Source: Arthrobacter sp. AQ5-06
GTDB lineage: Bacteria > Actinomycetota > Actinomycetes > Actinomycetales > Micrococcaceae
DNA: 64,000 bases
Assembly: GCF_003287955.1 (NCBI RefSeq)
Contig: NZ_QMKP01000006.1
Span: forward strand, 1-64,000
Direction of reading: 5' to 3'
A program made the position numbers and the translations under genes. Below are positions 1-64,000 of the stretch, in pieces. Numbering within the stretch: position 1 is the first letter of the stretch; the number at the start of each line of letters is the position of its first letter. The notes below the pieces were generated by a model. That model was not told where the DNA came from and searched no databases. It saw nothing but the letters and a program-made list of their open reading frames with translations.

Positions 1-135
1 TGCACCTACGAGATGCCTCTCGGATTGGCCAAACGGAGTTCTAGACAAACCCCATTTTTCCCGATCCGACAGGCATTCTCCGTTTAAACCGCCGCTACAC
101 CCTCAACCCGACCGGTGGATCGAGGCTTAGGCTCC

Positions 136-252
136 ATGGGCGGCGGTGACTCCGGATACCCGGGCGCCTTCGCCATCATCTTGCCCGTGGCACTGGCCAC
201 CGTGTTCCTGGCCGCGCTCGTGATCGTGCTGGGTAAACCCAAAAAGGGCTGA
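136..252 (+). CDS. possible 38-residue single-pass membrane peptide
   Basis: The reading frame encodes a short Gly-rich start (MGGGDSGYPGAFA), one long hydrophobic helix at about residues 12-32, and a basic tail (GKPKKG). This layout suggests a type I or tail-anchored micropeptide. A GAGG sequence lies ten bases before the ATG, which supports this start; a GTG at 115 is an alternative. I recognise no family. It lies in degraded island DNA and could be a chance frame. The hydrophobic stretch followed by positive charge is the only positive evidence for translation. Confidence 0.35.
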   Translation: MGGGDSGYPGAFAIILPVALATVFLAALVIVLGKPKKG

Positions 253-395
253 TCCGTTCTACGCAAAGTGCGCTGAAGCCATCGAAGCAGCAACCGAAGA
301 ATCAGATGCAGGAGCTACCGGCAAGCTGGTTGACTGAACGTGGTGTGGTTTATGAGTAGTCGGGTGCCCTGTTTGCGGAAATTGGGTCTGCCGGC

Positions 396-524
396 TTGGT
401 TGAGAAGAGGCGCGCATATGTTCGGCTCATTAAGAAGGGCTTTCGAAGTCTGCGGTGTGCCGCATCCTCGGCATCAGCCGAGAAAGAGGAAGCTGTTGGT
501 ACGGTTGCTTCGCGCTCATTGAAG
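396..524 (+). pseudogene. IS30-like transposase N-terminal relic, frameshifted
   Basis: Two frames together read as the N-terminal HTH part of an IS30-type transposase. The first frame gives VEKRRAYVRLIKKGFRSL (396 onward) and the next gives VCRILGISRERGSCW (455 onward), which matches the usual helix, turn and recognition-helix order. A shift between the two frames and the absence of any DDE catalytic part make it a relic. The intact IS30 element at 36436-38107 has a comparable HTH near its own residue 150, but the two are clearly diverged. The call rests on motif resemblance only. Confidence 0.35.
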
Positions 525-628
525 GTTGGTCGCCGACGAGATGGCCATCAACACCGTTCTGGAAGCTGTCCCACGTACGTCGGTGGTCCCACGGCCCGGT
601 CTGCGAGGTCTTCGTCGTTACCGAGATT

Positions 629-652
629 AGCCCTGCCGGGAACGGCAGGGCT
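629..652. other. perfect hairpin, 9-bp stem
   Basis: The arms AGCCCTGCC and GGCAGGGCT flank a six-base loop. No T tract follows on either strand, so this is a structured element and not a convincing intrinsic terminator. From about 524 to 826 I see no other supported feature. Confidence 0.4.
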
Positions 653-825
653 GGCCGTGACGTTCCTTACCAAGTAGGGCAGGGAACGCACCCCCTCGTT
701 CGCCCGGACCGGCGCTTCCTGGTCACCGGCAATGCCTTACCACGGGCGCCATCGGCGCATGCTTCCGGCCAATTCGCCCATAAACTGGCTCAGGCCGAAC
801 CGGCCGCCGGCTTCATGGTGGAAAT

Positions 826-1589
826 CTGAAACGCTCTGCCTTGGCCTGAACACTTCCAGTCCTGATTTCTGCGCTGCTGCTGGCAGGGTGCGGGAGTGGT
901 TCGCCTGTCGCGGCACACCAACCGGTTCACCTTCGTTGGCTGCTTCGCCTAGCCCGGTCCCCACGACGCCTAAACCGACTCCGACGCCCACTCGGACATC
1001 GGTGGGCCTGAAGCATGCGGTCTCCTGCACCGTCAATCGGGAGTCCCGGACCACTGTCACCGACTATAAGGCAGCCTGGGCGACACCGTTCGACCTCTGT
1101 ACGCTTGCCGTTCGCCCGATCCAAGTCCGGGACATTGTCGGCGGAGGCGCTTCCCTCCAAGTTTGTCCGCTTGGAGTCATCCGGCAGAAGGTGAGGGCAG
1201 CGGCGATTTACTTGGCCTGACCTGCGCTGACTTCGCCTTCAAATTAGTGTCGGCTGTGGTGGCGCACAGGGCATAAAGAAATTTGGCGGTGTCCGGAGAT
1301 TTGCCGCCTGACGCCGTACCGGCGGCCTTTTCTACCGCGCTCGAGGTTCCGGTGCTGGTGCCGACCTTGTTTACACGAGAAAATGCCCTGATGGGCAAGG
1401 ACGTAGTGCCAGGGACCCGGCAGTCGCAAAGGCCCCGGGTTGAGAAATGCTACTGGGAGGCCTCTCACGCTCAAGGCAACATCATCCCAACACTTCATCA
1501 ATGTGGCGCCCCAATTCACCATCACTATCCCGGCCAGCGCTGCGGGGTTAATAGTGAACGTCTGCGGGTTCCGTTGGAGCAGCGGATAG
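826..1589 (+). pseudogene. degraded lipoprotein gene with GKDVxPGT / CYW domain
   Basis: Pieces in successive frames reconstruct one exported lipoprotein. A signal peptide starts at a CTG (826) with KRSALA, is interrupted by TGA at 847, and ends in lipobox LLLAGCGSGS with the lipid Cys codon at 889. A Pro/Thr/Ser-rich linker follows (PTTPKPTPTPTRT, about 955-1005), then a body, then GKDVVPGT and KCYWE (about 1395-1455). A last frame ends IPASAAGLIVNVCGFRWSSG before TAG 1587-1589. The C-terminal arrangement matches the intact gene at 6285-7169 (GRDIAPGTYRT, SCYWA, CGTW). Lost start, nonsense codon and several frameshifts show decay. Confidence 0.55.
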
Positions 1590-1691
1590 CCGTTGCGCCT
1601 AAGTCGCGTAACCACGAACAGCCCTGCACATCGGGTTCCGCCAGCGGCGCACATGTAATCTGACATCGAAGCCACTACTAATGGGGGAACA

Positions 1692-2306
1692 ATGACCGAG
1701 AACATTCCGGCGGTGCCACCGGCACCGCAGCCTCAGAGCTATCCGTCACATGGGCCTTCCGGTCCCGTCCCGGGCAACGAGCCGCCGTACGGGCCGCCGC
1801 AGCCTTATGGGCAGCGGGCAACTCAGGCGTCGAGCCAGCAGGCCCCTCCGGCCTACGGGCAGCAGCCGTACCAGCAGTCTCAGTACGCGCCCTACCCGCC
1901 ACAGCAGTACACACCTATGCCGTACCAGGGATTGCCGAAGGCCAAGTCTTCCGGTTTCCGGATCGCAGCGGGCATCATCGGCATCGTTCTGGGCACCTGG
2001 GTCCTTGTCCCTGCCATCGCAGGTTTCAGCAGCTCCGACGGGACGGTCTTCATAGCCTTCCTGATTCTTCTGTCGGGCTTGGGAAACATCACCGCCGGGA
2101 TCCTCCTGTTGGCCAACCAGCGCAGCCGGACCAAATGGGCGCCAGTGACATTGCTGAGCACTGTCGGATTTGTCCTCCTGCTGAGCTTCATCGGGCTGGC
2201 GGTTGACTACTACGGCGGAGCCCTGCTGACGACCGTTCTGATCCTGGCCCTCCCGATCTGCATCCTCTTGGGTCTTGGGCTGTCTCGAGAGAAGCGCGGG
2301 GCCTGA
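1692..2306 (+). CDS. membrane protein with Pro/Gln/Tyr-rich cytoplasmic tail
   Basis: This 204-residue protein has a low-complexity N-terminal half (residues 1-85, rich in P, Q, Y, G and S) and then four predicted membrane helices (about 90-110, 117-138, 150-168 and 174-194), ending in a basic tail (LSREKRGA). Tails of this kind are common on actinobacterial membrane proteins, but I cannot assign a function. The ATG is preceded by GGGGGAA, the same leader as the genes starting at 6285 and 4472. A strong hairpin follows the stop. No catalytic motif is visible. It lies between pseudogenes in the island but is itself intact. Confidence 0.75.
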   Translation: MTENIPAVPPAPQPQSYPSHGPSGPVPGNEPPYGPPQPYGQRATQASSQQAPPAYGQQPYQQSQYAPYPPQQYTPMPYQGLPKAKSSGFRIAAGIIGIVLGTWVLVPAIAGFSSSDGTVFIAFLILLSGLGNITAGILLLANQRSRTKWAPVTLLSTVGFVLLLSFIGLAVDYYGGALLTTVLILALPICILLGLGLSREKRGA

Positions 2307-2324
2307 CGTTCCGGGCCTGAAGAA

Positions 2325-2347
2325 GGCCCCGCCCGCTGGGCGGGGCC
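2325..2347 (+). terminator. GC-rich hairpin after the 1692-2306 gene
   Basis: The arms GGCCCCGCC and GGCGGGGCC flank a five-base loop 18 bases after the stop codon. Only a short, interrupted T run follows, so termination is likely but not ideal. Confidence 0.6.
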
Positions 2348-2481
2348 ATCCTGTTGCAGCTAACAGCCGTATGCAAACGATGGATGTTCATCCAGGGCGA
2401 TCCACACCGATGCCGATCCGTCCGCCGACTGACAATTGTTTGGGGAATAGCGATGAATCGCCTAGCCGCGTTGTTTCTCCG

Positions 2482-3258
2482 TCACCGGAAGGCTCGGGGC
2501 CGCTGTCCTTGATGCGCTGGCAGCGAATCGGTGGCTGCGAGCACCCGCCCGACAGTCGTCTTGGATATGCCGAGGCGCTGCGCGATGGCGCGCTGGCTGA
2601 GCCTCTGCTCTGCCAACTCAAGGACCTTTGCCGGGTCCACTTCCGCACGCATTTTCGGGGTGGTTTCTGGGTGGTCTTTTAGTTGGTCCATCCCTGGTCC
2701 ATTTGCTGGTCCACCCAGTGGTCCTTTTTGTGGTCCACCCGAGGTGGTCCACTGGTCCTTTGGGTGATTTATCTGGTCCGCGCGGACCACCTGATCCCTT
2801 GCCCGCTTCCGTCGCTGGGCCACCGATCCGTGCGCCGGCGCCACCACCAGGTTCACTGTCGTCTCAGTCGCGAAGAAAAGGCTGATCGGCATGATGGCAG
2901 CCACGAAGGCCCCGACGATCACTGTCGAATCGAGGACTGCCGGCACCCCCTCAGGCGCCAGAACATGGGCGCCGTTGGCGAGGACTGAGACGAGCGTGAA
3001 GAAGCCGACAGCTATCCACGAAAGGGTCGTCGAATCGCCTCGGGCCCTTTGAACACTGGCCGCAACGGCATAAACGAGGATCGTGGAATCGACGACGATC
3101 GGCACCAGCCAGCGCAGATGTTCAGGGATCCCCGCCCACGACGCAGCCTGCATCAGGCCAAAGAATGAGAGGGTGAAGCTCGCCGCGGCCAGGACACCGA
3201 CCAAAGTCAGTGACAGCATCACCATCGTCCGGCTATCTGGCTCGATACGTGAAGTCAT
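2482..3258 (-). CDS. DUF2637 (SpdB-like) membrane protein with C-terminal HTH
   Basis: This 258-residue protein has four membrane helices (about residues 12-38, 46-68, 76-101 and 105-130) that resemble DUF2637/SpdB proteins of actinobacterial conjugative plasmids and integrative elements. A charged linker follows, then a GP-rich repeat (about 160-200, units such as GGP, KGP, LGGP, NGP), then a helix-turn-helix (about 208-245: LSQRAIAQRLGISKTTVGRV). The start at 3258 has a strong GGGAGGAAG site. The GP repeat is encoded by repeated GGACCA, and a second array of that motif lies upstream of the start. Family membership suggests a role in plasmid spreading or transfer; DNA binding is inferred from the HTH. 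Confidence 0.75.
   Translation of the reverse strand: MTSRIEPDSRTMVMLSLTLVGVLAAASFTLSFFGLMQAASWAGIPEHLRWLVPIVVDSTILVYAVAASVQRARGDSTTLSWIAVGFFTLVSVLANGAHVLAPEGVPAVLDSTVIVGAFVAAIMPISLFFATETTVNLVVAPAHGSVAQRRKRARDQVVRADQINHPKDQWTTSGGPQKGPLGGPANGPGMDQLKDHPETTPKMRAEVDPAKVLELAEQRLSQRAIAQRLGISKTTVGRVLAATDSLPAHQGQRPRAFR
2684..2790 (-). repeat. intragenic GGACCA repeat array
   Basis: GGTCC on the plus strand (GGACC on the coding strand) begins at 2685, 2696, 2708, 2720, 2732, 2746, 2754 and 2775, with one inverted copy at 2784. The first steps are 11, 12, 12 and 12 bases, close to one DNA turn. It encodes the GP-rich segment of the DUF2637 protein. Confidence 0.8.
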
Positions 3259-3282
3259 TCGTTCGCTTCCTCCCTCGACGGT

Positions 3283-3407
3283 GGTCCACGTGGACCGCTC
3301 GAAATGCCAGTCTAGGATCGGTCCACGACAATTTGACCTGCGGCAATGGACCACTACGGACCACCGCATGGACCACTAAAGGACCACCTATGTTCCCGGG
3401 TGGACCA
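3283..3407 (+). repeat. upstream GGACCAC repeat array with 14-bp palindrome
   Basis: A perfect palindrome GGTCCACGTGGACC lies at 3283-3296. GGTCCAC follows at 3320, then GGACCA on the plus strand at 3348, 3358, 3370, 3381 and 3402. The steps of 10, 12, 11 and 21 bases keep most copies on one DNA face. The array sits just upstream of the DUF2637 start codon and points opposite to the intragenic array. Confidence 0.8.
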
Positions 3408-3697
3408 GCAGGGAAAAGAAGGCCCGTCGCCCGCGCTCATGAGCGCCATGAGTAACGTCAGAACAGGCCACCGGCGCTGAGCCCGAGCTTCCTTTCCATG
3501 AGCTAATTAGCCAGGAGTAGAGGCAGTGGGATTTTTCTTAATTGCGGTCGGCGTCAAGGGCACTGATGGTCCTCCGGGGCGGTCAACCGTTCGCCGAGTA
3601 ATCTAGCGAAGCTCCTCTTGGGCATTTCGCCACTGCATCTGGGCCGCAGCGGCCACCTAAACAGGAATGATGGCCGGGTACATCTGGGGATCGCAGA
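3408..3697. other. intergenic stretch without a supported gene
   Basis: No reading frame, tRNA or repeat that I can support lies here. It separates the GGACCAC array from the terminator of the leftward DGSPRYG operon. Confidence 0.5.
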
Positions 3698-3735
3698 GAG
3701 GCCCCGGAGCGACGACCGTTCCGAGGCCTCTTTTG
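3698..3735. terminator. hairpin terminator at the end of the DGSPRYG operon
   Basis: Outer arms AGAGGCC and GGCCTCT continue into an inner stem (CGGAGCG with CGTTCCG, one wobble) around a five-base loop. TTTT follows on the plus strand. It lies directly downstream of the minus-strand operon and may work in both directions, although the T run favours plus-strand use. Confidence 0.6.
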
Positions 3736-3749
3736 TGTCTGATTCCCGT

Positions 3750-4472
3750 CTAGCCGCGGAGGGCTGCCACAGCCTTGGCTGCGGCCTGGATGCTCTCCCA
3801 GCCCCGCCGGCCGGCGACCGCCGTGCGCCGATCGAGGGCGGCGCCCTTGTTCTGCAGGATGGCCACCAGGGTCGCGTTGACGACGTCCTCGCGGAGCTCG
3901 CCCAGCCAGGGCCCGCGGATGGTCGGCATCACCGGGACGCGCGCCCTGATGGTCACGACGTGCCCGCCGGCGAGGGCCGCCACGAAGCAGAGGGCTCCGA
4001 CAATGAGGAGCTTCACGATGTTGTCTTGGTCAGTGACCACGATGTAGGCCGGGAGAGTGATCAGCGCAGCCATCAACCCCAGCCGCATGATGAGTATCTG
4101 CAGGGCGTTGCCGGAGGCTTTGCGACGCTTCACCACCTCGGACAGTTGTTTGTCACGGACAGCCTGGGCCTTCATCCGCCATTGCCGCTGCGAGCCCAGA
4201 TGCAGCTTCACCAGCGCACGGGCGGCGGCCAGCTCCTCCGGGTTCTCTTTCCGCAGGGCGGCAAGGGCAGGGTCGGGCGCATCCGCCCAGGCACTGCCCA
4301 GGCGGCGGTCGATGGCCGCTGCCATGTCATCCAGTCCCAGACGTGCGGCGCCTTCGGCTGCTTCCTCGACGCGGATGCCTGCGGCCGGTGCCGGCTGGTC
4401 AGCAGGTGGTGTTGCCTCGGTCCGGTGCCCGTAGCGTGGCGAGCCGTCGGCGAGATGGTATTCGTTGCTCAT
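3750..4472 (-). CDS. OrfD: two-helix membrane protein, DGSPRYG paralogue
   Basis: This 240-residue protein of unknown function is the last gene of a leftward operon. It opens with EYHLADGSPRYGHRT, has a helical charged region (about 35-125), two membrane helices (about 127-150 and 155-175), and a C-terminal domain (EDVVNATLVAIL, then RRGWESIQAAAKAVAALR). It is a diverged tandem copy of the gene at 4598-5329: both share DGSPRYG.RT, the PEE segment, the paired helices and the DVV.AT...L plus RGW tail. The start at 4472 follows GGGGGAA with good spacing; 4517 is an upstream alternative. I recognise no catalytic residues. Confidence 0.75.
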   Translation of the reverse strand: MSNEYHLADGSPRYGHRTEATPPADQPAPAAGIRVEEAAEGAARLGLDDMAAAIDRRLGSAWADAPDPALAALRKENPEELAAARALVKLHLGSQRQWRMKAQAVRDKQLSEVVKRRKASGNALQILIMRLGLMAALITLPAYIVVTDQDNIVKLLIVGALCFVAALAGGHVVTIRARVPVMPTIRGPWLGELREDVVNATLVAILQNKGAALDRRTAVAGRRGWESIQAAAKAVAALRG

Positions 4473-4597
4473 GATTCCCCCAATGTGGTGGCCAGCAGTG
4501 CTTCTTCGTTGATGCACTCATGGCCGGGCGGCGTGTTCTGCCTGCCAGAGACCATTGTGCGGTATAACGGCCCGAGTGACGTGAGCCACCGGGTTCG

Positions 4598-5329
4598 TTA
4601 CGTCCGTGCAGGATCGGCGTGGTTGGTGCGCAGCTCCTGCGCCATAGAGGCGACGTATCGGGTGTGGTTCCAGCCGCGGGTCAGTGCAGCCGAGGTGGCG
4701 ATGTCGACCGGGACGTCCTTGGACCGGAGAACGGCCAGGAACGTCGCGCTCACCACGTCGTCCCAGAGCACGGCAGCCTCGTCCCGGAAAATCCTCACTG
4801 GCAGACCCCTTGGATCGAACTTCCGGCTCAGCTTTCGCTGCAGCCTGTTCATCACGACCAGCACACCCACGATGACCACCAAGGAGGGCACGGGAGGTAC
4901 GTCAAGGAATCCCAGCCCGACGACGATGGTCAGGAACGCGATACTGAGTCCGAGGGACCCGAACAGGCCGCCAATGTGGGCCAGCATCGTACCGGCTTTG
5001 TCGGCTTCCTCGATCGTTGATTCGTCGTACGCTTTGCGGGCTCCCCGCATCCAGATGGCGGGTGAATCCAGACGGTTGGCCGCCATCTTTTCGGCCTCGC
5101 TGAACTCTTCCGGGTGGGCTTGGCGAAGGGCGGCCACCACGTCGGCGTCGCCGGTGAAGCGGCGAAGAGCGTGTCGGTACTGCAACGCCATCTTCAGTTC
5201 GGCGGCGTCGAGCGTGGCTGCCGCCTCGGCGGTTTGCTCAACCGTGGCTGGAACGCGGGTGGGTGCCTCAGCCACGGCGGTCAGGCCGGTGGTCCGGATC
5301 CCGTAGCGTGGCGAGCCGTCCTCCAACAT
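4598..5329 (-). CDS. OrfC: two-helix membrane protein, DGSPRYG paralogue
   Basis: This 243-residue protein reads MLEDGSPRYGIRT at its start. A helical region follows (about 30-110), then two membrane helices (about 118-140 and 147-165), a basic loop (RLQRKLSRKFDPRG) and the tail WDDVVSATFLAVL ... RGWNHTRYVASMAQEL. It pairs with OrfD as a tandem duplicate. In the same frame just upstream lies MIRNNPE followed by TAA, and that ATG (5353) overlaps the stop of OrfB by ATGA. The aligned NEY in OrfD suggests the TAA replaced a Tyr codon, leaving the second ATG as the present start. Function unknown. Confidence 0.72.
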   Translation of the reverse strand: MLEDGSPRYGIRTTGLTAVAEAPTRVPATVEQTAEAAATLDAAELKMALQYRHALRRFTGDADVVAALRQAHPEEFSEAEKMAANRLDSPAIWMRGARKAYDESTIEEADKAGTMLAHIGGLFGSLGLSIAFLTIVVGLGFLDVPPVPSLVVIVGVLVVMNRLQRKLSRKFDPRGLPVRIFRDEAAVLWDDVVSATFLAVLRSKDVPVDIATSAALTRGWNHTRYVASMAQELRTNHADPART

Positions 5330-5349
5330 TTACTCGGGGTTGTTTCGGA

Positions 5350-5730
5350 TCATGCGGCAATCCCTTCTGTCCTGTGCCGGGCGGCGAGCTGTTCGGCTTC
5401 CTTCGTGGTCGCCGGGCTGTACCCGGTGAGGGCGTTGCCGGTCAGGCCGATGAGGATGCCCCGGTCGGTGCCGCCCACTGTGAGGTGGCGGTGGATTGCT
5501 TCCAGGCCCCGGGTATGGCGGCGCAGCTCATCAGCGAATCGGCCGTCGGACGCGGACGTGGTTTCGCGCAGGGCGCTGCCGGCCAGACGGAGCATAAATT
5601 CGTTATCGGTACCGCCGGCGAGCAGATGATCTCTGATGCCGTTCAGAGCACGGGCCTGCAGATGCAGTCGGGCGTTCTGGCGGGCCGCCGGGACTTGCCC
5701 GGGGGAGGGGACAGCTGTCAGGGTGCTCAT
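5350..5730 (-). CDS. OrfB: small soluble protein with a duplicated GGTD repeat
   Basis: This 126-residue protein has no signal peptide or membrane helix. It contains two similar segments of about 35 residues: one around residue 28 (ALNGIRDHLLAGGTDNEFML) and one around residue 73 (GLEAIHRHLTVGGTDRGILI), each followed by L.G.AL. The duplication suggests a two-fold helical fold. Its ATG overlaps the stop of OrfA as ATGA, and its own stop overlaps the ancestral start of OrfC the same way, so the genes appear translationally coupled. I recognise no known family. Confidence 0.7.
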   Translation of the reverse strand: MSTLTAVPSPGQVPAARQNARLHLQARALNGIRDHLLAGGTDNEFMLRLAGSALRETTSASDGRFADELRRHTRGLEAIHRHLTVGGTDRGILIGLTGNALTGYSPATTKEAEQLAARHRTEGIAA

Positions 5731-6116
5731 GATTCGTCCTCAGCTTCTTCGTCAGGGTTGTAGGGGCCGGCGGACAGGATCAGCTGCGGCCAGGTCGGAT
5801 CCAAGTCGATGCCGTCCAGGGAAACCGTTGTGGTGACCCCGCTGGCACGGGCGGTCTCGCTGGCTTCTTCAAGACGGGCCGCCAGGAGATCCTCGTTGAC
5901 ACGGATCATGGCGAGGAAAGGTTCCGCATCCGTCGCGGTCTGGTCTTCGCTGCTGTACTCGATGGCGAAGGTGACCTTTTCGCGGAATTCTTCGAAGTTG
6001 GCGCTCATGGCCACGTTCATTCCATCGAAGGCGAAAGGGGTGATCTTGGAGACGATGTCGTAGACGCCGCCGGCGGTGATTTCCGGTGCCGACGCTACCG
6101 AGAGGTCGCTTGTCAT
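5727..6116 (-). CDS. OrfA: acidic hypothetical protein, first gene of the DGSPRYG operon
   Basis: This 129-residue acidic protein ends in a Glu/Asp-rich tail (NPDEEAEDES). The middle (about 20-60) looks mixed alpha/beta, and a helix near 78-92 (EDLLAARLEEASETARA) is amphipathic. No membrane segment or known motif is seen. The start at 6116 has GGAAG about eight bases upstream and is preferred over 6152. It heads a leftward operon and is divergent from the gene at 6285. The regulatory region between them contains a hairpin at 6211-6235. Function is not recognisable. Confidence 0.65.
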   Translation of the reverse strand: MTSDLSVASAPEITAGGVYDIVSKITPFAFDGMNVAMSANFEEFREKVTFAIEYSSEDQTATDAEPFLAMIRVNEDLLAARLEEASETARASGVTTTVSLDGIDLDPTWPQLILSAGPYNPDEEAEDES

Positions 6117-6210
6117 GGGCTGCTTCCAGAGGTGCTGAGGGATACTTCTCACCGGCTATGTGTGCGGCAACCCCCGCGCGGGTCTTCAGGGATCGGACTG
6201 CGCAAACATA

Positions 6211-6235
6211 AACGCCGCCTGAGAGAGGCGGTGTT
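6211..6235. promoter_or_regulatory. hairpin in the divergent OrfA / 6285 intergenic region
   Basis: The arms AACGCCGCC and GGCGGTGTT pair with one G-T wobble around a short loop. It lies about 50 bases before the rightward start and about 95 before the leftward start. It could be an operator or a leader structure; no regulator is identified. Confidence 0.35.
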
Positions 6236-6284
6236 ATGGTGACCTCGGCGCGAAGACGCGTCCCGTACTTTTCATGGGGGAACC

Positions 6285-7169
6285 TTGAGTAACGACCCGA
6301 ACATCCCGCCGCATCAGCCTGAACCGCAGCCGGGACAGACTCCGCCGCCCTACCAGGGTCAAGGGCAGCCCTACCCGCCGCAGTATTCTCACCCTCAGCC
6401 AGGACAGTTCCATCAGCCGAACCCGGGCCAGCCGTACCCTCCGCAGTACCAGCAGGGGCCGGGACCGCAGCAGGCAAAGGGTCGCTGGGGTGTCTCGTTC
6501 TGGATCGTCGGTGGCCTTCTGGCCCTCCTAGTACTGATCAACGCAGCTAACGGTCATGGCGAGTCCATCCTGATTTTTCTCGGCATCGCGGCTGCCCTCA
6601 CCGGCCTCTACGCACTGATCTTCAAAAAGCGGTCCTGGGCAGGACTGCCGGGCCGGAACGCGGCGATAGCTGTAGCCATCGCCGGCGGCGCCTCGCTTCT
6701 CATCGGTGGGGTCGCCGCTGGCGTCAGCGCTGGACGGGACGATACTCCCGAGACCGTGACCAGCGCGACGCTCGAGGCCGACGCTGCCGCCAGGCTCAAA
6801 ACCCGCGAAGACGCACTGGTGAAGGCCGAGTCTGACTCTGCATCGAAACTTGCCGCAAGGGAGGCCGCGGTTGTGAAGGCTGAAGGCGCTGTGAAAGCAC
6901 GCGAAACTGCAGTCGGCGGGGCCGAGACGGCGGCTGCGGCAAACATTATCAAAGAAGGAACCTGGACGGTCGGCCGGGACATCGCACCGGGCACCTACCG
7001 GACAACCAAAGAACTGACGACGAGTTGCTACTGGGCTATTACGGTGACGGGTTCCAACGGCAGCGACATCATCGAAAACGACAACGTCAAGGGTGGCTTC
7101 CCACAAGTGATCCTCAGCGAGGGGCAGACCTTCGAGTCATCACGCTGCGGAACCTGGAACAAGCAGTAG
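6285..7169 (+). CDS. membrane protein with PQ-rich tail, coiled coil and GRDIAPGTYRT/CYW domain
   Basis: This 294-residue protein has four parts: a Pro/Gln/Tyr-rich cytoplasmic tail (1-63); three membrane helices (about 66-85, 90-108 and 122-146); an Ala/Glu/Lys-rich coiled coil (about 160-225); and a C-terminal beta-rich domain (EGTWTVGRDIAPGTYRT, SCYWAITV, RCGTW) with two Cys that could form a disulfide. This end domain occurs in many actinobacterial exported proteins of unknown role. The start is TTG, chosen because GGGGGAA precedes it. The degraded gene at 826-1589 carries a related C-terminal domain on a lipoprotein. The extracytoplasmic domain is probably displayed outside the cell. Confidence 0.75.
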   Translation: MSNDPNIPPHQPEPQPGQTPPPYQGQGQPYPPQYSHPQPGQFHQPNPGQPYPPQYQQGPGPQQAKGRWGVSFWIVGGLLALLVLINAANGHGESILIFLGIAAALTGLYALIFKKRSWAGLPGRNAAIAVAIAGGASLLIGGVAAGVSAGRDDTPETVTSATLEADAAARLKTREDALVKAESDSASKLAAREAAVVKAEGAVKARETAVGGAETAAAANIIKEGTWTVGRDIAPGTYRTTKELTTSCYWAITVTGSNGSDIIENDNVKGGFPQVILSEGQTFESSRCGTWNKQ

Positions 7170-7182
7170 CTTCTGGCGGGGG

Positions 7183-7213
7183 TCATGCTTTGCCGCACAC
7201 AAGCAGAGCATGA
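7183..7213 (+). terminator. hairpin after the 6285-7169 gene
   Basis: An 11-bp stem (TCATGCTTTGC with GCAGAGCATGA, one wobble) encloses a nine-base loop shortly after the stop codon. No T tract follows, so it may stabilise the transcript end and not terminate on its own. Confidence 0.45.
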
Positions 7214-7232
7214 TCACCATCCATCCGATCAG

Positions 7233-7651
7233 CTAACAGGCATTCCGGTCGGCGTCGCCTAGTCTCTTTGAGAGGTTATACTGCCCACCGAGGCGGACTC
7301 TGATAACTGAGGAATCCACGAACTTACGAAGGATGAATCGAGGGGTTTCCTGGCCTTTTGCCCATGGCAGGACAGTGCCACTCCCTGAGGTCAAACCGCC
7401 GGTGGCCGCATCGAAGCATTCCTTGGACATACCGTCGTTTGGCGGCGGAGTGGCATTCGGCTTGGGTACCTCAGCCTTGGGGCCGTTGACGGACTTGACA
7501 TCGCCACGTGCCGTCTTATTCTCCGTCCTCGTGGGGAACACTTTCATTACGGCATCATCGAGTAGGACAGGGCTGAGCAGCCTGCGGCCAACACCGTCAA
7601 AAGTGTCAGGAGAGCGGCAGCCGAATTGGATCGGCGAAGTCTTGTGATCAT
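7233..7651 (-). pseudogene. frameshifted lipoprotein gene
   Basis: From ATG 7651 on the minus strand the frame reads MITRLRRSNSAAALLTLLTV followed by LAAGCSALSYSMMP and a stop. This is a clear lipoprotein signal peptide with lipobox LAAGC. The neighbouring frame continues from the same point (VMKVFPTRTENKTARGDV, then a Pro-rich linker, then a body ending GDADRNAC at 7233). One frameshift near 7555 therefore splits the gene. No strong ribosome site is visible. The protein family is unknown. It is the second broken lipoprotein gene in the island. Confidence 0.6.
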
Positions 7652-7825
7652 GGATTACCGCAAAAGTTAGGCCGGCCAGCCCGGCACCCTGACTGATGTT
7701 AGCGTCCTGCTGAGGCTGACATCCGTGCCGTGGCCGAACGGGCCCCGGTCCTGCTCGGCGGCAGCCTCTCCCGGAGGAGCTGAGCACAGTAAAGGATCTG
7801 TACGAGAAGACGCCCCTTGATGTCG

Positions 7826-7918
7826 CTATACAACCACCGAAAACGCCGTCAGCGGCGCCTCGGGCGGCTAACCCCGGTCGAGTTTGAGACAATCAATACC
7901 GGCCTCAAAGCCGCCTAG
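7826..7918 (+). pseudogene. IS3-family transposase C-terminal remnant
   Basis: The frame reads LYNHRKRRQRRLGRLTPVEF and ends TINTGLKAA before TAG 7916-7918. The pattern YNHRK..RRLG.LTPVEFE is the usual C-terminus of IS3-family OrfB integrases. Only about 30 codons survive and no DDE residues remain. The upstream sequence back to 7652 gives no further match in any frame. Its end lies six bases from the truncated integrase, which suggests the element was inserted there and then mostly lost. Confidence 0.6.
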
Positions 7919-7923
7919 CAACA

Positions 7924-8286
7924 CTAAACCCCGAGAGTCAACGAATTCCGGGGCAGTCCCGTCCCGGCTTTGTAGCGCCTGAGCGTGTATCCGTTAACAC
8001 CGGTCCGCAGCGCAATATGGTCCTCGATCATACGAGTAACCGTATAGATGCCCTTGAAGTGATCCCTGGCGCTGTTCAGCGCCGCGCCCACGTCGTTGGC
8101 GTGAGCTTTCAAAACCGTCACAAGGAAGTTTGCATCCTGCGCCGAGTCCACCCTTTGAGTGATCTGGTCCTTAGACTCGGGATCCACCCACCTGACGTAG
8201 TGAGCGACCGTACCATCTTTGCGTTTTCTTGAATCTCTGTAAGCCACAAAATCACTATGCGTCGATCCCCCTCGCGGGTGTCGCAT
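7924..8286 (-). pseudogene. tyrosine integrase N-terminal fragment beside tRNA-Leu
   Basis: The 120-residue frame resembles the arm-binding and SAM-like N-terminal domains of actinophage and ICE integrases (RKRKDGTVAHYVRWVDPES, then ALNSARDHFKGIYTVTRMIE). It breaks off without any catalytic R-H-R-Y region. Its position 93 bp from the 3' end of tRNA-Leu fits an element integrated at that tRNA. The ATG at 8286 lies in a hairpin loop, so a downstream GTG may have been the true start. The C-terminal half was probably lost with the adjacent IS3 remnant. Confidence 0.55.
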
Positions 8287-8299
8287 TTCGACACCCGCG
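8273..8299. other. strong palindrome overlapping the integrase start
   Basis: The arms CGCGGGTGTCG and CGACACCCGCG are perfect 11-mers around loop CATTT. Just right of it, a 15-base unit CGCGTGAGTGAARAC occurs at 8296-8310 and 8317-8331, 21 bases apart. It could be recombination arm sites or an operator. Confidence 0.5.
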
Positions 8300-8340
8300 T
8301 GAGTGAAAACGGCCCTCGCGTGAGTGAAGACAGAAAAAAA

Positions 8341-8366
8341 CCCCTAGAATCCTTGGATTCTAGGGG
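8341..8366 (-). terminator. intrinsic terminator of tRNA-Leu
   Basis: The arms CCCCTAGAATCC and GGATTCTAGGGG form a perfect 12-bp stem with a two-base loop. A T run follows on the minus strand (complement of the seven A at 8334-8340). It lies 12 bases beyond the tRNA 3' end. Confidence 0.85.
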
Positions 8367-8378
8367 TTTTCCCATTTG

Positions 8379-8461
8379 TGCGCGGAGGGGGACTTGAACC
8401 CCCACCCCCTTTCGAGGACTAGCACCTCAAGCTAGCGCGTCTGCCATTCCGCCACCCGCGC
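8379..8461 (-). tRNA. tRNA-Leu (anticodon GAG)
   Basis: The 83-nt cloverleaf has acceptor stem GCGCGGG/TCCGCGC (one wobble), an anticodon stem CTAGC/GCTAG with loop TTGAGGT (anticodon GAG), a long variable arm typical of class II tRNAs, and the T-arm sequence GGTTCAAGTCC. The CCA end is not encoded. It marks the right edge of the island and is a plausible integration target, given the integrase fragment next to it. Confidence 0.93.
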
Positions 8462-8633
8462 AGGTGGTATTTCGGACAACGTCTACGCCTTTCAGCGTTT
8501 CGCTTTTCTCCGAAGCAGCGAGAAAAACTCTAACACGAACTTTCCGGAAACATGGAATCGGGACGGATGGGTAGGCTGAAGGCACACGAGATCGCAGGTT
8601 GTTTGCAGCCTTCCCACTGCCCAAGGAGTTTCT

Positions 8634-9938
8634 ATGTCTGACATCCGTGCCGAGGATGAAGTTGTCCGGATCTGCCAGGAACTCATCCGGATAGATACCT
8701 CGAACTACGGTGACGGTTCGGGGCCGGGGGAGCGGGTGGCCGCTGAATACACAGCCGGGCTGATCGAGGAAGTAGGCCTCTCGGCCGAGATCTTCGAGTC
8801 GGCACCCGGCCGGGCAAGTGTTGTCACCCGGATGGCCGGTGAAGATCCGTCCGCCAGCGCGTTGGTGGTGCACGGGCACCTTGATGTTGTTCCCGCCCTG
8901 CGTGAACAGTGGTCGGTGGATCCTTTTGGTGCTGAACTCAAGGATGGACTCATCTGGGGCCGCGGAGCCGTGGACATGAAGGACATGGACGCCATGATCC
9001 TTGCCGTGATGCGGGATTTGGCCAGATCCGGGCGCAGGCCCAAGCGCGACATTATCTTTGCCTTCTTCGCCGACGAGGAAGCCGGTGGTGAGTACGGTGC
9101 CCGCTACGCGGTCGACAAGCGGCCCGAGCTCTTCGAAGGCGCAACCGAAGCCATCTCCGAGGTAGGCGGCTTCTCGGCAACCATCGGCGGGCAGCGTGCG
9201 TACCTCCTCCAGACGGCCGAGAAGGGCATCTCCTGGCTCCGCCTGGTGGCGCACGGCCGGGCCGGCCACGGCTCCCAGATCAATACGGACAACGCCGTCA
9301 CCCGGCTGGCTGCTGCGGTAACCCGGATCGGCGAATATAAGTGGCCAATTGAGCTGACGCCCACCACGCGGCAGTTCCTGGACGGCGTGACCGAACTCAC
9401 AGGGGTGGAATTCGATCCGGACAATCCGGACCGCCTGCTGGACCAGCTCGGCACCGTGGCGCGCTTTGTGGGGGCAACCCTGCAGAACACCACCAACCCC
9501 ACGCTGCTCAAGGGCGGCTACAAGCACAACGTCATCCCGGAATCGGCTGAGGCCCTGGTGGACTGCCGGACGCTCCCAGGCCAGCAGGACCACGTGCTGG
9601 AGGTTGTGCGGGAGCTTGCCGGTTCCGGTGTCGAAGTCAGCTACGTGCACAGCGACGTCTCGCTCGAGGTCCCGTTCGCCGGAAACCTGGTGGATTCCAT
9701 GATTGACGCCCTGCACACCGAGGACCCTGGGGCGAAAGTACTTCCCTATACGCTCTCCGGCGGCACGGATAACAAATCACTGAGCCGGCTGGGTATCACC
9801 GGCTACGGCTTCGCTCCCCTCCAGCTGCCCGACGATCTCGATTTCACCGGGATGTTCCACGGCGTGGACGAGCGGGTCCCGGTGGACTCGCTGAAGTTCG
9901 GCGCCCGGGTGCTCAACACGCTCCTCACGAATTACTGA
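8634..9938 (+). CDS. M20-family metallopeptidase
   Basis: This 434-residue cytosolic zinc hydrolase of the M20 amino-acylase/carboxypeptidase type is of normal length. Metal and catalytic motifs are present: HGHLDVVPA (His ligand and catalytic Asp), the bridging Asp in GRGAVDMKDMD, and the general-base and ligand pair in DEEAGG. A dimerisation domain occupies about residues 190-310, and the late ligand region is near GMFHGVDERVP. Substrates are probably small peptides or N-acyl amino acids; the exact one cannot be told. AAGGAG lies seven bases before the ATG. The acyl-CoA dehydrogenase gene starts 12 bases downstream, suggesting one transcript. Confidence 0.9.
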   Translation: MSDIRAEDEVVRICQELIRIDTSNYGDGSGPGERVAAEYTAGLIEEVGLSAEIFESAPGRASVVTRMAGEDPSASALVVHGHLDVVPALREQWSVDPFGAELKDGLIWGRGAVDMKDMDAMILAVMRDLARSGRRPKRDIIFAFFADEEAGGEYGARYAVDKRPELFEGATEAISEVGGFSATIGGQRAYLLQTAEKGISWLRLVAHGRAGHGSQINTDNAVTRLAAAVTRIGEYKWPIELTPTTRQFLDGVTELTGVEFDPDNPDRLLDQLGTVARFVGATLQNTTNPTLLKGGYKHNVIPESAEALVDCRTLPGQQDHVLEVVRELAGSGVEVSYVHSDVSLEVPFAGNLVDSMIDALHTEDPGAKVLPYTLSGGTDNKSLSRLGITGYGFAPLQLPDDLDFTGMFHGVDERVPVDSLKFGARVLNTLLTNY

Positions 9939-9950
9939 GCCGGCCCGGAC

Positions 9951-11111
9951 ATGACTCCCGAGGAAGTCCTGCCGGAGCCGTTGCTCGAGGCCATCCGCGG
10001 CCGTGCCGCGGGCTATGACCGGGACAACAGCTTCTTCTTTGAGGACCTTGCGGAGCTGTCCGCCGCCGGATACCTCAAGCTCTTTGTGCCGGCGTCCGAC
10101 GGCGGCCTGGGGCTTGGGCTCGAGGCGGCAGCGCAGTGCCAGCGGCGGCTGGCAACGGCGGCCCCGGCCACCGCCCTGGCCATCAACATGCATCTGGTCT
10201 GGACCGGCGTCGCCCACGTCCTGGCCGCAAGGGGGGACCATTCCCTTGACTTCGTCCTGCAGGAGACTGCCCACGGCGAGATCTTTGCCTTCGGCAATTC
10301 CGAAGCCGGCAACGATTCGGTCCTCTTCGATTCAAAAACGGCAGCCGTCCCCCTGCCGGGCGGAGCGTACAGCTTCACGGGTACCAAGATCTTCACGAGT
10401 CTTTCGCCCGCCTGGACCCGGCTGGGAATCTTCGGCAAGGACGGCCAGGCCAGAGGAGGCGAAGGGGAGTTGGTGCACGGCTTCATCATCCGGGAGGCCG
10501 CGGGCTACTCCATCCTGGATGACTGGAACACCCTGGGCATGCGGGCCAGCCAGTCAAGCACCACCGTGCTGGACGGCGTCGAGGTCCCGCCGGAGCGGAT
10601 CTTCCGCAAACTCCCGGTGGGACCCAACGCCGATCCGCTCATTTTCGCCATTTTCGCTTGCTTCGAGTCGTTGCTGGCTGCCGTGTACACCGGCATCGGA
10701 GAGCGTGCCCTGAACCTCGGTGTTGAGGCTGTCAAGCGCCGGACGTCGTTCAAGAATGCCGGCCGAAGCTATGCGCAGGATCCGGACATCCGCTGGAAGA
10801 TCGCGGAAGCCGCCATGGCCATGGATATCCTCTACCCCCAGCTGCTGACCGTAACCCGCGATGTCGATGCGCTCGTTGAGCACGGGCCGCAGTGGTTTCC
10901 CAAACTTGTGGGGCTGAAGGTTAACGCAACTGAAACGGCCCGCCGCGTTGTGGACCTGGCCATCAGGGTCAGTGGCGGGTCCAGCTACTTTCGTGGGTCG
11001 GAACTTGAACGCCTGTACCGGGATGTGCTGGCGGGGATGTTCCACCCGTCTGACGATGAGTCGGCGCACAACACCGTGGCGAACGCATGGCTGGGTCCGT
11101 TCGAGGCCTGA
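9951..11111 (+). CDS. acyl-CoA dehydrogenase-family flavoprotein
   Basis: This 386-residue protein has the acyl-CoA dehydrogenase layout: an N-terminal helical domain, a middle beta domain (GTKIFTSLSPAWTRLGIF, about 145-165; GMRASQSSTTVLDGVEVP, about 195-215) and a C-terminal helical domain (GGSSYFRGSELERLYRDV). The end of the protein resembles the DszC/flavin monooxygenase branch, so it may oxygenate a substrate and not desaturate an acyl-CoA. No obvious catalytic Glu can be fixed by eye. It is probably cotranscribed with the M20 peptidase upstream. Its substrate is unknown. Confidence 0.8.
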   Translation: MTPEEVLPEPLLEAIRGRAAGYDRDNSFFFEDLAELSAAGYLKLFVPASDGGLGLGLEAAAQCQRRLATAAPATALAINMHLVWTGVAHVLAARGDHSLDFVLQETAHGEIFAFGNSEAGNDSVLFDSKTAAVPLPGGAYSFTGTKIFTSLSPAWTRLGIFGKDGQARGGEGELVHGFIIREAAGYSILDDWNTLGMRASQSSTTVLDGVEVPPERIFRKLPVGPNADPLIFAIFACFESLLAAVYTGIGERALNLGVEAVKRRTSFKNAGRSYAQDPDIRWKIAEAAMAMDILYPQLLTVTRDVDALVEHGPQWFPKLVGLKVNATETARRVVDLAIRVSGGSSYFRGSELERLYRDVLAGMFHPSDDESAHNTVANAWLGPFEA

Positions 11112-11134
11112 ACGGGCCGCTGGCCGGTGAATCC

Positions 11135-11368
11135 CTATACGGTCCGCTGGACCTGCATGACCCGGCGGCGGAGCCAGAAGCGCCTGCCGCCGCCCAAATA
11201 CAGCTTGCTGCGTTCCAGCTCCCACTTGCCGTACTCGGAGTGCTCCACGAGCCGGCGCCTGGCGTCGGGCAGTGAATCGTCAGGGCTGACCGTCAGAACG
11301 AGGTACTCGTACTGCCTCAGAATGTCCCGTTCCCGCTGGACCGAGCTGGTGAGAAAATGTTCCTTCAT
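11135..11368 (-). CDS. DUF5703-family small protein
   Basis: This 77-residue basic protein resembles the conserved actinobacterial DUF5703 family. Recognisable parts are RQYEYLVLTVSPDDSLPDAR, then RRRLVEHSEYGKWELERSKLY and a basic end (RRFWLRRRVMQVQRTV). GGAGAG lies just before the ATG at 11368, and the long upstream extension of the frame is not supported. The gene is convergent with the acyl-CoA dehydrogenase gene and divergent from the next small gene. No biochemical role is known. Confidence 0.75.
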   Translation of the reverse strand: MKEHFLTSSVQRERDILRQYEYLVLTVSPDDSLPDARRRLVEHSEYGKWELERSKLYLGGGRRFWLRRRVMQVQRTV

Positions 11369-11407
11369 TGCTCTCCATTTTCGTCCTTTTCCGGCTAACG
11401 TGAAGTC

Positions 11408-11674
11408 ATGAGCATCGATCCGCGTGTCGCGCTTCAGTCCTTGACAACCGCCTTGGAAGAACACCTTATAGCAGCATCCAACCGGCGTGGCGATGGCGAT
11501 CCCGCGGTGGAAGCGGCTTTTTTTGCGGTCGCGGATGCGTTCGAGGTTTATGAAGACGCACTCTACGAGGCTTACAGCGAAGTTACACCCCTTCAGGTCT
11601 TCGATGATGAAGAAGATGACGACGATGAAGCCAGCATCGACGACGACGAAGACTTGGAAATCCTCAAGGACTGA
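11408..11674 (+). CDS. conserved small acidic protein
   Basis: This 88-residue protein starts MSIDPRVALQSLTTALEEHL, has a helical body (about 5-55) and ends in a very acidic tail (DDEEDDDDEASIDDDEDL). Similar short proteins occur next to DUF5703 genes in related actinobacteria. I recognise no enzyme or binding motif. The acidic tail may mediate contact with a basic partner. The start is the ATG nearest the divergent gene, 39 bases from it. Confidence 0.65.
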   Translation: MSIDPRVALQSLTTALEEHLIAASNRRGDGDPAVEAAFFAVADAFEVYEDALYEAYSEVTPLQVFDDEEDDDDEASIDDDEDLEILKD

Positions 11675-11731
11675 GAACTCCACGCCACCAGCGCCGGGCA
11701 ACGCCCTAACGCGGCGGCCCTGAACGGCGTG

Positions 11732-12667
11732 TCAGCCGGGCAGGGAAACGTCCTCAAGCGCGCCGGCAATTTCAGGCGGCAGCCGGGTCAGTTGGGCGGC
11801 CATGATTTCTTTAGCCTGTGCCGGAGTCCTGGGCCCGATGATGGCCGTGGCCACGCCGTGCTGGGACAAAAGCCAGCTCAGCGAAACGTCCAGCGGTGTG
11901 CGGCCCAGACCCTTGGCAGCCATCGACACGGCTTCCACAACGCTGGACGGCTGCGCCGCCAGGTACGGCTCTAGGTAGGGTGCGGAGTCTGTTCTTGCCG
12001 CCCGGGAATCGGCCGGGATGGCGCCACGGTACTTGCCGGTCAGGACGCCGCGTCCCAACGGCGCCCAGGCCATCAGCCCCAGACCGGCATCTTCGACGGC
12101 GGGAACCAGTTCCGCTTCAGCTTTTCGCTGCAGCAGTGAATATTCAGCCTGCGCGGCTACGAGCGGAAACCCGGCCACTGCCGCGGCTTTGGCGCTTTGC
12201 CACCCGTTGAAGTTGGAGATGCCCGCATAACGGGCGCGGCCGCTCCGGAGCGCGAATTCAAGCGCAGACAGGGTCTCGTCCAGCGGGACATTGCCGTCCC
12301 ATGCCTGGGCAAACCAGATATCCACGTAGTCAGTCCCCAGTCTCGCCAGGCTGGCGTCCAGGCCGGAGAGCATCGCATTGCGCGACGTGTCCACCGTGCG
12401 CCGGCCGTCCGACGTCGACATCCCCGCTTTGGTGGAAATGCAGACTTCAGTGCGGGAGACAACGTCACCCAGGAGGGACCCGATCATCGCCTCTGCGCGG
12501 CCGTCGGCGTATGACGCCGCGGTATCTATGAGTTTTCCGCCACCATCGATAAATGTCCGCAATATTTCCGAGGCGTCCTGTTCGTCGGTATCGCTGGACC
12601 AGGACATGGTGCCGAGGGAAAGGGCGGAGACTCGCAATCCACTGTTGCCGACGTAACGCTGCTGCAT
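11732..12667 (-). CDS. aldo/keto reductase
   Basis: This 311-residue NADPH-dependent oxidoreductase has the (beta/alpha)8 family signatures: LIDTAASYADGRAEAMIG with catalytic Asp and Tyr, the conserved Lys in CISTKAGMS, and cofactor-site residues near AIIGPRTPAQAKEI. It resembles the AKR family of general carbonyl reductases or detoxification enzymes. The physiological substrate cannot be read from sequence. The start at 12667 gives the usual MQQRYVGNSGLRVS beginning; a TTG at 12700 is less likely. It is divergent from uppP. Confidence 0.9.
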   Translation of the reverse strand: MQQRYVGNSGLRVSALSLGTMSWSSDTDEQDASEILRTFIDGGGKLIDTAASYADGRAEAMIGSLLGDVVSRTEVCISTKAGMSTSDGRRTVDTSRNAMLSGLDASLARLGTDYVDIWFAQAWDGNVPLDETLSALEFALRSGRARYAGISNFNGWQSAKAAAVAGFPLVAAQAEYSLLQRKAEAELVPAVEDAGLGLMAWAPLGRGVLTGKYRGAIPADSRAARTDSAPYLEPYLAAQPSSVVEAVSMAAKGLGRTPLDVSLSWLLSQHGVATAIIGPRTPAQAKEIMAAQLTRLPPEIAGALEDVSLPG

Positions 12668-12717
12668 AGCTGCAAGCTTACGGGGAATCATCAGGGTCAA
12701 TGACGTAGGGTCTTAGC

Positions 12718-13551
12718 GTGAACTGGTTTGAGGCGGCCCTGCTGGGCCTAGTGCAGGGACTGACCGAATTTCTACCGATTTCATCGAGCGCGCACCTGCG
12801 GATTGTGGGGCAGTTCCTTCCCAACGCAGCCGATCCCGGGGCCGCGTTTACCGCCATCACGCAGCTTGGTACCGAAACGGCGGTGGTGATCTATTTCTGG
12901 CGCGACATCGTGCGGATCGTCAGGGCATGGGCGGGATCGCTGACCGGAAAGGTCTCCCGGCAGGACCCGGATGCCCGCATGGGCTGGCTGGTGATCCTGG
13001 GCAGCCTCCCCATCATCGTGCTGGGCCTGCTGTTCCAGGACCAGATTGAGTCGGTGCTGAGGAGCCTTTGGCTCGTGGCGACGATGCTGATTGTTTTTGG
13101 TCTCATCCTGGCGGTGGCTGACGCTGTAGGAAAGCAGGAGCGTGATCTGTCCGGGCTGACGTACAAGCACGGAATCCTGTATGGCTTTGCGCAGGCGCTG
13201 GCTCTTATTCCTGGGGTTTCGCGATCCGGCGGCACCATCACCGCGGGCCTCTTTATGGGCTACACACGCGAAGCCGCCGCGCGGTATTCGTTCCTGCTGG
13301 CTATCCCGGCGGTCTTCGGCAGCGGCCTTTACCAGCTGTACAAGGTGGTCTCCAAGGATGGCATCACCGGCCCTTACGGTCTTCCGGAGACGGCGCTGGC
13401 CACCGTCATCGCCCTTGTGGTGGGTTACATGATCATCGGTTGGTTCCTCAAGTTCATTTCCACCCGAAGCTACCGGCTCTTCGTCTGGTACCGGATCTTC
13501 CTGGGCCTGGCCCTGTATCTTTTGCTCGGTTTCAATGTCATCAGCGCCTAG
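12718..13551 (+). CDS. uppP: undecaprenyl-diphosphatase UppP
   Basis: This 277-residue integral membrane protein dephosphorylates undecaprenyl pyrophosphate so that the lipid carrier of cell-wall synthesis can be reused. Both BacA/UppP signature motifs are present: [14 protein letters not shown] near residue 14 (catalytic Glu) and [14 protein letters not shown] near residue 165. About eight hydrophobic helices fit the family. The start is GTG. mshC follows within 16 bases, so the two may share a transcript. Confidence 0.96.
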
Positions 13552-13566
13552 CCGTAGGCTTAGGCT

Positions 13567-14844
13567 GTGAAATCCTGGACCTCCCGCCCTGTCCCTGCGC
13601 TGCCCGGCGCCATGCCTGCCATCCGGCTGTTCGACACCGCAAAGGGGAGTGAGGTCACGCTCCGGGCCGGGGGAGAGCAATCCATGTACGTCTGCGGGAT
13701 AACTCCCTATGACGCGACGCACATGGGCCATGCGGCCAGCTATGTAGCGTTTGACCTCCTGAACAGGGCCTGGCGTGACGCCGGCCAGCAGGTTTCCTAC
13801 GTCCAAAACGTCACCGACGTAGACGACCCCCTGCTGGAGCGCGCGACTGCCACCGGTGTGGACTGGCGCGACCTGGCCGCGAGCCAGATTGAACTCTTCC
13901 AGACCGACATGGAGGCACTGAACGTCCTCTCGCCGGACCACTACGTGGGTGCCGTCGAGTCAGTTGACATCATTGTTCCGGCCATCGAACGGCTGGTCCG
14001 CGTGGGCCTGGCCTATCGCGTGCCGGGAACGGCAGGGGAGCCCGACGGCGACGTCTACTACGACGTCGAAGCTGCCGGAAAGCAGACGGTCGCCCCTGAC
14101 GCCTGGACCCTGGGCTCCATCTCCCGCCTCGGTGAAGCCGAAATGCTTGAACTGTTCGCCGAGCGCGGTGGCGACCCAGGCCGGGCCGGCAAGCGGCAGG
14201 CGCTGGACCCCCTGCTCTGGCGGGTTGCCCGCGACGGCGAGCCCAGCTGGCCGGGCGGCGAGCTGGGCCAGGGCAGGCCTGGCTGGCACATCGAGTGCAC
14301 GGTCATCGCGCAGCGCTACCTGCCGGCTCCCTTCACTGTCCAGGGCGGCGGCTCAGACCTCATCTTCCCCCATCACGAGATGGGCGCCGGTCACGCATAT
14401 TCCCTCGCCGAAGTGCCGCTGGCCCACCACTATGCCCATGCCGGCATGGTGGGCCTGGACGGCGAAAAGATGAGCAAGTCCAAGGGCAACCTGGTCCTGG
14501 TGTCGAAACTTCGGGCCGCGGGTGAAGATCCAGCAGCCATCCGCCTGGCCATCCTGGCCCACCACTACCGTTCAGACTGGTCCTGGACCGCGGACGGGTT
14601 TGCGGCTGCGAAGGACCGGCTGGCTGCGTGGCGCCGCGCACTCGCCACTGCGCCTGAAGGATCGGCGTCCGGCCTGATCGCGGAAATGCGGTCCGCCCTT
14701 GCAGCTGACCTGAACGCCCCGGCCGCACTGGAAGCCGTTGACCGCTGGGCCACATCGGCAGACGCCGCGGCGGCAGCGGGCTGCCAGTATGATCAGGCGC
14801 TGGTCAGTGACACGCTGGACGCCTTGCTCGGCGTCGTGCTTTAG
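13567..14844 (+). CDS. mshC: cysteine:1D-myo-inositol aminodeoxyglucopyranoside ligase MshC
   Basis: This 425-residue ligase joins cysteine to GlcN-Ins in mycothiol synthesis. It resembles cysteinyl-tRNA synthetase but lacks the anticodon domain. It shows [17 protein letters not shown] with the zinc-binding Cys and HIGH-like motif, [14 protein letters not shown], the [11 protein letters not shown] zinc site, and [10 protein letters not shown], which is the KMSKS loop. The start is GTG. Its last four bases overlap the convergent PAC2 gene. Mycothiol is an actinobacterial thiol, which supports the taxonomic reading. Confidence 0.96.
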
Positions 14845-15746
14845 GGTTTGTCCCGGCCACGACGCTTGAGGTAGCGCTCGAACTCCCGTGCGATGGATTC
14901 ACCGCTCGCCTCCGGGAGGTCGGCGGTGTCCTTTGCCTCTTCCAGTTGCCGGACGTAAGCGGCGATCTCCGGGTCCTCGGTAGCCAACTCATCGACGCCG
15001 CGCTCCCACGCGGCGGCCTCTTCCGCCAGTTCGTGGGTGTCCAGCGGGACCTGGATCAGCTCCTCGACCCGGTGGAGGAGAGCCAGCTGCGCCTTGGGTG
15101 ACGGGGCTTGGGCCACGTAATGCGGGACTGCGGCCCAGAGGGAAACAGTGGGAAGGCCTGCCAGGAGGGACACTTCGGAGAGTACTCCTACGATGCCGAC
15201 GGGACCTTCATACTGGGAGGCTTCAAGGTTGAGGCGCTCCCGCAACACGGCGTCGTCCGAGGATGTGCTGACCGGAATCGGTCTGCTGTGCGGAATGTCT
15301 GCCAGAAGGGCCCCCACCAGGACCACGTAGTCCACCTTCAGCGCTTCTGCGTGGACCAGCAGCTCCGCCGTATAGGCCCGCCACTTGTACGACGGCTCAA
15401 TGCCCTGGACGAAAATGACGTCCACATTCGAATCCGGCGCACTGGCCTTGTAGATCCGCGTGGATGGCCACTTGATCTTGCGTTCACCCGAGGCGTTCCT
15501 GCGGACCGTGGGACGGGTGAACTGGAAATCGTAGTATTCGTCGGCGTCAATGGACGCGACCTTCTTGCCGCCCCAAATCCTGTTCAGATAGCGCAACGAG
15601 TCACTGGCGGCTTCGCCGGCATCGTTCCAGCCTTCAAATGCGGCCAGCATCACAGTAATGCGCTCCCCGTCCGCCACTGGCAGCAGGAACTGCTCCGTTT
15701 CAGGTGCGGCACCCGGTTCCGTGGTGTCTCCGTCGAAGCTATTCAT
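14841..15746 (-). CDS. PAC2-family protein
   Basis: This 301-residue protein is of the PAC2 (proteasome assembly chaperone-like) family, commonly found near mshC in actinobacteria. Recognisable segments are [18 protein letters not shown] (about residue 38), [14 protein letters not shown] and [19 protein letters not shown], then a helical C-terminal extension. Structures in this family have a phosphorylase-like fold; the bacterial function is not established. The gene converges with mshC and overlaps it by four bases. Confidence 0.9.
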
Positions 15747-15896
15747 CCCATTACCCTACGTCCAAGAACCGGCGGGACGCATCGAATGAAGGGCCAAAAG
15801 GCGCGCCGGGGCTCATGGTCGCCCGAACGCAACGCTGATATTCGCCGAGGGCGTACCGCACGGCCTGCGTTCAGGTGCGCCCCGTAGACTGAATCC

Positions 15897-16634
15897 ATGC
15901 GATCCTCACCCCCCGTGTCCCCGCTCAAAGCCGTTCTTTGGGATATGGACGGCACCATTGTGGACACGGAACGCTATTGGATTGCCGCAGAGCACGCCCT
16001 CGTGGAAGCCCATGGCGGCACCTGGTCGCACGGGCAGGCCATGCAGCTCGTGGGACAGTCACTGACATATTCGGCCGGAATCCTGCAAGCGGCCGGCGTC
16101 AGGCTGGAGCGCCGGGAGATCATCGACACCCTGACCGCTGAGGTCATCAGCAGCGTCCAGCGCGCTGTTCCCTGGCGTCCCGGGGCGAGGGAACTGCTGG
16201 ATGACCTGCACCGCGCCGGTGTGCGGTGTGCGCTGGTGACCATGTCAGAGGAACCGTTGGCCCGCGAAATTGTGGAAAGCCTGCCCAAGCCCTACTTCGA
16301 ATTCCTGGTCACGGGGGACACCGTCGCCCAGGGCAAGCCGCACCCGGAAGCGTACCTGAAGGCAGTGGAGCTGCTTCAGGAGGCGGACCCGGACCTGACC
16401 GTAGAACACTGCGTCGCACTGGAGGATTCGGCACCGGGAGTGGCCTCGGCTGTGGCATCCGGCGTCGCCACGGTGGCCATTCCGCACATTGTCCCGATCC
16501 CAGAAGATCCCAGGCACACCATCTGGGAATCCCTGGCCGGCCGCACAGTGTCCGAACTGGAGGCCATCGCAGCGGGGAGCCTGGCCGCTGCGGCGACTGG
16601 ACCTGCGACGCCCGTGTCGGGGAGCCCGTTATGA
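15897..16634 (+). CDS. HAD-superfamily hydrolase
   Basis: This 245-residue cytosolic phosphatase is of the beta-phosphoglucomutase/phosphatase subgroup. Motif I is WDMDGTIVDTE with the nucleophile Asp, motif II is the Thr/Ser in LVTMSEEP, motif III is GKPHPEAYLKA, and motif IV is ALEDSAPGVASA. The cap domain lies between about residues 25 and 90. Its stop overlaps the site-2 protease start as ATGA, so the genes are coupled. The substrate is unknown. Confidence 0.93.
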   Translation: MRSSPPVSPLKAVLWDMDGTIVDTERYWIAAEHALVEAHGGTWSHGQAMQLVGQSLTYSAGILQAAGVRLERREIIDTLTAEVISSVQRAVPWRPGARELLDDLHRAGVRCALVTMSEEPLAREIVESLPKPYFEFLVTGDTVAQGKPHPEAYLKAVELLQEADPDLTVEHCVALEDSAPGVASAVASGVATVAIPHIVPIPEDPRHTIWESLAGRTVSELEAIAAGSLAAAATGPATPVSGSPL

Positions 16635-17797
16635 GTTCCGCGCCGGCCCCCGCCCGCCGCGAAGGAATACCGCTCGGCCGGATCGCCGGAATTCCGGTCA
16701 TTCTGGCGTACTCGTGGTTTGTGATCGCCGCCTTTACCGTCATTGTCTACGGGCCCCTGCTGTTGGAGCAGAATCCGGCACTGGGCACCTCCGCGTACTA
16801 CATGGCGTTCGCGTACGCCTTGCTGCTCCTGATCTCCGTCCTGGTCCACGAACTGGCCCACGCCCTCACGGCCAAGATCTACGGCTGGCCCACGCAGAAG
16901 ATCGTGTTGAATCTCTGGGGCGGCCACACCCAGTTTGAGAATTTCACGGCGACGCCGGCGCGCTCGGTCATCGTGGCCCTGGCAGGCCCGGCGGCCAACC
17001 TGGTCCTCGCCGGCTGTGCCTGGGTGGTCCTCACTACCACCAGCATGGGCACCGTGGCCGAGATCCTCACGAACATCTTTATGTGGGCCAACTTCGTCAT
17101 CGGCATCTTCAATGTCCTGCCCGGACTCCCGCTGGACGGCGGCAGGATCGTGGAATCGGCCGTGTGGAAAGCAACCGGGAGCCAGGCCAAAGGCACCGTC
17201 GCCGCCGGCTGGGCGGGCCGAGTCATCGTGGTGGCGCTGGGCTTGTGGTTCGTTGCCCGGCCGCTGCTGGCCGGTGAGACACCTGACTTCAGCCTTCTGA
17301 TGATCACTATCCTCGTCGGCGGCTTCCTCTGGATGGGTGCCAGTACGTCAATCCAGCAGGGAACACTGCGCGGAAGGATGCACCTGGTCAGCGCCGCTGC
17401 CCTGGCGGCTCCCGCCGTCGGAATTCCAGCCACCGCCACCGTGGCGGACATCCGCAGGCTGTCACCGGACGGCTCACGGGCCGTTGTGGTCTGCGGGCCG
17501 GAGGGACGCCCGCAGGGTATTGTGGACGCCAGGGCCCTCGCCGCCGTTCCTGACGACGCCGCCGGTTCCACGCCTGCCACGGCAGTGTCCTATGCTCTCG
17601 CGGCGGGAGCCTATGTGCCTGAGTCGTCTCAGGGGCAGGAGTTGATCCAGTACCTTTCCCAGCTTGACGGTCACGAATATGCAGTGGTGGACCCTCATGG
17701 ATCGGTGACCGGCCTTCTCGCGCAGAACGCAGTGGTGGCCGCCATCACCGGCAAGGCTGACCGGTCAAATAGGCATCCGCAGGGTCAAAGCCGGTAG
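16631..17797 (+). CDS. site-2 protease family (M50) intramembrane metalloprotease
   Basis: This 388-residue polytopic membrane zinc protease has the catalytic HELAH motif in SVLVHELAHALTAKIYGW (about residue 75) and the third zinc ligand in GLPLDGGRI (about residue 170). The C-terminal 130 residues look like a CBS-pair regulatory domain (ADIRRLSPDGSRAVVV, then EYAVVDPHGSVTGLL), as in the Rv2625/SpoIVFB-like branch. Substrates are unknown; relatives cut membrane-bound regulators. The start overlaps the HAD gene and trmI lies 113 bases downstream. Confidence 0.93.
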   Translation: MSSAPAPARREGIPLGRIAGIPVILAYSWFVIAAFTVIVYGPLLLEQNPALGTSAYYMAFAYALLLLISVLVHELAHALTAKIYGWPTQKIVLNLWGGHTQFENFTATPARSVIVALAGPAANLVLAGCAWVVLTTTSMGTVAEILTNIFMWANFVIGIFNVLPGLPLDGGRIVESAVWKATGSQAKGTVAAGWAGRVIVVALGLWFVARPLLAGETPDFSLLMITILVGGFLWMGASTSIQQGTLRGRMHLVSAAALAAPAVGIPATATVADIRRLSPDGSRAVVVCGPEGRPQGIVDARALAAVPDDAAGSTPATAVSYALAAGAYVPESSQGQELIQYLSQLDGHEYAVVDPHGSVTGLLAQNAVVAAITGKADRSNRHPQGQSR

Positions 17798-17910
17798 AGT
17801 TACGTGCCGGCCGTGCATTGCCGCCGCATGGCCGCCCGGAGGCCTCAGCCGCACCGGACGGACCTATTTCGATGCGTGGCCCCACAGTTTTACAGGAGCG
17901 AGGAAAATCC

Positions 17911-18972
17911 ATGAGCAGCGAATCTGTCGCCGAAGCCGCAGCACCATCCACCACCGGTGTTGCCGCCAATGGCACCCAGCCGGTGGGAGCCGCCCGCCGC
18001 CGCGGACCTTTCCGTGAAGGGGAACGGGTCCAGCTGACCGACGAGCGCGGCCGCATGAACACCATCACCCTCGAAAGCGGCGGCGCCTTCCACACGCACC
18101 GCGGCTTCCTGAACCACGACGAGATCATCGGAAAAGCTGACGGCTCAGTCGTCGTGAACAACGTCGGCCAGCAGTACCAGACGCTGCGCCCGCTCCTCTC
18201 GGATTTTGTCCTCTCCATGCCGCGTGGCGCCGCAGTGGTCTACCCGAAGGACGCCGGCCAGATCGTCACCATGGCTGATATCTTCCCCGGCGCCAGGGTT
18301 GTTGAGGCAGGCGTTGGCTCGGGAGCGCTGTCCATCTCGCTGCTCCGGGCCGTTGGCGACAACGGCTACCTGCACTCCTTCGAGCGCCGTGAGGAATTTG
18401 CGGACATTGCCCGGGGGAACGTGGAAACCATCTTTGGCGGCCCGCACCCGGCATGGAAGATTTCACTCGGCGACTTCCAGGAGGAAGTGGTCCGCAGCGA
18501 GGCGCCCGGGTCCGTGGACCGTGTAGTGCTGGACATGCTGGCACCCTGGGAATGCCTCGACGCCGTCGCCACCGTCCTCGCTCCCGGCGGCGTCTGGATC
18601 AACTACGTGGCCACGGTCACCCAGCTGTCCCGGACGGCGGAGGCCATCAGGGCTGACGGCCGCTTCACCGAGCCCGATGCCTGGGAGTCCATGGTCCGCG
18701 GCTGGCACCTCGAGGGCCTGGCCGTCCGTCCGGACCACCGCATGGTTGCCCACACCGGCTTCCTGCTGGTTACCCGCCGGCTTGCCGACGGCGTCACCGG
18801 CATCTCCGTCAAGCGCCGTCCCTCGAAGACTGGCTTCAACGAAGACGACGTCAACGCCTGGACACCCGGTGCCGTCGGCGAACGCCTGGTCTCCGACAAA
18901 AAGCTCCGCCGAGCCGCGCGCGATGCCATTGCCGGCACCAACGTCAAGGACGAACCGGAGATCACGAACTAG
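17911..18972 (+). CDS. trmI: tRNA (adenine(58)-N1)-methyltransferase TrmI
   Basis: This 353-residue enzyme methylates N1 of A58 in the tRNA T-loop using SAM. It has an N-terminal RNA-binding beta domain (GERVQLTDERGRMNTITLE), then the Rossmann domain with SAM motif GARVVEAGVGSGALSISLL (about residue 130), the acidic ribose contact in LHSFERREEF, and catalytic-site VVLDMLAPWE. A Lys/Arg tail follows. GGAGCGAGGA precedes the ATG at 17911. In actinobacteria trmI regularly sits directly upstream of the proteasome ATPase, as here. Confidence 0.95.
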   Translation: MSSESVAEAAAPSTTGVAANGTQPVGAARRRGPFREGERVQLTDERGRMNTITLESGGAFHTHRGFLNHDEIIGKADGSVVVNNVGQQYQTLRPLLSDFVLSMPRGAAVVYPKDAGQIVTMADIFPGARVVEAGVGSGALSISLLRAVGDNGYLHSFERREEFADIARGNVETIFGGPHPAWKISLGDFQEEVVRSEAPGSVDRVVLDMLAPWECLDAVATVLAPGGVWINYVATVTQLSRTAEAIRADGRFTEPDAWESMVRGWHLEGLAVRPDHRMVAHTGFLLVTRRLADGVTGISVKRRPSKTGFNEDDVNAWTPGAVGERLVSDKKLRRAARDAIAGTNVKDEPEITN

Positions 18973-19055
18973 TCCACATTTCGGGAGTCTCCAGCAGTAC
19001 CTGCCAACTTGGGGCTAAGGTCTTAAGAAGAAGAGCAGGAAGGGGCTGATGCACC

Positions 19056-20807
19056 ATGGAGACGCCGAATCAGGACTCCGGACGTACACCGGCGGAGCAG
19101 TCGGCCGCCAACGAACTGTCGGCTGCGGACCGGCAGGCCAATGTCCTCCGCGACAAACTCAGGCACATTGACCGCCAGCTGGCAGCCGCCACGCAGAACA
19201 ACGCGAAGCTTGTCAGCATGCTGGAAGCGGCCAAGGCCGAGATCCTGCGGCTGAAAAATGCCCTGGATCAGGAGGGCCAGCCCCCGTACAGCTTCGGCAC
19301 CGTCCTGCAGCTCAATCCCAAGCGGCTGCCGTCAGCCGGCAGCAGTGGCCAGGCCGCCACCGAGGAATCGGTGGATATTTTCAACGCCGGCCGGAAGATG
19401 CGGGTGGGCATCAGCCCCCTGGTCAACATCAACCAGCTGGCGGTCGGCCAGGAAGTCCTCCTCAACGAGGCACTGCTTGTTGTTGCCGGCCTCGGCTATG
19501 AACGCGCCGGTGAACTCGCAACCCTCAAGGAACTGCTCGGAACGGACCGCGCACTGGTGGTGGGGCGGGCCGACGAGGAACGTGTCATCAGGCTCTCCGG
19601 AGCCCTGCTCACCGAAAAGCTCCGGGTGGGTGACGCGCTGTCCATCGACTCGCGGACCGGGTACGCCCTCGAAAAGGTGCCCCGCTCCGAAGTGGAGAAC
19701 CTGGTCCTCGAAGAAGTCCCCGACATCACCTACGAAGACATCGGTGGCCTCGGTCCGCAGATCGAGCAGATCCGTGATGCTGTGGAACTGCCGTTCCTGC
19801 ACCCGGACCTTTACCGCGAGCACGGACTCAAGGCACCGAAGGGCATTCTCCTGTACGGCCCGCCAGGGTGTGGCAAGACCCTGATCGCGAAGGCTGTTGC
19901 CAATTCGCTTGCCGCCCGCGCGGCGGAGCGGTCCGGCAATGTGGACCTGAAGAGCTATTTCCTCAACATTAAGGGTCCGGAGCTTCTGGACAAGTACGTG
20001 GGCGAGACAGAGCGCCACATCCGCCTGATCTTCTCCCGGGCCCGCGAGAAGGCCTCGGACGGCAGCCCCGTGGTGGTCTTCTTCGATGAAATGGATTCGC
20101 TGTTCCGTACACGCGGAACCGGGATCTCGTCCGACGTCGAGACCACCATCGTCCCGCAGCTGCTGAGTGAGATCGACGGCGTGGAGCGGCTGGACAACGT
20201 CATTGTGATCGGTGCATCCAACCGCGAGGACATGATCGACCCCGCCATCCTCCGTCCCGGCCGTCTTGATGTGAAAGTCAAGATCCAGCGCCCCGATGCC
20301 GAGGCCGCTGCGGACATCTTCAACAAATACATCACCACGGACCTGCCGTTCCACCAGTCCGACCTCGCCGAACATGACGGCGACGTCCAGGCCACGGTGG
20401 ACGCCATGGTCCAGCGCACCGTCGAAGCCATGTACTCCACGGAAAAGTCCAACGAGTACCTGGAAGTCACCTACGCCAACGGCGATACGGAGATGCTCTA
20501 CTTCAAGGACTTCAATTCAGGCGCCGTTGTCCAGAACGTCGTGGACCGTGCCAAGAAGTACGCCATCAAGGATCTCCTGACGCTGCACCAGAAGGGTCTC
20601 CGGATCGAGCACCTGCTGCGTGCCGTGGTGGATGAATTCCGCGAGCACGAGGACATGCCGAACACCACCAACCCGGACGACTGGGCCCGGATCTCAGGCA
20701 AGAAGGGGGAGCGGATCACCTACATCCGCACCATCGTGCAGGGCAAGGCAGGCCAGGAACCCGGCAAGTCCATCGAAACGATGCCGAACACGGGACAGTA
20801 CCTGTGA
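19056..20807 (+). CDS. arc: proteasome-associated ATPase Arc/Mpa
   Basis: This 583-residue AAA+ ring ATPase unfolds pupylated proteins and feeds them to the 20S proteasome. An N-terminal coiled coil (about 20-72) binds Pup, and tandem OB domains follow (about 75-200). The AAA module has Walker A GPPGCGKT (about 268) and Walker [13 protein letters not shown] (about 340). The C-terminus ends GQYL, the proteasome-docking Tyr motif. The stop overlaps dop by GTGA, indicating coupled translation. Confidence 0.97.
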
Positions 20808-22477
20808 CGGCAGCGCCGGAACGCGCCGGCGGGGGAGCGCTCCCGGTCGGCGGGGCCATGCGCGTCATGGGAGCGGAAACGGAATACGGCATCCACGCCC
20901 CGTCGGCGCCCGGAGCCAACGCCACCATGATGTCCGCCCGCGTTGTCCAGGCGTATGCCCAGGTGACGCGGCAACGGGCAGCCGGAGGGGCAGAGACCCG
21001 GTGGGACTATACGGACGAGGAGCCCCTCCACGACGCCCGTGGCTGGACCCTGGAACGGGGCTCGGCCCACCCGAGTCAGCTGACAGACCAGCCGCCGGTA
21101 CTGGACGCCGAAGCGGTGGCGCTTGCCTACGGCCGCGAGGAACTGGAACTGGACGGCGATGACGAGTCCGGCAGCCTCCTAATGAACATGGTCTTGGGCA
21201 ACGGAGCCCGCCTGTACGTGGATCATGCCCATCCGGAGTATTCCAGTGCCGAGGTGACCAACCCCCGCGATGCGGTGATCTGGGATGCAGCCGGGGACCT
21301 CGTAGCGCTGGCGGCCGTCCGTCGTCTGGCCGCGGACCCAGAGCTGCCCCCGGTCAACCTGTACAAAAACAATACGGACAACAAGTCTGTCTCCTACGGC
21401 TCCCACGAAAACTACCTCATGCCGCGCTCGGTGCCCTTCGGGGACATCGTTCGGGGGTTGACGCCATTCTTCGTCACGCGCCAGATCATGTGCGGCGCCG
21501 GGCGGGTGGGCCTGGGGCAGGACAGCTCCACGCCCGGGTACCAAATCAGCCAGCGGGCGGATTTCTTCGAGGCTGAGGTGGGCCTGGAAACGACCATCCG
21601 GCGTCCCATCATCAATACCCGAGATGAGCCGCACGCCACCGCCGACAAATACCGGCGCCTGCATGTGATCATCGGTGACGCCAACCTGAGTCAGTCCTCG
21701 AACTACCTCAAGTTCGGCACCACGGCCATGGTCCTGAGCCTGATCGAGGCCGGGCTGGCGCCCAAGGTGGAGGTCCACGAACCCGTCGCAGCCCTCCAGA
21801 CAGTCAGCCACGATACGTCGCTGACAGCCAAACTCAGGCTGCTGGACGGGCGCCGCGTGACGGCCCTGGACCTGCAATGGATGTACTACGAGGCGGCAGC
21901 AAAACTGGCGCAGGACACCGGCGTTGCCGATGCGGTGGACGGGGACGGCCATACACATGAGGTGCTGGAGCGCTGGGCTGCCACGTTGACCCAGCTCGAT
22001 TCCGACAGGAACGCGGCGGCCACCTCCGTGGAGTGGCTGGCCAAACTCTCCCTTCTCGACGGTTACCGGAACCGCGACAACCTTGCCTGGGGTGACGCCA
22101 GGCTCGGCCTCGTGGACCTCCAGTGGGCAGACATCAGGCCGGAGAAGGGACTGTATTACCGGTTCCTGGCAAGGAACCGCATGCAGCGGATCGTCGACGA
22201 CGGTGCCATCGCCGCGGCGATGACCGAACCGCCGTCGGACACCCGTGCTTTCTTCCGCGGACGGTGCATCAGCAGCTTCGGCAAAGACGTGGTGGGGGCC
22301 AGCTGGGACTCTGTCATCTTCGATGTGCCGGGCTACGGCCGGCTTCAGCGCGTGCCAACCCGGGAACCACTGCGCGGTACAAAGGCCCTCACAGGAAGGC
22401 TCTTTGCCCGCCACCGGACGGCAGGTCCGTTCCTCGCCGAACTTTTGGGACATAACACCGCTCCGCCAGCGGCGTAA
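20804..22477 (+). CDS. dop: Pup deamidase/depupylase Dop
   Basis: This 557-residue glutamine-synthetase-fold enzyme converts the C-terminal Gln of Pup to Glu and removes Pup from substrates. Visible are [15 protein letters not shown] with a metal-binding Glu, the catalytic Asp region [14 protein letters not shown], the phosphate-loop region [20 protein letters not shown], and [19 protein letters not shown]. The Dop-specific insertion after residue 40 distinguishes it from PafA. The start is GTG inside the arc stop overlap. This genome needs the deamidase activity, since its Pup ends in Gln. Confidence 0.97.
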
Positions 22478-22561
22478 ACCGCGCCGTCGGGCGGACAGCG
22501 TGGCAATATGGGCGTATCAGCAGATCCGCCCGGATCCGAGGATTCAAGAGGAGAGATCACC

Positions 22562-22765
22562 ATGGCAGGCCAGGAGCAACAGAAGCCACAATCACACGAC
22601 AGCCAGGTCGAGGACGAGATCCCGGAGGCACCGCCGGCAGCCCCGGAGGCCCAGGCATCGGCTGCCACCCAAGGCGTCGACGACCTTCTTGATGAAATCG
22701 ACGGCGTCCTGGAGTCCAATGCCGAGGAGTTCGTGCGCGCCTTTGTCCAAAAGGGCGGCCAGTAA
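22562..22765 (+). CDS. pup: prokaryotic ubiquitin-like protein Pup
   Basis: This 67-residue, mostly disordered modifier is attached to Lys residues to mark proteins for degradation. The C-terminal half carries the Arc-binding helix ([20 protein letters not shown]), and the protein ends in GGQ. The terminal Gln must be deamidated by Dop before ligation by PafA. AGAGGAGAG lies shortly before the ATG at 22562. It sits between dop and prcB in the canonical order. Confidence 0.97.
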
Positions 22766-22847
22766 CCCGGATCCGGATGGGTGGCGGAAGCCGCGGCCGG
22801 CCGGAATCTGTACCGACGTTGAAGGACCACGTACAAGGAGTGCATCA

Positions 22848-23666
22848 GTGCAGGAAACAACCGCCAACCAGGTAGCCGGCAACGCGACATCCTCATTCAC
22901 CGAGCATCTGCAGCGCGACCGACCGGACCTGCTTCCGTACAACCGTGCCATGCCTACTGCAGCGGCGGCAGCTCCGCTGCAGGTTCCCCATGCCACCACG
23001 ATCGTGGCGATGAGTTACGGTGGCGGCGTCCTGATGGCCGGTGACCGGCGGGCCACCATGGGCAACGTCATTGCCAGCCGGCACATCGAAAAGGTGTTCC
23101 CGGCCGACAGGTATTCGGTGCTCGGGATCGCGGGCACCGCCGGCATCGCCATTGACCTCACACGGCTCTTCCAGGTGGAGCTGGAGCACTACGAAAAGAT
23201 TGAGGGCACCCTGCTGAGCCTCGACGGCAAAGCCAACCGGTTGGGGGCCATGATCCGCGGGAACCTGCCAATGGCCCTGCAGGGACTCGCCGTCGTGCCG
23301 CTGTTTGCCGGCTTCGATACGATTGCCGGCGTGGGCCGGCTCTTCTCCTACGACGTCACCGGCGGCAGGTACGAGGAACGCGAGCACCACACTGTCGGCT
23401 CCGGGTCTGTGTTTGCCCGCGGCGCGCTGAAGAAGCTCTGGCGGCCCAACCTGGCAGAAGCGGAGGCAGTCGCAGTGGCGGTCGAATCCCTTTACGACGC
23501 GGCGGACGACGACTCCGCCACGGGTGGTCCGGATCCCGTCCGCCAATTGTGGCCGGTGGTGTACACCGTGAACAGGGATGGCGCACGGCGTATCCCAGAA
23601 TCCGAGCTCGCCGCTGTGGCGGGCAGGATTATCGAAGCCCGGTCCGCCGAGCGGCGGGAGGCCTGA
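22848..23666 (+). CDS. prcB: proteasome subunit beta PrcB
   Basis: This 272-residue Ntn hydrolase is the catalytic subunit of the 20S proteasome. A propeptide of 49 residues ends at VPHA, and the mature chain starts [10 protein letters not shown] with Thr50 as nucleophile. Catalytic support residues are in LMAGDRRAT (Asp) and the Lys of HIEKVF. Full family length. The start is GTG with AAGGAG upstream. prcA begins one base after the stop. Confidence 0.97.
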
Positions 23667-23667
23667 G

Positions 23668-24399
23668 ATGACGCAGCAGTTTTATGTCTCGCCTGAACAA
23701 CTGATGAAGGACCGTGCGGACTTCGCACGCAAAGGTATCGCCCGCGGCAGGTCCGTGGTGGTCATCAGTTGCCAGGACGGCATCGCCCTAGTAGCCGAAA
23801 ACCCTTCGCCCTCACTGCACAAAATCGGCGAGATCTATGACAAAATCGCCTTTGCTGCCGTCGGCAAGTACAACGAATTCGAAAGCCTGCGCCAAGCCGG
23901 GGTGCGCTACGCGGATGTCCGTGGTTACTCCTACGACCGCGAGGATGTCACAGCGCGGGGGCTCGCCAGTGTCTATGCGCAAAGCCTTGGCGCCGTTTTC
24001 ACCGCCGAACAGAAACCCTTTGAAGTGGAACTGGCGGTCGCCGAAGTTGGCCCCACGCCGGAACTGGACCACCTCTACCGGCTCACATTCGACGGGTCCA
24101 TCGCCGACGAGCACGGCTTCATTGTGATGGGCGGCCAGGCGGAGCGTGTCTCTGCGGTCATCGCCGAGGGCTGGCGACCGTCGCTGCGATTCGCTGGCGC
24201 TGTCCGCCTGGCTACGAGCGGCCTCTCCAGCGGCCCTGACCAGGCCGCTGACCAGGGCGAAGCGGGAGGAACCCTTCCTGCCAAGGCCGTGGAGGTTGCC
24301 GTCCTGGACAGGCAGTCCGAGACCTCCCGGGGTTTCCGCAGGGCCTTCCGGCGGCTCAACGATGTTGATATCACGGCGCTGCTTGCTGAGGAGGACTGA
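23668..24399 (+). CDS. prcA: proteasome subunit alpha PrcA
   Basis: This 243-residue subunit forms the outer gating rings of the 20S proteasome and docks Arc. It starts [20 protein letters not shown], the gate and H0 helix, and continues with the Ntn core ([19 protein letters not shown]). No catalytic Thr is expected or seen. A low-complexity insertion near residues 185-205 ([14 protein letters not shown]) lies in a surface region. It is followed by pafA one base after its stop. Confidence 0.96.
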
Positions 24400-24400
24400 G

Positions 24401-25765
24401 ATGGACAAGAGGATCTTCGGTATCGAGACCGAGTTCGGAATCTCGTATTCAAGCCCTGATTCGAGGCCGTTGGCCCCGGAAGAAGTGGCCCGCTACCTGT
24501 TTCGCAAGGTGGTCAGCTGGGGACGGTCATCCAACGTGTTCCTGACCAACGGTTCCCGACTGTACCTCGACGTCGGCTCACACCCTGAGTACGCCACGGC
24601 CGAATGCGATGACCTGGCCCAGCTCATTGCGCACGACCGCGCTGGCGAGCTGATCCTTGACGACCTCGTTGATGAGGCACAGGCAAGGCTGGCGGCGGAG
24701 GGATTCAACGGCACTGTCTACCTGTTCAAGAACAACACCGATTCGGCCGGCAACTCCTACGGCAGCCATGAAAACTACCTCATCCCGCGCCGCGGCGAAT
24801 TCTCCCGGCTCGCGGAGATCCTGATCCCCTTCTTGGTGACCCGCCAGTTGATCGCCGGCGCAGGAAAGATCCTGAAGACTCCGCACGGGGCCACGTATGC
24901 GTTTTCCCAGCGGGCAGACCACATCTGGGAGGGCGTCTCTTCGGCCACCACCCGGTCACGGCCCATCATCAACACCCGCGATGAACCGCACGCCGACGCC
25001 GAATTTTTCCGCCGGCTCCATGTCATTGTGGGCGACTCCAACATGTCCGAAACCACAGCCCTGCTCAAGGTCGGCACCGTGGACCTCATCCTGCGCATGA
25101 TTGAGGCGGGAGTAATCATGCGCGACATGAGGATGGAAAACCCCATCCGCAGTATCCGCGAGATTTCCCACGACCTCAGTGGAAGGGCGCTGGTCCGTCT
25201 GGCCAACGGCCGCCAGCTCACGGCCCTGGAGATCCAGCAGGAGTACCTCACCAAGGTCACGGCCTTTGTTCAGGAGCACGGGGCCCACAATCCCCACGTA
25301 CCGTTCATCCTTGATCTTTGGCAACGGACCCTGAACGCGATCGAGAGCGGTGACACCAGCACCATCGACACGGAAATCGACTGGGCCATCAAGAAAAAAC
25401 TGATGGACAACTACCGGCAGCGGCACGGCTTGGGCCTGGACGCGCCCAGGATTGCCCAGCTGGATCTTACGTACCATGACATTTCGCGGAGCCGCGGACT
25501 GTACTATATCCTGCAGTCCCGGGGTGCGGTTCGGCGGGTTGTGGACGATACCGTGATCAAAGACGCCGTGGACGTGCCGCCGCAATCCACGCGGGCCAAG
25601 CTGAGGGGCGATTTCGTCCGGCGCGCCCAGGAACTGGGCAGGGATTACACGGTTGATTGGGTGCACCTGAAGCTGAACGACCGCGCGCACCAGACCATCC
25701 TGTGCAAGGATCCGTTCCGGAGCGTCGATGAGCGGGTGGATGCCCTTCTGGGCTCTATGGGCTGA
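24401..25765 (+). CDS. pafA: Pup-protein ligase PafA
   Basis: This 454-residue enzyme ligates deamidated Pup to substrate lysines using ATP. It starts [15 protein letters not shown] with the metal-binding Glu residues, has the catalytic Asp region [18 protein letters not shown] (about 55), [18 protein letters not shown] and [19 protein letters not shown], and a PafA-type C-terminal domain. It lacks the Dop-specific loop. It lies one base downstream of prcA, so the whole arc-to-pafA set probably behaves as one transcription unit. Confidence 0.97.
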
Positions 25766-25875
25766 CGTTCAGGTTGAAGGGCTATCCTTGATTGGGCCGT
25801 TCCTTGGCCTTGAAGCGGTGCCGAGCGCCTGATTCCGGTACCGCGTCCACCCTGCCCCGACGAAAGTTCTCTTAC

Positions 25876-26805
25876 GTGCGCCGACTCCTAGCAATCCTGA
25901 TCCCCGGCCTGCTGCTGCTTACCGCTTGTGGCGGTTCGCCCGCAGCACCGGAACCCACCAGCCAGTCTGCCGGTGACACTGCCAAGTTCGACTCCCTGAA
26001 ACTGACGGACAACGGGGACAAGAAGGCTCCCGGTGTCGAGTTCTCCAAGCCCCTCGAGGTCACCGAACCCACCATCAAGGTGGTCACCGAAGGTGACGGG
26101 GACCGGGTCAAAGACAACCAGATCGCAAATATCTCCATCCTCGCGCTCAGCGGTGCGGACGGATCCACGCTGGAGGACACCTTCCCCGGCGAGCCCGAAG
26201 CGCTGGAGCTGAACGAGGAACTGAAGACCCAGAGCCCGGTCATCTATAGCGCGTTTGTTGGCACGAAGATCGGCTCAAGCCTTGCCCTAGCCATCCCGGG
26301 CCAGGCCGCAAGCGCTGAAGGCGCCGCCGCCCAGCCCACGCAGCTTCTCCTGATCAAGGTGCTCTCCACCAAGGACGTCGAGCAGCCCCTCGAAAAGCCT
26401 GAAGGCGAGACGGTCACCCCGCCGGCCGGCCTGCCGACCGTGAAGGAAAATGACCAGGGAGTCCCTGAGATCTCCATCGACGGCGCCCCGGCACCGACCG
26501 CCCTGGTGGCCCAGGACCTGATCAAGGGCAAGGGCGCGGAAGTCAAGGCCACGGACCAAGTGGTTGTCAACTATGTTGGCGTGACACGCAGCGACGGCAC
26601 GAAGTTCGACTCCAGCTATGACTCGGGCAAGCCGGCGACCTTCCCGCTTAGCGGTGTGTACAAGGGCTGGGAACAGGGCCTGCCTGGCAAGACCGTGGGC
26701 TCGAGGGTCCTGCTCGTCATCCCGGCAGCGCTGGGCAACCCTGATACCACTAACGGCCCACAGGGTGACCTGGTGTTCGTCGTTGATATCCTCGGTGTGA
26801 AGTAA
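25876..26805 (+). CDS. FKBP-type peptidyl-prolyl isomerase lipoprotein
   Basis: This 309-residue exported lipoprotein has a signal peptide with lipobox LLTAC, then two FKBP-like halves. The second (about residues 205-309) is the recognisable catalytic domain: VVVNYVGVTRSDGTKFDSSY, YKGWEQGLPGKTVGSRVLL and GDLVFVVDILGV. The first half is more diverged. It probably folds proteins outside the membrane. The GTG at 25876 gives a proper MRRLLAIL signal start. A small cytosolic FKBP follows. Confidence 0.92.
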   Translation: MRRLLAILIPGLLLLTACGGSPAAPEPTSQSAGDTAKFDSLKLTDNGDKKAPGVEFSKPLEVTEPTIKVVTEGDGDRVKDNQIANISILALSGADGSTLEDTFPGEPEALELNEELKTQSPVIYSAFVGTKIGSSLALAIPGQAASAEGAAAQPTQLLLIKVLSTKDVEQPLEKPEGETVTPPAGLPTVKENDQGVPEISIDGAPAPTALVAQDLIKGKGAEVKATDQVVVNYVGVTRSDGTKFDSSYDSGKPATFPLSGVYKGWEQGLPGKTVGSRVLLVIPAALGNPDTTNGPQGDLVFVVDILGVK

Positions 26806-26867
26806 GCAATCCATACCCGGGCATGCGTGCCCAGCATTCCATCCCAAACAAACGTTAAGGAGCAACC

Positions 26868-27263
26868 ATGTCATTTGGTCAGCGCGATCTCGACCGCCAG
26901 AAGCCGGAAATTGACTTCCCGCAAGGCGATGTCCCCACCGAACTGGTCATCACCGACCTCATCGAGGGTGACGGTGCCGAGGCCAAAAAGGGCGACACCG
27001 TCTCCACCCACTACGTCGGCGTGGCCTGGTCCACCGGCGAAGAGTTCGACGCTTCCTGGGGCCGCGGCGCCCCGCTGGACTTCCGCGTGGGCGTGGGCCA
27101 GGTCATCCAGGGCTGGGACCAGGGCCTGCTGGGCATGAAGGTGGGCGGCCGCCGTCGCCTGGAGATTCCTTCCGAACTGGCATACGGCTCCCGCGGCGCC
27201 GGCGGAGCCATCGGCCCCAACGAAGCGCTGATCTTCGTGGTGGACCTCGTGGGCGTCCGCTGA
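26868..27263 (+). CDS. FKBP-type peptidyl-prolyl cis-trans isomerase
   Basis: This 131-residue single-domain FKBP without signal peptide is a cytosolic prolyl isomerase. Typical active-site segments are present: THYVGVAWSTGEEFDASWG, FRVGVGQVIQGWDQGLLGMK, IPSELAYGSRGAGGAIGPNE and LIFVVDLVGV. AAGGAG lies six bases before the ATG. A hairpin terminator follows. The FKBP pair is conserved beside the proteasome locus in Arthrobacter-type genomes. Confidence 0.95.
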   Translation: MSFGQRDLDRQKPEIDFPQGDVPTELVITDLIEGDGAEAKKGDTVSTHYVGVAWSTGEEFDASWGRGAPLDFRVGVGQVIQGWDQGLLGMKVGGRRRLEIPSELAYGSRGAGGAIGPNEALIFVVDLVGVR

Positions 27264-27285
27264 CCGAAGCATCGTAGTGCCGGAA

Positions 27286-27333
27286 GGCGCGGTAACAATC
27301 AGGGTTCTGTTTTCCTGTTGTTGCCGCGCTTTC
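27286..27333 (+). terminator. terminator between FKBP and pafBC
   Basis: The arms GCGCGGTAACAA and TTGTTGCCGCGC pair over 12 bp with one wobble. A T-rich stretch follows the right arm. It separates the FKBP transcript from pafBC, whose start is about 40 bases on. Confidence 0.65.
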
Positions 27334-27368
27334 TGCTTTCCGCGGAGGAGTTTAGTAACGTAGCCAGC

Positions 27369-29354
27369 GTGTCCGTCTCCCGTACTGAACGCCTGCTGAA
27401 CCTCCTGATCGCCCTGCTGAACACCAAATACGGCTTGCGCCGCGCCGAGTTGCGGGCGAAGGTCTACCACGACACGTCCGGCAACGACGTGGCCTTCGGC
27501 AGGATGTTTGAGCGGGACAAGAATGACCTCCGTCAGTTCGGGTTCGATGTGGAAACCCTGACGGACCACGGCTGGAGCGAAGATGACCCGGCCACCACCC
27601 GCTACCGCATCGGCAAGGAATCGAACCGCCTGCCCGATGTGCAGCTCAGCCCGGGGGAGTGGACCGTCCTCCTGCTGGCGTCCCAGCTCTGGGAGCGTGC
27701 CGCCCTGGGAACCGCCGCCGCCAACGCCCTCCGCAAGCTTCAAGCCTCCGGTACCCTGTCCGACGTCGAACTTCCCGTCGGTGTGCAGCCGCGGATCCGG
27801 CCGGCCGGCCAGGCCTTTGATGATGTTGTGGCAGCCATGCACGCCCAACACCCCGTCAGCTTCCCCTACCTGGCGAACACTACCGGCAAGGAAGAACAAC
27901 GGACGGTGGAGCCGTGGGGCCTCGGCAGCCGCTTTGGCCAGTGGTATCTGACCGGCTACGACCGCTCGCGCAAGGCACCGCGCCACTTCAGGCTTTCCCG
28001 GTTCACGGGCCCCGTCACGGTGTTGGAGAAAGAAACGTATTCGGCGCCGCCGAACTTCAATGTCCGCGCAGAACTGGACCGGCTTCCGGAACTCCCGCTC
28101 CGGACCGCCGTCGTGGACGTCCGGGAACGCCGCCTCCTTGGACTCCGCCAGCGCACCACGCCGGTTCCCGCCGGGAGTGCGGGAACGCCCGACGCCGGCT
28201 ACGAACGCCTGCAGGTCAACTTCAGGGACGCTGAGGTGCTGGCCGAGGAGCTTGCGTCCTACGGCCCGGACGCTGTGGCACAGGCTCCCGAAGAGCTGGC
28301 GGCAGCCGTGCGGCACCGGCTGCGCAACGCGGCCGCTTTCTGCGCCGCTCCCAGCCCTGCCTATCTGTTTGCGGACGCACCGCGGGGCCGCCCCGTCCGC
28401 AAACGCACATCTGAGGACCAGCTCAAGCGCATGCTGCAGCTGGTTCCGTTCCTGGTCCACAACCAGGGCCTCCACATCCAGGACGTCGCGGCCCGCTTTG
28501 GTGTCACGCCAGGGGAGCTGGAAAGCGACCTGCGGATCCTCATCTGCTCCGGACTTCCCGAGGGATACCCTGACGACCTCCTGGACATCCATTGGGAAGA
28601 GGGCCACGTTTACATCACCCAGGACCTGGATCTCAAGAGGCCGGTCCGGTTCACTGTGGACGAGGCGTGTGCGCTGCTGACCGGGCTCGAGACGCTCAAT
28701 GGGCTTCCCGAACTTGCCGAGGGTGGTGCATTGGAGTCGGTGACCCTCAAGCTGATGGCAGCGGCCGGCGAAGAAGGGCGGCGGGCAGGTTCTCTTGCCG
28801 GTCCGGAGGTGGGACCTGCGGATTCGGCCGTCCTTGACGTTGTCCGTGATGCCATCCAGGAGCGGTTGCAACTGCGGCTTGTGTACTTTTCCGCACAGCG
28901 CGACCAGGTTTCAGAACGCGACGTGGACCCGCTCCGCCTGTATTCCCTGGACAACACCTGGTACTTCGAGGCTTACTGCCATTCGGCTCAGGGGCTTCGG
29001 AACTTCAGGCTGGACAGGGTGCAGGAGGTCCACCCGAACGGAAATCCCGCATCCAGGCAGGCCCGGGCCGGGGAAGGCTTCCCGGCCAAGCTGTTCACGC
29101 CCAACGACGATGACACTACGGTCCTCGTGCAGCTCACCAGGCAAGGCGCCGGCTTGGCGGACGACTACTACGCCGAACGAGTGGCACCTCTTCCCGATGG
29201 CGGCCTGGTAGCCGAGATCCGGTTCGGCAGCACGGCGTGGCTGCCCATGTTCGTGGCCCAGCACGGCGGGGCCGCCCGGATCCTCGAACCGTCCGAGCTT
29301 GGGGCGGCAGCGTTGGACTGGATCGAGGCGGCCCTGGCCCGCTACGGCGACTAG
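27369..29354 (+). CDS. PafBC fused WYL-domain transcriptional regulator
   Basis: This 661-residue protein is PafB and PafC joined in one chain. Each half has a winged HTH and a WYL domain. The first HTH is near residue 5 (SRTERLLNLLIALLNTKYGL); the second starts about residue 350 (SEDQLKRMLQLVPFLVHNQG). In Actinobacteria PafBC activates the RecA-independent DNA-damage regulon, with the WYL domains sensing a nucleic-acid ligand. Some Arthrobacter species are known to carry this natural fusion. The start is GTG 27369. Its site downstream of pafA is conserved. Confidence 0.93.
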   Translation: MSVSRTERLLNLLIALLNTKYGLRRAELRAKVYHDTSGNDVAFGRMFERDKNDLRQFGFDVETLTDHGWSEDDPATTRYRIGKESNRLPDVQLSPGEWTVLLLASQLWERAALGTAAANALRKLQASGTLSDVELPVGVQPRIRPAGQAFDDVVAAMHAQHPVSFPYLANTTGKEEQRTVEPWGLGSRFGQWYLTGYDRSRKAPRHFRLSRFTGPVTVLEKETYSAPPNFNVRAELDRLPELPLRTAVVDVRERRLLGLRQRTTPVPAGSAGTPDAGYERLQVNFRDAEVLAEELASYGPDAVAQAPEELAAAVRHRLRNAAAFCAAPSPAYLFADAPRGRPVRKRTSEDQLKRMLQLVPFLVHNQGLHIQDVAARFGVTPGELESDLRILICSGLPEGYPDDLLDIHWEEGHVYITQDLDLKRPVRFTVDEACALLTGLETLNGLPELAEGGALESVTLKLMAAAGEEGRRAGSLAGPEVGPADSAVLDVVRDAIQERLQLRLVYFSAQRDQVSERDVDPLRLYSLDNTWYFEAYCHSAQGLRNFRLDRVQEVHPNGNPASRQARAGEGFPAKLFTPNDDDTTVLVQLTRQGAGLADDYYAERVAPLPDGGLVAEIRFGSTAWLPMFVAQHGGAARILEPSELGAAALDWIEAALARYGD

Positions 29355-29364
29355 ACTCGTCAGC

Positions 29365-29718
29365 ATGCCTTGGTGGTCCTGGATTCTGATCTGGATTGCG
29401 CTTATTGCGCTCTCCCTGCTTTTTTATGTCCTCCTGGGCATCCGGCTGTACCGCCAGTTCATGACGGTCATGAAGGACCTGGGCGCCGCCGGAGCAAAAG
29501 TGGCACACTGGGCACCGGCAGCGGCCATCGTCGATGACAGCTTGCAGCCGCCAGGATCGGCTCAGCCCGGTACGGCTGTTTTTGCCTCGCCGGCGCAGAT
29601 GCGTCATGATTACGACGCATCCAAGTCATCCCGCCGGGAGGACCGCCGCCAGAGGCGGGTCCAGCGGAAGCACGACCGGGGCCAGCCCCAGTCACTTCGC
29701 GATCTCAATCTCAGTTAG
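29365..29718 (+). CDS. single-pass membrane protein of unknown function
   Basis: This 117-residue protein has one N-terminal membrane helix (about residues 3-27, WWSWILIWIALIALSLLFYV) and a long, basic cytoplasmic tail ending RRQRRVQRKHDRGQ. It starts ten bases after pafBC and lies 32 bases before tatA, so it is probably part of the same transcript. Small proteins of this form are conserved between pafC and tatA in Micrococcales. No function is known. Confidence 0.8.
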   Translation: MPWWSWILIWIALIALSLLFYVLLGIRLYRQFMTVMKDLGAAGAKVAHWAPAAAIVDDSLQPPGSAQPGTAVFASPAQMRHDYDASKSSRREDRRQRRVQRKHDRGQPQSLRDLNLS

Positions 29719-29750
29719 ACGTAGGATGTTGTAAGAGGAAAGGATTTCCC

Positions 29751-30026
29751 GTGGGAAGACTCTTTGAAGGCCCTTGGCCAATTGTCATTATCATCGTCGT
29801 CGCGCTGCTGCTTTTCGCCGCGCCCAAACTCCCTGCCATGGCGCGCAGCCTTGGCCAGTCCATGCGGATCATCAAGTCCGAGGTCAAAGAGATGAAGAAC
29901 GACGGCAAGACCGACTCCGCCGACGCGGCCTCCGGCCCGGTGGAAGGCAAGATCGTTAACCACCCGCCCGCGAAGCCCGGTGAGCCGACCGACGGCACTG
30001 ACGTTCCGCCGTCCACCCGCGCTTAA
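29751..30026 (+). CDS. tatA: Sec-independent translocase subunit TatA
   Basis: This 91-residue pore-forming subunit of the twin-arginine translocase has an N-terminal membrane helix (GPWPIVIIIVVALLLFAA), a hinge (PKLP), an amphipathic helix (MARSLGQSMRIIKSEVKEM) and a disordered Pro-rich tail. The start is GTG with GGAAAGGA upstream. tatC follows within seven bases. Confidence 0.95.
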   Translation: MGRLFEGPWPIVIIIVVALLLFAAPKLPAMARSLGQSMRIIKSEVKEMKNDGKTDSADAASGPVEGKIVNHPPAKPGEPTDGTDVPPSTRA

Positions 30027-30032
30027 CCAGAA

Positions 30033-30869
30033 GTGGCACTGACGCGGGGCCGTAAGTCCAACCCTGAGGGGCGGATGGCTCTTTGGGACCACCTCAAGGA
30101 GCTCAAGAACCGGCTGATCAAATCGGCAATTGCTGTGCTGCTTGCCGGCGTGGGTGGCTGGTTCCTTTACGACCCCGTTGTCGTCAACCTGTCGGACCCG
30201 CTGATTTCCATTGCCCGGGATACGGGGCGCACCGCAGTCCTGAACTTTGCGACCATCGCAGATCCTTTTGCCTTCAAGATTCAGATTGCCATCCAGATAG
30301 GGCTGGTTATCTCCAGCCCTATCTGGATCTATCAGGTGTGGGCTTTTATCACGCCGGGGCTGACCAAGAAGGAACGCGGCTACACGCTGGGCTTTATGGC
30401 AGCCGCTGTGCCCCTGTTCCTGGCCGGCGTGTTTGTAGCCTGGCTCGTATTCCCCACCGTGGTCAGGGCGCTGCTGCAGTTCACGCCCGCCACCGGCGCC
30501 AACAACATCTCGGCCACCGACTACCTGACATTCGCTACCCAGATGTTGCTTATCCTCGGGATCTCTTTCCTGGTCCCCGTGATCCTGGTCGGCATCAACA
30601 TGGCTGGTGTGGTCAGGGGCCGGACCATCCTTAAAGCCTGGCGGATTATCGTCTTCCTGGTCTTTGTCCTGGCAGCGCTGGCCGCCCCAGGCACGGACGC
30701 GTTGTCCATGTTCCTGCTTGCTGCGCCGCTGTTGATTCTGTTCTTCGCGGCGATCGGGCTCTGCATCTTCAACGACAAGCGCCGTGACAAGCGCGTGGCG
30801 AAACAGGCTGCTGAGACGGACGCGACGGCCGACATCGCGACGCCCGGCAGCGAACTGAAGAACCTGTAG
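30033..30869 (+). CDS. tatC: Sec-independent translocase subunit TatC
   Basis: This 278-residue protein with six membrane helices binds the twin-arginine signal peptide. It has the conserved MALWDHLKELKNRLIKSA start, the P/E region SSPIWIYQVWAFITPGLTKKER (signal-binding site) and the later helices LGISFLVPVILVGINMAGVV and IVFLVFVLAALAAPGTD. The start is GTG. It completes the tatAC pair; no tatB is present here, as is usual for a minimal Tat system. Confidence 0.96.
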   Translation: MALTRGRKSNPEGRMALWDHLKELKNRLIKSAIAVLLAGVGGWFLYDPVVVNLSDPLISIARDTGRTAVLNFATIADPFAFKIQIAIQIGLVISSPIWIYQVWAFITPGLTKKERGYTLGFMAAAVPLFLAGVFVAWLVFPTVVRALLQFTPATGANNISATDYLTFATQMLLILGISFLVPVILVGINMAGVVRGRTILKAWRIIVFLVFVLAALAAPGTDALSMFLLAAPLLILFFAAIGLCIFNDKRRDKRVAKQAAETDATADIATPGSELKNL

Positions 30870-30893
30870 CGCGCGGCGCACTAGGCTTGAGGC

Positions 30894-33803
30894 ATGTCCT
30901 CTATTTCCGGGCCACTCTCGCCCTCTGAAAGCTACCGGGCCAGCGCGGAACGCACGGCCGAAGCGGGCACCTACCTCGGCGGGTTTGTCCGCACGCTTGA
31001 TTTCGAACTTGACGAATTCCAGCGTCTCGCCTGCCGCTCCCTCCAGGAGGGCAAGGGAGTGCTGGTGGCTGCCCCCACAGGTGCCGGCAAGACCATCGTG
31101 GGCGAATTTGCCATCTACCTCGCTTTGGAACGGCACCTTAAGGCCTTCTACACCACCCCGATCAAGGCACTGAGCAATCAGAAATTCACAGAGCTTTCCG
31201 AAAAGTACGGGGCGGAAAACGTCGGTCTACTGACCGGGGACACCAGCATCAATGGCGACGCCCCCGTGGTGGTCATGACCACGGAAGTCCTCCGGAACAT
31301 GCTCTACGCAGACTCGGACACCCTGGATGACCTCGGCTTTGTGGTCATGGACGAAGTCCACTACCTCGCGGACCGCTTCCGTGGTGCCGTCTGGGAAGAA
31401 GTCATCATCCACCTCCCCAGTGAAGTCCAGGTAGCTTCGCTCAGCGCCACAGTTTCCAACGCAGAAGAATTCGGAGCCTGGCTGGATACCGTGCGCGGTG
31501 ATACCGACATCATCGTCTCCGAGCACCGTCCGGTTCCCCTGTGGCAGCACGTCATGGTGGGCCGGGACATCGTGGACCTGTTCGCCGGAGAAACCACCTT
31601 CGACGAAATCGCGCCGCCCGCGGATGTGGAGACCGGAGCTCCGATACCGGTCCAGGAGCGGCTCACCGCAGCCACCAATGACGCCGACCGCCAAGGGTTC
31701 GAGGTCAATCCGGACCTGCTCAAGATGGCCCGCACTGAAGGCCAGCAAAGTTTCGCCGGACGCTTCGGCCACGGCGGACGGAGCCAGCGCCGGCAGCACC
31801 GGCAACGGACAGAGGACCGCCCCAGACAGGGAGCCCAGCCCGGCGCTGTCAGGAAGGCCAGCCGGCCCCAGGTGGTCGCGAGCCTCGACCGGCAGGACCT
31901 GCTGCCCGCCATCACATTTATCTTCTCCCGGGCCGGCTGCGATGCCGCCGTTGCCCAGTGTGTCTCTTCCGGACTCTGGCTGACCACTGAGAAGGAGCAG
32001 CGGATCATTGCCCAGCGCGTTGACGAGGCCGGGCAGGACATCCCGTCGGAGGACCTGGACGTCCTCGGCTTCTGGACGTGGCGGGACGGCCTGCTGCGTG
32101 GTTTCGCGGCCCATCACGCCGGCATGCTTCCCACCTTCAAGGAAGTAGTGGAGAAACTTTTCGTCGAGGGCTTGGTCAAGGCTGTGTTCGCCACCGAAAC
32201 CTTGGCCCTTGGCGTCAACATGCCCGCCCGCTCCGTGGTCCTGGAAAAGCTCGATAAGTTTAATGGCGAAGCCCATGTGGACATCACTGCGGGGGAGTAC
32301 ACGCAGCTGACCGGCCGCGCCGGCCGCCGTGGCATCGACGTCGAAGGCCACGCCGTTGTCCTCTGGCAACCCGGCACGGATCCTGCTGCCGTTGCCGGCC
32401 TCGCCTCGCGGCGTACGTATCCGCTGAACTCAAGCTTCCGGCCGACGTACAACATGAGCATCAACCTGTTGGCGCAGTTTGGCCGCGCCCGTGCGCGGGA
32501 AATCCTTGAATCCTCCTTCGCGCAGTTCCAGGCGGACCGGTCCGTTGTTGGTCTTGCGAAGCAGGTGCGCGGCCGCGAAGAGTCCCTCGCGGGATACGCG
32601 AAATCCATGACCTGCCACCTCGGAGACTTCACCGAGTATGCCCGGTTGCGCCGTCAACTGTCCGACGCCGAGAATGTCACCTCGCGCAGCAAGTCCCTGG
32701 CCCACAAGTCGCTGAATGAAGACTCCCTGGCGCGCCTGATGCCCGGCGACGTGGTGGACGTCCCGGGAGGGCGGGCGCCCGGGCCGGCGATTGTGCTGAG
32801 CTCGGACCACAGCGGCAGGGAGCCACGGCCTGCCATCCTGACGCTCGATAACCAGCTCAGGCGAATCGGCACGGAGGACCTTGAAGGCCCCATCGCGCCC
32901 CTGACGCGGATCCGGATTCCGAAGTCGTTCAACGCAAAAGTCCCGAAGTCCCGGCGCGACCTCGCATCGTCGGCCCGGAATGCGCTACGGGAGAACCGCC
33001 CGCCGGCACCCGGCCGCAGCACCGACTTTGGCCTGGGATCTGTGTTGCCCCTTCAGGAGAAACGCATCACGGAGCTCCGCAGGGCACTCCGTGCCCACCC
33101 CTGCCACGGCTGCAGTGAGCGTGAAGACCATGCGCGCTGGTCTGAGCGGTGGTGGAAACTGCGGCGGGAGACGGATGCCCTGGTCCGGCAGATCCAAGGC
33201 CGGACCAACACCATTGCCAAGACCTTCGATCGTGTTTGCGATGTCCTTTCCGCCTACGGCTACCTGGAAGCGGGAGCTGACGGGCGCCTGGCCATCAGCT
33301 CAGACGGCCAGCGGCTCCGCCGGATCTATGGCGAGAAGGACCTGCTGATTTCGCAGTCCCTGCGGCTGGGCGCGCTTAACGACCTGGACGCCGTCGAAGT
33401 AGCAGCCCTGGCCAGCGTCCTGGTCTACCAGGCCAAACGCGAGGACAGGGGCCTCCGCCCCCGGATGCCCAGCGTCTCGCTTGAATCGTCCGTGGATGTG
33501 GTGATCCGGGAATGGTCGGCCCTGGAAGACGTGGAAGAGGCGAACAAACTTCCGCTCACCGCCGAGCCGGAGCTGGGTCTTGTCTGGCCCATGTACAAAT
33601 GGGCCAAGGGACGCCACCTCCAGGAAGTCCTGAACGGCACTGAGCTGGCAGCAGGCGACTTCGTCCGCTGGGTCAAGCAGGTCATAGACCTGCTGGACCA
33701 ACTCGCCAAGATTCCCGGCCTGGACCCGCGATTGGCCAGGCTTTGCGCAGAAGCAATATCGCTCATCCGCCGCGGCGTCGTGGCCTACTCTTCCGTACTT
33801 TGA
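30894..33803 (+). CDS. helY: DEAD/DEAH-box RNA helicase HelY (Ski2/Mtr4-like)
   Basis: This 969-residue superfamily 2 helicase has Walker A APTGAGKTIVGEF (about 62), motif Ia FYTTPIKALSNQKF, motif II VMDEVHYLADRFRG (DEVH), motif III SLSATVSN, and motifs V/VI in TGRAGRRGID. The C-terminal third matches the Dob10/DSHCT region. A basic low-complexity insertion near residues 285-325 (GRSQRRQHRQRTEDRPRQG) lies between the RecA domains. In mycobacteria HelY-type enzymes act in RNA turnover; the substrate here is inferred. It follows tatC closely. Confidence 0.93.
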   Translation: MSSISGPLSPSESYRASAERTAEAGTYLGGFVRTLDFELDEFQRLACRSLQEGKGVLVAAPTGAGKTIVGEFAIYLALERHLKAFYTTPIKALSNQKFTELSEKYGAENVGLLTGDTSINGDAPVVVMTTEVLRNMLYADSDTLDDLGFVVMDEVHYLADRFRGAVWEEVIIHLPSEVQVASLSATVSNAEEFGAWLDTVRGDTDIIVSEHRPVPLWQHVMVGRDIVDLFAGETTFDEIAPPADVETGAPIPVQERLTAATNDADRQGFEVNPDLLKMARTEGQQSFAGRFGHGGRSQRRQHRQRTEDRPRQGAQPGAVRKASRPQVVASLDRQDLLPAITFIFSRAGCDAAVAQCVSSGLWLTTEKEQRIIAQRVDEAGQDIPSEDLDVLGFWTWRDGLLRGFAAHHAGMLPTFKEVVEKLFVEGLVKAVFATETLALGVNMPARSVVLEKLDKFNGEAHVDITAGEYTQLTGRAGRRGIDVEGHAVVLWQPGTDPAAVAGLASRRTYPLNSSFRPTYNMSINLLAQFGRARAREILESSFAQFQADRSVVGLAKQVRGREESLAGYAKSMTCHLGDFTEYARLRRQLSDAENVTSRSKSLAHKSLNEDSLARLMPGDVVDVPGGRAPGPAIVLSSDHSGREPRPAILTLDNQLRRIGTEDLEGPIAPLTRIRIPKSFNAKVPKSRRDLASSARNALRENRPPAPGRSTDFGLGSVLPLQEKRITELRRALRAHPCHGCSEREDHARWSERWWKLRRETDALVRQIQGRTNTIAKTFDRVCDVLSAYGYLEAGADGRLAISSDGQRLRRIYGEKDLLISQSLRLGALNDLDAVEVAALASVLVYQAKREDRGLRPRMPSVSLESSVDVVIREWSALEDVEEANKLPLTAEPELGLVWPMYKWAKGRHLQEVLNGTELAAGDFVRWVKQVIDLLDQLAKIPGLDPRLARLCAEAISLIRRGVVAYSSVL

Positions 33804-33852
33804 TGTACCGGCAGCCTGCCTTCTTCCCCCTAGCCCCAGGAGCTTCGCCCGC

Positions 33853-35505
33853 ATGACCATTGAACGTTCCACCACGCCCGCGTCGCACGAGCGGAAGGTG
33901 GTCCTGTACCGCAACGGCTCGGTCTACACGGCAGCGGACCCCTTTGCCACCGCCATGCTGGTGGACGGAGACACCGTTGCCTGGGTCGGCTCCGAGCAGG
34001 CGGCATCCTCCATTGCCGACAGCTCCATGGAGATCATTGATCTCCATGGAGCCCTCGTAGCGCCGGGGTTTGTTGACTCCCACGTCCACCTCACGGAAAC
34101 CGGCATCGCGCTGGGTTCCCTCCAGCTGGGCGGGATCCGTTCCGCCCGGCAGTTGCTCGACGCCGTCGCTGCATCCAAAGGCGACGGCCCGTTGCTGGGT
34201 CACGGATGGGATGAATCCACGTGGGAGGACCCTGCCCTGCCGGCGGCCGAGGAACTCGAGCAGGCGGCCGGGGGCAGGCCCGTGTTCCTGGCCAGGGTGG
34301 ATGCTCATTCGGCGTTGGTCTCGTCCTCCCTGGCTGCCGCCGCCGGGCTTGGCGGTCTCGACGGCTACGCCGCCGGGTCTCAGGTGAAGCGGGCCGCCCA
34401 CACAGCGGCCCGTCAGGAAGCGCGGCGGCTCCCGGAGGCCAGCCTGCTGGCCTATCAGCGGTGCGCTCTGACCGAGGCGGCCGAGAACGGTTACGTGGCA
34501 CTGGCGGAGATGGCCGCGCCGCATATCGGCGGAGTCTCCGATTTTCGCCTTGCCGCCGCGTGGAACGCAGCCGGCGAGGCTGTGCCGGAGATCCTGCCGT
34601 ACTGGGGCGAGCTGGCCACCTCGGAGGAGCAGGCCCGGGCGCTGCTGGACGAACTGGGCGTTTCTGTGCGCGGCCTGGCAGGTGATCTGAACATTGACGG
34701 TTCCATCGGCTCCAGGACAGCAGCGCTGAGGTCCGGCTACAGCGACGCGGCAGGGGAGCGGGGCAGCCTCTATCTCTCGGCAGAGCAGGCCGGCGCCCAC
34801 CTGGCGGCCTGCTCGCTGCTGGGCATTCAGGGCGGCTTCCACGTCATCGGCGACGCGGGACTTGATGCCGCGCTGGAGGCGCTGGAACTCGCGGCCGCCG
34901 AAGTGGGTGAGCAACGGATCCGTGCCGCCGGCCACCGCTTCGAGCATGTGGAAGTCGCAGACGCCAACGCAGTCCAACAGCTGGCCCGCTACGCCGTCAC
35001 CGTCAGCGCCCAGCCACGCTTCGACGCTGCATGGGGGAACCAAGGCGGCATGTATGAGCAGCGCCTGGGAAGCCGGAGCCGGTCAATGAACCCGTTTGCC
35101 ACGTTCTATGCTGCCGGTGTTCCTATCTGCTTCGGCAGCGACAGCCCGGTGACACCGCTTCGGCCATGGTCCAGCGTGCGCGCCTGCCTGGAACACCACA
35201 ACCACGCTGAACGGATCTCAGCCCGGGCAGCGTTCCTGGGCCACACGCGCGCGGGGTGGCGGGCGGCTGCATACCATAACCCCATGGCCGGGCAACTGGT
35301 TCCCGGCGCACCGGCCAGTTTCGCCATCTGGGATGTTGAGGAGCTGATGGTCCAGGTGGCCGACGGACGTGTCCAGTCCTGGAGCACGGATCCGCGCGCC
35401 CGCACACCCCTTCTCCCGGCACTGGACACCGGCGTGGACCCGGTGTGCCTGCAGACTGTGAAGGACGGCACAGTGCTGTTTTCCAGTCCGGCACTGCGAT
35501 CCTGA
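33853..35505 (+). CDS. YtcJ-like metal-dependent amidohydrolase
   Basis: This 550-residue amidohydrolase-superfamily protein resembles the YtcJ/exoenzyme-regulatory group. It shows the metal-site HxH in FVDSHVHLTETG (about 75), DAHSALVSS, GDAGLDAALEAL, HRFEHVEV and the distal Asp in FGSDSPVTPL. A small beta-sandwich domain is formed by the first 65 and last 90 residues. The substrate is unknown. A 31-base near-perfect palindrome lies within the coding sequence at 34022-34052. Confidence 0.9.
   Translation: MTIERSTTPASHERKVVLYRNGSVYTAADPFATAMLVDGDTVAWVGSEQAASSIADSSMEIIDLHGALVAPGFVDSHVHLTETGIALGSLQLGGIRSARQLLDAVAASKGDGPLLGHGWDESTWEDPALPAAEELEQAAGGRPVFLARVDAHSALVSSSLAAAAGLGGLDGYAAGSQVKRAAHTAARQEARRLPEASLLAYQRCALTEAAENGYVALAEMAAPHIGGVSDFRLAAAWNAAGEAVPEILPYWGELATSEEQARALLDELGVSVRGLAGDLNIDGSIGSRTAALRSGYSDAAGERGSLYLSAEQAGAHLAACSLLGIQGGFHVIGDAGLDAALEALELAAAEVGEQRIRAAGHRFEHVEVADANAVQQLARYAVTVSAQPRFDAAWGNQGGMYEQRLGSRSRSMNPFATFYAAGVPICFGSDSPVTPLRPWSSVRACLEHHNHAERISARAAFLGHTRAGWRAAAYHNPMAGQLVPGAPASFAIWDVEELMVQVADGRVQSWSTDPRARTPLLPALDTGVDPVCLQTVKDGTVLFSSPALRS
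34022..34052. repeat. intragenic 15-bp inverted repeat
   Basis: The arm GCTCCATGGAGATCA is followed by one base and its exact reverse complement, giving a near-perfect cruciform-capable palindrome. It encodes SMEIIDLHGA in the amidohydrolase, so coding constraint limits it, and the symmetry may be chance. Confidence 0.7.
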
Positions 35506-35618
35506 CCGGACACATCGGCCAGCGCATAAAGCGCCCTATAATAGGTAGTTGCGCCTGACCGCCAGCTATTCCGCTGCAGTTCAGCCGCCCCGACCGCTCC
35601 CGTCCAGGAAGGCCCTTT

Positions 35619-36362
35619 GTGCGCGTCCTCACCATTATTCCTACTTACAACGAGCTGGAATCGCTGCCCAAGACTCTTCAACGCCTCCGGGCAGCCGTAC
35701 CGGCCTCGGACGTACTGGTGGTGGACGACAACAGCCCGGACGGCACCGGGCAGCTTGCGGACGGCTTTGCCGCCGAGGATCCGCAGGTTCACGTGCTGCA
35801 CCGCAAAGGCAAGGCAGGCCTGGGAGCCGCCTACATTGCCGGGTTCAAATGGGGACTCGACGCAGGCTATGACGTCCTGGTGGAAATGGATGCGGACGGC
35901 TCCCACCAGCCCGAACAGCTTCCCCAGCTGCTGGAAGCCCTTGAACAGGGTGCGGACCTTGCCATGGGATCGCGCTGGGTCCCCGGTGGCAGTGTGGTCA
36001 ACTGGCCGCTGTACCGGCAGGCGATTTCGCGCATTGGCAGCACGTACGCCCGGCTTATGCTGGGTCTGAAGATCAAGGACGTCACCGGCGGCTACCGCGC
36101 CTTCCGGCGGACCACGCTGGAAAAACTGAACCTCGATCAGGTCGACTCGGTGGGCTACGGCTTCCAGGTTGACTTAGCGTGGCGCGTGGCCAAACTAGGC
36201 CTCAGGATTGAGGAACGCCCCATTACGTTCGTCGAGCGCGAGCTGGGTGCGTCAAAGATGAGCGGCAACATCGTTGTTGAGGCTATGGTCAACGTCACCA
36301 GGTGGGGCCTGCAAGCGCGCTGGAACAAGCTCATGGGTAAGAAGGATCCGGCACAGGGCTAA
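35619..36362 (+). CDS. polyprenol-phosphate mannosyltransferase (Ppm1-like)
   Basis: This 247-residue GT2 glycosyltransferase transfers mannose from GDP-mannose to a polyprenyl phosphate, giving the donor for lipoglycan and protein mannosylation. GT-A motifs are IPTYNELESL, VVDDNSPDGTG and VEMDADGSHQPEQLP (DxD-type metal site), with KDVTGGYRAFRR near the acceptor site. The start is GTG with AGGAAGG upstream. No acyltransferase domain is fused, unlike the mycobacterial protein. Its terminator has been split by the IS30 element. Confidence 0.93.
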   Translation: MRVLTIIPTYNELESLPKTLQRLRAAVPASDVLVVDDNSPDGTGQLADGFAAEDPQVHVLHRKGKAGLGAAYIAGFKWGLDAGYDVLVEMDADGSHQPEQLPQLLEALEQGADLAMGSRWVPGGSVVNWPLYRQAISRIGSTYARLMLGLKIKDVTGGYRAFRRTTLEKLNLDQVDSVGYGFQVDLAWRVAKLGLRIEERPITFVERELGASKMSGNIVVEAMVNVTRWGLQARWNKLMGKKDPAQG

Positions 36363-36436
36363 CACCCGCCGCGAGGACAGCTGAAGTACAGGCTTAAGAA
36401 AGGGCCGGCCAGGCAACGTGATCGGCGGGTTCTAGC

Positions 36437-36477
36437 GGTCGTTGCAACACCCAGAATTTTTGGGAGTTGCAACGACC
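36437..36477. promoter_or_regulatory. hairpin at the IS30 left end, directly before the transposase start
   Basis: GGTCGTTGCAAC pairs with GTTGCAACGACC; after one mismatch CCCA pairs with TGGG around loop GAATTTT. It includes the terminal repeat and ends one base before the GTG at 36478. It may limit read-through translation or be a transposase operator. Confidence 0.6.
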
Positions 36478-38085
36478 GTGTCGTCTTTAACGAAGGAAGC
36501 TGCCAGCCGGAGGAAATACACGCCGGAGCAGAAGGCTCAGTTCTTTTCGGTGTTGGACCGGTGTGGGAGTGTGAGCGCGGCCGCGGCGGAGCTCGGCTTC
36601 AATCAGATGACGTGCTACCAATGGGTCCATAAATCTCGGCTCCCTGAGCGGGTCCCACGGAATCGGGAAGCTGGGCAGAGGAAATACACGCCTGCGCAGA
36701 AGGCTGAGTTCTTCGTCGTGTTCGACCGCGTCAAGAGCACGACGCAGGCCGCACGGGAGTTGGGACTGAATCCCGCAACTTGCGCCGGTTGGGTCCGTAA
36801 AGCCGGGCTGAAAAGCCATGGCAAAACGGGGACGGGTCCTCACCCAGGGCGGGACGAATACTTCCGACTGCGCAAGACCGGCGTGAGCCGGCGGAAAACG
36901 GCAGAGGCGGTCGGGATACATCTCCGGACCGCCGAAGAGTGGGACCAGGGAATCCGTAAGTCCGGCGGCCGACGCATTTACCCGGATGGCAGAATCGTCG
37001 ACTACAAACGTGGTGTGACCACCATGACCCCTCCCGCCGGCACGACCGGAACGACCCTGGTCCCCGTACCGGTATCAGCGTTGGAGAAATCTATCGATCC
37101 GCGGTTCCTGACCGTGCAGGAACGGGAGCTGATCCGGGACCTGCAGGCCGCCGGTTCCTCGGTCAGGGCGATCGCCCACGCCCTGGGACGATCGCCTTCA
37201 ACGATCAGCCGCGAGCTGGCCAGGAATACCGATTCCCGGATGGGCTACCTGCCGCACGGGGCGCATCGGAAGGCCGCTGCCCGGCGGGCCCGGCCCAAGA
37301 CGGCCAAGCTCGCTGGCGAGTCGGACCTGCGCGGCTACGTGAAGGACAAGCTGCTCCTACGCTGGTCTCCGGAGCAGATCAGCTACACGCTGGTCGAAGA
37401 GTTCCCCGACAACCCGGAGATGCGTGTGAGCCCAGAGACGATCTATCAAGCCCTCTACGTCCAGGCCAGAGGCGGCCTCAAACGCGAGATACAGGCAGCG
37501 CTGCGCACCGGTCGGACCCGCCGCAAACCCCACCGCACCGGCGAGCAGCGCACCCTCAGGTTCGTGGACCCGATGGTCATGATTTCCGAGCGCCCGCCCG
37601 AGATCGAGGACCGCGCCGTGCCAGGCCATTGGGAAGGGGACCTCATTACCGGCGCCTATAACCAGTCAGCGATCGCGACCCTGGTCGAACGGACCACCCG
37701 CTACGTGATGCTCGTCCACCTGCCGAATGACCACACCGCCGAAACCGTCCGCGACGGCCTCGTCAAGACCATGGCCACCCTGCCCGCGCACCTGCGAGGA
37801 TCCCTGACCTGGGACCAGGGCGCGGAAATGGCCACCCACAAATCCTTCACCCTTGCCACCGACATGCCCGTCTATTTCTGCGATCCCGCCAGCCCCTGGC
37901 AACGCGGCTCGAACGAGAACACCAACGGGCTGCTGCGCCAGTACTTCCCGAAGGGCACCGACCTGTCCGTCTACGGGCCTGAAGACCTCGAACACGTCGC
38001 GCAGGAACTCAACGGACGCCCACGCAAAACGCTCGGCTGGAATACTCCAGCCGAGCGTTTACGTGATTTACTACTAACCACCTAA
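36478..38085 (+). CDS. IS30-family transposase with extended HTH N-terminus
   Basis: From GTG 36478 the protein has 535 residues, well above the usual IS30 length of about 320-390. The extra N-terminal part holds two similar HTH units (RRKYTPEQKAQFFSVLDRCG and RKYTPAQKAEFFVVFDRVKS, each followed by ELG.N..TC..WV) and a third HTH-like unit (SRRKTAEAVGIHLRTAEEW). The canonical IS30 HTH follows (SVRAIAHALGRSPSTISREL), then the DDE core: PGHWEGDLITG, LTWDQGAEM and WQRGSNENTNGLLRQYFPKG. All three acidic residues are present, so it looks active. TTG 36442 inside the terminal repeat is an alternative start. Confidence 0.9.
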   Translation: MSSLTKEAASRRKYTPEQKAQFFSVLDRCGSVSAAAAELGFNQMTCYQWVHKSRLPERVPRNREAGQRKYTPAQKAEFFVVFDRVKSTTQAARELGLNPATCAGWVRKAGLKSHGKTGTGPHPGRDEYFRLRKTGVSRRKTAEAVGIHLRTAEEWDQGIRKSGGRRIYPDGRIVDYKRGVTTMTPPAGTTGTTLVPVPVSALEKSIDPRFLTVQERELIRDLQAAGSSVRAIAHALGRSPSTISRELARNTDSRMGYLPHGAHRKAAARRARPKTAKLAGESDLRGYVKDKLLLRWSPEQISYTLVEEFPDNPEMRVSPETIYQALYVQARGGLKREIQAALRTGRTRRKPHRTGEQRTLRFVDPMVMISERPPEIEDRAVPGHWEGDLITGAYNQSAIATLVERTTRYVMLVHLPNDHTAETVRDGLVKTMATLPAHLRGSLTWDQGAEMATHKSFTLATDMPVYFCDPASPWQRGSNENTNGLLRQYFPKGTDLSVYGPEDLEHVAQELNGRPRKTLGWNTPAERLRDLLLTT

Positions 38086-38191
38086 CCAACAGGTGTTGCA
38101 ACGATCCCTAGAATCCAAGATCACGTTGCCTGGCCGGCCCTTTCAAATGGTTCAGAAAGCCTCAGTCAGCGAGGCTGTGGCCGCCAGCGGA

Positions 38192-38539
38192 TCAGGCGCT
38201 GCGCCGTTCTCCACGGCGTTCGCGCAGGATGGTCAGCCGGTCCTCGAGGATCTGCTCCAGCTCCGGAAGGGAACGGCGCTCCAGGAGCATGTCCCAGTGG
38301 GTACGGACAGCCTTTTCGTTGCTGGTGTCCGGACGTTCGCCATCAACGAGGAGCGCTTCCTTGCCGGTCTTGGAAACCCACACAGGAGGAATTTCAGCCT
38401 CTGAAGAGAACGTCACGAAGACCTGCTCGCCGTCCTCGCACCGGTATTCGACACGCTGGCGCGGAGCCGGCTCAACGCCGGACTCGGTCTCCATGCTCTG
38501 CGCGCCAAGACGCATACCCCGCAGGCTGCGATCGCTCAT
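38192..38539 (-). CDS. rbpA: RNA polymerase-binding protein RbpA
   Basis: This 115-residue actinobacterial factor binds the sigma-A/HrdB holoenzyme and stabilises the open complex. It contains the N-terminal LRGMRLGAQSMETE segment, the core beta domain (RVEYRCEDGEQVFVTFSSEA, PPVWVSKTGKEALL) and the C-terminal sigma-interacting helix (HWDMLLERRSLPELEQILED). AGGGAGAA precedes the ATG at 38539. Upstream there is both a housekeeping-type and a SigR/SigH-type promoter. Its terminator is shared with the ppm-like gene and split by IS30. Confidence 0.97.
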   Translation of the reverse strand: MSDRSLRGMRLGAQSMETESGVEPAPRQRVEYRCEDGEQVFVTFSSEAEIPPVWVSKTGKEALLVDGERPDTSNEKAVRTHWDMLLERRSLPELEQILEDRLTILRERRGERRSA

Positions 38540-38640
38540 GTTTTCTCCCTCTGGTCGGTTCGCGGAGCAGGACTCCACGCAAGCCGGAACGGCATAACCG
38601 CCCCGAACTACTGTGTGCACTGTGCTGCATCATAAGATTC

Positions 38641-38666
38641 AACGCATTGCGAAGCATTCTTGTTCC
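38641..38666 (-). promoter_or_regulatory. SigR/SigH-type promoter of rbpA
   Basis: On the minus strand GGAAC (38666-38662) and GTT (38643-38641) are separated by 18 bases, matching the GGAAY-N18/19-GTT pattern of oxidative-stress ECF sigma factors. Streptomyces rbpA is known to be SigR-dependent. The leader would be about 95 bases. Confidence 0.6.
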
Positions 38667-38697
38667 AGCGGATCTGGTCCGACCGGACAAATACCCA

Positions 38698-38725
38698 ATT
38701 ATACCGGCGTGGGGCCTAGCCGCAA
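38698..38725 (-). promoter_or_regulatory. housekeeping-type promoter of rbpA
   Basis: TTGCGG (38725-38720) and TATAAT (38703-38698) are 16 bases apart on the minus strand. The perfect -10 hexamer is striking in GC-rich DNA. It would give constitutive expression next to the stress promoter. Confidence 0.6.
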
Positions 38726-38727
38726 AA

Positions 38728-38765
38728 CGGGAGGGGACCCGCGACGAAGCGCGAATCCCCTCCCG
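38728..38765 (-). terminator. terminator of the SPFH/NfeD operon
   Basis: The arms CGGGAGGGGA and TCCCCTCCCG flank a loop that can pair further (CGCG with CGCG). TTTT follows on the minus strand. It lies 22 bases beyond the SPFH stop and insulates rbpA. Confidence 0.8.
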
Positions 38766-38787
38766 GCCCGAATGCGGCAGATCCGTG

Positions 38788-39738
38788 TCAGGTCCCAGGC
38801 TGTTTAGCGGGTTCCTCGTCGAACAGCCCGCCGCCGCCCGCGCTCGGATCAGGATTGGTGCCGCCAAGTGCCTGGCCGATGCCCTTGAGTGCCTCACCAA
38901 TTTCGCTGGGAATGATCCACAGCTTGTTCGATGATCCCTCTGCGATTTTCGGAAGCGTCTGCAGGTACTGGTACGCCAACAGCTTCTGGTCGGGGTTGCC
39001 CTTGTGGATGGCGTCAAAGACCTTCTGGATGGCCTGTGCCTCACCGTCTGCACGGAGGATGGCCGCTTTGGCGTCGCCCTCAGCCGCCAGGATCGAGGCT
39101 TGCCGCTGGCCCTCGGCGGTAAGGATGGCGGACTGCTTGGTGCCTTCGGCCGTGAGGATCGCAGCGCGGCGGTCGCGCTCGGCCCGCATCTGCTTCTCCA
39201 TCGAGTCCTGGATCGAGTGGGGCGGGTCAATGGCTTTGAGCTCCACGCGCGAGACGCGGATTCCCCAGCGGCCGGTTGCCTCGTCCAATACGCCGCGTAG
39301 CTGGCCGTTGATCTGGTCGCGCGATGTGAGCGCCTCTTCCAGGTTCAGGCCGCCCACGACGTTGCGCAGGGTGGTAGTGGTGAGCTGCTCCACGGCCTGT
39401 ATGTAATTGGCGATTTCATATGTGGCGGCGCGCGGGTCAGTGACCTGGAAATACACCACAGTATCGATGGACACCACCAGGTTGTCTTCGGTGATGACCG
39501 GCTGCGGTGGAAAGGACACCACCTGCTCCCTCAGGTCCAGGAGCGGAAGGAGCCGGTCCACAAACGGGATCAGGATGGTGAGTCCCGGGTTGAGGGTCCG
39601 CTGGTATTTGCCGAGCCGTTCAACGACTCCGGCCCTCGCCTGCGGGATGATCCGCACTGAGCGGACCAAAACAATAATCACGAACACGATCAGGACCACC
39701 AGCACAATGGCCAAGGCGGCTCCTCCTGCGTTATCCAT
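38788..39738 (-). CDS. SPFH/stomatin-family membrane protein
   Basis: This 316-residue protein has one N-terminal membrane helix (about 7-30) and an SPFH/band 7 domain (RAGVVERLGKYQRTLNPGLT, then DNLVVSIDTVVYFQVTDPRA), an Ala/Glu-rich helical region with repeats (ILTAEGTKQSAILTAEGQRQ) and a C-terminal Gly/Pro tail. Such proteins oligomerise into membrane platforms. It forms an operon with the NfeD gene upstream, the standard partner. GGAG precedes the ATG at 39738. Confidence 0.93.
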   Translation of the reverse strand: MDNAGGAALAIVLVVLIVFVIIVLVRSVRIIPQARAGVVERLGKYQRTLNPGLTILIPFVDRLLPLLDLREQVVSFPPQPVITEDNLVVSIDTVVYFQVTDPRAATYEIANYIQAVEQLTTTTLRNVVGGLNLEEALTSRDQINGQLRGVLDEATGRWGIRVSRVELKAIDPPHSIQDSMEKQMRAERDRRAAILTAEGTKQSAILTAEGQRQASILAAEGDAKAAILRADGEAQAIQKVFDAIHKGNPDQKLLAYQYLQTLPKIAEGSSNKLWIIPSEIGEALKGIGQALGGTNPDPSAGGGGLFDEEPAKQPGT

Positions 39739-39770
39739 ACGTCTCCTATTCCCCAATTGTTAGGCTGTAC

Positions 39771-40235
39771 TTAGGACTGAGTGGCCTGCTCCGGCGGGGC
39801 GGAGACAACTGCCGTGGCCCCGTCGATGGCGGAGACCACTGCCTTCTGGCCGGCAGGCAGGACGCCGCCGAATGACCGGGCGCTCCAGACATCGCCCCCG
39901 ATCTTGACAAGGCCGCCGGTGGAGCTGACTGCTTCCATAACAAGGGCCTGCTCGCCAATGAGCCGGTCTATGTTGGTGCGCTGGTCGGCGGGTCCCTTTT
40001 TCAGGTGGCTTAGTGCCACCGGGCGGACAAAGGCGATCATCAGCAGTGAGACGACGCAGAAGACCACAATCTGCAGCCACAGGTCAGCGCCGGCAAAATC
40101 TGCGACGAGGGCGGCAAGTGTTCCGCCGCCGAGCATGATGAAGAACAGGTCAAGCGTGATCATTTCGATCACTGCGAACGCGAGGAAGGCTGTAAGCCAC
40201 AGGGCCCACCAGTTTTCGCCGAGCCATTCAAACAT
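39771..40235 (-). CDS. NfeD-family membrane protein
   Basis: This 154-residue protein has three membrane helices in the first 75 residues (WWALWLTAFLAFAVIEMITL, then LFFIMLGGGTLAALVADF and LQIVVFCVVSLLMIAFV) followed by a cytoplasmic OB-fold domain (IGEQALVMEAVSSTGGLVKI, then GDVWSARSFGG). This is the short NfeD1b form that pairs with SPFH proteins. It precedes the SPFH gene by 32 bases. Confidence 0.9.
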   Translation of the reverse strand: MFEWLGENWWALWLTAFLAFAVIEMITLDLFFIMLGGGTLAALVADFAGADLWLQIVVFCVVSLLMIAFVRPVALSHLKKGPADQRTNIDRLIGEQALVMEAVSSTGGLVKIGGDVWSARSFGGVLPAGQKAVVSAIDGATAVVSAPPEQATQS

Positions 40236-40337
40236 TCCGTCCCCCTTGACCTTCCGGTAGCTGTCTATTTATCCTAGTCCGCCGGAATGCAGGACGGCAG
40301 GTTGCGTGAAGGGCAGCGGTTCAACGTGGCCAAGTCG

Positions 40338-41225
40338 TTACGGTGCGGACGGTGCCAGGCGGAAGACTGTGATTCGGAATCGTGCCTCCACCCCGGTGGA
40401 CAGCTCGCCGCTTCCGATTTTGGCCGCAATGGCCGTGCGGTCCAGGTGGTGCCCGGCCGGACCCATGAAGGCAAGGTCAGCCAGCTCGCTGGGCGTTAGC
40501 ATCATCCGGATATCCAGGTCCCGAGTGGAGTCGGCGACGAACTGCGGCGAGAGGGATTCTGCGAGCCGTGCGTCCTTGTCGTCCGCTATGGACAGCATCC
40601 CTGCCTGGGCGGCGACGGCGGCCAAATGTCCGGCGCGCGGCGTCACCACCACCAGTCTCCCGCCGGGGCGGAGGACCCTGGCGAATTCGGCGGCATTGCG
40701 GGGGGCGAAGATCACCGTAATGGCGTCGACGGCCGCGTCGGCCACCGGAAGCGGCTGCCACACATCGCAGGCGAGGCTGACGGCCTCGGGGTTGAGGCGC
40801 GCGGCGCGCCGGAGCGCGAACTTGGAGATGTCGAGTGCGACGGCGGTGCAACTGTCGGTAGTCCGCTGCACCTCATCCAGCACCACCCTGAGATAGTGGC
40901 CGGTCCCCGTGCCCGAATCGAGGACAGTGAATGGTTCGCCACGGGTTATCCCGGGCACGACGGCGGCCGCGACGGCGTCTGCCAAGGGGCGGTAATGCCC
41001 GCCGTCGAGGAAAGCGAAGCGGGCCGCCACCATCTCGGCGGTGTCGGCTTCAAAGACTGTCCCCCTGCCCACCAGCAGGTTGAAGTAGCCCTGCTTCGCA
41101 GCGTCGAAGCTGTGCCCGGATCCGCAGACCAGTGCCATGCGGGCCGCGTCAGCTGGCCCGCCCTGGGGATTCAGTGCGGCGCCGCACAACGGGCAGCGAA
41201 GCGGAGGGCGAGGGCTTGATGGCAT
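40338..41225 (-). CDS. RlmA-like SAM-dependent methyltransferase
   Basis: This enzyme of about 295 residues has an N-terminal zinc-ribbon (LRCPLCGAAL ... LVCGSGHSFD) followed by YFNLLVGRG, the hallmark of RlmA-type 23S rRNA guanine-N1 methyltransferases. The class I SAM fold follows, with FTVLDSGTGTGHYLRVV (note DSGTG where DXGCG is usual) and LRPGGRLVVVTPRAGHL. rRNA methylation or macrolide resistance is inferred from the family. The start may be 41225 or 41234; neither has a good ribosome site. It is divergent from the S9 peptidase. Confidence 0.85.
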   Translation of the reverse strand: MPSSPRPPLRCPLCGAALNPQGGPADAARMALVCGSGHSFDAAKQGYFNLLVGRGTVFEADTAEMVAARFAFLDGGHYRPLADAVAAAVVPGITRGEPFTVLDSGTGTGHYLRVVLDEVQRTTDSCTAVALDISKFALRRAARLNPEAVSLACDVWQPLPVADAAVDAITVIFAPRNAAEFARVLRPGGRLVVVTPRAGHLAAVAAQAGMLSIADDKDARLAESLSPQFVADSTRDLDIRMMLTPSELADLAFMGPAGHHLDRTAIAAKIGSGELSTGVEARFRITVFRLAPSAP

Positions 41226-41337
41226 ACGGACCATCTTAGGGCGGGGAGCGCGCCGGTGCGGCGCCCGGGCCGGTGTTCTGGCCGGTGTTCTGGCCGGGTG
41301 TTCGCCTGGGGGAAAGCCGCACGTTAGGCTCACGTGG

Positions 41338-43335
41338 GTGAAGCCAGAACACCTCCCGCTGCTCAATTCCGTCTCCGCGCCGGCCGTTCACCCGGACGGC
41401 AGCCGTGCTGTTGTGTCGGTAACCAGGCCGGATTTCAATGCTGATTCCTACGTGGGCCAGTTGTGGACCATTCCGTTGAACCAGGAGCAGTTGCCGCGGC
41501 GAATTACCAGGGGCTTTCGTGACACCGACGCCGCCTTCTCTCCTGATGGACTGGTCCTAGCCTTCCTCCGGACGGGCGGACCGTCGTCGAAAGCGCAGCT
41601 CGTCGTCGTGGAGGCCGGCGGCGGCGAACCCCAAGTCATGACCGACAGGCTGCTCGGAGTGGAGTCCTTCGCCTGGTCTCCTAATTCGCACCGGATAGTC
41701 TTCAGCTCCCGCGAGCCCGAGGCCGGACGGTACGGCAGCAGTGAAGCCGTCACCGCGGAGGCGGAGGAACCACGGCTGATCTCCTCCTACCAGTACCGCC
41801 TGAACGGTGTTGGCTACACGCGCGACAAGCCACTGCAGCTGTTCATCGTGGACGTCCCTGAACTTGGCGGCGAGCCGCTGACATTGCCGGCGGCTCCGTC
41901 AATGCCGGCAGCCCGGCAGCTGACATCGCTCGCCACGGACGCCAGCTCCGGGGTTTTCAGTGCAGACGGATCAGCCGTCTACTTTGTGGCGGCACCGCCG
42001 GAGAACGACGACGACCTGGCCACCTTGATCTACAGGGTGCCGGTCACGGGCGGGGACCCCGTCCCGGTGGATCGGGGAGTAGCCGCAACTCAAAGCGTCA
42101 CGGAGGTCCGGCAGTCCCGGGACGGCAAATGGCTGTTCTACATTGCCACGGACCTGGGCGGCTCGGGCCGGGACTTCGTGGCACGTAACGCCGTGCTGCA
42201 CTGCGTCGCGGCCGACGGCGGAGTGCCGGTTGCGCTGACCGACCCTGAACTGATGGACGTTGCCGCCCCGGGTGCACGGATTGAGCTCCGCGGCCCGGAC
42301 CGGGCCCTGGTCCTGAACAATGCGCAGGGCTCCGTTGAGCTCCTCGAGCTGGGGGCGACGGGCGGGCATGCCCTGCTGGTGCACGGTGACAAGGTGGTGA
42401 CCGGGGCTGCCTGGGCGGGTGGTTCGCTGCTCGTAGTATTCAGCGATCCATCCACCCACGGGGACGTTGCAGTGCTCGACGACGGGCAGTTGCGGCTGCT
42501 GACAGACTTTTCGGCCGTTCTGCGGACGCAGACGGACATTGTGGTTCCGCAGGAACTGACGTTTGAGGCGTCCGATGGTTATTCCGTCCATGGCTGGCTG
42601 GTCAGGCCTGCAGGCAAGGGTCCGCACCCGGTCCTGTTGAACATCCATGGCGGGCCGTTTGCCCAGTTCACCGTTGCCCTGTTCGACGAAGCCCAGGTCT
42701 ACGCGGCTGCCGGGTACGCCGTGCTGATGTGCAATCCACGCGGCTCTGCAGGCTATGGCAGGGAACACGGGCTGGCCATCAAGGGCCGCTTTGGCACCGA
42801 CGACATGGAGGATGTCCTCGCGTTCCTGGACGGCGCCCTGGCCAAGTTTCCGGCGCTGGACGCGGGCCGGCTGGGCATCATGGGCGGCTCGTACGGCGGA
42901 TATCTGACCGCCTGGACCATAGCGCACCACCACAGGTTCAAGGGTGCCATTGTGGAGCGTGGATTCCTGGACCCTGTCAGTTTCGAGGGCTCGGCCGACA
43001 TTGGCTGGTACTTCGGCCTGGAATATCTCGGCGGCTCAGCGGCGGAGATCGCCGCCCAAAGCCCGCTCGAACATGTGGGCAACGTGCAGACTCCGACGCT
43101 GGTCATCCACAGCGAAAACGATCTCAGGTGTCCGCTGGAACAGGGCCAGCGGTATTTCACGGCCCTGAAGCGGCGGGGCGTGGAAGCCCGGCTGCTGGTG
43201 TTCCCGGGTGAGGACCATGAACTTTCCCGGTCAGGCAGGCCGCGGCACCGGCGGCAGAGATTCGAACACATCCTGCGATGGTGGGCCAGGCTCCTCCCGA
43301 CCGGTGCGAATCCGGCAGCCGCACCGCCGGAGTGA
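41338..43335 (+). CDS. S9-family prolyl oligopeptidase / acylaminoacyl-peptidase
   Basis: This 665-residue serine peptidase has an N-terminal beta-propeller (about 1-390) and a C-terminal alpha/beta hydrolase domain. The nucleophile motif GIMGGSYGGYLTAW contains GxSxG; the Asp is in VIHSENDLRCPLEQ and the His in FPGEDHELSRSGR. HGGPFAQF forms the oxyanion region. No signal peptide is seen, so it is cytosolic. GTG 41338 begins at the recognisable VKPEHLPLL; upstream sequence is divergent promoter with a doubled GGCCGGTGTTCT. Confidence 0.9.
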   Translation: MKPEHLPLLNSVSAPAVHPDGSRAVVSVTRPDFNADSYVGQLWTIPLNQEQLPRRITRGFRDTDAAFSPDGLVLAFLRTGGPSSKAQLVVVEAGGGEPQVMTDRLLGVESFAWSPNSHRIVFSSREPEAGRYGSSEAVTAEAEEPRLISSYQYRLNGVGYTRDKPLQLFIVDVPELGGEPLTLPAAPSMPAARQLTSLATDASSGVFSADGSAVYFVAAPPENDDDLATLIYRVPVTGGDPVPVDRGVAATQSVTEVRQSRDGKWLFYIATDLGGSGRDFVARNAVLHCVAADGGVPVALTDPELMDVAAPGARIELRGPDRALVLNNAQGSVELLELGATGGHALLVHGDKVVTGAAWAGGSLLVVFSDPSTHGDVAVLDDGQLRLLTDFSAVLRTQTDIVVPQELTFEASDGYSVHGWLVRPAGKGPHPVLLNIHGGPFAQFTVALFDEAQVYAAAGYAVLMCNPRGSAGYGREHGLAIKGRFGTDDMEDVLAFLDGALAKFPALDAGRLGIMGGSYGGYLTAWTIAHHHRFKGAIVERGFLDPVSFEGSADIGWYFGLEYLGGSAAEIAAQSPLEHVGNVQTPTLVIHSENDLRCPLEQGQRYFTALKRRGVEARLLVFPGEDHELSRSGRPRHRRQRFEHILRWWARLLPTGANPAAAPPE

Positions 43336-43347
43336 CGAGCGGGCGCT

Positions 43348-44013
43348 TCAGGGATTGTCGGGCAGGAATCCCAAACCGGCACGGGCCTTTCCTATCCCCG
43401 GCTCGGCCCAGTTAGCGGCGTACTCGGCGTTGGAGCTCAAGGACCTCAACTCGGCGCGGTCAACGTACAGGGTGCCATGGAGGTGATCGGTTTCGTGTTG
43501 CACAATCCTCGCCTGCCACCCACTTAATTCCCGTTCCGACCCCAGACCTCCGGCGGTGTCAAACCGGAGCAGCACCCGTTCAGGGCGTACCACCACTGCC
43601 TGCAGGCCGCTCAGCGAGAGGCACCCCTCAAAGAACGCCGCCGCTTCCGTTCCGACGGCGGTGTAGCGCGGGTTGATGATGGTGAGGAATTCCAGCGGGG
43701 TGCGGTGCCGCACTGCAGCGGCCTCCGGGTCGACGTCGTACTGGTCCTCAAGGACTGCCAGCTGCAACGGGATTCCGAGTTGCGGGGCGGCCAGCCCCAC
43801 ACCAGGGGCATCGTGCATCACTTCGCGCATGAGGGCAATCAGCTGGTCCAGCTCGCCGGCGCTGATCTGGCCGTCGAAGGCCGCGGCCCGCTGGCGGAGT
43901 ACAGGATTCCCGGCCTGCACGATGGGCGGCAGCGAACCTGCGGACAGGATTTCCTGTACCCGTTCCCTCAGGTGCGCAGGAGTGAATGAAGTGGGCGGAG
44001 ATATGGCGGTCAT
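43348..44013 (-). CDS. def: peptide deformylase
   Basis: This 221-residue metalloenzyme removes formyl groups from nascent proteins. All three motifs are present: GVGLAAPQLG, EGCLSLSG (Cys ligand) and QHETDHLHG (two His ligands and catalytic Glu). A longer N-terminal part (MTAISPPTSFTPAHLRERVQ) is typical of actinobacterial forms. The start at 44013 is the first plausible ATG. It is divergent from the NTF2-like gene. Confidence 0.95.
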   Translation of the reverse strand: MTAISPPTSFTPAHLRERVQEILSAGSLPPIVQAGNPVLRQRAAAFDGQISAGELDQLIALMREVMHDAPGVGLAAPQLGIPLQLAVLEDQYDVDPEAAAVRHRTPLEFLTIINPRYTAVGTEAAAFFEGCLSLSGLQAVVVRPERVLLRFDTAGGLGSERELSGWQARIVQHETDHLHGTLYVDRAELRSLSSNAEYAANWAEPGIGKARAGLGFLPDNP

Positions 44014-44056
44014 GCGGAAAAGCCTAGCGGCGGACGCGTCGGCTAATGTCGATGCC

Positions 44057-44476
44057 ATGGCTGAACTGATTGCGTCCGAACCCAACGCACTGGAACTTGT
44101 CCTGGACTTTATCCGGACCCTGGAAGCCGGCGGCGACGGCGGGGCCATCGGGGCTTTCCTTGCTGCGGACTTCGTGCTGGTCGAGGCGCCGCATCTGCTC
44201 GCTGCTGAAGGCTCCACTCGCACACGGGGCCAGGCGATGGCCGGTGTCGATCAAAGCGGCGAGGTAGTGGCGGACCAGAAATTTGAGATCCGCCGCACTA
44301 CCTGCGAAGGCGGTCGCGTGGTTGTGGAAGCCGACTGGTCGGCGAAAACACTGATGGACCTGCGGTACTGGGATGCCGGGGAGACCATTCGCGCCCGAAC
44401 GTCGTCGGTCTTTGAAGTCCGGGACGGCCTGATTATCAGCCAAGACAGTTACGACTGCTACTTCGTGAACTCCTGA
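44057..44476 (+). CDS. SnoaL/NTF2-like protein
   Basis: This 139-residue single-domain protein has an alpha+beta cone fold pattern: an N-terminal helical pair (ELVLDFIRTLEAGGDGGAIG), then FLAADFVLVEAPHLL and strands ending SSVFEVRDGLIISQDSYDCY. The family includes small isomerases, cyclases and binding proteins. No catalytic Asp-His pair can be assigned with confidence. It stands alone between divergent deformylase and the convergent flavin monooxygenase operon. Confidence 0.8.
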   Translation: MAELIASEPNALELVLDFIRTLEAGGDGGAIGAFLAADFVLVEAPHLLAAEGSTRTRGQAMAGVDQSGEVVADQKFEIRRTTCEGGRVVVEADWSAKTLMDLRYWDAGETIRARTSSVFEVRDGLIISQDSYDCYFVNS

Positions 44477-44502
44477 CCCGGCGGTGCCCTCCGGCGCGGC
44501 GG

Positions 44503-45645
44503 TCACTGCATGGTGAACCGACGGGCCACCAGCCTGTTGACCGGCGGAATGCCCGACACCGCGCTGACTGCGCGGTTCCTCAATGCCAGGAACGGCGGCG
44601 CCAGCGGGCGCCCCAGCGTCATATTCACTTCGGACTGCCTTCGAGCCACCGAGGCGGCCTTCCGACGCCGGGTGGAATAGGCGCGCAGGCGCTGGTCAAC
44701 CCGTTTCCCCGCCAGGGCATCACAGATGATCGGCGCGAGTTCGGCCGCGTCCAGCCATCCAAGGTTCATGCCTTGGCCGCCGATGGGGCTTATTTCGTGG
44801 GCAGCATCACCGATCAGGACCGCCCGTTCCGCGGCTAATCGGCACGCCACCGTGGACCGGGCGGTAAAGGTACTGAGCATGGTGTTGGTGGCCGGATCCG
44901 GCCGGATCCCCGTTCGCTGGTGAACCATCCGCGCCAGTTCGACGGCGTCCGGTGCCGGTGCGGGCCAGCGAATCCTCACCACCCAGCGGCGGAGACCGCC
45001 CGGCAGCGGAAAGGATTCCACTATCCCTTCGGCCTCGAGGTACAGGACGGCTTCGTGCAGGTTTTCGCCGGAACCTGCGAAATCACCCATCACATAGTGG
45101 TCGGGATAAATTCGGGACGTGGCCTGGATGCCCAGCAGGCTGCGCATCCGGGACCGCGAGCCGTCGGCGGCGACCAAAAGGCGTGAGGTGATCCGGGTGC
45201 CGGCACCGCCCGCCTTGGTGGCCTCAGCGTGGACGGTGACCAGTCCGCCGTCGTCCGCTATTTCCGTCACCCTGGCGCCCCTGACGAGCGCCGCTCCGTC
45301 GAGTTCGTGTACACGCTGCTCCAGCAGGGATTCCGTTGTGAACTGGGGGAGGGACAGGACAAACGGGAAGTGCTCCGAGACCGACGCGAAAGACATTGAC
45401 CCCACGATCTTCCCGCCGCTGGCTGCAATGCCGCCGCGGATCTGCACGCCGGAACCGACCATGGCGCTGGCCACGCCTACTCTGTCCAGGGCCGCGAGGG
45501 CGGGGGGATGGATGCCGATGGCCCGCGAGTGAGGTTCCCGGTGGAGCCGCTGTTCAAGGACCCGCACCGCGACGCCTTCCTGCAGCAGCAGGGCGGCGAG
45601 ATACAGACCCACGGGTCCGCCGCCGACGATCACCACGTCAACCAT
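44503..45645 (-). CDS. FAD-dependent monooxygenase (SrsC-like)
   Basis: This 380-residue flavoprotein hydroxylase is of the PHBH/UbiH class. It has the Rossmann FAD motif VIVGGGPVGLYLAALLLQEG, the DG motif VAADGSRSRMRS and the GD motif LIGDAAHEISPIGGQGMNLG. It is the third gene of a T3PKS-methyltransferase-monooxygenase operon, overlapping the methyltransferase by eight bases. By analogy with Streptomyces SrsC it should hydroxylate an alkylresorcinol ring towards a quinone. The substrate is inferred from context. Confidence 0.88.
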   Translation of the reverse strand: MVDVVIVGGGPVGLYLAALLLQEGVAVRVLEQRLHREPHSRAIGIHPPALAALDRVGVASAMVGSGVQIRGGIAASGGKIVGSMSFASVSEHFPFVLSLPQFTTESLLEQRVHELDGAALVRGARVTEIADDGGLVTVHAEATKAGGAGTRITSRLLVAADGSRSRMRSLLGIQATSRIYPDHYVMGDFAGSGENLHEAVLYLEAEGIVESFPLPGGLRRWVVRIRWPAPAPDAVELARMVHQRTGIRPDPATNTMLSTFTARSTVACRLAAERAVLIGDAAHEISPIGGQGMNLGWLDAAELAPIICDALAGKRVDQRLRAYSTRRRKAASVARRQSEVNMTLGRPLAPPFLALRNRAVSAVSGIPPVNRLVARRFTMQ

Positions 45646-46339
45646 CGGGATGGTCCGAGCGGTGCATGAGGACCTGGTGGAAAGGGGAGTGGCGCGCCAC
45701 CTGCCAGCCCGGGGGAGCGGCGGCGGTGAGTTCTGCCGTGGTGTAGCTGCGCCTGATCGAGGTCAGGCCGTCCGAACGGATGAACGAGCCGCGGAAGGGG
45801 AGTGCCACCAGGGAGAAAAGTGCATAGGCCGCGATGTTCCGGCGCAGGTCATTGTGCAGGGAAAGCCGGCGCGCCAGGGCTTGCGAATCTGTCAGGAGCT
45901 GCGCCAGGTCCGCTGGGAGGACGTGGTGGATGACGTGGTTGGAGATCACGACGTCGAACCGGCGGCCTTCGCGGACCAGGTCGGCGCTGTCCGCCTGGCG
46001 GAACCGGACCGAGACGTGGTGCGGGCGGCTTGACGAGTAGCTGTATGCCCTGGCGTCCGGGTCAATGCCGGTGACGTCGAGCAGCAGTTTGTCCCGGGCG
46101 GCCCAGAGGGCGAGCTGCCGTGCCAGGTCACCTCCGCCGCATCCTATGTCGAGGAGGGTGGTTGCAGACTCCTGGGAGAGCAGAGGGCGAAGCTCGCGGC
46201 AATACAGCCGCCGCCAGCCGGAGAAGAGCAGGTTCACCAGTTCGAACTGCCGGTACGTGAGCTCCAGTTTTGTGGGATCACAGTCCGGCAAGTCCATCAT
46301 TTCCACTGCGTCCACAGCCCGTTGCCGCATCAGGGACAT
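45638..46339 (-). CDS. class I SAM-dependent methyltransferase (SrsB-like)
   Basis: This 233-residue enzyme has the SAM-binding motif TTLLDIGCGGGDLARQLAL (about 61-79), the acidic loop TGIDPDARAY and motif IV FDVVISNHVIHHVL. It lies three bases after the type III PKS and overlaps the monooxygenase, so it probably methylates the polyketide product, as SrsB does with alkylresorcinols. The fold is certain; the substrate rests on operon context. Confidence 0.87.
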   Translation of the reverse strand: MSLMRQRAVDAVEMMDLPDCDPTKLELTYRQFELVNLLFSGWRRLYCRELRPLLSQESATTLLDIGCGGGDLARQLALWAARDKLLLDVTGIDPDARAYSYSSSRPHHVSVRFRQADSADLVREGRRFDVVISNHVIHHVLPADLAQLLTDSQALARRLSLHNDLRRNIAAYALFSLVALPFRGSFIRSDGLTSIRRSYTTAELTAAAPPGWQVARHSPFHQVLMHRSDHPDG

Positions 46340-46342
46340 AGT

Positions 46343-47524
46343 TCAGACCAGTGACGAGGCCGCCTCGGGCTGCACCGCCGGTTTCCCGGTGGCGGCCTGG
46401 CGGAGTTTCGTGAAGAGCCCGGTTTCCACCGTGAGTCCGGGGCCGAACGCCATGGAGCAGATGCGTTCCTTACCCTCCACCGGTGGCTGCTCCAGGATGT
46501 GCCTGAGGACAAACAGCACGGTGGCGCTGCTCATATTGCCGTAGTCCCGCAGCGTATCCCGTGCCGGAACGAGTTGCTGGTCCGTGAGTTCGAGGCGCGT
46601 CTGGACCTTGTCCAGGATGCTCCGGCCGCCGGGATGGATGGCCCAATGGCGGATGTCCCGGTACGGGAGTCCACGCAACGAGGGATCCCGGGCCAGCAGC
46701 GGCGTGAGGGCGCCGATGATGTGATCATCGATGATGTGGGGGACGTAGTTGCCCAGCACCATCTCAAAGCCGTGGTCGCCGATGTTCCACGCCATGGATT
46801 CCTCGCCCACCGGTGTGAGGACGGTTTCGAAGTGGTCCAGCTGCATCAAGGCAGGTGCGTCCGGATCGTTCCGGGCCGTAATGATGGCTGCCGCGGCCCC
46901 GTCGGCGAACAGGGCCGAACCCATGATGGTATCGGGATCGTTCGAGGTCCGCACGTGCAGCGAGCACAGCTCGGCACAGACCACCAGGACAACGGCCTGC
47001 GGGTCTGCTTCGCAGAAGGACTTGGCGGCCCGCAGTGCCGGAAAGGCGGCATAGCAGCCCATGAATCCGAGGTGATATCGCTGGACCGCCGGGTCCAACC
47101 CCAACGCGCGGACGATCTTATAGTCGGGACCGGGGTTGAAGAACCCTGTGCAGGAGACGGTAATGACGTGGGTTATGTCAAGTAAGGAGAGATCCGGGCA
47201 GGCATCCACGGCAGCTCGGGCGGATTCGATGAAAAGTTTGGTGACCTCCCGGGCGAAGATCTCGTTGCGCACCTTGGTGGTGGGGTTCAGGAGCAGGCCC
47301 GTGGCGGGATCAAAGAACTGCGGTTCGTCCGAGCGGAACGCCATGGTCATTTCTTCGACGGCGGTATGGCGCGTATCGATGGCGGCTGAATCGAAGCAGG
47401 TGTTCACCAGCCGCGAGCCCAACCTGGTCAGGCCCGGCTGGGCTGCAAAAACATCACGGGCTTCGGCCTGGACCAGTACAGTCGGAGGAACAGCAGTTTC
47501 AAGTGAACGCAGGTAGACCGTCAT
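46343..47524 (-). CDS. type III polyketide synthase (alkylresorcinol/alkylpyrone synthase-like)
   Basis: This enzyme of about 393 residues has a thiolase fold and extends fatty acyl starters with malonyl-CoA. The catalytic triad is visible: Cys in LGFMGCYAAFPAL, His in HWAIHPGGRSILD and Asn in YGNMSSATVLFVLRH. The end motif GFGPG appears as MAFGPGLTVE. Its neighbours make the set equivalent to srsA-srsB-srsC. The start at 47524 gives the usual MTVYLRSLETAVPP; a GTG at 47545 is possible. Products are probably phenolic lipids of the membrane. Confidence 0.93.
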   Translation of the reverse strand: MTVYLRSLETAVPPTVLVQAEARDVFAAQPGLTRLGSRLVNTCFDSAAIDTRHTAVEEMTMAFRSDEPQFFDPATGLLLNPTTKVRNEIFAREVTKLFIESARAAVDACPDLSLLDITHVITVSCTGFFNPGPDYKIVRALGLDPAVQRYHLGFMGCYAAFPALRAAKSFCEADPQAVVLVVCAELCSLHVRTSNDPDTIMGSALFADGAAAAIITARNDPDAPALMQLDHFETVLTPVGEESMAWNIGDHGFEMVLGNYVPHIIDDHIIGALTPLLARDPSLRGLPYRDIRHWAIHPGGRSILDKVQTRLELTDQQLVPARDTLRDYGNMSSATVLFVLRHILEQPPVEGKERICSMAFGPGLTVETGLFTKLRQAATGKPAVQPEAASSLV

Positions 47525-47805
47525 TGGTTCATTCTTGGCGAGCACGCGGGATTAGACAATGGCTGGGTTGGCCGGCGCAACCGGATTTGTGCCGCCGCAG
47601 GTGTTCCGGACACAAAAGCGGAGGCCGGCGAATTCTCGCCAGCCCCCGCTGGCGTGTCGTCTCCATGCGGCTTGAATCAGGGTTTGGGCGTCGGTGAGAC
47701 ACTCTGGTGCTGACCTGCGGCAACATCGGGCGGACGCCCGGATGCGACCGCTTGACGTCGACTTAACGTAGGCCACTCCTCCCCTCTCAGATAACGCCGA
47801 TAATC

Positions 47806-47816
47806 TACATTATGTA
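47806..47816. promoter_or_regulatory. AT-rich palindrome upstream of the T3PKS operon
   Basis: TACATTATGTA is an 11-bp palindrome in an AT-rich patch of otherwise GC-rich DNA. The core ACATAATGT recurs in the palindrome before ctaE (51849-51865). Confidence 0.45.
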
Positions 47817-47831
47817 AAGTAAGGTCGTAAT

Positions 47832-47850
47832 TACTGCATCTGATGCAGTA
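47832..47850. promoter_or_regulatory. 19-bp operator-like palindrome
   Basis: TACTGCATC, one base, then GATGCAGTA: perfect nine-base arms. Size and symmetry fit a TetR, MarR or GntR operator. It could control the T3PKS operon, bioB, or both; it does not look like the known BioQ box. Confidence 0.6.
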
Positions 47851-48119
47851 TCGCCCCTCCCGCGCAGTCGTATCGTACTGTCGCTTCGCTGCGGTGCCGA
47901 AAGCGTTATCCTCGTGCGCGACTGGACCACCAGCGGCCGTTACAGCGCCAGGCCGGTAGTTTGTATTTGGACCTTTCCCCCATGGACAACCAGAACCCCG
48001 GGCGCCCATCCAACGCATGGATGAACTTGTTGTTCACACCCCACAAAACCCCGCCTCAAACCGGTCACTAGCGTCACGTCAGGAGATTATCCACAGCCAG
48101 CCAGCGCAAAGGACCATCA

Positions 48120-49143
48120 ATGACGATCCAGGAACATCCCAGACCACCGTCTAGACAATCCTCGAAACCGCCCGGGAACAGGTGCTCGACCACGGATGCG
48201 GGCTCCGGGAAGATCAACTGCTGGAGATATTGCAACTCCCGGACGAGGCGGTACCCGCAGCGCTGCAGCTCGCCCACGAAGTGCGCCTCAGGCACTGCGG
48301 CGCGGATGTCGAGGTGGAAGGCATCATCTCCATCAAAACCGGCGGCTGCCCCGAGGACTGCCATTTCTGCAGCCAATCCGGACTGTTCGGCTCCCCTGTC
48401 CGCGGCGTCTGGCTCGACATCCCGGAGCTGGTCAAAGCCGCGAAGGAAACAGCAGCAACCGGAGCTGCCGAGTTCTGCATCGTCGCCGCCGTCCGCGGCC
48501 CCGACATCAAGCTCATGAACCAGATCAAGTTCGCGATCGACCGCATCAACGAAGAAGTGGACATCAACATCGCCTGCTCCCTGGGCATGCTCACCCAGGG
48601 CCAGGTGGACCAGCTCGCCGGCTGGGGCGTCCACCGTTACAACCACAACCTTGAAACGGCCCGCAGCTTCTTCCCCGAGGTGGTCACCACGCACAGCTAT
48701 GAGGAACGGCTCGAGACCTGCCACATGGTCAAGGCCGCCGGCATGGAACTGTGCTGCGGCGCCCTGATCGGCATGGGCGAATCGTTGGAGCAGAGGGCAG
48801 AGCTGGCCGCCCAGCTTGCAGCGCTCGAACCGCATGAGGTCCCGCTCAACTTCCTGAATCCCAGGCCGGGGACGCCCCTCCAGGACCAGGGCATCATGGA
48901 CGGGAAGGACGCCTTGCGCGCCATTGCGGCATTCCGGCTGGCCATGCCCGGACCGTGCTGCGCTACGCCGGCGGCCGCGAACTGACCCTCGGCGACCTCG
49001 GCACCAGGGAAGGCCTCCTGGGTGGCATCAACGCCGTCATCGTTGGAAACTACCTGACGACACTCGGCAGACCCGCCGACGCGGATCTGAACCTGCTGGT
49101 CGAGCTGAACATGCCCATCAAGGAATTCCAGAAGACGCTATGA
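48120..49143 (+). pseudogene. bioB: biotin synthase gene interrupted by two frameshifts
   Basis: The gene would encode a radical-SAM biotin synthase inserting sulfur into dethiobiotin. The [4Fe-4S] motif [14 protein letters not shown] and the barrel core are intact ([49 protein letters not shown]). The natural start MTIQEHPRPP (ATG 48120, AAAGGA upstream) is out of frame with the core, consistent with one lost base near 48155. After FRLAMP near 48947 the frame shifts again; [20 protein letters not shown] and the end IKEFQKTL lie in the next frame. GTG 48182 could restart translation but not repair the C-terminus. Assembly error is the main alternative. Confidence 0.8.
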
Positions 49144-49409
49144 ACCGGGTTTCGGCAGGCCCAACCACCGCGCCTTCGCTCACCAACCGCTCCCCCGGCT
49201 CAACGACCGATCCGGCGCAGTTTTGCGGGCATTGCAGCGGGGTGGACGGCGGCGGCCTCCCGCCGTCGGACGTTCACCAGCCGTGCGTCGAGCGGTTGTC
49301 GCTGGAACCGCCGCGCTATTGCACCTCCTGCCGCAGGCGGATGAAGGTACAGGTCACGCCCACGGGCCGGAGCGCAGAATGCTCCCGCCACGGCGTGCTC
49401 AGGCGCTGA
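49140..49409 (+). CDS. bsaP: biotin synthase auxiliary protein BsaP
   Basis: This 89-residue Cys-rich protein has FCGHC, the [20 protein letters not shown] region and a final Cys ([12 protein letters not shown]), enough to bind an Fe-S cluster or zinc. It resembles BsaP, which supports BioB activity in actinobacteria. Its ATG overlaps the bioB stop as ATGA, so the two are translationally coupled. It is intact although bioB appears broken. Confidence 0.8.
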
Positions 49410-49499
49410 CATCGAGTCATTCCCTATACCGATCCATTTGACGCTTACCCGTGACATTCTGCGAGTTTCCTTGCCGGGCTCGCATTCCGAAGCGATAAA

Positions 49500-49715
49500 G
49501 CATGGTGAAGGATTGAAATTTCCAAAAAAGCCTCTCAGCGTCTGGCTGACGCTTCCTGTCTCGCGGGAAGGGCTCACGCCCGCGGCCGTCATCTGGTGGA
49601 AACCATGCTTGAGTCCGGTGTTGACCTCGCCGGCGTGAATATCATGACGATGAACTTCGGTCCGCTCGCTCCCGGCGAAACGATGCTCGATACTGCGGTG
49701 GCTGCAGCCCCCCTA
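49500..49715 (+). pseudogene. GH18 chitinase-like remnant
   Basis: Two frames give part of a glycoside hydrolase 18-type barrel: KKPLSVWLTLPVSREGLTPA, then after a shift near 49590 VETMLESGVDLAGVNIMTMN and FGPLAPGETMLDTAVAA. The VN.MTMNFG segment is characteristic of chitinase-like proteins. No start, no catalytic DxDxE and no end survive. It is unrelated to the neighbours and reflects local gene loss. Confidence 0.5.
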
Positions 49716-49790
49716 GCCGGGCAAGCATCACGACCAGCCCCACAGTATTCCGTTCGGCGTCGCCGATGCCACGGCGCTAGGCTCGAAACC

Positions 49791-50186
49791 ATGACCTGGA
49801 CCCAGCAGCAATCCGTAACCGGCGGCAGGCGCGCGATCACCGCCGCGGCACTGTCCGACGCCGTCCTCATCCTCCTTTTCGCGGCGATCGGCAGGGACGC
49901 CCACCAGCGCGGCGACATCGTCACCGGCGTGTTCCTCACCGCGTGGCCGTTCCTGGCTGGGGCCGCTATCGCCTGGGTTGTGGGGCGGGCGTGGCGGCGT
50001 CCGCTGTCCATGGCAGCCGGCGCCGTAATCTGGCTTGGCGCCGTCGCCGGCGGTATGATCCTGAGGGCATTGACGGGACAGAGCGTGGTAGTGGCCTTCG
50101 TGATTGTTGCACTCTTGAGCCTGGCGCTGTTCCTGGTGGGCTACCGGGCACTTCTTGCGCTGGTACGCAGGCTTAGAAGGTCGTGA
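49791..50186 (+). CDS. DUF3054 membrane protein
   Basis: This 131-residue protein has four membrane helices (about 15-35, 47-67, 73-92 and 98-122) and a short basic end (LVRRLRRS). It matches the DUF3054 family of small actinobacterial and archaeal membrane proteins; RDAHQRGDIVTGVFLTAWPF is the typical segment. No function is established. The ATG at 49791 gives the family-typical length. Confidence 0.8.
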   Translation: MTWTQQQSVTGGRRAITAAALSDAVLILLFAAIGRDAHQRGDIVTGVFLTAWPFLAGAAIAWVVGRAWRRPLSMAAGAVIWLGAVAGGMILRALTGQSVVVAFVIVALLSLALFLVGYRALLALVRRLRRS

Positions 50187-50307
50187 AAAGCGCTGCTGGC
50201 CACGCGTCCGGGCCACGCCTAATGAACACCACCCATGTAATAGGCTGGCAGCACCACAGAGTTTTGCCGGGCACAGCTACGGCCAACAGATCCGGAAGGA
50301 TTGAACA

Positions 50308-50589
50308 GTGATCACCGCATTCGTTCTGATCAAGACCGACGCCGCGCGCATCCCGGAAACCGCCGAGGAAATCTCCGCTATCCCAGGCATTAGCGAGGTC
50401 TATTCCGTAACAGGCGAATGGGACCTCATCGCCGTGGCCCGCGTCGCCCGGCACGAGGACCTGGCTGACGTCATTGCCGACAAGCTGTCAAAGGTACCCG
50501 CGGTGGTTCACACCACTACACACATTGCGTTCCGTGCCTACTCGCAACACGATCTCGACGCGGCATTCGCGCTCGGCTTCGAACAGTAG
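50308..50589 (+). CDS. stand-alone Lrp/AsnC ligand-binding (RAM) domain protein
   Basis: This 93-residue protein consists only of the Lrp/AsnC effector domain: VLIKTDAARIPETAEEISAI, GISEVYSVTGEWDLIAVARV and VVHTTTHIAFRAYS. It lacks the HTH. Such stand-alone domains bind amino acids and may modulate full-length Lrp proteins. The start is GTG with GGAAGGA upstream. It is convergent with trpD, across a terminator. Confidence 0.88.
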   Translation: MITAFVLIKTDAARIPETAEEISAIPGISEVYSVTGEWDLIAVARVARHEDLADVIADKLSKVPAVVHTTTHIAFRAYSQHDLDAAFALGFEQ

Positions 50590-50608
50590 GACTGCTTCCC
50601 CGGAAAAG

Positions 50609-50646
50609 ACGCGGGTCCGACTTTACAGCCGGGCCCGCGCCTTTTC
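50609..50646 (+). terminator. terminator between the RAM-domain gene and trpD
   Basis: GCGGGTCCG and CGGGCCCGC arms (one mismatch) flank an eleven-base loop and are followed by CTTTTCCT. It lies 20 bases after the stop and may serve both convergent genes. Confidence 0.7.
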
Positions 50647-50659
50647 CTCTACAGATGTG

Positions 50660-51718
50660 TCAAGGCCGCGTCAGCGACACCCACTTATCGAGGACCGCAG
50701 CGGCGGCACCCGTATCAATCGACTCTGCGGCCCGGGCCAGCGCCGAACGCATACGCTCCAGGAACGGGCCATCGGACGATTCATCGAAGGCCACCAGTCC
50801 AGCGGCCGCGTTAAGCAGCACGGCATCCCGTGCTGCGCCGGACTTGCCGGCAAGGACATCACGGACGACGGCGGCGTTCGCCTGAGCGTCCCCGCCACGG
50901 AGTTCCTCGACAGTCGCGGCACGGATACCCAGTTCGCCGGGCTCAAAATTCAGCTTAGAGACAGAGCCGTGGCGGATTTCCCACACGGTGGAGGGGCCCG
51001 TAGTAGTCAGCTCGTCCAGGCCGTCATTGCCACGGAAAACCAGCCCGCGGCTTCCCCGCTTCGCCAGGACGCCTGCAACCAGCGGAGCCATCCGGGCATT
51101 CGCCACTCCCACGGCTGAGGCCTGCACCAGGGCAGGGTTGGTCAGCGGGCCCAGGAAATTGAAGGCGGTGGGGATGGCGAGTTCCCGGCGGGGCACGGCG
51201 GTGTGACGGAAAGACGGGTGGAATACCTGCGCGAAGCAGAAAGTGATTCCAGCCTCCCCCGCGTTGCGTGCCACCTGAGCCACCGGGAGGTCGAGCCTGA
51301 CCCCCAGCGCTTCAAGCACGTCAGCCGATCCGGAGGACGAAGACGCTGCACGGTTGCCGTGCTTTACGACTTTCGCGCCAGCGCCCGCAGCGACGAGGGC
51401 GGCCATGGTGGAAATGTTGACAGTATTGAGCTGGTCACCGCCAGTGCCAACGATGTCCAGCTTCTCCCCGGGGATATCAATCGGTGTTGCATGGCGCAGC
51501 ATCGCGTCCACCAGGCCCGAGATTTCGTCGATGGTTTCACCCTTGGCGCTGAGGGCAACCAGGAATCCGGCGATCTGGGAAGGGGTGGCCTCCCCGGACA
51601 TGATTCTGTCCATCGCCCAAGCGGTATTGTCCGCTGTGAGGTCAGTACCGTTGATAAGAGCCGATATGAGCCGCGGCCAGGTGTTGCTGTCCGCCGGCGC
51701 GGTTTCCTGAGAAGTCAC
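50660..51718 (-). CDS. trpD: anthranilate phosphoribosyltransferase TrpD
   Basis: This 352-residue enzyme joins anthranilate to PRPP in tryptophan synthesis. It has the PRPP and anthranilate motifs [40 protein letters not shown] and [10 protein letters not shown]. The N-terminal helical domain ends with the region [17 protein letters not shown]. It is alone, not in a trp operon, and lies divergent from ctaE, an arrangement common in Micrococcales. Confidence 0.96.
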
Positions 51719-51848
51719 CTTCTGATGCTATCGAGCCACCTCGGACCTGACCAATGTGAACGCCGCCGGGAACTTTTCGCAGTGATTTCGCGTCTTTGTA
51801 GAAAAAGTCCCCCGAAAAGGCGGTTCGCGTTGGGAAGTACGGACTTTT

Positions 51849-51865
51849 ATAGACATAATGTCTAT
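51849..51865. promoter_or_regulatory. palindrome at the ctaE start
   Basis: ATAGACAT, one A, then ATGTCTAT: perfect eight-base arms ending just before the ctaE GTG. It overlaps a possible -10 (CATAAT or TATAGA, with TTGGGA upstream), so a bound protein would block initiation. Confidence 0.5.
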
Positions 51866-52504
51866 GTGACATCTGCGACCCATGCCCCCAGTACCCCGGC
51901 GCACCCCACGCTGAACCGCCCCAATATGGTTTCTGTTGGAACCGTAGTCTGGCTGTCCAGTGAGTTGATGTTCTTCGCCGGTCTCTTCGCCATGTACTTC
52001 ACGCTGCGCTCCACGAGCGGACAGATGTGGGCGGAAGAGACAGCCAAGCTCAACTTCCCCTTTGCGCTCGTTAACACGATCGTCCTCGTGGCCAGTTCCT
52101 TCACTTGCCAGATGGGCGTCTTCGCCGCCGAACGGCTGCAGCCTCGCAAAACAGGCGGCCCGTTCCAGTTCTCCCGCTGGGGCATGAACGAATGGTTCAC
52201 GCTGACCTTCGTTATGGGCGCGTTCTTCGTCGCCGGCCAGGCAACGGAATACGCGATGCTGGTTTCAGAGCACGTTTCGCTCTCATCCAACGCCTACGGC
52301 TCAGCGTTCTATATGACCACCGGCTTCCACGGTCTGCACGTCATCGGCGGCCTCATAGCTTTCCTCTTCATCATCGGACGCTCGTTCGCAGCAAAAAAGT
52401 TCGGCCACTTCGAAGCAACCTCCGCGATCGTCACGTCTTACTACTGGCACTTTGTGGACGTTGTCTGGATCGGCCTCTTCCTGGTCATCTACGTACTGAA
52501 GTAG
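51866..52504 (+). CDS. ctaE: cytochrome c oxidase subunit III CtaE
   Basis: This 212-residue membrane subunit of the aa3 oxidase has five helices; [20 protein letters not shown] and the C-terminal [17 protein letters not shown] are typical of the family. The GTG at 51866 gives [14 protein letters not shown]. Leader length is very short if the palindrome-associated -10 is used. It heads the ctaE-qcrCAB cluster, as in other actinobacteria. Confidence 0.95.
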
Positions 52505-52591
52505 TCAAGCTTTGATTCTTTTTCTACAAGAGGCAGAATTTCAAGAAGCGGCTCACGGAGCCGGCGCACGATCGAATAAAGGAACCACCAC

Positions 52592-53380
52592 GTGAAGGCT
52601 CTCTCGCAAAAGCGGCGTCACCCACTCGCAGTAATCGCGCTGCTACTGATGGGACTCCTCGTCACTGGTGGGCTGTACGCCGTTGCCACCACCGTCAACG
52701 AGGCCAAGGCATCCACCACCAGCTTCAGCGCCAATGACAGCGCCGAGGGTGAAAAGCTCTTTGAAGCCAACTGCGCCACCTGCCACGGCATGGGCGCGAG
52801 CGGCACCCAGGATGGCCCCTCGCTGGTTGGTGTCGGTGCTGCGGCGGTTGACTTCCAGGTCGGTACCGGCCGGATGCCCATGCAGTTGAACGGTCCCCAG
52901 GCATACAAGAAGCCGGCCCAGTTCAACGATGCCCAGACTCACCAACTTTCAGCCTACGTAGCTTCCCTTGGAGCCGGCCCGGCAATTCCTGAAGAACACC
53001 TGCTTGATGAGCAGGGTGACGCCGCCAAGGGTGGCGAGCTCTTCCGCGTGAACTGCGCGATGTGTCACAACGCGGCAGCCGCCGGCGGTGCACTCACCCG
53101 TGGCAAGTTCGCTCCCGCCCTAGCCGATGTCTCCGGCAAGCACATCTACGAGGCGATGGTCACCGGGCCGCAGAACATGCCCGTCTTCAATGACGCAAAC
53201 GTTACCCCCGAAGGCAAGCGCGACATCGTCACGTTCCTGAAGCAGATCGAGGCCAACGGCTCCCCCGGTGGCGCTGACCTCGGCGCCCTGGGTCCGGTCT
53301 CTGAAGGACTCTTCGTCTGGATTGCAGGCCTGGGTGTCATCATCGCTTTCACCATCTGGCTTACTTCCCGGACGTCTTAG
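52592..53380 (+). CDS. qcrC: diheme cytochrome c subunit QcrC
   Basis: This 262-residue c subunit of the bcc complex has an N-terminal signal-anchor, two class I cytochrome c domains with CATCH (about 61) and CAMCH (about 158) heme sites, and a C-terminal membrane helix (SEGLFVWIAGLGVIIAFTIW). Likely Met ligands are in GRMPMQ and NMPVF. It passes electrons directly to CtaC in the bcc-aa3 supercomplex. The start is GTG. Confidence 0.96.
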   Translation: MKALSQKRRHPLAVIALLLMGLLVTGGLYAVATTVNEAKASTTSFSANDSAEGEKLFEANCATCHGMGASGTQDGPSLVGVGAAAVDFQVGTGRMPMQLNGPQAYKKPAQFNDAQTHQLSAYVASLGAGPAIPEEHLLDEQGDAAKGGELFRVNCAMCHNAAAAGGALTRGKFAPALADVSGKHIYEAMVTGPQNMPVFNDANVTPEGKRDIVTFLKQIEANGSPGGADLGALGPVSEGLFVWIAGLGVIIAFTIWLTSRTS

Positions 53381-53479
53381 GCGCAGCGGGAATCTTAAGA
53401 ACTTCTGCTGCCCAGTCAGCAGTTTGAAATTGAAAACTAACCCGGCAGACGCCGGGACGAGAGAAGGATGAGGCGAATT

Positions 53480-54550
53480 ATGGGCAACCATAGTGACGGC
53501 AGTCCGAACCACTCGGGCACCGTAGCTACGGCTGGTCAGAATGAGGTGGAGAAGTTCCAGGATCCTGGAATTCCCCCGCACCGTTTGCGCCTGGCCGACA
53601 CGGACCCGAAGGCCGCAAAGCGTGCAGAACGGCAGGTCGCCATACTTTTCGGCGCGTCAGTTGTCGGCACCCTGATCTTCCTGGTGGCGTACTTCGCCAT
53701 CGACTTGGGCGATGGCACAAGCATCGCCACCATCCGGCTGCAGAACGCCCTGTTGGGCGTGGGCACCGCGTTTGCGATGCTCGGCATCGGAACCGGTATT
53801 GTGCACTGGGCCAAGGCCCTGATGCCGGACCATGAAGTCTCCGAAGAACGCCATCCCATCCGCACCGAAGAAGACCGCCTGGCGGCAGTCCGGATCGTGG
53901 ATGACATCGTGGAAGAGACCGGCATCAAGCGCCGCCCGCTCATCCGCAACACGCTGCTCGGTGCTGTAGCCCTGGCCCCGCTTCCCGCCATTGCGGTTTT
54001 CGGTGACCTCGGCCCCCGCCCCGACCGGGCGCTGGCCCACACCATGTGGGCTCCGCAGGAAGGCAAGCTCAAGCGCCTCACCCGCGACCCCGACGGCACG
54101 CCCATCAAGGCTTCTGACGTCACCATCGGCTCGGCTTTCCACGTGATTCCCGAGGGCCTGAACGAACTGCATGAAGGAAAGCTCAACGAGAAGGCCAAGG
54201 CAGTTGTCCTGCTGATGCGTCTGGATCCCGCCTCGCTGAACCCCTCGGAGGGCCGCGAAGACTGGAGCTACAACGGAATCGTTGCCTACTCCAAGATCTG
54301 CACCCACGTCGGTTGCCCCGTTGCTCTGTACGAGCAGCAGACGCACCACCTGCTGTGCCCGTGCCACCAGTCCACCTTTGACCTCACGAACGAGTGCAAA
54401 GTGATCTTTGGCCCGGCCAGCCGGCCCCTCCCCCAGCTGCCGATCGCAGTGGACGCCGAGGGCTACCTGGTCGCAACCAGCGACTTCAATGAACCTGTAG
54501 GACCAAGTTACTGGGAGCGTGATGAGCATGAGCGCAGCATCAAGAGCTGA
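53480..54550 (+). CDS. qcrA: Rieske iron-sulfur subunit QcrA
   Basis: This 356-residue subunit has three membrane helices (about 60-80, 95-115 and 160-180) and a C-terminal Rieske domain. The [2Fe-2S] motifs are CTHVGCPV and LCPCHQSTFD. The long N-terminal part with several helices is actinobacterial. ATG 53480 has GAGG upstream and is preferred to 53468. It overlaps the start of qcrB. Confidence 0.95.
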   Translation: MGNHSDGSPNHSGTVATAGQNEVEKFQDPGIPPHRLRLADTDPKAAKRAERQVAILFGASVVGTLIFLVAYFAIDLGDGTSIATIRLQNALLGVGTAFAMLGIGTGIVHWAKALMPDHEVSEERHPIRTEEDRLAAVRIVDDIVEETGIKRRPLIRNTLLGAVALAPLPAIAVFGDLGPRPDRALAHTMWAPQEGKLKRLTRDPDGTPIKASDVTIGSAFHVIPEGLNELHEGKLNEKAKAVVLLMRLDPASLNPSEGREDWSYNGIVAYSKICTHVGCPVALYEQQTHHLLCPCHQSTFDLTNECKVIFGPASRPLPQLPIAVDAEGYLVATSDFNEPVGPSYWERDEHERSIKS

Positions 54551-56204
54551 AGCCCCCGCCTTCGTCGCCAAGACTAAAGCCGGACGCATCACTGATTTTG
54601 TTGACGCGCGAGTGGGCGGATCAGGAATTCTGCGCGAGTTCGGGCGCAAGGTGTTCCCCGATCACTGGTCATTCATGTTCGGTGAAGTCGCCCTCTACTC
54701 CTTCGTCATACTGCTGCTCTCGGGCACCTTCCTGACCTTCTTCTTTGATCCGTCCATGGCGGAGACCCACTACGACGGTTCGTACCTGCCGTTGAAGAAC
54801 GTCGAGATGTCCGTGGCGTACAGCTCCTCCCTGGACATTTCGTTCGACATCCGTGGCGGCTTGTTCATGCGCCAGGTCCACCACTGGGCAGCGCTGCTCT
54901 TCGTTGCCTCGATCGGCGTGCACATGCTGCGCGTTTTCTTCACGGGTGCCTTCCGCAAACCGCGTGAAATGAACTGGGTTGTGGGCAGCGTCCTGCTGAT
55001 CCTCGCCATGGCAGCCGGCTTCACCGGCTACTCCCTCCCCGATGACCTGCTCTCCGGCAACGGCCTGCGGATCATCGACGGTGTTATCAAGTCCATCCCC
55101 GTGGTTGGTACCTACATTTCCTTCTTCCTCTTCGGCGGAGAGTTCCCGGGAGCGGCTGTTATTGGCCGCCTCTACATGCTGCACATCCTGCTCGTGCCCG
55201 CACTCATCCTATTGATGATCGTCCTGCACCTCTTTATGGTGGTTGTGCACAAGCACACCCAGTACCCAGGTCCGGGCCGAAACGACGGTAACGTTGTCGG
55301 CTACCCGCTCGGCCCTGTGTATGCAGCCAAGGCAGGCGGCTTCTTCTTCATCGTCTTCGGTGTCATTGCCCTGATGGCGGCCTTCTTCACGATCAACCCG
55401 ATCTGGAACTACGGCCCGTACGACCCCTCACCCGTGTCGGCCGGTACCCAGCCTGACTGGTACATCGGATTTGTTGACGGCGCCCTGAGGCTTATGCCCG
55501 GTGTCATCGGTGACTTCCACTTCGAGTACGTCGTCTTTGGATACACGCTGACGCTGAACGTTCTACTGCCCGCCCTGGTGCCCGCAGGCATTTTGTTCAC
55601 GGTGATGTTCATGTACCCGTGGATCGAAAGCTGGATCACCAAGGACACCCGCGAACACCACGTCCTGGACCGTCCGCGGAACGCCCCCACCCGCACCGCC
55701 ATCGGCGTCGCCGGCTTCGTCTGGTACTGCGTGATGTGGGCAGCCGCAGGTTCGGACCTCATCGCCACACACTTCCACGTGTCCCTGAACGATGTGACGT
55801 ACTGGCTCCGCGCCTTGTTCTTCATCGGCCCGGTCATCGCCTTCGTTGTTGCCAAGCGAGTAGCCCTTGCCCTCCAGCGCAAGGACCGGGAAATCGCGCT
55901 CCATGGCCGGGAGACCGGACGCATTGTCCGCCTTCCGCATGGCGAATTCATCGAAGTGCATGCGCCGCTGGATGAGTACAAGCGCTACAAGCTGGTTGGA
56001 TTCGAATCCCCCGCACCGCTGCCGGCGGTTCCCAACGACCACGGCATTGTGACACGCAAGGAAAAGCAGCGTGCATTCCTGTCCAAGTGGTTCTTCGAAG
56101 ACCGTGTCGCACCGGCCTCGCCGGCAGAACTGGAGGCCGCACACGGCCACCACGCCCACCCAGCAGTAGAGGCCGGCGAGGAAAGCAAGAGCCTCAGCCA
56201 CTAA
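54519..56204 (+). CDS. qcrB: cytochrome b subunit QcrB
   Basis: This 561-residue cytochrome b of the bcc complex oxidises menaquinol. Heme b His pairs lie in RQVHHWAALLFVASIGVHML and LHILLVPALILLMIVLHLFM; the PDWY quinol site is TQPDWYIGFVDGALRLMPG. It has a C-terminal extension of about 140 residues, typical of Actinobacteria. The GTG lies within the last codons of qcrA, indicating coupled translation. Confidence 0.96.
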   Translation: MMSMSAASRAEAPAFVAKTKAGRITDFVDARVGGSGILREFGRKVFPDHWSFMFGEVALYSFVILLLSGTFLTFFFDPSMAETHYDGSYLPLKNVEMSVAYSSSLDISFDIRGGLFMRQVHHWAALLFVASIGVHMLRVFFTGAFRKPREMNWVVGSVLLILAMAAGFTGYSLPDDLLSGNGLRIIDGVIKSIPVVGTYISFFLFGGEFPGAAVIGRLYMLHILLVPALILLMIVLHLFMVVVHKHTQYPGPGRNDGNVVGYPLGPVYAAKAGGFFFIVFGVIALMAAFFTINPIWNYGPYDPSPVSAGTQPDWYIGFVDGALRLMPGVIGDFHFEYVVFGYTLTLNVLLPALVPAGILFTVMFMYPWIESWITKDTREHHVLDRPRNAPTRTAIGVAGFVWYCVMWAAAGSDLIATHFHVSLNDVTYWLRALFFIGPVIAFVVAKRVALALQRKDREIALHGRETGRIVRLPHGEFIEVHAPLDEYKRYKLVGFESPAPLPAVPNDHGIVTRKEKQRAFLSKWFFEDRVAPASPAELEAAHGHHAHPAVEAGEESKSLSH

Positions 56205-56226
56205 CTCACAGCAGCTGTGTTCCGAC

Positions 56227-56262
56227 GGGAAAGGCCCGGTCCATTTGGACCGGGCCTTTCCC
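56227..56262. terminator. bidirectional terminator between qcrB and gntR
   Basis: GGGAAAGGCCCGGTCC is followed by ATTT and its exact reverse complement: a perfect 16-bp stem with A and T tracts at the ends. It serves the convergent qcrB and GntR genes. Confidence 0.9.
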
Positions 56263-56303
56263 GTTACTGGCAGCCGCCGCTGTTGCCAACTGCCGGCCCG
56301 CTA

Positions 56304-57095
56304 CTAGTGGTTGCGGTAGCCAAGAGATTGGTTCCGGGCAGGCCTCGCACCTGGCCGCTGCAGCGGTACCCATAGTTTGTAGCGATCGGCCCGGTAGTAA
56401 GAAACTGAGTAGTCCACCATCGCCCGGGCAACAAAGGCGTGCCTCTGGATTTTGAGCAAGGGGGCGCCGACGTCGACGTTGAGCAGGCGCGCCGTAGAGG
56501 GCGAGGCGGCTGTCGCTTCGATCATGTCTTCCCCCCACTCCATCACGAGGCCGAACTGCTCACTCAGCACGTTGTAGAGCGATGTTGGGGGCTCACCGTC
56601 CAGGAGACCCGGGACTCGCTGCGCCGGGATAAAGTTCTCGTCCACGCTCATGGGCTCTCCGTCCGCCAGCAGCAGCCGACGGAAACGAACCAAGGGCGTC
56701 CCCTCCTCCACCTGCAGTTCGCGGGCCAGGAAGGCGCTGGCGCCGATCTGTTCAAAGCTCAGGACCTTGGCGGCCGGGACCATGCCGCGGCGTTGCATCT
56801 CTTCGCTGTACGAGGTGAGTTTCACCTGAAGGTCGAGTTTGGGCTTCCGCACGAAGGTGCCGAGGCCGACAACCCGCTCGAGGACTTCCTCGCCGACGAG
56901 GGCATCTATGGCCTGCCGTACGGTCATCCTGGCCAGGCCGAACCGCAGGGCAAGATCCCGTTCCGACGGCAAGGCGGACCCCGGCGGACAGGAATCGCTG
57001 ATGTAGGCCCGGAGGATCTCCCTGAGCTGGATGTAGATGGCCATCCCGCTGCTGCGGTCAATCTCACCGGCAACGCCGCTGGCATCAGCAGCCAC
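56304..57095 (-). CDS. GntR/UTRA regulator, DasR/NagR-like
   Basis: This 263-residue repressor has a GntR winged helix (about 20-88: LREILRAYISDSCPPGSALP, then FGLARMTVRQAIDALVGEEV) and a UTRA effector domain (about 105-245). It resembles DasR and NagR, which respond to glucosamine or GlcNAc phosphates. Next to ptsH and with a dre-like site between the two genes, it likely controls its own expression and that of ptsH. The effector is inferred. Confidence 0.88.
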   Translation of the reverse strand: MAADASGVAGEIDRSSGMAIYIQLREILRAYISDSCPPGSALPSERDLALRFGLARMTVRQAIDALVGEEVLERVVGLGTFVRKPKLDLQVKLTSYSEEMQRRGMVPAAKVLSFEQIGASAFLARELQVEEGTPLVRFRRLLLADGEPMSVDENFIPAQRVPGLLDGEPPTSLYNVLSEQFGLVMEWGEDMIEATAASPSTARLLNVDVGAPLLKIQRHAFVARAMVDYSVSYYRADRYKLWVPLQRPGARPARNQSLGYRNH

Positions 57096-57149
57096 GGAGG
57101 TACGTCCTTGCTTCAGTTTTCACTGTCCAAGCTTAAGGCAAGCAGCGCC

Positions 57150-57165
57150 GCTGGACTAGACCAGT
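57150..57165. promoter_or_regulatory. DasR-type operator (dre-like)
   Basis: GCTGGACTAGACCAGT matches the Streptomyces dre consensus ACTGGTCTAGACCAGT at 14 of 16 bases. It lies between the divergent GntR gene and ptsH, about 55 bases upstream of the regulator start. Confidence 0.65.
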
Positions 57166-57271
57166 TCGGCAAATGAGCGAGCCCCTACTCCCCCCCGTTT
57201 GGTCGCGCAGCCGTCCAGCCGGATATATTGGACAGGAAATTTAGCGATTACGGTTTGGGGGCCGTCAGGAA

Positions 57272-57577
57272 ATGGGAGACCCCTTGCCAGTGCATAAGGC
57301 CGTTGTGTCAGCGTCAGTCGGCTTGCATGCCCGTCCCGCCGCGCTGTTCGTCAGGGCAGTGACCGAAACGGGACTTCCTGTCAGCATCCGGAAGGCCGGC
57401 ATCCACGGCGTCGACGCACGCTCCCTGCTGGAGGTCATGACTGCCGACTTCCCCTTCGGCTGCGAAGTAGAGCTTTCAGTCCCCGACGGCGCCCTCAGCG
57501 GCCCTGACACACACCGCAACGCTGAGGCAGCCCTGCAGATGCTCGCTGAGCTCCTGGAGTCACAGGGGGCCAGCTAG
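57272..57577 (+). CDS. ptsH: phosphocarrier protein HPr
   Basis: This HPr of the phosphotransferase system has its phosphorylated His in SVGLHARPAALFVRAV. The Ser46 region reads VDARSLLEVMTADFPFG. The length is 101 residues from ATG 57272, or 97 from TTG 57284, which has GGGAGA upstream and gives a more typical start (PVHKAVVSAS). It carries phosphate from enzyme I to sugar permeases. A dre-like operator lies upstream. Confidence 0.9.
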   Translation: MGDPLPVHKAVVSASVGLHARPAALFVRAVTETGLPVSIRKAGIHGVDARSLLEVMTADFPFGCEVELSVPDGALSGPDTHRNAEAALQMLAELLESQGAS

Positions 57578-57631
57578 CCCCTCCCAGGGGGCATTGGCCC
57601 ACGACTTCCCGCGCCAATCGAACGGCCAAGA

Positions 57632-57671
57632 ACGACGTCGGGCCCCACCAGAAGGTGGGGCCCGACGTCGT
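57632..57671. terminator. bidirectional terminator between ptsH and ctaF
   Basis: Perfect 18-base arms (ACGACGTCGGGCCCCACC and its complement) enclose loop AGAA. A short AT-rich tract follows on the right. It separates convergent genes. Confidence 0.85.
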
Positions 57672-57705
57672 AATTTGCAAAATCTCTGCTGAAGCTCAGC
57701 GGCTT

Positions 57706-58107
57706 CTAGTGAGCGTGGTCCCCACGGCTGTACTCGAAGACCCAACCGACGAGTGCGACGACTGCAAGGCCGGCCGCAATGAACACAATCCAGAAGCCAA
57801 CTGCCAGCCCGAGGAAACCGCCTGCGCATGCCAGGCCCAGAACCAGCGGCCACCAGCTCCAAGGGCTGAAGTGCCCCTGTTCGCCTGCGCCCTCGTGGAT
57901 CTCGGCATCGTTGCGGTCCTCGGGACGCATCCCGACGCGCTTGCCGGTGAAGCCAAGGTAGCCGCCGATCATTCCGGAGAGCCCGCCCACCAGGAGGATC
58001 CCGAGGGTTCCGACCCACTCATGCCAGTTGGTCAGGAAACCGTAGACCAGGGAAACCGGCACGAAGAAGAAGACTCCGGCTCCAAATATCCATGATTCGA
58101 TTTTCAC
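57706..58107 (-). CDS. ctaF: cytochrome c oxidase subunit IV CtaF
   Basis: This 133-residue actinobacterial oxidase subunit has four membrane helices (about 5-25, 32-53, 83-102 and 106-124), with the conserved [20 protein letters not shown] start. Its start overlaps the ctaD stop by four bases. It is present only in the actinobacterial aa3 complex, supporting the taxonomic reading. Confidence 0.93.
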
Positions 58108-59831
58108 TTGGCGGTGTCCTTCTGGTCGGCGTTACCGAGCACCGCTGCGGCGGCGGCAGGCGATTCAACGGTGTGTACCTGCGAGAGCTCCGGGTGGTGG
58201 AGGTCCAGGGCCGGACGTTCCGAACGGATCCGGGGCAGCGAGGTGAAGTTGTGGCGCGGCGGCGGGCAGGACGTAGCCCACTCAAGCGACGCTCCGAAGC
58301 CCCAAGGGTCATCTACTTCGACGCGCTCGGAGCTGCGCCAGGTGATGTAGACGTTCCAGAAGAAGGGAATCAGGGATGCGCCAAGGACAAACGAGGAGAT
58401 AGTCGAGAACTGGTTCATCCACGTGAAGTTGTCCTCCACCAGGTAGTCCGCGTAACGGCGGGGCATGCCTTCAACACCGAGCCAGTGCTGGATGAGGAAG
58501 GTGCCGTGGAAGCCGAGGAACAGCAGCCAGAAGTGGATCTTTCCGAGGCGTTCGTTGAGCATCTTTCCGGTCCACTTGGGCCACCAGAAGTAGAAGCCGG
58601 CGAACATCGCGAACACCACTGTGCCAAACACCACGTAGTGGAAGTGCGCCACAACGAAGTAGGAATCGGAGACGTGGAAGTCCAGCGGCGGGGAAGCCAG
58701 GATGATGCCGGTCAGGCCACCGAAGAGGAACGTGATGAGGAAGCCGATGCTCCACAGCATGGGAGTTTCGAACGTCAACGAGCCTCGCCACATGGTGCCG
58801 ATCCAGTTGAAGAACTTCACCCCGGTCGGGACCGCAATGAGCATGGTCATGAAGGCGAAGAACGGCAGCAGAACCGAACCGGTCACGTACATGTGGTGCG
58901 CCCACACGGTCACGGACAGGGCTGCGATGGCGATGGTCGCGTAGACAAGGCCCTTGTAGCCGAAGATCGGCTTGCGGCTGAAGACCGGGAAGATCTCAGA
59001 AACAATGCCAAAGAACGGCAGCGCGATGATGTACACCTCGGGGTGTCCGAAGAACCAGAACAGGTGCTGCCAGAGTACGGCGCCGCCGTTTTCCGGGTCG
59101 AAGATGTGTGCGCCGAAGCGGCGGTCGGCGCCGAGCGCGAACAGGGCGGCAGCCAGGGGCGGGAAGGCCATCAGCACAAGGATGGACGTCACCAGGGCGT
59201 TCCAGGTGAAGATCGGCATCCGCCACATGGTCATGCCCGGGGCGCGCATGCAGATGATGGTGGTGATGAAGTTGACCGCGCCCAGGATGGTGCCGAAGCC
59301 GGACAGCGCCAGGCCGAAGACCCACAGGTCACCGCCGATGCCAGGGCTGAACGTCGTGTTGGACAGCGGCGCGTAGGCGAACCAGCCGAACGACGCCGCG
59401 CCCTGGGGGGTGATGAAGCCGGACACCGCGATGGTGGAGCCGAAGAGGAAGAACCAGAAGGCCAGTGCGTTCAGTCGCGGGAAGGCGACGTCGGGGGCGC
59501 CGATCTGCAGCGGCATGATGACGTTGGTGAAGCCGGCGAAAAGCGGCGTCGCGAACATCAGCAGCATGACGGTGCCGTGCATCGTGAACAGCTGGTTGTA
59601 CTGCTCCTTGGTCTGCAGGATCTGCATGCCAGGTTCGAACAGTTCAGCTCGGATGAGCAGTGCCATGACGCCACCGAAGCAGAAGAACACAAACGATGCG
59701 ATCAGGTACATGTACCCGATGGTCTTGTGGTCGGTGGAAGTGATCCAGTTGACGACGATGCGTCCCTTGGACTTAGGAACTACGGGAGCCTCAAGGGTTC
59801 CGGCAGGTGCGGTTTGGGTGTAAGTAGCCAC
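58104..59831 (-). CDS. ctaD: cytochrome c oxidase subunit I CtaD
   Basis: This 575-residue catalytic subunit holds heme a and the heme a3-CuB centre. The CuB His-Tyr motif is [18 protein letters not shown], and the other CuB ligands are in WAHHMYVTG. The heme His pair is in [13 protein letters not shown]. The start is GTG with GGGGAG upstream. It lies between ctaC and ctaF in one leftward operon. Confidence 0.97.
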
Positions 59832-59841
59832 GTCGCTCCCC

Positions 59842-60714
59842 TTACTTAATTTCGTTCAGGTTCGGGTTGCGGTCGTACTCTTCGCCGATGAGCCCCGTGT
59901 TGCCATCTGCCTTGAGCTTGTCCATGTGAGCCTGGAATTCGGCTTCAGAGACAACCTTGACGCGGAACAGCATTTCGGAGTGGTACTCACCGCAGAGCTC
60001 GGCGCACTTGCCGTCGTAGGTTCCCTCTTTGGTGGGGGTGAACCTGATGTAGTTTGTCTTGCCGGGGATCATGTCGCGCTTCTGCAGGAAAGCGGGAACC
60101 CAGAAAGAGTGGATGACATCGCGGGAGTTCAGTTCAAGGTCAACTGACTTTCCAACCGGCAGGTAGAGCGTCGGAAGCGCTTCCTTGTCGATGGTGTTCC
60201 CGGTCAGGTGCGCCTGGACGCCTGCTTCGTAGACATCCTCGGAGACGACATCGCCGGACTTGTAGTTGAAGTCCCAGGCCCACTGCTTGCCACGGACGTC
60301 AACAACGACGTCAGCCGGCTTGGAGCGGTCATCGATGGCCTGCTGGTCGCGGTCGGTGAAGTAGAAGAACACCAGGACCATGAACAGCGGGATGGTCAGG
60401 TAGAAGACCTCCAGCGGGAGATTAAAGCTGGTCTGCCGCGGGAAACCCGTGGTGCCCTTGCGGCGGCGATAGGCGACAAGGCACCAAACGATCAAACCCC
60501 ACGTGATGATGCCCACAACAAGGGCTGCAATCCATGAGTTGACCCAGAGGTCCATGATCCGGTCAGTGTGATTGGTGGTGCCACGCTCGGTGGGCAGCCA
60601 CCCCTTCTCTACCTCTGGCGAACATCCAGTCAAAACCAACGCGCCGGCAACTGCCAAGCCTGAGATCGTAGTGATCGTTTTGCGTCGGCTGCCGGTTCGG
60701 TTCTGCGAACTCAC
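59842..60714 (-). CDS. ctaC: cytochrome c oxidase subunit II CtaC
   Basis: This 290-residue lipoprotein subunit has a signal with lipobox VLTGC, two membrane helices (about 57-80 and 99-118) and a cupredoxin domain with the CuA site [12 protein letters not shown] and its His in DVIHSFWVP. It accepts electrons from QcrC. GTG 60714 is the start. Gap to ctaD is ten bases. Confidence 0.96.
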
Positions 60715-60901
60715 AGACGGCCCTTCCTACTTGTTGCTGTTGCCCGGCCGCCCAAGGGGCCGTCCGGGCACACTAAAAGTTTTACTACTCGGTGTAGAGC
60801 TTACCGCTCTGCCGGGCGTTTCGCCCACATGTCGGCGCCATGCCTCCGTGCCGTTTTTGGCAAACGGAAAGCAGGCGCCGGCATCGGGCGAAAGAACCGG
60901 G

Positions 60902-61300
60902 TCAGTGGAACGAATCACCACAGGCGCAGGAGCCACCAGCGTTGGGGTTGTCAATGGTGAAGCCCTGCTTGGAGATGGTGTCTTCGAAGTCGATGCTTGC
61001 ACCGCTGAGGTACGGCACGCTCATCTTGTCCACCACAACTTCGACGCCGTCATAGTCACGGACTGCATCTCCGTCGAGGAGGCGCTCGTCGAAGTACAGC
61101 TGGTAGATGAGGCCGGAGCAGCCGCCGGGCTGGACGGCAACGCGGAGGCGGAGATCAGTCCGGCCTTCCTGCTCCAGGAGGCTGCGGACCTTGCCTGCTG
61201 CGACGTCGGTCAGTTTGACCTCGTGTGCGGCCAGTTCAGCGCTGGCAGCGCTGGCAGCGCCGGCGGTCTCGGTGATGTTCTCGTTGGTTGCGGTGCTCAT
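60902..61300 (-). CDS. erpA: iron-sulfur cluster insertion protein ErpA (HesB/IscA)
   Basis: This 132-residue A-type carrier has the three cluster Cys in PGGCSGLIYQL and AGGSCACGDSFH. The N-terminal Ala-rich leader of about 25 residues is typical of actinobacterial forms. It is upstream of ctaC on the same strand but separated by 187 bases, so it probably has its own promoter. It delivers Fe-S clusters to apoproteins. Confidence 0.94.
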   Translation of the reverse strand: MSTATNENITETAGAASAASAELAAHEVKLTDVAAGKVRSLLEQEGRTDLRLRVAVQPGGCSGLIYQLYFDERLLDGDAVRDYDGVEVVVDKMSVPYLSGASIDFEDTISKQGFTIDNPNAGGSCACGDSFH

Positions 61301-61484
61301 TTGGCCTACCTTAGGACGGTCCTGGCGGCCCCGCGTCAGCGGTGCCTGCCCCTACGGATACGGTACGGGCTATAGCTACATGCTACTTCGGTCAGCCGTG
61401 TAGCTCTAACTCCTGACGTAACCAAGCTTGCCCGATGGTTGTTCCCGACGGTGGAGGAATGCCGGCATCAGAGAGGCGTCGGGT

Positions 61485-62930
61485 TCAGGCCAGGCCTTCG
61501 GAGTTCAGCCGGGCGAGAAGCAGCGCCTCGGCCACCACAGCGTTCTTGAAATCACCGATATGAAGGGACTCGTTGGCACTGTGGGCGCGGGAGTCGGGAT
61601 CCTCAACACCGGTCACGAGGATCTGGACGTCCGGGTAGACGTCCATCAGGTCGGCGATGAAGGGAATCGACCCGCCGATCCCCATCTCCACCGCCGGAAC
61701 ACCCCACGCCTCCCCCAGTGCCCACATTGCGAACGTCGCGGCCTTGGAGGATGTGTCAGCGAGGAACGACTTTCCGCTCTCCCCGGGAGTGAACACCACC
61801 TTTGCTCCAAAGGGCGCATTGGCCTGGACGTGCCGTTCTACGGCTGCCATCGCTGCCGCTGGATCCTGGCCCGGCGCCAGGCGCAGGCTGAACTTGGCAC
61901 GTGCCCGCGGCAGGAGCGTATTTGATGCCACGTCTACGGCGGGTGCGTCGAAGCCGATGATGGACAGGGCAGGCTTGGTCCACAATCGGGCGGCGATGCT
62001 TCCCGTACCGGCGAGCCGGACGCTGTCGAGAACGGACGAATCGGCACGGTACTCCGCTTCGGTCAGCTCCACGCCGACGTTGTCGTTCGACACCAGGCTT
62101 TCGATGGCCACGTTGCCCTCTGAGTCGTGCAGGGTGGCAATCAATCGGGAGAGCAGGGTTGGCGCGTCCAGTACGGGTCCACCGAACATGCCCGAGTGGA
62201 CAGCATGATCCAGCACCTGAACTTCAATGGTTCCGTCCACAAGGCCACGCAGGCTGGTGGTCAGGGCGGGAATGCCCACCTTCCAGTTACTCGAGTCGGC
62301 CACCACGATCACATCGGCCCTCAGCAGTTCCCGGTGCGTTTCCAGGAAGGAACGGAAGGTGGGAGAACCAGCTTCCTCCTCCCCTTCGAAAAAGAACGTC
62401 ACACCAAGGTCGAATTCCGCGCCCAGAACCTCGGTCGCTGCAGCATAGGCGGCCACATGGGCCATGATCCCGGCCTTGTCGTCAGCAGCGCCGCGGCCGT
62501 ACAGCCTGCCGTCCCGTTCGACGGCGACGAAAGGCTCTGTTAACCACAGCGCCGGGTCCCCGGGCGGTTGGACGTCGTGGTGGGCGTACAGCAGGATCGT
62601 CGGCTTCCCTTCTGCCGCCTGACGGCGTGCGACGACCGCAGGGCCGCCGGGGGTGCCGTCGTCCTTGTTACTGCGCAGGACCTGGACATCCTCAATTCCC
62701 GCGGCGCGCAACAGTTCCGCTACGGCCTGCGCGCTGGCTTCCAAGGGGGCAGGATCGAAACTCGGCCAGGCGATGCCGGGAATGGCCACAAGTTCCCTGA
62801 GCCGGTCCAGTGTGGTGTCGAAGGAACCTGCGACGGAGAGCCTGAGTCCGTCCGCGTCGATGGCCGGTGCAGGGTGCCCGGAGCCGGGGGTGCTGGCGTC
62901 GGACGGATTGGCTGCTGGAGTGGGAGTCAT
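61485..62930 (-). CDS. M20-family dipeptidase
   Basis: This 481-residue cytosolic metallodipeptidase is of the PepV/CNDP-like branch. Motifs are LLYAHHDVQPPGD (His ligand and catalytic Asp), RGAADDKAGIMAHV, FEGEEEAGSPTF (catalytic Glu pair) and SRAHSANESLHI near the last His ligand. A lid domain spans about 220-370. The start at 62930 has no good ribosome site; a GTG at 62939 could also serve. It is divergent from the DUF3043 gene. Confidence 0.92.
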   Translation of the reverse strand: MTPTPAANPSDASTPGSGHPAPAIDADGLRLSVAGSFDTTLDRLRELVAIPGIAWPSFDPAPLEASAQAVAELLRAAGIEDVQVLRSNKDDGTPGGPAVVARRQAAEGKPTILLYAHHDVQPPGDPALWLTEPFVAVERDGRLYGRGAADDKAGIMAHVAAYAAATEVLGAEFDLGVTFFFEGEEEAGSPTFRSFLETHRELLRADVIVVADSSNWKVGIPALTTSLRGLVDGTIEVQVLDHAVHSGMFGGPVLDAPTLLSRLIATLHDSEGNVAIESLVSNDNVGVELTEAEYRADSSVLDSVRLAGTGSIAARLWTKPALSIIGFDAPAVDVASNTLLPRARAKFSLRLAPGQDPAAAMAAVERHVQANAPFGAKVVFTPGESGKSFLADTSSKAATFAMWALGEAWGVPAVEMGIGGSIPFIADLMDVYPDVQILVTGVEDPDSRAHSANESLHIGDFKNAVVAEALLLARLNSEGLA

Positions 62931-62971
62931 GGCGAACACAATACCCGCGCCGAACCTTCGCAGGCCGCAAG

Positions 62972-62977
62972 GTATTC
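62972..62977 (+). promoter_or_regulatory. -10 element of a leaderless transcript
   Basis: TATTCT ends seven bases before the DUF3043 GTG, leaving no room for a ribosome site. Leaderless mRNAs are common in Actinobacteria. Confidence 0.5.
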
Positions 62978-62984
62978 TGTTCAA

Positions 62985-63587
62985 GTGTTCGGACGTAAAA
63001 AGGAAGCGCCAACGGCGCAGCAATCAATAGACCAGCAGGCCGCTGAAGCGGCAGCCCGGCAGGATGCCGCGTTGGGCAAGGGTGGGCCAACGCCCAAGCG
63101 CAAAGCCCAGGAAGCTGCCCGCAAACGGCCCCTGGTGCCAGAGGACCGTAAGGCGTCCAAGGCGGCTGAGCGCCAGGCTATCCAGGATCAGCGGTCGAAA
63201 ATGCGCCAGGCCCTCGATACAGGTGACGAGAAGTTCCTGCCCTTGCGCGACAAGGGTCCGCAGAAGCGTTATGCCCGCGACTACGTGGATGCGCGCTTCA
63301 GCCTGGGCGAATACCTGATGTTCGGCGCCCTGGTATTTGTCATCGTTTCCCTGATCGTGCCGGCTTCCAGCGGGCAGATGGTTTATGTCCTGGGCGGTTT
63401 CTGGGTGATGTTCCTGGCCGTCTTTGTGGACGTGTTCATTCTGTCCCGGCAGCTCCGCAAGAAGCTCACCGGGAAGTTCGGCGAGGTTGAGCGTGGCGCC
63501 GTCTGGTACGGCTCCATGCGTTCCCTGCAGTTCCGCAAACTGCGCCTGCCCAAGCCGCTCGTGAAGCGCGGGCAATACCCGTCCTGA
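62985..63587 (+). CDS. DUF3043 membrane protein, probably leaderless
   Basis: This 200-residue protein has a basic N-terminal region (MFGRKKEAPTAQQ ... PKRKAQEAARKRPLV), two membrane helices (about 107-125 and 132-151) and a short basic tail. It matches the DUF3043 family. TATTCT at 62972-62977 lies so close to the GTG at 62985 that transcription would begin at or next to the start codon. Function unknown. Confidence 0.88.
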   Translation: MFGRKKEAPTAQQSIDQQAAEAAARQDAALGKGGPTPKRKAQEAARKRPLVPEDRKASKAAERQAIQDQRSKMRQALDTGDEKFLPLRDKGPQKRYARDYVDARFSLGEYLMFGALVFVIVSLIVPASSGQMVYVLGGFWVMFLAVFVDVFILSRQLRKKLTGKFGEVERGAVWYGSMRSLQFRKLRLPKPLVKRGQYPS

Positions 63588-63634
63588 TATGCGCGCCGGA
63601 CCAAGCGCCGGCAGCGCATCCCTTCGTTGACAGC

Positions 63635-63665
63635 AAAACCCCGGCAGTCAGACCGCCGGGGTTTT
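63635..63665. terminator. terminator between DUF3043 and pyrD
   Basis: AAAACCCCGGC and GCCGGGGTTTT are perfect arms around a nine-base loop, with T and A tracts for both strands. It serves the convergent genes. Confidence 0.9.
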
Positions 63666-63674
63666 GTTGTTTAA

Positions 63675-64000
63675 TCAGCTGTTGCGTCGGGCTTTCGCCA
63701 GGTCGCGGTTGATCCGTGCCGCCCAGAAAGGCCCCTCGTACAGGAAGGCCGTGTAGCCCTGGACCAGCGTGGCCCCGGCATCCAAACGGTCCTGGACGTC
63801 TTCCGCCGTCTCGACGCCGCCGACGGCCACCAGCGTGATCGCACCCCCGGTGGCCTCCTTGAGCCGGCGAAGGACTTCCGCTGAACGCTGCTTCAGCGGT
63901 GCCCCGGACAGACCCCCGGCACCGCATTCGTCCACCTTCACAGCCGGCGACGCCAGCCCCTCACGCCCGATAGTGGTATTGGTGGCGATAATGCCGTCCA
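63675..64000 (-). CDS. pyrD: quinone-dependent dihydroorotate dehydrogenase, 3' part
   Basis: The C-terminal 108 codons of class 2 PyrD are present; the gene continues past the window edge. The segments ATNTTIGREGLASPAV, CGAGGLSGAPLKQRSAEVLR, LVAVGGVETAEDVQDRLDAG and the ending LVQGYTAFLYEGPFWAARIN form the FMN-phosphate binding side of the barrel. The enzyme oxidises dihydroorotate in pyrimidine synthesis using quinone. Confidence 0.95.
   Translation of the reverse strand, partial: DGIIATNTTIGREGLASPAVKVDECGAGGLSGAPLKQRSAEVLRRLKEATGGAITLVAVGGVETAEDVQDRLDAGATLVQGYTAFLYEGPFWAARINRDLAKARRNS

Follow-up and report, generated by a model that had tools for sequence, protein, structure and literature searches.

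The DUF2637-type gene with a C-terminal HTH that lies near the start of the analysed stretch of Arthrobacter sp. AQ5-06 DNA (64,000 nt of contig NZ_QMKP01000006.1, hereafter the window) is accompanied by a two-armed array of GGACCA units with a period of 11.5 bp. One arm lies inside the gene and the other upstream of it, and the array is selected at the DNA level. The two arrays had been noticed in a first-pass annotation of the window, and the observation is confirmed as real and is stronger than first stated.

A two-armed array selected at the DNA level

Counted on both strands, the window contains 98 copies of GGACCA, 15 of which start within positions 2684–3402, versus approximately one expected at the window average. 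GGACCAC is found 33 times (shuffled sequences gave a mean of 13.7 and at most 25), with nine copies inside this interval, and the top 6-mer in the best 250 bp reaches nine copies, compared with five or fewer in 200 dinucleotide shuffles. The listing of units (Table 1) bears out the count of about nine coding and about seven upstream copies given by the first-pass annotation, where the upstream figure comprises both GGACCA and GGACC variants, and the strands of the units confirm the opposite orientation of the arms. The perfect 14-bp palindrome that it described is also present, and is joined by a second, longer one of 16 bp. A scan of the whole genome for clusters, as proposed there, retrieved 47 matches to GGACCAN{4,7}GGACC (4.14 Mb, 70 contigs), versus 64 for a reversed control. 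Seven of the 47 fall at this locus and the others are scattered, except for one overlapping pair on contig C1; a cluster of more than three units was found at this locus only. An equal frequency of the motif across the genome had been named beforehand as grounds for refuting the observation, which survives this test.

The gene most likely starts at 3258, and not at the upstream ATG at 3369, because a start codon followed by R-I/L/V-E sits at the former position in relatives; the upstream arm is therefore non-coding. All nine promoter regions that were aligned (from nine of the 13 members described below) share CTAGACTG, present as CTACACTG in one of them. The perfect palindrome GGACCGGTCC, an inverted pair, stands beside the -10 in five of 12 members, while GGTCC-4 bp-GGACC pairs are found in the leader (5/12) and at the inner end of the coding arm (6/12).

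Table 1. Positions in the window of the gene, the two arms of the array and the associated elements
Feature	Position	Strand	Basis or remark
DUF2637 gene with C-terminal HTH, 258 aa	2482..3258	-	PF10935, 37.1 bits (gathering cut-off 22.8); HTH_23, 26.0 bits (cut-off 24.6)
HTH, residues 209–244, proposed reader of the array	2527..2634	-	Pfam, AlphaFold2
Coding arm, residues 157–192; eight gene-strand GGACCA units and one inverted; three reading frames	2684..2790	-	
Gene-strand units of the coding arm	2684, 2695, 2707, 2719, 2731, 2745, 2753, 2774	-	Inverted unit at 2784
Perfect 16-bp palindrome TGGTCCGCGCGGACCA, inner end of the coding arm	2774..2789	.	
Predicted membrane part, residues 9–164; four hydrophobic segments, then basic QRRKR; free of array units except at its very end	2767..3234	-	Hydropathy, AlphaFold2
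Perfect 14-bp palindrome GGTCCACGTGGACC, leader	3283..3296	.	
-10-like TAGACT	3309..3314	-	Putative promoter function
GGACCGATCC on the gene strand, adjoining the -10	3315..3324	.	
Upstream arm with five GGACCA units, divergent relative to the coding arm	3348..3407	+	
Units of the upstream arm	3348, 3358, 3370, 3381, 3402		3282 on the other strand; GGACC variants in addition

Selection was assessed by holding the proteins fixed and redrawing synonymous codons with the codon usage of 15 neighbouring plasmid genes (2000 runs). The 12 array-bearing linkers contain 108 GGACCA, whereas the 2000 runs average 34.6 and never exceed 47, and an earlier run with eight members had given 75 versus a mean of 26.3 and a maximum of 36. 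Taken singly, the member from genome G306 does not exceed its simulated range (5 versus a maximum of 6). The coding-arm units are distributed over the three reading frames (46/19/43 in the 12 linkers), in which GGACCA is read as GP, as DH/DQ, or within T-containing codons; the use of three frames, together with a count above all synonymous simulations, indicates that it is the DNA that is conserved. The earlier suggestion that the motif has been turned into a GP-rich peptide repeat holds for one frame, but not for the others, with their DH/DQ and T-containing codons, and the peptide therefore follows the DNA. The stretch between the start codon and the QRR[KR]R motif is free of GGACCA and TGGTCC in 13/13 members.

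Across 12 members, the best-fit period is 11.52 bp for the upstream arm and 11.64 bp for the coding arm. Power at 10.5 bp is low, and the sites therefore drift round the helix instead of lying on one face. The helical stepping of 10–12 bases initially described thus stands in a looser form, as a mean of approximately 11.5–11.6 bp, or loosely one unit per helical turn.

A protein-driven origin, in which selection or slippage acting on a GP-rich linker would yield DNA repeats by accident, is in our judgement extremely improbable. The linker is repetitive and predicted to be disordered, as this reading would have it, but the three frames, the synonymous excess, the unequal spacers, and the presence of a corresponding non-coding arm in opposite orientation all stand against it, and the synonymous-codon test refutes it, barring a flaw in the test. 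The locus represents a clear case of an array laid over codons in three frames, where synonymous recoding can separate the coding and DNA roles.

Distribution and genomic context

Members of this family were collected by protein searches of plasmids, phages, 297 relatives, genome contigs, and 395 genomes of the family, and by searching 206 genomes of the genus for the DNA pattern. Thirteen distinct members were retained at identities of at least 50% (50–100%), the window included. Both arms are present in 12 of them, with 4–11 TGGTCC (in gene orientation) per 260 bp upstream and 5–11 GGACCA in the linker codons, while neither arm of the thirteenth carries GGACCA. Conservation of the arrays in homologues of the gene had been set beforehand as a test of the observation, which survived it (12/13). 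Duplicate records were dropped (G055=L002, G058=L004, G138=L051, G100=L052, and L317=L053; the L318 protein is that of L050), as were two fragments (G009, 74% over 70 residues, with two stops and without an array cluster; G020, 54% over 47 residues). The G427 copy, where both arms are kept although the frame is broken ahead of the HTH, was retained among the 13.

Three of the 13 members sit on circular plasmids of the Arthrobacter group (418–440 kb), where the array is the sole one (11–12 GGACCR per 300 bp at the locus, five or fewer elsewhere). A three-unit match was found in 46 of the 206 genus genomes, eight of which hold matches on both strands within 1 kb, as judged by eye, and seven of these eight have such a pair at a DUF2637-HTH-type gene. 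Two-armed arrays without a DUF2637-HTH gene between the arms occur in two places, in G103 at 626.6 kb and in G325 at 574 kb. The former (C1:626595-626870; L085:16595-16870) is a second two-armed array, approximately 25 kb from the main one and beside a weakly HTH-like gene, and the latter (C1:573834-574083; L309:7840-8100) is flanked by convergent genes that read as MFS-like and LysR-like. A protein search for a DUF2637-HTH gene in G325 returned only the translation of the array itself (52% over 29 residues), and this array-derived match was dropped.

Among the relatives examined, the arrays are confined to this DUF2637 branch. Four Microbacterium phage loci encoding a similar protein lack GGACCA arrays; there, the gene lies near an integrase gene, labelled as serine-type in three of the four records. 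An untargeted repeat test around the gene in 11 relatives without GGACCA arrays gave nothing significant for ten of them, including L053, whose diverged motif (see below) it missed, and a GC-rich repeat (p 0.005) for the eleventh, the phage locus L007. Peptide patterns found no relative of the protein in IMG/VR viral contigs, and the three-unit DNA pattern, which is unselective, matches at least 120 viral stretches. At a lax E ≤10, 249 plasmid records match the window protein, chance matches included.

The first base of the window is the first base of a 220-kb contig that is probably chromosomal, and the locus is apparently a relic or passenger there. A tRNA-Leu gene (8378–8461) stands beside a short ORF (7924–8286) without a Pfam match, which by reading resembles the beginning of an integrase gene. 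The segment 7924–8461 is a possible island boundary, and the locus therefore probably lies in a small island or plasmid relic. None of the four window genes just past the upstream arm scores above the cut-off of a Pfam family.

Several further features were observed on plasmids. The cumulative GC-skew maximum of each of the three array-bearing plasmids lies within approximately 8 kb of a long reading frame of about 700 aa that matches a ParA-type ATPase domain (near 321–329 kb in pACHL01, 429–432 kb in pYJN5-1, and 44–45 kb in pPA-B-2242). The last of these plasmids (NZ_CP061722.1, 418 kb) also holds, within 1–45000 and 372000–417721, its own dnaE, single-stranded DNA-binding protein (SSB), helicase, and nrdEFI genes, a set that we judge unusual for a plasmid. 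In the Arthrobacter sp. U41 plasmid (L009:6319-7533), an HTH_36 gene, the second after the DUF2637 gene, bears an in-gene array in which the 17-bp palindrome AGTGCAGAATCTGCACT occurs in three identical copies alongside further in-gene copies of AGTGCA; its site spacing is identical in L029 and L046, and the array is perhaps an origin. In plasmid p1 of Gordonia hongkongensis (L011:1276-1550), a k-mer listing revealed CGTTAC/CGTTGC-type repeats directly upstream of parA and adjoining a distant DUF2637-HTH gene.

The protein and the putative reader of the array

The window protein belongs to PF10935 (DUF2637), to our knowledge a family without assigned function in Pfam, and matches HTH_23 in its C-terminal portion (Table 1). 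The family name turned up in one paper in a literature search. Hydrophobic segments are found by the Kyte-Doolittle scale at about residues 10–38, 48–70, 76–101, and 104–135, and AlphaFold2 places helices at 9–41, 51–72, 78–100, 111–139, and 146–164, followed by a low-confidence stretch (165–204) and the HTH. The confidence of these models is modest (mean pLDDT of 59.0 from one sequence and 61.5 from five), and only their layout was used. What the coding arm encodes is the tail of the final predicted helix together with most of the region, predicted to be disordered, that leads up to the HTH. The membrane assignment is based on the hydropathy scan, the AlphaFold2 model, and the labels given by depositors to the phage relatives, and the basic QRRKR after the hydrophobic part would fit a cytoplasmic C-terminus. 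Foldseek returned no match in the PDB at E ≤0.001, with only weak resemblances to resolvase and DeoR HTHs. Overall, the product is a predicted membrane protein that probably grips DNA. The label "SpdB-like" that had been attached to the gene finds no support in sequence similarity, since SpdB of pIJ101 has no Pfam match and its best BLASTP E value with the window protein is 0.74 (a single comparison).

The identity of the reader is addressed by a Sinomonas genome (G502) that holds two paralogues, C11 and C13, 69% identical to each other. C11 has an Arthrobacter-like HTH (LSQREIARRLGISKTTVAR) and GGACCA in both arms, with eight copies upstream and eight in the linker. C13, the thirteenth member of the family and a 100% match to the Sinomonas gamaensis contig of L053, has a changed HTH (MSHREIASELGLSKSSVGR) and zero GGACCA. 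Its promoter carries TGGGGC/GCCCCA where the others have GGACC pairs, with four of the ten such copies of the locus within 160 bp, and its linker holds GGGNCA units spaced 9–13 bp apart (5 versus 0.62 on average in the simulation, p 0.0002). The choice of these motifs was made post hoc, with the sequence in view, and no signal emerged at this locus from an untargeted k-mer test. Binding by the gene's own HTH predicts a joint change of reader and site, with which the C11/C13 pair agrees. HTH and motif thus seem to change together, pointing to the own HTH as the reader, in what is a single case of motif switch with the motif picked afterwards. The idea that the arrays are operators or iterons for the protein's own HTH has indirect support.

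Candidate functions and known systems

The explanation that we favour, to which we give about an even chance, is an autoregulated, membrane-tethered binding locus for plasmid maintenance, read by its own product. Both arms would form one cis-acting binding locus for this product, with its predicted hydrophobic membrane part, its disordered linker, mostly encoded by the array, and its HTH. At the promoter and leader, HTH dimers would bind the inverted pairs and repress their own gene, and they would spread along the direct repeats of both arms, bridging the approximately 500 bp that code for the membrane part. Since the protein would be seated in the membrane, it would tether the replicon to it, and the complex would serve plasmid segregation or stability, perhaps coupled to transfer. 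This maintenance reading is favoured because of an arrangement like those of R388 and R1, of in-gene sites like those of SpdA and lambda O, and of remote DUF2637 genes lying near ParA, ParB, or initiator genes. The last of these refers to a non-random sample of seven plasmids, four of which have a distant DUF2637 gene within approximately 2.1 kb of annotated ParA/ParB or replication-initiator genes. The inverted pairs flanking the conserved -10 are also in its favour, as are the conservation of both arms, the excess over synonymous simulations, the near-identical period of the arms, the absence of other arrays on the three plasmids, and the joint change of motif and HTH. Against it, only about half of the members retain intact palindromic pairs, the G306 linker does not exceed its simulation, the four phage loci with a similar protein lack the array, and the G325 array has no detectable gene. 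Moreover, ParA-domain genes exist elsewhere on the three plasmids (the nearest at approximately 25–32 kb and others at more than 100 kb), and a second maintenance locus is therefore not obviously needed; one of those on pPA-B-2242 is followed by a 200-aa ORF, considered as a possible ParB, that has no Pfam match. The annotations of the three plasmids also show no motor gene next to the array. If the tether is real, it would represent a membrane-anchored means of keeping very large plasmids. Whichever its role, the locus provides DUF2637, found in many actinobacterial plasmids and phages, with a concrete and testable candidate DNA target.

A more specific version, which we regard as doubtful, is a self-tethering locus, where the nascent membrane protein would capture its own gene through the array in the linker codons, anchoring the plasmid in cis without a motor. 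If so, joint changes of HTH and array would create new incompatibility groups, perhaps including both Sinomonas paralogues. A literature search combining membrane-anchored DNA-binding proteins with plasmid segregation found no full match, which is not proof of absence.

The main rival of the maintenance locus, possible if somewhat unlikely, is a purely operator function, in which the HTH protein would bind both arms and repress its own gene through a loop or roadblock, with the membrane part as a sensor and without any part in tethering or maintenance. Such a repressor would agree with the presence of inverted pairs at the -10 and in the leader, with the placement of the arms before and within the gene, and with the phage homologues near integrase genes. 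However, some 15–20 units far exceed what a simple repressor needs, and the two-armed arrays of G103 (at 626.6 kb) and G325 have no gene between their arms. An in-gene iteron origin of the lambda O type is improbable, as its product would be a predicted membrane protein, no initiator domain was found among the Pfam matches of the window protein, and the array lies 27–36 kb from the GC-skew maximum in all three plasmids, so not at the switch point. Such an origin would nevertheless agree with an array encoding the stretch that separates two domains, with the location of the pPA-B-2242 locus within approximately 20 kb of dnaE, SSB, and helicase genes, and with the palindromic repeats inside the HTH_36 gene of a plasmid with a more distant DUF2637 gene.

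The first-pass annotation had also considered a clt-type locus. In this reading, a TraB/FtsK translocase would bind the array for the transfer of double-stranded DNA. The clt locus lies by the FtsK-like transfer gene traB. FtsK-domain genes do exist on the three plasmids, and there is a CHAP gene near the locus and, on pPA-B-2242, a nearby gene for an AAA_10 ATPase. However, the FtsK-domain matches above the cut-off are approximately 118–124 kb or more from the array in 3/3 plasmids (pACHL01 has one weak partial match, below the cut-off, at approximately 74 kb), and the joint change of HTH and motif in Sinomonas also argues against a TraB reader, which makes this proposal quite improbable.

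The clt repeats are 8 bp long and bound by TraB (PMC4170104), unlike the 6-bp GGACCA unit and the 11.5-bp period described here. Closer in placement is SpdA of Streptomyces plasmids, which binds to sites within its own coding sequence or, on some plasmids, upstream of it, the sps site consisting of two to three copies of a 12-bp palindrome (PMC4170104). Both cases involve a DNA-binding protein of actinobacterial plasmids (a putative one here) with sites within its own gene, whereas here the arms are long and phased and the protein is a predicted membrane protein; moreover, a search of the window for sps (CGTCACGTGACG) that allowed one mismatch gave zero matches, and the window protein contains no SRD, as in the SRDD/E motif of SpdA. 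Phage lambda O holds four 19-bp iterons inside the gene of the replication initiator that binds them (PMC3985674). The repeats of the array would likewise lie inside the gene of their reader, with an upstream arm in addition, none being described for lambda O in the available part of that paper.

Among partition systems, ParR/parC of R1 shares the spacing, with two repeats in a 22-bp fragment, that is, an 11-bp period (PMC4949242). ParR works with the motor ParM, whereas no motor gene adjoins the present locus in the annotations of the three plasmids. In R388, where the putative motor StbB is not required for stability, StbA binds the stbDRs, two sets of five 9-bp direct repeats with 2-nt spacing, and hence also with an 11-bp period, which flank the promoter of the operon encoding StbA and are needed for plasmid stability (PMC3098194). 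Unlike the stbDRs, the array consists of 6-bp units every 11.5 bp in divergent arms, one of them in coding sequence, and unlike StbA its proposed reader is a predicted membrane protein. What the two systems share is a likeness of arrangement, for which homology is not claimed, with two sets of direct repeats of approximately 11-bp period near the promoter of the gene for the protein proposed to read them.
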